Origin: a virus
Strand: one strand, 5' to 3'
Virus record (IMG/VR): IMGVR_UViG_3300047319_001671
Span: 1 to 20,503 of that record
Length of the DNA: 20,503 bases
The translations under genes and the position numbers were made by a program. The notes below the pieces were generated by a model. The model did not search any database and was not told where the DNA came from. It worked only from the letters and a program-made list of their open reading frames with translations. This document shows, piece by piece, positions 1 to 20,503 of the stretch (the stretch's first letter is position 1; each line of letters starts with the position of its first letter).

Positions 1-20
1 GCGTTTTGCGAGAGATACTC

Positions 21-77
21 CGTTACGTAACCGACCAGCCCCGCAACACCCGTAACGTAACGCCGGGAGAGTAACGG
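21..77. promoter_or_regulatory. Palindromic GTAAC-rich sites upstream of the packaging operon
   Basis: Bases 22-31 are the perfect 10-bp palindrome GTTACGTAAC. A related copy, CGTAACGTAACG, lies at 51-62, and a further GTAACGG at 71-77 runs into the first start codon. Clustered AT-richer palindromes directly before the first gene of a late operon suit an operator or activator site. The function is inferred only; no convincing -35/-10 pair is visible in the 76 bases available. Confidence 0.35.
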
Positions 78-307
78 TGGGCCTCACCAACGCCGAACGC
101 CAGGCGGCCTACCGTGCTCGGAAGCGCGCGGAGGTCGCCCCGGAGCCCGAAAACCCTCCCGAAGCTCGGCTGAGAGCCCGCATCCTCGAACTCGAGGAGG
201 AAGTGCGGCACCTCAAGGCCGAGCTGGCCCTGCGAAGCCGCGTCGCGCCGAGACCGGGACCGTCGTTCAACTCCCGACCCTTCACGCCGGTGCCAAAAAG
301 CCGCTGA
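77..307 (+). CDS. Small basic coiled-coil protein, candidate small terminase subunit
   Basis: This is a 76-residue protein encoded directly before the large terminase, the usual place of the small terminase (DNA-recognition) subunit. It opens with a basic stretch at residues 5-18 (NAERQAAYRARKRA), a motif common in small phage proteins. A proline-rich linker (21-29) follows, then a helix with clean heptad spacing (L32, I36, L39, V43, L46, L50) that should form a coiled coil. The layout resembles a bZIP DNA-binding protein, though the classic bZIP signature is not matched exactly. The tail (56-76) is rich in Pro, Arg and Ser. The GTG start has a purine-rich GGGAGA about 7 bases upstream. The TGA stop overlaps a CTG that is the best candidate start of the terminase (CTGA, 304-307). 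Small terminases are usually longer with a clear HTH, so the role is inferred mainly from position. Confidence 0.6.
   Translation: MGLTNAERQAAYRARKRAEVAPEPENPPEARLRARILELEEEVRHLKAELALRSRVAPRPGPSFNSRPFTPVPKSR
295..299 (+). other. A-run, possible -1 slip site joining the small gene to the terminase
   Basis: The upstream gene reads CCA AAA AGC CGC TGA. A lysyl-tRNA on AAA (296-298) could re-pair one base back on AAA (295-297) and enter the terminase frame. It is not a full X-XXY-YYZ heptamer, because the preceding codon re-pairs poorly (GCC for CCA). It is recorded as a weaker alternative to CTG initiation at 304. Confidence 0.2.
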
Positions 308-1752
308 GGCCCTTCACCCTGCCCCACTTTCGGGCCTGGGCGGCCGATCTGGTCCTCGACACCGAGGAAGCGTGGCATCCGGAGGACTTCCAGGAGGCAT
401 TCGCCGAGGATCTGTTCGCCGGCGTGCCCGAATGCTGGCTTCTCGTGCCCGAGGGCAATGGCAAGACCACCCTGATCGCCGGTCTGGCCCTCTATCACAT
501 CGAGCACAAGCCGTTTGCCGCCGTTCCGGTCGCCGCGAGCTCGCGGGAGCAGGCCGAGAACGTCTACCGACAGGCCGAAGGCTTCGTCCTCCGGTCGGAG
601 CGGCTCTACCAGCCGGTCCACAGCGCCATCGCGGCGGCCAAGGGCAAGCGCAAGACGGACGTCCCGCGCTTTCTGTGCCTCGAGGGCTACCGGCGGATCA
701 ACCACCACGCCGGCGGGCGCATCCAGATCTTCGCGGCAGATGATCGACACGGCGACGGGGTCATCCCGACGCTCGCGATCATCGACGAGATGCATCGCCA
801 CCAGGACCTTCGCCTCTATCGGACATGGTCGGGCAAGCTCGCCAAGCGTGGCGGCCAGCTCGCGGGCATCTCGACGGCCGGCGAGCCCGGCTCCGACTTC
901 GAGCTGACCAGGGCGAAGATCCTCGAGTCGGCGACCACGAGCCGGCTCGGCTCCTATGTCCATGCGCGGACTCCCCGCGTCGTTCTCCACGAATGGGCTC
1001 TCGCACCCGGCGCCGAGCCCGACGACATGGTCGCAGTCAAGGCTGCCAACCCGTTCTCGGGCATCACCCTCGAGATGCTGGCCGAGAAGTTCGAGAGCCC
1101 GACCATGACGCTCTCGCGCTGGTCGCGGTTCGTCTGCAACCGACCGACGCGCGAGATCGAGTCCTGGCTCGGCTCGGACGGTGACAGCCTGTGGACCGAT
1201 CTCGCGGAACCGTACGAGTTCGACGATGGCCCGGTCTACCTCGGGGTGGACGTCGGACTGAAGCGTGACTCGACGGCCGTGGTCGCGGTCCAGTACGACG
1301 CCGACCAGGTCCTCCACGCGGTCGCCCGCTTCTGGATCCCGACCGATCAGCAGTCGGTCGACGTGACCGACGTCATGCAGCACATCCGGACGCTGGCCGC
1401 GGAGCACGACGTCCAGGCGGTCAGCTATGACCCGCGGTTCTTCGACGTCCCGGCCAAGATGCTCCTCGACGAGGGGATCCCAATGAACGACATCCCCCAG
1501 TCGGTCGAGCGGATGACCACGATCTGCGGCGACCTCCTCGCCCTGATCCGGACCGGCAGCCTCCGGCATGACGGCAACGAGGTCCTCACCAATCACGTCC
1601 TCAATGCCGTGCCGCGCTTCAACGAGCACGGCTTCACCCTCCAGAAGTCGAAGTCCCACGGCCGCATCGACGGCTGCATCGCCCTCGCCCTGGCCGCTGA
1701 CAGGGCGGTTCGGCAGGAGACGGTCGCGGAGACGCACTTCGCATGGGCGTGA
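304..1752 (+). CDS. terL: Terminase large subunit (ATPase-nuclease packaging motor)
   Basis: This is the motor that pumps DNA into the prohead and cuts it. Numbered from CTG at 304 it is 482 residues. The N-terminal ATPase has a Walker A-like loop VPEGNGKTT (K54) and a Walker B strand LAIIDEMH (D161, E162). The C-terminal RNase H-like nuclease shows acidic residues in YLGVDVGLKRDS (D316, D322), SYDPRFF and GRIDGC (D456). The start is a problem. The first ATG, GTG or TTG in frame is GTG 424, only 13 codons before the catalytic lysine. Yet the frame is open and terminase-like upstream (FTLPHFRAWAADLVLD, then HPEDFQEAFAEDLFAGVPE). CTG 304 overlaps the previous stop as CTGA, matching the ATGA/GTGA couplings elsewhere in this window. 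A -1 slip on the A-run at 295-299 is an alternative. The 3' end overlaps the portal gene by 10 bases. Function is sure; the start is not. Confidence 0.9.
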   Translation: MRPFTLPHFRAWAADLVLDTEEAWHPEDFQEAFAEDLFAGVPECWLLVPEGNGKTTLIAGLALYHIEHKPFAAVPVAASSREQAENVYRQAEGFVLRSERLYQPVHSAIAAAKGKRKTDVPRFLCLEGYRRINHHAGGRIQIFAADDRHGDGVIPTLAIIDEMHRHQDLRLYRTWSGKLAKRGGQLAGISTAGEPGSDFELTRAKILESATTSRLGSYVHARTPRVVLHEWALAPGAEPDDMVAVKAANPFSGITLEMLAEKFESPTMTLSRWSRFVCNRPTREIESWLGSDGDSLWTDLAEPYEFDDGPVYLGVDVGLKRDSTAVVAVQYDADQVLHAVARFWIPTDQQSVDVTDVMQHIRTLAAEHDVQAVSYDPRFFDVPAKMLLDEGIPMNDIPQSVERMTTICGDLLALIRTGSLRHDGNEVLTNHVLNAVPRFNEHGFTLQKSKSHGRIDGCIALALAADRAVRQETVAETHFAWA

Positions 1753-3215
1753 TCGACCGCCTCAGGGACACGTTCGACCCGCTCCGCTACGCCGCGATCC
1801 CGCCGGCGCTGCCGTACATCGACAACTTCTGGCCGTACATCAACTCCAACGGCAACACCTACCCGATGGGGCTGACGACCAGCATCAAGGGCGAGAAGCA
1901 AGAGGAGCCCGACCCGTCCTTCGAGGGCTACACCAAGGTCGGCGGCGCCAACGGCATCATCTTCGCCTGCATGGCGGCGCACCTCCGGCTCTTCAGCCAG
2001 GCCCGCTTCCAGTGGCAGCGGATGAGCGGTGGGCGACCGGGCGACCTGTTCGGCACCGCCGAGCTCGGCATCCTCGAGAAGCCGTGGCCGGGCGGCGTCA
2101 CCGCCGACCTGCTCGGCCGGGCCAGCCAGCACGCCGACTACGCGGGCAACTTCTTCGCCACCCGGCGCAAGAACCGGATTGTCTGGATGCGCCCGACGTG
2201 GGTCGACATCGTCCTCGGCTCCAACAGCGACCCCGACGTCACCTCGGTCGACCTCGATGCCGAGATCCTCGGCTACATCTACTACCCCGGTGGCAAGCTC
2301 AGCCGGAACACGCCCGTCGCGCTCCTCGCCTCCGAGGTCGCGCACTACGCGCCGATCCCTGACCCGCTCGCGAGCTACCGCGGGATGTCCTGGCTGACGC
2401 CGGTCATCCGCGAGACGATGGGCGACAACGCGGCGACCGCCCACAAGCTCGCCTTCTTCGAGAACGGCGCGACGGCAAACCTCGTCCTGAAGCGGAATGA
2501 CCCCCTGACCCAGGTCGCCTTCGACGAGTGGGTCGACAAGGTGAACTCAGGTCACCGGGGCGTGGCCAACGCCTACAAGACCTTCTTCCTCGACAACGGG
2601 GCGGACGCGACGGTCGTCGGCGCGAACATGCAGCAGATGGAGTTCGCCGTCACCCAGTCGGCCGGCGAGGTCCGGATCGCGGTCGCGGCGGGCATCCCCG
2701 CCCCGGTCCTCGGCATCCTCGAGGGCCTCCAGGGCAGCGCCCTCAACGCGGGCAACTTCTCGGCCGCCCGCCGCCTCTACGCCGACATGTGGGCGCGCCC
2801 GTCGTGGGGCAACTTCGCCGCCTCGATGGAGGTCCTCGTCCCGGCCCCGTCGAACGCCCGCCTCTGGTACGACGCGAGGGACATCCCGTTCCTCGCCGAG
2901 GACGAGAAGGACGCGGCCGACATCCAGCAGGTCAAGGCCCAGACCGTCCGCTCGTTCATCGACGGCGGGTTCAAGGCCGACGACGCCATCAAGGCAGTCG
3001 AGGCCGGCGACATCGGCCTCCTGATCGGCAAGCACACGGGCCTCTTCAGCGTCCAGCTCCAGGCCCCCGGCTCGACCAAGATGCCCGCCGGCGAGGTCCC
3101 CGGCGAGACGCCGGTCGGCGCCGGCGCCAAGCCCGAGACCATCCCGGCCGGGGACACCAGCACGAAGCCACTCGCCGTCGGCTCCAGCAAGCCGACCAAC
3201 GGGAGCAAGCCATGA
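1743..3215 (+). CDS. Portal protein (HK97-like)
   Basis: The portal is the dodecameric ring at one capsid vertex through which DNA enters and leaves and to which terminase and the neck attach. The 490-residue length is typical of the HK97/SPP1-like portal family. Internal features fit: an early helical stretch (ANGIIFACMAAHLRLFSQARF), the mid-region YAGNFFATRRKNRIVWMRP with a VASEV-like turn, and the segment GVANAYKTFFLDNGADATVVGANMQ, matching the family pattern in which a strand follows a KxxxLxxG element. The conserved-looking piece RIAVAAGIPAPVLGILEG is followed by SALNAGNFSAARRLYADMW, corresponding to the region just before the C-terminal clip/crown in this family. The last 45 residues are rich in Pro, Gly and Lys and probably disordered. 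Its ATG lies inside the terminase 3' end, and its stop overlaps the next start as ATGA at 3212, so translation is probably coupled on both sides. Confidence 0.92.
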   Translation: MGVIDRLRDTFDPLRYAAIPPALPYIDNFWPYINSNGNTYPMGLTTSIKGEKQEEPDPSFEGYTKVGGANGIIFACMAAHLRLFSQARFQWQRMSGGRPGDLFGTAELGILEKPWPGGVTADLLGRASQHADYAGNFFATRRKNRIVWMRPTWVDIVLGSNSDPDVTSVDLDAEILGYIYYPGGKLSRNTPVALLASEVAHYAPIPDPLASYRGMSWLTPVIRETMGDNAATAHKLAFFENGATANLVLKRNDPLTQVAFDEWVDKVNSGHRGVANAYKTFFLDNGADATVVGANMQQMEFAVTQSAGEVRIAVAAGIPAPVLGILEGLQGSALNAGNFSAARRLYADMWARPSWGNFAASMEVLVPAPSNARLWYDARDIPFLAEDEKDAADIQQVKAQTVRSFIDGGFKADDAIKAVEAGDIGLLIGKHTGLFSVQLQAPGSTKMPAGEVPGETPVGAGAKPETIPAGDTSTKPLAVGSSKPTNGSKP

Positions 3216-5413
3216 CCGACGAGATCCGCCACGGTCCGACCGAGAACCTCTATCGGGCGATGCCCGGCGGCGTCCTCTCCGACGATGGCAAGACCCTGAC
3301 CGTCAGGCTCGCCCCCCACGAGCAATGGGCCGAGATCAACTCGAAGTCCGAGGGGCGCTTCATGGAGCGGTTCACCCGGACCGCCTACAAGAAGTCGATG
3401 GCCGAGCACGCCCCGAAGATCCTGTTCCAGCACGGGCAGGACCCCGAGATCGGCGACAAGCCGATCGCCACGACCGACGAGGTCGGCAGCGACGCGACCA
3501 GCCCCTACGCCCGTGGCCGTCTTCTCGATGGCGTGCCCGAGCTCGTCATCGACGGCATCCGCAAGGGCGTCTACGGCGCCTCGCACCGCTTCAGCGTCGT
3601 CCGCGAGACGTGGGACGACCGCCCGGTCGGCGGCAACCACAACCCGGAGCGGCTGCCCGAGCGGACGATCGGCGAGGCCCAGCTGCTCGAGCTCGGCCCC
3701 GTGACGTGGCCCGCCTACGCGGGGGCTTCGACCGCCCTGCGCTCCCTCACCGACGAGTACACCCAATCCCCCGAGCCGGAAGCACCCTCCCTCGACGCCG
3801 CGGCTCTGCCGCACCTCGAGCCGGAGCGCCGCGATGAGCCGGACCCGCCGCCGCCGGTAGCGGCAGTCATCGCAGCGACGGACCCGCCGGAAGGCGGGTC
3901 TTCTGATTCAAGGAGCGAACCCGTGGCCGATATCAGCCAGTACCGCAACCTCGACGAGATGGGCGCCCGCGTCCGGGAGCTCGACGCCGAGATCAAGCGC
4001 AGCTCCGAGATCCCGGGCCTCCTGCCGGAGAAGGAGCAGGCCGAGTTCGACGAGAAGGTCGCCGAGCGGGCGCAGCTCGAGCACGCCATGACGTCATGGC
4101 GCAGCAGGCTCGCCCAGGTCCGCGCCGCTGCCGAGGACGACGAGAAGGTCGACCCCGTCACGCCGCGCGTCTACCCGACGCCGACGGTCATCCGCGACAC
4201 CGACATGTTCGACTTCGACGGCGTCGAGAAGCGCGGCAAGTCGCCCGAGCACCGCGCCCAGCTGTATCGCGACAACGCGATGCGGATCACCGAGCAGGCG
4301 ACCTTCCCGCACCCGGACACCGACACCCAGGCGACCCGCGACCGGATGGCGTGGCTGCTCGACAACCACGACACCGAGGACAAGCAGCTCGCCAAGCGGT
4401 TCATGGCGACCGGCAGCCCCCTCTACCGCCGGGCGTTCAAGAAGATGATCCTCGGCCAGACCCTCACCCCCGAGGAGCAGCGTGGTACCGCCCTCGCGGT
4501 CGGCGTGGACGGCACGGGTGGTTTCGCCATCCCGGTCATCTTCGACCTCAGCGTCATCGCGATCGGCGTCCACTCGGGCGCGGTCAACCCCTACCGGGCC
4601 GTCTGCCGCGTCGTGCCGATCGTCGGCACCGACACGTGGAACGCCCTGACGGCGACCGTGGTCACCGCGACCCGGACGACGGAAGCGGCCCCCGCCATCG
4701 AGCAGGGTCCGACCTTCGCCCAGCCCCAGTACATCGTGAAGCGCGTCCAGGCGCAGATCACCTACTCGATGGAAGTCGCGCAGGACCGGACGGACATCGA
4801 GTCCGCGATGGCCACGCTCATCCAGGAAGCCAAGGACAACGAGGAAGAGACCTCGTGGGCGACCGGCGCCGGCGGCGGCTCGGCCTCGATCGGCGTCGGG
4901 CCGGTCAGCGGCACCTCGGGCGCGTACACGGCAGTTGCCGGTGCGGGCTCGGGCGTCATCGCCGAAGGCGACCTGACCGCGACGGAGGCGGCCCTCCCGG
5001 TCCGCCACCGCTTCGGGGCGCAATGGTTCTTCAACCGCACCAACATCCGGAAGATCCAGTCGCTCGAGACCACGGGCGGCAAGCTCTTCGGCGGAAGCAT
5101 CTACTTCCCGTCCGTCGGGCAGGTCGACCTCTCGGCGGTCGGCAACACCGGCCTCCGCCTCCTCGGCTACCCGGTCAACGAGTCGCCGTCGCTGCCCGTG
5201 GCAACGACCACGACCATCACGATCGGGACGCTGCTGAACCCCCAGCAGTACGTCATCGTCGACCGCATCGGGATGAGCCTCCAGATCATCCCGTTCGTCT
5301 TCGGCTCAGGCCAGGGCAACCTCGTCACCGGCCAGCAGGCGCTGTACGCCATGTGGCGGAACACCGCGGCTCCGCTGAACGTGGATGCCGGCCGGACCCT
5401 TCGCTTCCTGTAA
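3212..5413 (+). CDS. Prohead maturation protease fused in frame to major capsid protein
   Basis: A single 733-residue reading frame carries two proteins that are normally separate. Residues 1-180 are an HK97-type (peptidase U35/S78) prohead protease with likely catalytic H74 (LFQHGQD), S124 (YGASHRFS) and E155 (IGEAQL...VTWPAYA); the S-E spacing is close to that of HK97 gp4. Residues 185-237 are a proline-rich linker. From about residue 238 comes the capsid protein: a helical, coiled-coil delta/scaffold-like region (240-320), then the HK97-fold shell domain ending in a typical YVIVDRIGMSLQI segment. In many phages the protease removes the delta domain during maturation; cleavage here is inferred. 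An internal GTG at 3923 with AAGGAG before it probably makes most of the capsid protein separately. The start ATG 3212 overlaps the portal stop (ATGA). Longer in-frame starts upstream fall inside the portal gene and are rejected. Confidence 0.88.
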   Translation: MTDEIRHGPTENLYRAMPGGVLSDDGKTLTVRLAPHEQWAEINSKSEGRFMERFTRTAYKKSMAEHAPKILFQHGQDPEIGDKPIATTDEVGSDATSPYARGRLLDGVPELVIDGIRKGVYGASHRFSVVRETWDDRPVGGNHNPERLPERTIGEAQLLELGPVTWPAYAGASTALRSLTDEYTQSPEPEAPSLDAAALPHLEPERRDEPDPPPPVAAVIAATDPPEGGSSDSRSEPVADISQYRNLDEMGARVRELDAEIKRSSEIPGLLPEKEQAEFDEKVAERAQLEHAMTSWRSRLAQVRAAAEDDEKVDPVTPRVYPTPTVIRDTDMFDFDGVEKRGKSPEHRAQLYRDNAMRITEQATFPHPDTDTQATRDRMAWLLDNHDTEDKQLAKRFMATGSPLYRRAFKKMILGQTLTPEEQRGTALAVGVDGTGGFAIPVIFDLSVIAIGVHSGAVNPYRAVCRVVPIVGTDTWNALTATVVTATRTTEAAPAIEQGPTFAQPQYIVKRVQAQITYSMEVAQDRTDIESAMATLIQEAKDNEEETSWATGAGGGSASIGVGPVSGTSGAYTAVAGAGSGVIAEGDLTATEAALPVRHRFGAQWFFNRTNIRKIQSLETTGGKLFGGSIYFPSVGQVDLSAVGNTGLRLLGYPVNESPSLPVATTTTITIGTLLNPQQYVIVDRIGMSLQIIPFVFGSGQGNLVTGQQALYAMWRNTAAPLNVDAGRTLRFL
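3881..3900 (+). promoter_or_regulatory. GNRA-capped hairpin before the internal capsid start
   Basis: An 8-bp perfect stem (GACCCGCC at 3881-3888 pairs with GGCGGGTC at 3893-3900) is closed by the stable tetraloop GGAA. It lies in the protease-capsid linker, 9 bases before AAGGAG. It could slow ribosomes, mark an RNA processing end, or keep the capsid ribosome site open. It lacks a real U-run, so termination is unlikely. Confidence 0.5.
3923..5413 (+). CDS. Major capsid protein from internal start (HK97 fold)
   Basis: This is an internal initiation product of 496 residues in the same frame as the upstream protease. GTG 3923 is preceded by AAGGAG (3910-3915) with a 7-base spacer, the clearest Shine-Dalgarno sequence in the region. 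The product starts MADISQYRNLDEMGARVRE, a charged coiled-coil start usual for HK97-type capsid precursors. The shell domain has the expected features: an early GTALAVGVDGTGGFAIPVIF segment, QPQYIVKRVQAQITYSMEVAQD near the spine helix and strand, and a C-terminal segment from about the QQYVIVDRIGM motif. A capsid needs several hundred copies of this protein and far fewer of the protease. Independent initiation therefore solves a dosage problem that the fusion would create. Whether the fused form is also made and built into the head is unknown. Confidence 0.75.
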   Translation: MADISQYRNLDEMGARVRELDAEIKRSSEIPGLLPEKEQAEFDEKVAERAQLEHAMTSWRSRLAQVRAAAEDDEKVDPVTPRVYPTPTVIRDTDMFDFDGVEKRGKSPEHRAQLYRDNAMRITEQATFPHPDTDTQATRDRMAWLLDNHDTEDKQLAKRFMATGSPLYRRAFKKMILGQTLTPEEQRGTALAVGVDGTGGFAIPVIFDLSVIAIGVHSGAVNPYRAVCRVVPIVGTDTWNALTATVVTATRTTEAAPAIEQGPTFAQPQYIVKRVQAQITYSMEVAQDRTDIESAMATLIQEAKDNEEETSWATGAGGGSASIGVGPVSGTSGAYTAVAGAGSGVIAEGDLTATEAALPVRHRFGAQWFFNRTNIRKIQSLETTGGKLFGGSIYFPSVGQVDLSAVGNTGLRLLGYPVNESPSLPVATTTTITIGTLLNPQQYVIVDRIGMSLQIIPFVFGSGQGNLVTGQQALYAMWRNTAAPLNVDAGRTLRFL

Positions 5414-5421
5414 GTCACCAG

Positions 5422-5450
5422 AGGGGCGGCGAACCCATCCCGCCGCCCCT
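5422..5450 (+). terminator. Hairpin after the capsid gene (attenuator or mRNA stabiliser)
   Basis: This is a perfect 10-bp GC-rich stem, AGGGGCGGCG (5422-5431) with CGCCGCCCCT (5441-5450), around a 9-base loop. It begins 9 bases after the capsid stop. No U-tract follows, so it is better read as a partial terminator or 3' end protector of the capsid mRNA than as a full stop signal. Confidence 0.5.
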
Positions 5451-5472
5451 CCAACCTCCTCGAGGAGACCTC

Positions 5473-5727
5473 ATGGCGAAGGACAGCATCTTCCAGGTCA
5501 CGACGGCGTTCGTCATCACGATCGACGGCCGCGACGTCGAGTACCACGCGGGCGAGATCGTCGATGCCGACGACCCCGCCTACAAGCGCGTGCCCGAGCA
5601 CTTCGGCCCGGTCGAGTTCAAGCACCGCGCCGCGAAGGCCGCGAAGCCGGTCGAGCAGGCCACCGCCGCTCCGGGCGAGCAGCGCGCCGGCCAAGCCGTA
5701 AGCCTCGCCTCCATGAGGGGGCAGTAG
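5473..5727 (+). CDS. Small protein after the major capsid gene, unknown function
   Basis: This 84-residue protein has the look of small proteins often coded just after phage capsid genes. The first 55 residues form a compact beta-rich part (FQVTTAFVITIDGRDVEYHAGEIVDADDPAYKR, then VPEHFGPVEF) with the pattern 'G-x-x-V-x-x-x-x-P-x-x-K-x-x-P-x-x-F'. The last 30 residues are Ala/Lys/Gln-rich and probably disordered. The ATG has GAGGAG (5462-5467) 5 bases upstream, and the gene follows the post-capsid hairpin. The stop TAG is directly followed by the next ATG. A head-completion or capsid-vertex role is plausible from position only. Confidence 0.7.
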   Translation: MAKDSIFQVTTAFVITIDGRDVEYHAGEIVDADDPAYKRVPEHFGPVEFKHRAAKAAKPVEQATAAPGEQRAGQAVSLASMRGQ

Positions 5728-6330
5728 ATGGGCCTGACCTTCACCAACACCGCCGTCTCCACGGCCGCGGTCACCAACCGCTTCGTCGTCTCGACCAACA
5801 TGAAGGTCGGGACCTACACGATCGCCAACGCCTCCCCGACATGGAGCGGCGGCTGCCTCGTGACCATCACCCACACGACCGTGACCGGCACCGACACGCT
5901 CGGCACCATCACGATCGCCGGGACGGGCGTCAACGGCCAGCCCCTCACCGAGATCATGACCCCGGTCGCGGACTCGACGGCGACCAGCGTCAACGCCTTC
6001 CGCACCGTCACCAGCGCGACGGGCGCGGGCTGGGTCATCAACACCGGCAACGACACGATCGTCATCGGCTGCGCCGCGGGCAATATCGCCTGTGGCTCGC
6101 AGGGCACGCTCGGCGGCGTCCTCGTCAACAACCTCGTGGCGGCTGCCGTGACGATCAGCGACGCGAGCCGGACGATCATCACGATCCCCGCCTCGCAGGC
6201 CGCGGGCACCCTCTACTCGTTCGGCCAGCTCGGCGTGGACTTCGGCGGGCGCCTCGTGGTCAGCACGACCTCGACCAACGACATCACCGTCTTCCACACG
6301 AGCACCAGCCCGGCGAGCTACTCGCTGTGA
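5728..6330 (+). CDS. Beta-rich protein, candidate capsid decoration protein
   Basis: This 200-residue protein is almost entirely Thr/Ser/Val/Ile/Gly-rich and without charged helices, so it should be beta-sandwich or beta-helix-like. Strand-like repeats such as TNRFVVSTNM, YTIANASPTW, CLVTITHTTVTGTDTLGTITIAGTG and AAAVTISDASRTIITIPAS run throughout. No signal peptide or membrane helix is seen. The end HTSTSPASYSL looks like a final strand. It sits two genes after the capsid gene with GAGGGGGC just before the ATG, which favours a head-surface (decoration) role, but no specific family is recognised. A short fibre or appendage is the main alternative. Its TGA overlaps the next GTG (GTGA at 6327). 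Confidence 0.7.
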   Translation: MGLTFTNTAVSTAAVTNRFVVSTNMKVGTYTIANASPTWSGGCLVTITHTTVTGTDTLGTITIAGTGVNGQPLTEIMTPVADSTATSVNAFRTVTSATGAGWVINTGNDTIVIGCAAGNIACGSQGTLGGVLVNNLVAAAVTISDASRTIITIPASQAAGTLYSFGQLGVDFGGRLVVSTTSTNDITVFHTSTSPASYSL

Positions 6331-6467
6331 ACGCCACCGTCGAGCTGGCCCTCGCCATCGTGGCCCTGATCCTCGCGGCGATCGAGGAGTTCCGGGCGCA
6401 GGGCCAGTCGCTCCTCGCGTGGGCGGTCATCGCCCTCGCGGTCATCGTCGTCCTGACCCACCTATGA
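6327..6467 (+). CDS. 46-residue membrane peptide
   Basis: This very short gene uses a GTG that overlaps the previous stop (GTGA) and ends in an ATGA overlap with the next gene. The tight coupling on both sides argues that it is real. The product has two hydrophobic segments (about residues 4-20 and 28-45) separated by the charged link EEFRAQGQ. It should form a small two-pass hairpin in the cytoplasmic membrane. A membrane peptide inside a head gene cluster is odd. Holins are often of this shape but are usually longer and lie next to an endolysin, and none is seen here. Function unknown. Confidence 0.6.
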   Translation: MNATVELALAIVALILAAIEEFRAQGQSLLAWAVIALAVIVVLTHL

Positions 6468-6721
6468 AGCAGATCCCGTACGTCGAGACGGTCGAGGACT
6501 CCCGCGTCCGGGGTCTTCATCCCGCCACCGGCAAGCGGGCCATCGTCCAGCGCCTCGGCACGGGCGAGGTCCGCCTCTACTGCATCTCGTGCCATCACCC
6601 GGGCGCCTATGTCTCGGAGGAGATGCCGGGAGTCCTCTGGCTCTGCGACCAGTTCAGCGCCTGTGGCTGCAACTGCCTCGAAACGAAGGGCGAGCTTCCG
6701 CTCCCCCGCCTAGCACTCTAG
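6464..6721 (+). CDS. Cys-rich mini-protein, possible zinc-binding
   Basis: This 85-residue protein has a cluster of possible metal ligands: CISCHH near residues 44-49, then WLCDQFSACGCNC near 63-75. Two CxxC/CxC-like knuckles with a His pair suggest a zinc ribbon or similar fold. The N-terminal half (VEDSRVRGLHPATGKRAIVQRLGTGEVRLY) is a short beta-rich part. The start ATG 6464 overlaps the upstream stop (ATGA). The stop meets the stop of the opposite-strand HNH gene in a 4-base CTAG overlap. No family is recognised. It may be a small regulatory or nucleic-acid-binding protein carried with the adjacent membrane peptide. Confidence 0.6.
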   Translation: MKQIPYVETVEDSRVRGLHPATGKRAIVQRLGTGEVRLYCISCHHPGAYVSEEMPGVLWLCDQFSACGCNCLETKGELPLPRLAL

Positions 6722-7116
6722 AGACGCGGGCGACCGGTCCGATTGCACAGCGGGTGCACGGGTCGAACGTTCGCATAGACGTGTTGACCACCGGCCGAGA
6801 GCGGCACGGTGTGGTCGACCTCGAAGGCCCCGGCATCCACCGGCCGGTGGCACATCCCGCAGATGCCGCCGTCGCGTTCGAAGACGAGCATCCGGTCAAT
6901 CTCCTCACCCTCACGAACGGCAGCGCGGCGCTTCGCCATCTGCCGTCGGGTCTGTTCTCGGGCTAGCTCCGGGTGGGCCGCCCGCCACTTCCGCGCTGCC
7001 TCGGCGTTGTAACCGGGGTGGGCCGCCCGCCATTTGGCATTCGCTTCCCGAGCCGCGGCTCGGACGCCGTCAGGGTCGCTCGCAAGGGCTGCCTGGTAGA
7101 GATTGCGTCTCGGCAT
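6718..7116 (-). CDS. HNH endonuclease, probable homing/selfish element
   Basis: This 132-residue protein has a complete HNH (beta-beta-alpha metal) nuclease core at its C-terminus: zinc pair C86/C89 (ICGMC), D101-H102 (EVDHTVPLS), N116, H121, and C124-N125 (HPLCN). The N-terminal 70 residues are basic helices with two copies of KWRAAHP (residues 28-34 and 43-49), usual for DNA-contacting parts of phage HNH proteins. It is the only minus-strand gene within the 77-19005 block. It ends tail-to-tail with the neighbour (CTAG) and has its own strong GGAGGAG site upstream. This suggests an inserted mobile endonuclease. A role in packaging-site cleavage, known for some phage HNH proteins next to terminase genes, is less likely at this distance from the terminase. 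Confidence 0.85.
   Translation of the reverse strand: MPRRNLYQAALASDPDGVRAAAREANAKWRAAHPGYNAEAARKWRAAHPELAREQTRRQMAKRRAAVREGEEIDRMLVFERDGGICGMCHRPVDAGAFEVDHTVPLSAGGQHVYANVRPVHPLCNRTGRPRL
6971..7032 (-). repeat. Two 17-bp direct repeats inside the HNH gene
   Basis: GGGTGGGCCGCCCGCCA occurs at 6971-6987 and 7016-7032, 45 bp apart start to start. The spacing equals 15 codons and encodes the duplicated KWRAAHP unit, a recent in-frame duplication in the DNA-binding part. Confidence 0.8.
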
Positions 7117-7174
7117 ATCGGCTCTCCTCCAAGGTCGTAGAACCCTAGGGTATCACAAATAGGAGCGCCGTTCT

Positions 7175-7642
7175 ATGCCATTCTACTACACGTCGGCCTG
7201 GTCCGTGTCGACCAACGCCACGCCCAACACCGAGACGGACAACTTCCGCTACCTGACCGTCTCGCCCCGGCCCTGCAACATCACCCGCATCTCGGTCGGT
7301 GCCTCGGGCGCCGCCGTGGACGCCCAGCTGTTCCTCGACATCCGGCGCATGTCCGTCGCCTCGACGACCGGCTCGGCGTTCGTCCCCGAGAAGCAGGACC
7401 CGGGCCTCCAGGCCGCCGTCACCACGCCGTTCACCGCCGCGATCACCAAGGGCACCCCGAACACCAACCCGGCCCTCTACCTCGCCCTCAACTCGCGCGG
7501 GACGTGGCAGTGGGTGGCCACCAACCCGGACGAGGCGATCGCCCTCATCACGGCCGGCGGCGCGAACGGGAACATCGACGTCCTCTCCAACGCCTCGACG
7601 GCCTCGGTCCCGATGCGCGTCACCCAGGTCCACTGGGAATAA
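7175..7642 (+). CDS. Beta-rich phage structural protein (155 residues)
   Basis: The product is rich in Thr, Ser, Ala and Val with alternating hydrophobic strands (CNITRISVGASGAAVDAQLF, then LDIRRMSVAST). A Trp-containing turn (GTWQWVATNPDEAIAL) and a final strand VPMRVTQVHWE follow. The order (strand pair, LxxRRxS, proline/glycine stretch, W turn, closing strand) is also seen in the protein at 18406-19005, so the two may share a fold. AGGAG (7161-7165) lies 9 bases before the ATG; this restarts the plus-strand series after the HNH insertion. The position in the accessory head block suggests a virion surface or decoration role. No named family is recognised. Confidence 0.7.
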   Translation: MPFYYTSAWSVSTNATPNTETDNFRYLTVSPRPCNITRISVGASGAAVDAQLFLDIRRMSVASTTGSAFVPEKQDPGLQAAVTTPFTAAITKGTPNTNPALYLALNSRGTWQWVATNPDEAIALITAGGANGNIDVLSNASTASVPMRVTQVHWE

Positions 7643-8245
7643 GTGGCAACGAGGTTCTACGTCCGGGACAACGCAGGGTCGTGGACCAACGCCCCGGCCC
7701 TGCTGACGCCCGGCGCGAGCCTCGTGGCGAGCGACAACACCGCCACCGTCGCAGGGCCGTCCGGCGGCCTGTCGATCCTCAAGGGTGGATCGGCTGCGAG
7801 CTGGATCACCAACCAGCTCAACGGCGTAGCGATCAGCGCGAACATGACCATGAACATCTGGGCGTCCGAGTCCAGCAACTCCGCCAACTGCCAGGCGAAG
7901 CTCACGGTCCAGCGGTGCGACCCGACGGGCGCCGCCATCAGCACGATCGCCTCGTTCGCCAAGGGGACCGAGCTGCCGCTGACGACGAGGGCGGCACAGA
8001 ACATCGCCGGGGCCATCACCGGGGCGACGCTCGTGGATGGCGACCGGATCAAGTTCACGTTCTTCGTGGACGACTTCGGGACGATGAACTCCGGCTTCAC
8101 CTTCAACGCCGGCATCAACGGACCGACCGGAGCCGCCGACGGGGACTCGTGGGTCGAGTTCACCGAGACGATCACCGAGTTCGTCCTGCCTCGGTCTCGT
8201 CAGTCTCGTCAGTCTCGTCAGGCCGTCAACCGATCCACTCTCTAG
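7643..8245 (+). CDS. Beta-rich phage structural protein (200 residues)
   Basis: GTG 7643 directly follows the previous TAA. The product begins MATRFYVRDNAGSW and continues as alternating strands (LSILKGGSAASWITNQL, MTMNIWASES, QAKLTVQRCD). Charged/hydrophobic alternation near DRIKFTFFVDDFGTM and WVEFTETITEFVL suggests a jelly-roll or carbohydrate-binding-like sandwich. Proteins of this look occur among phage virion surface proteins, but no definite family is recognised. The C-terminus ends in SRQSRQSRQ coded by a perfect triple 9-bp repeat, a likely variable-length basic tail. It is grouped with the genes on each side, presumably for the same surface structure. Confidence 0.68.
   Translation: MATRFYVRDNAGSWTNAPALLTPGASLVASDNTATVAGPSGGLSILKGGSAASWITNQLNGVAISANMTMNIWASESSNSANCQAKLTVQRCDPTGAAISTIASFAKGTELPLTTRAAQNIAGAITGATLVDGDRIKFTFFVDDFGTMNSGFTFNAGINGPTGAADGDSWVEFTETITEFVLPRSRQSRQSRQAVNRSTL
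8195..8221 (+). repeat. Triple 9-bp tandem repeat (SRQ)3
   Basis: TCTCGTCAG is repeated three times without change at 8195-8203, 8204-8212 and 8213-8221, coding Ser-Arg-Gln three times near the C-terminus of the upstream structural protein. Copy number could change by slippage without breaking the frame. Confidence 0.9.
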
Positions 8246-8254
8246 GAGAGCCTC

Positions 8255-8917
8255 GTGGCCGAAGTCATGGGATCAGCAGACTTCCTCGCCGACGCCCTCG
8301 AGCGGGCGCAGCATCGCCGCTGGCGCGAGATGGGCTGCGGCCACATCGTCGGCTACGACCGCAAGGGTCGGCCGATCCGAAGCATCCTCGGCGCGGCTGA
8401 GCACCTCTACGCCATCCAGAACTCGACCGTCGCCACGACGGCGGCCCCGGTCAAGCAGCCGACCGGCGCAGCGATCCGGACGATGCTCCAGATCGAGGCA
8501 CCCGCCACCGACGCCATGAACTACGTCGAGTGGGGCATCAGCTTCGACGGCACCTCGGCGACGGCGGTTCCTGGCGAGGTCGAGTTCTTCGGCTGCACCG
8601 GCGCCGCGACGATGAGCACCGCCTCGACCTCGGCGGACGTGACGCTCTGGAGCGTGCCGCTCGACACGACCTCGGTGTCGGCCATCGTCTATGGCGGCAC
8701 GACGCACACCGCCTTCGCCACGGCGGCGGTCACCGAGGGGACGGTCGCCAACTACCGCCTCGGCGACCTCCAGCAGATCAGCCCGACAACCGGCTACGTC
8801 AAGCAGTACCCGCTCGGCCGTGAGTTCGTCGTCCCGCCGACGAAGCTCACCCGCGTCCGGGTGACGTTCGCCGCCACGGTCAACGCCTACATCTACTGCA
8901 TCTGGTCCGAGGGCTAG
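8255..8917 (+). CDS. Phage structural protein with helical head and beta body
   Basis: This is a 220-residue protein. The first 45 residues are charged and helical (ADFLADALERAQHRRWREMG, then CGHIVGYDRKGRPIRSIL). The rest is beta-rich: IRTMLQIEAPATDAMNYVEW, VEFFGCTGAATMSTASTSAD, YPLGREFVVPPTKLTRVRVT, and a final YIYCIWSEG strand. The helical part may anchor it to the capsid while the sandwich faces out; this is inference. GTG 8255 has TAGGAGAG upstream, and the 11-base CTAGGAGAGCC leader recurs before the next gene at 8934, so the two probably arose or spread with the same initiation cassette. No family is recognised. Confidence 0.68.
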   Translation: MAEVMGSADFLADALERAQHRRWREMGCGHIVGYDRKGRPIRSILGAAEHLYAIQNSTVATTAAPVKQPTGAAIRTMLQIEAPATDAMNYVEWGISFDGTSATAVPGEVEFFGCTGAATMSTASTSADVTLWSVPLDTTSVSAIVYGGTTHTAFATAAVTEGTVANYRLGDLQQISPTTGYVKQYPLGREFVVPPTKLTRVRVTFAATVNAYIYCIWSEG

Positions 8918-8933
8918 CCGCTAGGAGAGCCCA

Positions 8934-10097
8934 GTGGCGACCTTCTCCAGACGGCGGATCTTCGGCAGCGCCAATCGCCGGCCCATCCCGGTCGCCGCCG
9001 TCGCCGCGGCGTTCGACCCGTCCACGGGCTTCCCGTGGAACCAGGACGCCGGCGAGTCGTTCGTCCAGCTCCAGTTCTGGCAGGACGACACCCCCGCGTC
9101 CTTCGTCGGCGTGCCGCTCAACGCCATCCTGAAGACGGCGTGGTCGAACGACACCAACGAGGGGTTCGTCCTCGAGTCGTTCCGGGCCGATGACACCCCG
9201 GCCGCTCTCGGGACGCCGCCGTTCAACGTCAGCCAGAAGGCGGCATGGGACGGCGACTCCGAGGTCCCGCCATACGTCCCCGGGCAGGATGACACCCCGG
9301 CGCCGTTCGTCGGGGCCCCGCTCAACGTCACGCAGCTCACCGCGTGGGCCGTCGAGGGCGGCGAGGTCCAGCAGCAGCCGGGCGACGATCCCAGCGTCCA
9401 GTCGTGGGCGGTCGGCCCGCCGCTGAACGCGGTCGCGCTCAGCGCCTTCAACGGCGACAGCGACGTCCCGCCGAACGTCACGACCGAGGACCCGTCCGTC
9501 CAGTCGTGGGCAGTCCAGGTCGTCGGGGCGGCCCCGGTCTTCGACCCCTCGACGGGCTTCCCGTGGGCGCGCGAGGGTGGCGAGGTCGTCGCGACCCCGA
9601 CCGTCGACGACACGATCCCGCCCTTCGTCGGGGTGCCGCTCAACGCGACCAGCGCGCAGGCGTTCAACCAGCCGGACGAGGCGACGTTCGCTCCGGTCAC
9701 CGACGACACGGCGCAGCCCTATAGCATCCAGCCGGTCGCGGCAGCGGGCTTCGACCCGAGCACCGGGTTCCCATGGCCCAAGGGCGACGACATCGTCCAG
9801 CCGGTCTGGGCGATCACCGACGACACGGCTCAGGCGTGGACGCCGCAGCCGATCCCGTTCGTCGGCAACGTGCCGCAGGACGTGGCCCTCGAGCCGTGGA
9901 TGGTCCCGGATGACCTCGGCGCCTCATGGATCGCAGCGCAGGGTGGGGTCGTCGTCGTGACCGGCGGGCACGGTCCCGACAGCGGCAGCGCCTACAACCC
10001 GACCGCACCGGGCTACGCCCTGTCGCCCGTCCCGGGCGGATCGGCGACAGGCCCCACCCCGTCAGGCTCGGCCACCAGTCCACGACCGCAGAGGTAG
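8934..10097 (+). CDS. DD-repeat / FDPSTGFPW-repeat protein, unknown
   Basis: This 387-residue acidic protein is made almost entirely of repeats. FDPSTGFPW occurs three times (residues 27-35, 203-211, 273-281). A degenerate unit of roughly 30-40 residues begins with a (D/E)D pair and often continues D-T/P-x-x-x-F/W-V-G-x-P-L-N-x6-A-W/F. Copies begin near residues 50, 85, 118, 151, 185, 224, 256, 296 and 325. The unit is rich in Trp, Pro and Asp and poor in Lys. The last 35 residues are a Gly/Ser/Pro tail (YNPTAPGYALSPVPGGS). The start is a short basic segment (RRRIFGSANRR). There is no signal peptide or membrane helix. It could be a capsid-surface spike, a bundling or adhesive protein, or a spacer. 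No known repeat family is recognised. Confidence 0.72.
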   Translation: MATFSRRRIFGSANRRPIPVAAVAAAFDPSTGFPWNQDAGESFVQLQFWQDDTPASFVGVPLNAILKTAWSNDTNEGFVLESFRADDTPAALGTPPFNVSQKAAWDGDSEVPPYVPGQDDTPAPFVGAPLNVTQLTAWAVEGGEVQQQPGDDPSVQSWAVGPPLNAVALSAFNGDSDVPPNVTTEDPSVQSWAVQVVGAAPVFDPSTGFPWAREGGEVVATPTVDDTIPPFVGVPLNATSAQAFNQPDEATFAPVTDDTAQPYSIQPVAAAGFDPSTGFPWPKGDDIVQPVWAITDDTAQAWTPQPIPFVGNVPQDVALEPWMVPDDLGASWIAAQGGVVVVTGGHGPDSGSAYNPTAPGYALSPVPGGSATGPTPSGSATSPRPQR

Positions 10098-10100
10098 ACG

Positions 10101-11036
10101 ATGCCGAACCTCGGGAAGATCACGGTCGAGAACCCCGACGAGATCCGGAACGTCGGGGCCTATGACACGGGCGCCCTGATCCGCGTCCAGTGGGCCGCGA
10201 CTGCCACCGGGTCCTTCGCCGATGTCTCCGGGACCGGCTCGACGCCGACGATCCCGGTCGTCGCGGGGACGCGGTCCTATACCTTCTACGACCCCAACGG
10301 CATCGTCTCGACCTGGTACCAGACCCGCTACGAGAACGCCGGCGCGACCCGGCTCTCGGACTGGACGCCGGCGTTCCAGGTCGGCGACGAGACGGGCGGG
10401 CTGCTCTGCTCGCTGTACGACGTCCAGCAGGAGATCGGCGGGACGCAGAGCGCCAACGACAACGAGGTGATCCTCGAGAAGATCCGCCAGGTCAGCGCGC
10501 AGATCGAGCTCTTCGTCGGCCGCTGGCTCGCCCCTCGCCCGACGAACCCGGCGAGCGACATGACGCTGACGTGGGATGTCCCGTACGGTCGAGCGACCCG
10601 CTCGCTGCTCCTCGACCAGGGCAACCGCCTCGCGGGGATCCGCCGGCTCACCTCCATCGCACTCGCGACGGTCAGCCAGCCCGAGAGCGGTGGCAGCTAC
10701 ACCTCCGGCACCGTGGCCGACTTCCTCCTGCGGCCCAAGCCGAATGCCGACGGGCCGGCCCTGCGGCTCGAGGTCACGCCATATCCCACGGGGGGCGTGA
10801 CCTACTTCTACCCGGGCTACAACACCGTCCAGACGGTCGGCGGCTATGGACCGGCCAGCGTCTCGCCCGACATCCAGGGCATCGCTGTCCGGGCCGCGGC
10901 CCGGAGGTATCTCGGCAAGGGCAGCGGCGGTGCGCTGGTGACGATCGGCCCCAATGGCACGGAGATGCTCCTGCCTGACCTGTCGGGCGCGGACCGGACG
11001 ACGCTCCAGAGCTACGTCATCCCGAACGTGGCCTAG
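10101..11036 (+). CDS. Head-tail connector with extra N-terminal Ig-like domain
   Basis: This 311-residue protein is longer than usual head-tail adaptors (about 100-200 residues). The N-terminal 95 residues are beta-rich with an Ig/fibronectin-like pattern: ALIRVQWAATATGSFADVSG, TRSYTFYDPNG, WYQTRYENAG, LSDWTPAFQV. The rest, from LLCSLYDVQQEIGG, resembles HK97 gp6-like connectors: a four-helix start (EVILEKIRQVSAQIELFVGRWLAP), a beta domain (TRSLLLDQGNRL, IRRLTSIALATV), and a final helix (IQGIAVRAAARRYLGKGSG). Connectors form the ring beneath the portal. Its place at the border between head and tail blocks agrees. The Ig-like addition may decorate the neck. The connector call is moderate; the Ig call comes from pattern only. 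Confidence 0.72.
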   Translation: MPNLGKITVENPDEIRNVGAYDTGALIRVQWAATATGSFADVSGTGSTPTIPVVAGTRSYTFYDPNGIVSTWYQTRYENAGATRLSDWTPAFQVGDETGGLLCSLYDVQQEIGGTQSANDNEVILEKIRQVSAQIELFVGRWLAPRPTNPASDMTLTWDVPYGRATRSLLLDQGNRLAGIRRLTSIALATVSQPESGGSYTSGTVADFLLRPKPNADGPALRLEVTPYPTGGVTYFYPGYNTVQTVGGYGPASVSPDIQGIAVRAAARRYLGKGSGGALVTIGPNGTEMLLPDLSGADRTTLQSYVIPNVA

Positions 11037-11504
11037 ATGGACCTCCAGGTCATCGCCAACGGCCTCGCCACGACGGTCGGGACGGTCACCGCCACCAACG
11101 GCAGCCAGACGGAGTCGGCGACTGCCACGGCGGACCTGCCCAACAAGGTCGGGCTCGCTGCCCTCCTCGTCTACCCGCCGATCGGGACGCTCAACGTCGT
11201 CATGGGTCCGCGGCTCGACGACCAGTACGACTTCTTCATCAAGCTCCTGCGCGACCCGGTCGACATGCCCGACCGCACCCGCTGGCTCTACGCGTGGGCG
11301 ACAGCCTTGCGCGGGCGCGTCCAGACGAGCTGGTCGCTCGGCATCTCGGGCGTGACCCAGGCGCAGGTCACGGCGATGCGGACCCAGATCGAAGGCGAGC
11401 GGTACGCGGGGCTGCTGAACACCCGCGGTGGCGACCTCTTCGACGTGGTCGAGCTGACCGTCCGCGTCTGGGTCTGGGAGCTCGCAGTCGGCGTCGGTCC
11501 GTAG
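11037..11504 (+). CDS. Probable tail terminator / neck protein
   Basis: This 155-residue protein directly follows the connector (stop TAG, then ATG). It fits the tail-terminator family in size and layout. The N-terminal strand (DLQVIANGLATTVGTVTATN) is followed by a beta-alpha core LNVVMGPRLDDQYDFFIKLL, then a helix RTRWLYAWATALRGRVQ. It ends with FDVVELTVRVWVWELAVGVG, like the closing strand pair of terminators. These proteins cap the tail tube and bind the connector. A head-closure (stopper) role is the main alternative, since only one such gene is visible between connector and tail tube gene. Confidence 0.6.
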   Translation: MDLQVIANGLATTVGTVTATNGSQTESATATADLPNKVGLAALLVYPPIGTLNVVMGPRLDDQYDFFIKLLRDPVDMPDRTRWLYAWATALRGRVQTSWSLGISGVTQAQVTAMRTQIEGERYAGLLNTRGGDLFDVVELTVRVWVWELAVGVGP

Positions 11505-11512
11505 GAGAAGCG

Positions 11513-11740
11513 ATGAGCACACACCTGTATCCCTGCCAATGCCCGGAAGGGCATCACCTCTCGACCTACCCGCGGGCCGAGATCGACGTCGCCACCAAGC
11601 GCGAGGCGAAGTGGCTCGTCGCCACCAAGGCGTTCAGCTACGACCCCGACGGCCTCCACGCCGTGGAGGAGACGCACGAGAGCGCCACCTGGCCGCCGCC
11701 TGACACCGATCCCAACCAGCCCGATGAGCCGGAGGCCTGA
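11513..11740 (+). CDS. Small protein with CxC-H motif, unknown function
   Basis: This 75-residue protein begins MSTHLYPCQCPEGHHLSTYP; the CxC and nearby histidines could bind a metal. The rest is a short beta/alpha part (AEIDVATKREAKWLVATKAFSY) and an acidic, proline-rich tail. TAGGAGAAG is placed correctly before ATG 11513 and the next gene begins 3 bases after the stop. No family is recognised. The position between terminator and tube genes suggests a minor neck or tail part or a small accessory factor. Confidence 0.6.
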   Translation: MSTHLYPCQCPEGHHLSTYPRAEIDVATKREAKWLVATKAFSYDPDGLHAVEETHESATWPPPDTDPNQPDEPEA

Positions 11741-11743
11741 TCC

Positions 11744-12742
11744 ATGGTCGCACCGCTGACCGTCTTTACCTCGGCGCGTGCGGCGCTCGAGGTCACCCGA
11801 GGGACGGCGATCACCCCCACCCGGATCATCTACGCCGAGGCGTTCAACCCGAACTACCTCGTCCCGACCATCCGGCCCGAGGAACTGCGGGCCTCGTACG
11901 AGGGGTTCTTCCAGGCGACGGCCGGCGGGCCTGAGATCACGACCGTCGAGATGACGGGGCGCGTCTCGTATGACGACCTGATCTGGCACGCCCAGCATTT
12001 CTGGAAGGCAGTTGCCTCCGGGACCGGCGGCGGCGCCGACAAGCTCTGGACGTTCACCCCGACGAACACGTCCGACGACGTCAAGACGCATTGCCTCCAG
12101 CTCGGCGACAGCGCGGCCATCTCCGCGGCCACGCCGGGCATCTCGCTCGCCTACGGGATGGGCGACACCTTCAACCTGCACTACGAGAAGAACGGCGACG
12201 GCGCGGCGACCTTCAACGCGAAGTACATGTACGCCAAGCCGCTGACCCAGATCACCGCCTTCACGGGCGCTCTGTCCGACCGCGTGACCGTCCCGGTCTC
12301 CTGCAACAACACCATCGTCAAGATCGACACCACGACGATCGGGACCACGACCGACAGCGCCGTCACGACCGTCGACTTCACGTTCAACATGAACCCGGTC
12401 CCGTTCGTCGCCCTCGACGGCACGGTCGCGGCGCAGGCCGTCTACCGGCCCCAGCACCGGACATGGATCGCCGTCATCACCCGCCAGTACAACGCCGTCT
12501 CCGAGTTCAGCGCCTACCAGGCGAAGACGATCCGCAAGGTGCGCGTCCTGACGACCGGCGCGTCCCTCGGCGCCACCAACTACATCGTCCAGCAGGATAT
12601 GTACGGGGTCTACACGGCCCGCGACTGGGCCGAGGTCAACGGCGTGGTCACCGAGGTCCTGACGCTCGAGCCGGTGTTCGACGTCTCCACCTCCACCTCC
12701 ACCTCGATGCTCGTGACCAACGCCACCGCGGCGATCACGTAA
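11744..12742 (+). CDS. Major tail protein (tail tube)
   Basis: This 332-residue, beta-rich protein is placed where the tail tube subunit is expected, before the chaperones and tape measure. It starts with a typical tube-like segment (ARAALEVTRGTAITPTRIIY). A duplicated-looking pattern of strand blocks around YEGFFQATAGGPEITTVEMTG and TAFTGALSDRVTVPVSCN could be two tube-like halves, as some tube proteins carry. The sequence ends in a Thr/Ser-rich tail containing STSTSTS. Tube subunits stack into hexameric rings around the tape measure. ATG 11744 lies 3 bases after the previous stop. The stop overlaps the next start (TAATG at 12740-12744). Confidence 0.8.
   Translation: MVAPLTVFTSARAALEVTRGTAITPTRIIYAEAFNPNYLVPTIRPEELRASYEGFFQATAGGPEITTVEMTGRVSYDDLIWHAQHFWKAVASGTGGGADKLWTFTPTNTSDDVKTHCLQLGDSAAISAATPGISLAYGMGDTFNLHYEKNGDGAATFNAKYMYAKPLTQITAFTGALSDRVTVPVSCNNTIVKIDTTTIGTTTDSAVTTVDFTFNMNPVPFVALDGTVAAQAVYRPQHRTWIAVITRQYNAVSEFSAYQAKTIRKVRVLTTGASLGATNYIVQQDMYGVYTARDWAEVNGVVTEVLTLEPVFDVSTSTSTSMLVTNATAAIT
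12685..12702 (+). repeat. Triple 6-bp tandem repeat in tail tube gene
   Basis: CTCCAC occurs three times in a row near the 3' end of the tail tube gene, coding the Ser-Thr run in its C-terminal tail. It is a simple, slippage-prone repeat that stays in frame with copy changes. Confidence 0.75.
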
Positions 12743-13212
12743 TGGCGCGGCCCGAGGCGAGCCTCCAAGTCTCCGGGCTGGCGGAAGCGGAGAAGGTCCT
12801 CGGCCGACTCCAACAGCCCAACCTCGACCGGGCCGCCCAGCGGGTGCTCCTCGCAGCCGCTCGGTCGCTGGTCGTGCCGATCCGGCAGGCCACCGACTTC
12901 CAGGGCCACGGCAAGGTGCCCGGCCGTCTGCGGAAGTCGGTCAAGGCCCGCAAGGGTCGTCCCGGCAAGCCGCTGCCCGCGGCAGTCGTCGGGCCGACCT
13001 CGCCCTACCGGCACCTCGTCATCCGGGGCCACCGGATCGTTGCTCACTCGACGACGGGTGTCCGTGCGACGACCGTCATCAACCGGCGAGGGCTGCGCGA
13101 CACCGGCGCCATGTCCCGGGCCAATCCCTTCGTCGATCGCGGGATCGCCGGCCAGGAGGAGCGGGTCAAGGTCTTCGTGGAGCGCCAGCTCGCCCGCGAG
13201 CTGAAGCTCTGA
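12742..13212 (+). CDS. HK97 gp10-like tail completion/neck protein
   Basis: This 156-residue basic protein has the HK97 gp10 family profile: an N-terminal helix pair (LAEAEKVLGRLQQPNLDRAA, then LLAAARSLVVPIRQAT), a loop with GRLRKSVKARKG, a strand pair (AAVVGPTSPYRHLVI), and the signature closing ANPFVDRGIAGQEERV. In many phages such proteins help join or complete the tail. The gene is placed after the tail tube gene, not before it as is usual in the HK97-type order. The ATG overlaps the tube stop (TAATG). The family call is good; the exact role is inferred. Confidence 0.75.
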   Translation: MARPEASLQVSGLAEAEKVLGRLQQPNLDRAAQRVLLAAARSLVVPIRQATDFQGHGKVPGRLRKSVKARKGRPGKPLPAAVVGPTSPYRHLVIRGHRIVAHSTTGVRATTVINRRGLRDTGAMSRANPFVDRGIAGQEERVKVFVERQLARELKL

Positions 13213-13217
13213 TCCAT

Positions 13218-13249
13218 GGGGGCCGGGGGACCCAAGGCTCCCGGCCCCC
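13218..13249 (+). terminator. GC-rich hairpin before the tail chaperone genes
   Basis: This is a perfect 10-bp stem: GGGGGCCGGG (13218-13227) and CCCGGCCCCC (13240-13249), with a 12-base loop. It begins just after the gp10-like stop and ends 21 bases before the chaperone ATG. No U-run follows. It may partly reduce readthrough or protect an mRNA end, like the hairpin after the capsid gene. Confidence 0.5.
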
Positions 13250-13270
13250 TCTCACCTTGGGAGAACACGC

Positions 13271-13615
13271 ATGAGCATTCCAGACGGTGCCATCACCCTG
13301 TCCGATGGGACGTGGGTCGTGATGGACGAGCTCCACGGCCGGGACTTCCGGTTCCTCATGTCGCTCGACGAGGACAAGGTCGACGCGAAGGACATGGGCA
13401 AGGTGTTCGAGCTCATCGAGAGCAGGTGCCTCAAGTCGTCGGTGCCCGACGTGATCGACCTGCGGATCAGCCTCCTGACGGAGCTCGTCCAGCGCTGGAT
13501 GGGAGGGATCGCCGACGAGGCGCTCCCCCCGGTGAACGCGCCCGGCTCGGGGCTGCCCTCTCAGCCGCGGCGCTCAAGCAAGCCGGCAAGCCCGTCCCGC
13601 TCAACTACGCCCTAG
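13271..13615 (+). CDS. Tail assembly chaperone, short (G-like) product
   Basis: This 114-residue protein lies directly before the tape measure and after the tail tube genes, the place of the lambda G / G-T chaperone pair. It starts with the beta-rich GAITLSDGTWVVMDELHGRDF, then helices (KVDAKDMGKVFELIESRC, IDLRISLLTELVQRWMGG). The last part (residues 88-114) is Ser/Pro/Arg-rich and poor in structure, which suggests that the useful protein continues in the -1 frame after a slip at 13525-13531. GGGAGA precedes ATG 13271. The chaperone binds the tape measure during tube assembly and is not in the virion. Confidence 0.75.
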   Translation: MSIPDGAITLSDGTWVVMDELHGRDFRFLMSLDEDKVDAKDMGKVFELIESRCLKSSVPDVIDLRISLLTELVQRWMGGIADEALPPVNAPGSGLPSQPRRSSKPASPSRSTTP

Positions 13616-13743
13616 ACCTCCTCTGCCAGCGGTGGAGCATCGACCCCGACCGGCTCGACGAGTTGAAGGCGACCACGATCTCCCGCGGCCTCGCGTTCCT
13701 GACGATGGAGGCGCAGGCGACTCCCAAGCACGAGGGCCGCTAG
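13271..13743 (+). CDS. Tail assembly chaperone, long (G-T-like) -1 frameshift product
   Basis: If ribosomes slip back one base at C-CCC-CCG (13525-13531), reading joins 13271-13531 to 13531-13743 and gives about 157 residues. The added part is a helical, protein-like T domain (PLNYALDLLCQRWSIDPDRL, then DELKATTISRGLAFL). The -1 frame is open throughout this stretch and ends in TAG directly before the tape measure ATG. It has no plausible separate start with a ribosome site. Such a G/G-T pair is widely conserved in long-tailed phages and fits here in place, frame direction and size. The frameshift efficiency cannot be judged from sequence alone. Confidence 0.72.
13525..13531 (+). promoter_or_regulatory. 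Slippery heptamer CCCCCCG for -1 frameshift
   Basis: The zero frame reads CTC CCC CCG GTG. The heptamer C-CCC-CCG fits X-XXY-YYZ, so both prolyl-tRNAs can re-pair after a -1 shift. It lies near the end of the helical part of the short chaperone and leads into the only downstream protein-like frame. Confidence 0.7.
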
Positions 13744-15222
13744 ATGGCTGACACGACGATCAACTTCGTCGCCACGTTCAAGGCGGGCGCGGCCACGGCG
13801 GCGGTCAACTCGTTCAAGGGCGCGCTCCACGGGCTCCATGGTGCCGTTAGCAACGTCGCGGGCAAGCTCAAGGACCTCGGCGTCATGGTGGCGAAGCTGG
13901 CGGTCGGCGCGGGGGTCGCTCTCGTGGGGCTGCTCAGCCTGTCGGCGAAGAAGGCCGACGAGTACGGCATCACCGTCGCCCGGGTGGCGAAGATCACGGG
14001 CCTCGCGGTCGACCAGTCGTCGCGGCTGGTCGCGGTCTTCCAGCGGTACGGCGTCGAGGGTACGGACGCCATCCGCACCATCGGGATGCTCGAGAAGAAC
14101 GTCGGGAAGTACACCCTGACGACGAAGGCGTCGGCCAAGTTCGCCGAGCAGTGGGGCTTCTCGCTCCGCGACGCCAACGGCCACGTCAAGGACGCCAACG
14201 CCCTCATCAGCCAGGCGGCCGACTACTTCAACAACAAGAGCATCCCCGCATCGAAGAAGGCGGCTCTCGAGGCCAGCCTCTTCGGCCGGAACTGGCAGCA
14301 GATCGTTCCGATCCTCGCCCTCGGCAGCAAGGGCATCAAGGACGCCGGCGACGAGGCCGCGAAGCTCGGCCTGGTCCTCGACAAGAACAGTGCGGGCTCA
14401 CTGGCGAAGTTCCACCAGGCGGGCATCCAACTGGGCGAGGCGTGGGGCGGGTTCCAGCTCCAACTCGGCCTCTTCGTGATGCCGATCCTGACCAAGCTCT
14501 TCGGGATCATCACCGACAAGGTCATCCCCGCCGTCCGGGCGGGCGCCGCCGCGGTCGCGAAGTGGCTCAGCGACAACAAGCCGCTGATCGACCAGCTCAC
14601 CCACTTCGCCGGGACCGTCCTCGCCCACGTCATCACGGCGCTCCGCAACGTCATCGGCTGGATCCTGTCGGTGGTCAAGACGATCGCCGGCAACAAGGAC
14701 GCGATGAACGTCCTGACGACGATCGCCAAGGCCATCGGCACGGCCTTCACGGTCGCCTGGCAGGCCATCCAGACCATCATCGGCTGGATCGCGAAGTTCG
14801 TGGACAGCGTCGGCAAGAACAAGACCGCGATGACCGCCTTCCGCACCTTCTGGGACGGGGTCCTCTTCGTCCTCGGCAAGGTCGGCGACGCACTCCAGTT
14901 CATCATCGACCTCGCCGGGAAGGCGATCGACGCCCTGTCGAAGGTCAGCCTCTGGCAGTCCAAGACGCCGCAGCAGTCGCAGCAATACCACGCGCCGCAG
15001 CATGCCGCCGGCGGATGGGTCGGCCTCGCGGGTCCCGAACTCTCGTGGGTCGGCGAGAAGGGTCCCGAGTACATCATCCCGAACGACCAGCTCGGGAAGG
15101 GCGTCGGTACCGTCCATCACACGACGGTCGTCATGCTCGACAAGCGGGTCCTCGCCACCGCGGTCGACGAGTTCCTCGCGAGTAGCTTCGGGCGGGCGGC
15201 GCCGACCCTCGGCCGGACCTGA
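13744..15222 (+). CDS. Tape measure protein
   Basis: This 492-residue protein sets tail length and threads through the tube. The N-terminal region is helical and Ala-rich (VNSFKGALHGLHGAVSNVAG). A hydrophobic segment follows near residues 44-67 (KDLGVMVAKLAVGAGVALVG), and more occur near LFVMPILTKLFGIITDKVI, VIGWILSVVKTIAG and IIGWIAKFVD; these could enter the host membrane on infection. The C-terminus has the usual tape measure end: HAAGGWVGLAGPELSWVGEK then GPEYIIP. Repeated amphipathic helices with Trp-containing breaks fill the middle. At about 1.5 angstroms per residue the length predicts a short tail of roughly 70-75 nm. The ATG directly follows the chaperone TAG; the stop overlaps the next start (TGATG). 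Confidence 0.88.
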   Translation: MADTTINFVATFKAGAATAAVNSFKGALHGLHGAVSNVAGKLKDLGVMVAKLAVGAGVALVGLLSLSAKKADEYGITVARVAKITGLAVDQSSRLVAVFQRYGVEGTDAIRTIGMLEKNVGKYTLTTKASAKFAEQWGFSLRDANGHVKDANALISQAADYFNNKSIPASKKAALEASLFGRNWQQIVPILALGSKGIKDAGDEAAKLGLVLDKNSAGSLAKFHQAGIQLGEAWGGFQLQLGLFVMPILTKLFGIITDKVIPAVRAGAAAVAKWLSDNKPLIDQLTHFAGTVLAHVITALRNVIGWILSVVKTIAGNKDAMNVLTTIAKAIGTAFTVAWQAIQTIIGWIAKFVDSVGKNKTAMTAFRTFWDGVLFVLGKVGDALQFIIDLAGKAIDALSKVSLWQSKTPQQSQQYHAPQHAAGGWVGLAGPELSWVGEKGPEYIIPNDQLGKGVGTVHHTTVVMLDKRVLATAVDEFLASSFGRAAPTLGRT

Positions 15223-16442
15223 TGGCTCTCGCGCCGATCATCGCGACTGCGCTGACGACCTCGGTGCCCGCGAAGTCCCTGACGATGGACGGGGTCGACG
15301 TCCTGTCCACGATGGTCCGGATCGAGTCGATCCAGCTGACCGAGGAAGGCCCCGGCGGGGTCTCGTCGCTGGACTTCACCATCGAGGACCCTCTGTCCAC
15401 GTTCACGATGCAGGAGATGGCGGTCGTCCGGTTCTACGACCACACCAACAATCGCCCCCTCTTCCAGGGCTGGATGGAGTCGTTCGGGGTCAACCCGTGG
15501 GCGGCGCAAGGCCGGAGCATCGGCGTCCACTGCGTCGGGGTGGAGTCGCTCCTCGACTGGATGCTCATCCCGTCCCTGACGATCCCGGTCAACACGCCCA
15601 TCCACACCGCCTACCAAGCCTGTGTCGCCAACGCGACCGGGGTGGGCTGGCCGATCCGGGCCTACGCCTACGACTCCAGCGGCTTCCGGGGCGAGACGAG
15701 CACGCAGCAGTATCCGATCGGCTACTACCCCAACATCCTCGCGCAGGATGTCGTCCTCAGCGGGACGTCGCTCCGCGAGGCGCTCAACCAGGTCAGCGCG
15801 GCGGCCTCGTCACCGTCGTCGGGGACGTTCTTCGTCCCACCCGGCGAGGCCCAGAGCGCGAACGTCACCATCGACTTCACCTCGGGCCTCCGGGTCACCC
15901 CGACCTTCCTGACGTTCAGCATCCTCAACGTCGCCCAGCCCGCCGACTACTCGACGCTGACGATCCAGGACACGACCGCCGGGACCTACGCGGCGACCGG
16001 GCTGAACTTCGCGGTCGACACGGCCGGCGTGATCCGCGAGGTCTACGTCACCGGCGCCACTCCCGCCGTGAGCGGGCTCTACTCCGACGGCTCGGGGATC
16101 CCCGGCCCGGTGGCCCAGCTCAATGACGGCACGATCACGACCACGCTCGGGGCGACGCTCGCGGCGACGGACTACCTGTTCCAGTTCGCCACATCGGTCC
16201 GCGGATCGTTCTCGCTCGACCCGACCCGGGCGGGCTTCGTGGCCTCGGGCAACTACCGGGCGGGAGCTCAGGTGACGATCAAGGCCGACAGTCAGGTCAT
16301 CCTCGCCGACCTCACCTTCGTCATCGCCGCGATCCACAAGAGCTGGCAGCCCGGGGCGGAGTCTTGGGCCGTCGACTTCGGCGGCTTCCGGCCCTCGGCC
16401 ATGAAGCAGATCAGGCGGCTCACCCGTGGAGTCCGGTCGTGA
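15222..16442 (+). CDS. Tail hub / baseplate-like protein
   Basis: This 406-residue, mainly beta protein follows the tape measure, where distal tail and hub proteins are coded. The N-terminal part (LTMDGVDVLSTMVRIESIQL, FTIEDPLSTFTMQEMAVVRF, PLFQGWMESFGVNPW) resembles hub-type domains that begin with a paired strand unit, and VGVESLLDWMLIP is a short helix. The middle has loops rich in Ser and Thr. The C-terminal strand run (ADLTFVIAAIHKSWQPGAES then WAVDFGG) ends with a basic tail. Hub proteins link the tube end to the receptor-binding tip. A distal tail (Dit-like) role is an alternative. ATG 15222 overlaps the tape measure stop by one base. Confidence 0.68.
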   Translation: MALAPIIATALTTSVPAKSLTMDGVDVLSTMVRIESIQLTEEGPGGVSSLDFTIEDPLSTFTMQEMAVVRFYDHTNNRPLFQGWMESFGVNPWAAQGRSIGVHCVGVESLLDWMLIPSLTIPVNTPIHTAYQACVANATGVGWPIRAYAYDSSGFRGETSTQQYPIGYYPNILAQDVVLSGTSLREALNQVSAAASSPSSGTFFVPPGEAQSANVTIDFTSGLRVTPTFLTFSILNVAQPADYSTLTIQDTTAGTYAATGLNFAVDTAGVIREVYVTGATPAVSGLYSDGSGIPGPVAQLNDGTITTTLGATLAATDYLFQFATSVRGSFSLDPTRAGFVASGNYRAGAQVTIKADSQVILADLTFVIAAIHKSWQPGAESWAVDFGGFRPSAMKQIRRLTRGVRS

Positions 16443-18394
16443 CCGCAGCATTGTCCATCACGCCCGAGTCGCTTCACCCCGGCGACTCCGCCACGGTCAG
16501 CGGGACGGGCTTCCCCATCCTCTCGACGCGGATCCGCCAGGGGACCGACATCACGCCGAAGTTCCGGCCGCGCCCGGACGGCTCGTTCGACTCGGTCATC
16601 ACGGCGTCCGGCGCGGTCATCTATGCCGACCAGTACTCAGGAGGTCGATGGAACGTGGTCGCCCGTCTCGCGCCACTGCTGACGTTCCAGCCGCCGGTCG
16701 TCGACGTGACGCCGCCCGTCGTGACGGGCGTGACCGCCAACAACATCACGAACAGCAGCGCCCTGATCTCGTGGGTCACCAACGAGCCGTCGAACAGCCA
16801 GGTGGACTACGGCACGACGACCGGCTACCTGTCGGGGCCGACCGTCGCCGATCCGGCGTATGTCACGGCCCACGCCCAGACGCTGACGGGCCTGTCGGCG
16901 ACGACCCTCTACCACTACCGGGTCCGCTCGATCGACCGCTACGGCAACTCCACCGTCGGCGTCGACCTGACGTTCACGACCCTGACCAGCGGCACCGACA
17001 CCACCGCGCCGGTCATCAGCAACGTCGTCACCTCGACGACGAGCACGACCGCGACGGTCTCCTGGGACCTGTCAGAGGTCGCGACGGGCCAGTTCGACTA
17101 TGGCCTGACGACTTCCTACGGCTCGTCGTCGGCGCTGGAGTCATCGTTCATCTACACCCACCACTCGATGACCGTCACGAGCCTGACGCCGGGAGCGACC
17201 TACCACTACCGGATCCGCTCGGTGGACCCGTCGGGCAACGTCGGCCTCACGACCGATGCGACGTTCACGACCGCGGCGACTGCGGGTGGCTTCCCGGTCG
17301 ACCAGGCGCTGACGTTCCGCACCCGCCCGACGATCCCGTCCCTGCCGGGCTACCTCGTGAAGACGGCCGAGCCGACGTGGGGGACGCAGTACGTCCGGGC
17401 CACCAACACCCCCTCGAGGCGGCACTTCTACGCCCGCTACCAGGCGTGGAACTTCGACTCGACGCTGATCTACCTCGACCCGCCGGGGGTCTATCCGGGG
17501 CGGATGATCGACGGGACGACCTACGCCGACATCGGCTCCTTCTCCGGCCTCAGCAACGGCTTCTGGTGCAACACCGAGAACCGGATGTACGGCGTCGACG
17601 GCGGCGGGGCCAACCTCCTCTACCAGCAGACCGTCACCTCCGCCGGGGCGCTGATCGGGACCACGGTCAAGCACACCTTCGGGGTGGGCTACACCGCCTG
17701 GATCGGAGGCAACTCGGCGTCGTGGGAGGGCGGCATCTCCGACGATGACCGCTTCATCTGCATCACCCTCACCGACGTGACGCACGGCGGCGGCGACCGC
17801 CTCCAGGTGTACGACACGGTCCTCGACACGATCGTCGGGGACATCGCCAAGCCCGCCTCCGTGGACAACGCGATGATGTCCCGCTCGGGGACCTACGTGG
17901 TGGTGGTGCGGAACGGTTCGGGGACCTACCGCTACAACCAGGACCTGACGAACGCGACGCTCCTGACGACGAGCTCGAACCACTGCGACGTCGGCTATGA
18001 CGCGAGCGGCAACGACATCGTCGTCGCGAACAACGCCCCAGGCGTCGTCAGCTACCGCCTCTCCACCGCCTCGCCCACGACGTTGCTGGCCGCCGGCTCG
18101 GCATTCGAGTACGGCCACGTCAGCGGGCATCACAGCCGCAACGGCTGGATGTACCTGTCGATCTACGACAGCACCAGCACCGCGGGGCGGGCGGGCTTCG
18201 ACCAGGTCGTCGCCCTCAAGACGGACGGCTCGGGGACGGTCAACGTCTTCGGCTTCTCGAACAACGCCACCGGCGGCGGCACCTACAACGCCCAGCCGCA
18301 CGCCTCCGCGTCCCGCGATGGCAAGCGGGTCATCGTCGCCTCCGCGTGGGGGCTCACTGACGTCTACGACTACGTCTACGGCCTGACGGTCTAG
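16439..18394 (+). CDS. Tail tip protein with fibronectin-like domains and beta-propeller-like C-terminus
   Basis: This is a 651-residue protein. Residues 1-88 look like an IPT/Ig-type domain (SITPESLHPGDSATVSGTGF). Residues 91-182 and 189-279 are two fibronectin-like domains sharing the plan 'PPV..V.....S..ISW...E.....VDYG.T..Y' and 'T.YHYR(V/I)RS.D..GN'. The rest (about 290-651) holds repeated strand sets and phrases such as SASRDGKRVIVASAWG and GYDASGNDIVVANNAPGV, suggesting a TolB/YVTN-like propeller. Such modules bind sugars or surface proteins, so this is the best candidate in the window for a receptor-binding or adhesion protein. GTG 16439 overlaps the upstream stop (GTGA). The domain calls are by pattern and need profile searches. 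Confidence 0.72.
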   Translation: MTAALSITPESLHPGDSATVSGTGFPILSTRIRQGTDITPKFRPRPDGSFDSVITASGAVIYADQYSGGRWNVVARLAPLLTFQPPVVDVTPPVVTGVTANNITNSSALISWVTNEPSNSQVDYGTTTGYLSGPTVADPAYVTAHAQTLTGLSATTLYHYRVRSIDRYGNSTVGVDLTFTTLTSGTDTTAPVISNVVTSTTSTTATVSWDLSEVATGQFDYGLTTSYGSSSALESSFIYTHHSMTVTSLTPGATYHYRIRSVDPSGNVGLTTDATFTTAATAGGFPVDQALTFRTRPTIPSLPGYLVKTAEPTWGTQYVRATNTPSRRHFYARYQAWNFDSTLIYLDPPGVYPGRMIDGTTYADIGSFSGLSNGFWCNTENRMYGVDGGGANLLYQQTVTSAGALIGTTVKHTFGVGYTAWIGGNSASWEGGISDDDRFICITLTDVTHGGGDRLQVYDTVLDTIVGDIAKPASVDNAMMSRSGTYVVVVRNGSGTYRYNQDLTNATLLTTSSNHCDVGYDASGNDIVVANNAPGVVSYRLSTASPTTLLAAGSAFEYGHVSGHHSRNGWMYLSIYDSTSTAGRAGFDQVVALKTDGSGTVNVFGFSNNATGGGTYNAQPHASASRDGKRVIVASAWGLTDVYDYVYGLTV

Positions 18395-18405
18395 AGGGAG
18401 AACTG

Positions 18406-19005
18406 ATGGCCGCGACCGAAAGCCTGATCGTCGTCGGGGCGAAGAACGCCCATACCCTCAGCCGAACGATCGGCGCGAACCTCATCGAGGACGAGGTCGT
18501 CCTGCCGGGCGAGTACCCCTACGCGACCTATTCCTGCATCGCATCGGGCATCGCCACGACCACGGCGAACAGCCACCTGATGCAGATCATGGCCGGTTCA
18601 TCTCTGACCGTCCGGATCCGTCGCATCAGGATTGCCCAGAATGCCGGAGCCTCCGCCTATACGACGCTGCCGCTCCAGCTCGTCCGCCTCACGACGGCGG
18701 GTACCGGCGGAACCGCCATCACGGCCCGTGCCTACGACTCGGCGGACTCCGCGGCCGGCGCGGCGGGCATGACCCTGCCGACCGTGAAGGGCACCGAGGG
18801 CAACTTCGTCTGGGCGCAGTCGATGTGGCTGGCAACGGGGACGGTGGGGAGCCCAGGCCTGTTGGAGTGGACCCAGCTCCCGAACTCGAAGCCGATCATC
18901 ATCCCGGCCGGGACGACCAACGGGATCGCCATCAAGAACACCCTCGGCCCCGGCACCGCGACGGTCGACATCACCGTCGAGCTCGTGGAGACGAACTTCG
19001 TCTGA
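18406..19005 (+). CDS. Beta-rich virion-associated protein, last late gene
   Basis: This 199-residue protein begins after GAGGGAGAACTG. It has alternating strands (SLTVRIRRIRIAQNAGASAY, LQLVRLTTAGTGGTAITARA) and a later Trp strand (EGNFVWAQSMWLATG). It closes with KPIIIPAGTTNGIAIKNTLG and ATVDITVELVETNFV. The order resembles the protein at 7175-7642, suggesting shared ancestry and a common virion role. As the last gene before the strong terminator and next to the tip protein, it could be a tip accessory or a surface protein made in the late phase. No family is recognised. Confidence 0.65.
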   Translation: MAATESLIVVGAKNAHTLSRTIGANLIEDEVVLPGEYPYATYSCIASGIATTTANSHLMQIMAGSSLTVRIRRIRIAQNAGASAYTTLPLQLVRLTTAGTGGTAITARAYDSADSAAGAAGMTLPTVKGTEGNFVWAQSMWLATGTVGSPGLLEWTQLPNSKPIIIPAGTTNGIAIKNTLGPGTATVDITVELVETNFV

Positions 19006-19020
19006 TCTTCCCTCGTGCTC

Positions 19021-19055
19021 ACCGCCCCCCGGTCTCCAGCGAGCCGGGGGGCGGT
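19021..19055. terminator. Strong hairpin terminator ending the late operon
   Basis: ACCGCCCCCCGG (19021-19032) pairs perfectly with CCGGGGGGCGGT (19044-19055), a 12-bp stem with an 11-base loop, followed by TTTCGT. It begins 15 bases after the last late gene and ends 4 bases before the stop of the convergent gene. It can therefore act as a shared bidirectional terminator, though the T-runs are short. Confidence 0.85.
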
Positions 19056-19059
19056 TTCG

Positions 19060-19263
19060 TCATGCCCGGGACTTCGCAGCCTTCTCGATGCGCTTGGCTC
19101 GCCCGTCGGCGAAGGCGCCGTTGACGACGAACAGCGCCCAGATCGAGGCGATGGGCCAGCCGATCAGCGTGACCATCAGAACGATGCAGAGCACCGCGTG
19201 GATCGGCTTGCCGACCGAGAGCATCCCCAGCGGCGGGATCAGGATCGCGAGCAGGTAGCGCAT
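19060..19263 (-). CDS. YqaE/Pmp3-like small membrane protein
   Basis: This 67-residue protein has the YqaE/Pmp3 (UPF0057) pattern. A first hydrophobic helix begins YLLAILIPPLGML, with the family's double proline and a following Gly. A turn, GKPIHAV, leads to a second helix LCIVLMVTLIGWPIASIWAL. A basic tail rich in Ala and Lys ends the protein. Family members are two-pass cytoplasmic membrane proteins linked to cation or stress effects; in phages they are carried as accessory genes. AGGAGG lies just upstream of the ATG on the minus strand. Its stop is inside the shared terminator zone. A promoter candidate with operator-like elements lies upstream (19319-19357), so the repressor may control it. 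A superinfection or host-fitness role is inference. Confidence 0.72.
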   Translation of the reverse strand: MRYLLAILIPPLGMLSVGKPIHAVLCIVLMVTLIGWPIASIWALFVVNGAFADGRAKRIEKAAKSRA

Positions 19264-19328
19264 CAGTTCCTCCTAGTGGACAGTATGTGCACAAGTTGCC
19301 CCGCGTCATCAGGTTGGTGGACAACTGG

Positions 19329-19357
19329 CTTATGGCCGTGACGGACTGTTGTCACAA
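19329..19357 (-). promoter_or_regulatory. Candidate promoter of the YqaE-like gene with operator-like elements
   Basis: On the minus strand TTGTGA (19357-19352) and CATAAG (19334-19329) are separated by 17 bases, each matching 4 of 6 consensus bases. GGACTGTTGTCA (19343-19354, 10 of 12 matches to the operator on the minus strand) overlaps the -35. GGACAACTGGCT (19319-19330, 9 of 12) overlaps the -10 and start region. Confidence 0.45.
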
Positions 19358-19398
19358 TCGCGCCGACGATTCGGGCATGGATCCCGACCTGGACATGG

Positions 19399-19842
19399 TC
19401 ACCCCCGCCGAGAGCCGTCGGCGAGCCCTACGCCTCGCAGCGTTTCGCGAATGGCGTCGGCTACAAGATCAGCGGTCATCGCCGCAGACGTCGCCTGACC
19501 CTCGCGGAGGAGACGCAGCTCCTCGGTGAGCTCGCGGATCGCCCCGGCGAGATCGAGGTAGGCGCCCCCGCCGGCCAGGGTGTCGCCCAAACCCGGCGGG
19601 GGCATGTCAGGCGGGTAGCCGCCGAGCCATTCGGCGAGCACCAACGCCTCTGCTGATGTCGGCTCCCGTGAGCCGAGGTCGATCGCTACATAGGCGGCTC
19701 GACTCTTCGCCCCGAGGCCGAGCCGTGGCCCGAGCAACTCGAAGGCGCCGGTCTGGCTGATCCCCTCAGCCCGCCGCTTCGCGTGGATTGCATTGGCCCA
19801 CTTCCCGCGAGGCTCCGTGGACGGTGGACGGTATCCCGGCAT
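19399..19842 (-). CDS. HTH repressor, probable phage immunity repressor
   Basis: This 147-residue protein has an XRE-like DNA-binding part at about residues 15-75 (WANAIHAKRRAEGISQTGAF, then SRAAYVAIDLGSREPTSAEA, then LVLAEWLGGYPP). A flexible Gly/Pro linker follows, then a C-terminal coiled-coil (LAGAIRELTEELRLLREGQ) that probably makes a dimer. It is transcribed leftward and faces a smaller HTH gene across a 131-bp gap holding three palindromic operators. This is the layout of a CI/Cro-type lysogeny switch. There is no LexA/CI-type peptidase domain, so induction would not be by classic RecA self-cleavage. The ATG at 19842 is weakly spaced from GGAGG (about 15 bases), so the exact start is uncertain. 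Confidence 0.75.
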   Translation of the reverse strand: MPGYRPPSTEPRGKWANAIHAKRRAEGISQTGAFELLGPRLGLGAKSRAAYVAIDLGSREPTSAEALVLAEWLGGYPPDMPPPGLGDTLAGGGAYLDLAGAIRELTEELRLLREGQATSAAMTADLVADAIRETLRGVGLADGSRRG

Positions 19843-19864
19843 CGGACCGGAAGACTACCTCCGT

Positions 19865-19880
19865 CTTGACAACTGTCAAG
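19865..19880. promoter_or_regulatory. Operator 1 (CTTGACAACTGTCAAG)
   Basis: This is a 16-bp inverted repeat with 7-base arms and AC in the centre. It is nearest the repressor gene and lies between the candidate leftward -10 and the repressor's GGAGG, fitting autoregulation. The 19-base match including CGTC on the left is identical to operator 3. Confidence 0.85.
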
Positions 19881-19910
19881 GCACAGGACCGTAACACGCA
19901 CCAATCCCAG

Positions 19911-19922
19911 TGACAACTGTCA
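19911..19922. promoter_or_regulatory. Operator 2 (TGACAACTGTCA)
   Basis: This is the 12-bp core of the same palindrome; the outer bases differ from operators 1 and 3. On the minus strand its TTGTCA could be the -35 of a leftward promoter (17-base spacer, weak -10 TACGGT at 19893-19888) for the repressor. Centre spacing is 44 bp to operator 1 and 29 bp to operator 3. Confidence 0.8.
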
Positions 19923-19937
19923 TCTAGCCGATAGCGT

Positions 19938-19953
19938 CTTGACAACTGTCAAG
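19938..19953. promoter_or_regulatory. Operator 3 with embedded rightward -35
   Basis: CTTGACAACTGTCAAG is identical to operator 1. Its TTGACA (19939-19944) is a perfect -35 hexamer pointing at the Cro-like gene. With a 17-base spacer the -10 would be CACCAT (19962-19967, weak), and the start point would fall at or next to the ATG at 19974. Repressor binding here would block that promoter. Confidence 0.8.
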
Positions 19954-19973
19954 CGTAGGCTCACCATTCACGC

Positions 19974-20174
19974 ATGCCAACCGCTGGACCCACGCTCCGC
20001 CGGGAACGCCGGCTCGCCGACATCACGACGGTCGCCCTGGCGAAGGAGATCGGCATCTCGCGGGCCACCCTGTACACCCTCGAGCGCGCAGCCGTCGTGT
20101 CCCCCGAACAGGTCGCAGCCCATCGTGCGGCGGTCAAGACGCTACGTGACGGCAAGACCGAGGACGCGGCATGA
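19974..20174 (+). CDS. Cro-like HTH protein
   Basis: This 66-residue protein is nearly all one HTH domain: PTLRRERRLADITTVALAKE, then IGISRATLYTLERAAVVSPE, then a closing helix QVAAHRAAVKTLRDG. The size fits a Cro-type early regulator. It is divergent from the repressor and its promoter overlaps operator 3. No ribosome binding site is visible before the ATG, and the predicted transcript start falls at the ATG itself, so it may be translated from a leaderless mRNA. The stop overlaps the next start (ATGA at 20171). Confidence 0.72.
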   Translation: MPTAGPTLRRERRLADITTVALAKEIGISRATLYTLERAAVVSPEQVAAHRAAVKTLRDGKTEDAA

Positions 20175-20380
20175 ACACCCGCGGCGACATGCTCTCCACG
20201 GTCCTCGTGGCGGTCCTCGCCAGCCTCGTGATGTGCATCGTCGTCGCGTCCATCGGACGGACGGGCGACTGGGCCCCCTTCGCCCTGGTCCTCGCGGGCT
20301 GGCTGCTCGGGGGCGCCACCACCATCGCCGTCCATGACCTCTACATCGAGATGCACAACCGGGCGGATCCGAGGCGATGA
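20171..20380 (+). CDS. Small two-helix membrane protein in early operon
   Basis: This 69-residue protein is coupled to the Cro-like gene by ATGA overlap. A hydrophobic helix covers residues 8-28 (LSTVLVAVLASLVMCIVVAS). A second runs about 34-54 (WAPFALVLAGWLLGGATTIA). The link between them is short and charged, and the end is HDLYIEMHNRADPRR. It should sit in the cytoplasmic membrane. Placement in the early rightward operon suggests a role early in infection, such as exclusion or host take-over, but no family is recognised. GAGGA lies 7 bases before the ATG. Confidence 0.65.
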   Translation: MNTRGDMLSTVLVAVLASLVMCIVVASIGRTGDWAPFALVLAGWLLGGATTIAVHDLYIEMHNRADPRR

Positions 20381-20392
20381 CGCTCCGACCCT

Positions 20393-20457
20393 CCCAGACA
20401 GCGGCTGACGCTGGTGGCGCGCTGGGGCCGCCACGAACACGCCAGCCGCTGTCTGGG
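20393..20457. repeat. 15-bp perfect inverted repeat with nested hairpin
   Basis: CCCAGACAGCGGCTG (20393-20407) and CAGCCGCTGTCTGGG (20443-20457) are perfect inverted arms. The 35-base inner part holds a second 6-bp stem, GTGGCG (20414-20419) with CGCCAC (20429-20434). No U-run follows on either strand. Possible roles are an RNA element, a recombination or replication site, or a regulator of the next gene. Confidence 0.6.
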
Positions 20458-20478
20458 GCGCCGGAGGTGACATCTCCT

Positions 20479-20503
20479 TTGGGCAAGCGCCCCCCTCTGG
20501 TCG
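20479..20503 (+). CDS. Probable start of next early gene (partial, TTG start)
   Basis: GGAGGTGA (20463-20470) is a full match to the 16S anti-Shine-Dalgarno sequence. TTG 20479 follows after 8 bases and opens a frame (MGKRPPLV) that runs off the window edge. Only 8 codons are visible, so the product cannot be named. The start is suggested by the ribosome site alone. Confidence 0.4.

Follow-up and report, generated by a model that had tools for sequence, protein, structure and literature searches.

The repeat gene and its operon

The window, by which we mean the whole stretch of DNA analysed (20,503 bases, an entire IMG/VR virus record), carries the late operon of a tailed phage, and the record is probably a genome fragment. 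Its main landmarks are as follows.

424-1752, terminase
1743-3215, portal
ending at 5413, protease/capsid reading frame
6718-7116, minus strand, HNH endonuclease (PF01844, E 1e-9)
8255-8917, plus strand, upstream gene, 91% identical in the relative L036
8921-8936, plus strand, ribosome-binding region (RBS-like CTAGGAGAGCCCAGTG) and GTG start
8934-10097, plus strand, repeat protein gene, GTG at 8934 to TAG at 10097, 387 aa
10101-11036, plus strand, head-tail adaptor directly downstream, the synteny anchor (phrog_442, E 9.9e-6)
13744-15222, likely tape measure

Several small genes lie between the protease/capsid frame and the repeat gene, and the tail genes follow 3' of the adaptor. The repeat gene begins 16 bases after its upstream neighbour and ends 3 bases before the adaptor; a near-identical copy of its RBS-like sequence stands at 8242, ahead of the gene at 8255, and the GC content at its codon positions 1, 2 and 3 (0.68, 0.55 and 0.93) matches that of real genes in the window.

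The HNH endonuclease falls within 6322-8215, a stretch of the window without a DNA match in L036. Genes of this kind have been proposed to sit at exchange boundaries in phages (PMC10448857), and this one may mark such a boundary. Positions 6419-6721 encode a small Cys-rich protein (CISCHHPGAYVS...CDQFSACGCNC) with no Pfam match, and a comparable gene precedes the homologue of the window's gene 7175 in L020-L023. In the adaptor, about 100 residues (10101-10400) precede the region matched by phrog_442; they are conserved in L020 and L002 and look like an additional beta-rich domain.

A family of nine repeat units

The first-pass annotation had described about nine degenerate units of 30-40 residues, and our delimitation bears this out: nine units can be told apart, each 32-40 residues long and the last of them degenerate, with boundaries at residues 27, 61, 96, 129, 163, 203, 235, 273 and 313. 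Residues 1-26 and 341-387 lie outside the repeats.

8934-8999, plus strand, basic N-terminal piece MATFSRRRIFGSANRRPIPVAA, unchanged in L036 (22/22 aa), where the remainder of the protein differs
9012-9113, plus strand, unit 1, FDPSTGFPW head
9114-9218, plus strand, unit 2, PLNAILKTAW head
9219-9317, plus strand, unit 3, PFNVSQKAAW head
9318-9419, plus strand, unit 4, PLNVTQLTAW head
9420-9539, plus strand, unit 5, PLNAVALSAF head, best L020 partner unit 5
9540-9635, plus strand, unit 6, FDPSTGFPW head
9636-9749, plus strand, unit 7, PLNATSAQAF head, ..PDEA..
9750-9869, plus strand, unit 8, FDPSTGFPW head, ..DDIVQPVW.., best L020 partner unit 8
9870-9953, plus strand, unit 9, degenerate
9954-10094, plus strand, Gly/Ser/Pro C-terminal tail ending SATSPRPQR, with comparable tails in relatives that carry other bodies

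Each unit runs from its head through an acidic/Gly stretch to DDT or DDP and then to a short aromatic/hydrophobic and Pro segment. The heads are of two kinds, FDPSTGFPW or PLNA/V....A(W/F), occupying the same position in the unit. The first-pass annotation had counted three copies of FDPSTGFPW, and there are exactly three (at residues 27, 203 and 273). They are not a motif apart: they stand where PLNVTQLTAW stands elsewhere, so that all units belong to a single repeat family, in which the head takes either of two forms. Between any two of the three copies there are 2, 5 or 7 nucleotide differences, every one synonymous, and therefore the peptide itself has been kept.

The self-comparison proposed in the first-pass annotation finds repetition far above that of shuffles: without gaps, 233 off-diagonal 20-residue windows score at least 30, against 0-18 in 30 shuffles, and the best score is 75, against a shuffle maximum of 52. 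The Trp/Pro/Asp-rich and Lys-poor composition that it had noted holds as well (P 13.4%, D 8.0%, W 3.4%, Lys 3/387 or 0.8%), and Cys is absent. So does the unlikeness to recognised repeats: no match turned up in Pfam, the PDB, a set of 50,697 phage records or a set of 72,556 plasmids, and the best PHROG match is non-significant (E 0.15). The suggestion of calcium binding, on the other hand, found no support: no known calcium-binding family (RTX, dockerin, EF-hand) was matched, the Pfam scan of the protein being empty at E<=1. A profile of the unit had zero matches in 396 genomes from the phylum of Nocardia, in a search run without a positive control. The pattern FDPxTG(F/Y)PW was matched 12 times in the genome collection, in 0 of 12 cases in a protein carrying such repeats, and we found no mention of the FDPSTGFPW motif in the open-access literature.

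A homologue and the predicted conformation

The only clear homologue of the repeat body is a protein of 384 residues in L020 (9176-10330; IMG/VR 3300048080_000581), which was reached via the neighbouring gene 7175 and had been missed by a fixed-peptide, single-protein scan of viral contigs. It is 42% identical to the window protein over 337 columns (E 2e-41), consists of nine units of the same kind and lies directly upstream of the L020 adaptor. The two proteins are thus alike in repeat family, unit count and slot, but the N-terminal piece of the L020 protein is of the type found in L040, and its tail resembles the L040 tail. When units are compared across the two arrays, units 5 and 8 each pair best with the unit of the same number, and for unit 7 the scores with units 3 and 7 are about equal. 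Since units 5 and 8 keep their positional partners, the array is, at least in part, old and has not been recently reshuffled.

An extended filament had been suggested for the protein, and of this the extended part fares better than the ordered one. AlphaFold2 (AF2) gave a mean pLDDT of 29 for the whole 387 residues with one homologue (a two-row alignment) and, for a two-unit block aligned in register (seven rows), a pLDDT of 61 and a pTM of 0.13; with alignments this shallow, the low confidence may reflect scarce data and not disorder. Prediction of several units together, as had been proposed, was carried out on two-unit blocks, the three-unit internal alignment having lost register, and no helix or strand was seen. 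The charge-hydropathy test puts the window protein with folded proteins and the L020 body, by a small margin, with disordered ones. Judging from these models, the repeat protein is likely to be a disordered or extended chain; an ordered filament finds no counterpart in them, as no unit fold is predicted.

Exchange of repeat bodies between conserved ends

The main new result comes from the comparison with relatives, above all L036. The neighbours of the slot, as we call the position directly upstream of the adaptor, are 91% (upstream gene) and 74% (adaptor) identical between the two, and the slot proteins have identical first 22 residues (E 3e-11) and an alignable end (SPRPQR in the window, NPKPQR in L036), with no detectable similarity between. 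At the DNA level, blastn homology ends at 8998 and resumes at 10065. The L036 protein (4415-5995), an LSFVG-repeat protein, resembles that of the window in its slot, its first 22 residues and its last ones, but has a body of 18-residue repeats without detectable similarity to the window body. All seven nucleotide differences in codons 2-22 are synonymous; the very short C-terminal end common to both carries 2 synonymous and 4 nonsynonymous changes.

The same holds more widely. Between L020 and L040, identity is 52% for the upstream gene, 54% for the adaptor, 64% for the N-terminus of the slot protein and 56% for its C-tail (E 2.6e-5), and the bodies are unrelated. Tails are common to proteins with different repeat bodies in L036 and L002 (E 1e-9) and in L040 and L041 (E 1.6e-7), and, conversely, bodies are common to proteins with different N-termini in the window and L020 (E 2e-41) and in L002 and L040 (E 2e-76). 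Shared ends with other bodies, together with shared bodies with other N-termini, mean that bodies and termini reassort; in four pairs of relatives, one or both ends are kept and the whole repetitive middle is exchanged. The first-pass annotation was right that the repeats are real, but it overlooked that the body is one of several unrelated bodies between conserved end-pieces.

Using the adaptor as a lead to further relatives of the slot, we found a repeat protein directly upstream of it in the window, L020, L036, L002, L039, L040, L041 and L044. Apart from the kinds already described, the repeats are of 20 residues (LADS) in L002 and L040, of 24 residues in L039 and Ala/Gly/Thr-rich in L041. 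L044 is an actinobacterial genome contig (the phylum of Nocardia), and the downstream neighbour of its slot gene is again a phrog_442 adaptor (E 1.3e-11). Its slot protein (5470-7182, 570 residues) matches phrog_10356, a virion structural protein of the head and packaging class (E 3.5e-23), over the first half; behind this half come repeats peculiar to the protein, with a weak period of 20 residues. The resemblance to the window lies in the position and in the presence of repeats: the PHROG match covers a non-repeat domain that the window protein does not have, and no shared sequence is detectable between the two proteins.

A neighbouring gene (7643-8245 in the window, 2598-3737 in L036, 3470-4081 in L040 and 7976-8665 in L020) likewise reassorts bodies and C-tails. 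The C-tail RQAVNRSTL of the window copy is common to the L036 protein, whose body is unrelated; the window body is common to L040, and the L040 tail PRSTPYPQLLAH recurs on an unrelated body in L020. Differences within the two tails are all synonymous (4 and 6), an excess that is inflated by the choice of these stretches for peptide identity.

Exchange of whole genes and of fibre tips is familiar in phages. Here it is the complete repetitive middle of a protein that gives way to an unrelated repeat, with one end or both staying in place, a pattern of which we found no description in the open-access literature.

Possible functions of the slot protein

The reading that we favour, giving it an even chance, is that of a late-expressed accessory protein of the virion, with conserved end-pieces and an exchangeable repeat body, forming an extended chain for spacing or weak multivalent contacts. 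The protein is built of a replaceable repeat body between two short ends, a basic piece at the N-terminus and a tail at the C-terminus. The end-pieces would dock the protein on the particle, at the capsid surface or the neck, and the body would extend outside it as a largely disordered chain, whose repeated W/F-P-D motifs could touch the host surface or the environment weakly at many points; alternatively, the body may be a mere spacer.

A helping role in adhesion is attributed to head fibres and decoration proteins, among them SPP1 gp12, phi29 gp8.5, T4 Hoc and T5 pb10 (PMC7602432), and genes inserted between the capsid and connector genes have been described in Microbacterium cluster ED phages (PMC7302621). 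Like the genes of those four proteins, the repeat gene is an accessory one that belongs to the capsid region of a late operon and is replaced between relatives. In the window, L020 and L036 its place in the late structural operon is close to the major capsid gene, with capsid-region genes on one side and the adaptor on the other, and L036 has another body in its stead. The likeness could extend to a small anchor with a displayed extended part. It differs from the head fibres in having both ends kept and the middle replaced, and no sequence, coiled-coil or Ig-like match links it to them. As Pfam, PHROG and PDB searches linked it to no decoration protein or fibre already described, and no fold was predicted, we do not claim membership in any known decoration family. 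A collagen-like phage protein was rejected, there being no Gly-X-Y, a period of about 34 and only 9% Gly, as was a tail fibre or receptor-binding protein, the repeat gene preceding the likely tape measure and not lying among the tail-tip genes after it.

Going further, and only tentatively, the end peptides could be docking tags, used both at the slot and at the neighbouring gene, with unrelated bodies swapped whole as surface cassettes by which phages re-equip the particle; at 7643-8245, body and C-tail are reassorted in the same way. Should the end-pieces indeed serve as docking tags, they would lend themselves to the display of chains on phage particles and would supply a simple rule by which surface accessory genes with an orphan-like look can be recognised.

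The virion accessory protein need not sit on the capsid, however. We consider it unlikely, but conceivable, that it is a whisker- or collar-like fibre of the neck or tail shaft whose end-pieces dock on the adaptor or neck and not on the capsid surface. The repeat gene always adjoins the adaptor gene, and the nearby L020 gene at 7976-8665 matches minor-tail PHROGs (phrog_2106, E 3e-7); however, the slot also lies within a run of capsid-region genes, and the sole slot protein with a strong PHROG match, that of L044, belongs to head and packaging. Somewhat less probable still is a protein that serves in assembly or as an internal chain (scaffold-like, packaged or a chaperone), absent from the finished surface, with repeats that bind capsid or tail subunits during assembly. 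Disordered chains can serve as scaffolds, and both the late structural operon and the conserved basic N-terminal piece would suit such a role, but whole-body replacement between close relatives is unlike a factor that has to fit conserved capsid or adaptor partners. Most doubtful is selfish or neutral cargo at a recombination hot spot, where repeats accumulate without selected function: the completely different bodies of close relatives and the nearby HNH endonuclease are in its favour, but the purely synonymous differences among the FDPSTGFPW copies, the same-position best partners of units 5 and 8 at 42% overall identity, and the retained frame, start and RBS all speak against it.

Resemblances outside the family

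FDPxTGFPW also occurs within W/P/D-rich proteins of L004, L006 and L007, with repeats of about 33 residues in L006 and about 41 in L004, the latter also carrying a 50%-identical copy of the window's gene 7175. We rejected these as members of the repeat family, as their first profile score was carried by the search motif and vanished on masking; with the motif masked, the unit profile scores no higher on them than on shuffles, and common descent is therefore not demonstrated. By eye, L006 and L044 had looked lectin-like (LamG), but Pfam and the PDB gave no support, and this reading was likewise dropped. FDPGxGFPW appears near the end of amidase-like phage proteins in L005, L027, L031 and L032, a resemblance that we judged probably convergent. 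Finally, positions 58105-58281 of Pseudanabaena phage Pam2 (ON014754.1) match the L044 slot protein over 58 residues only; the annotation there, 'botulinum neurotoxin type A', is probably a misannotation.
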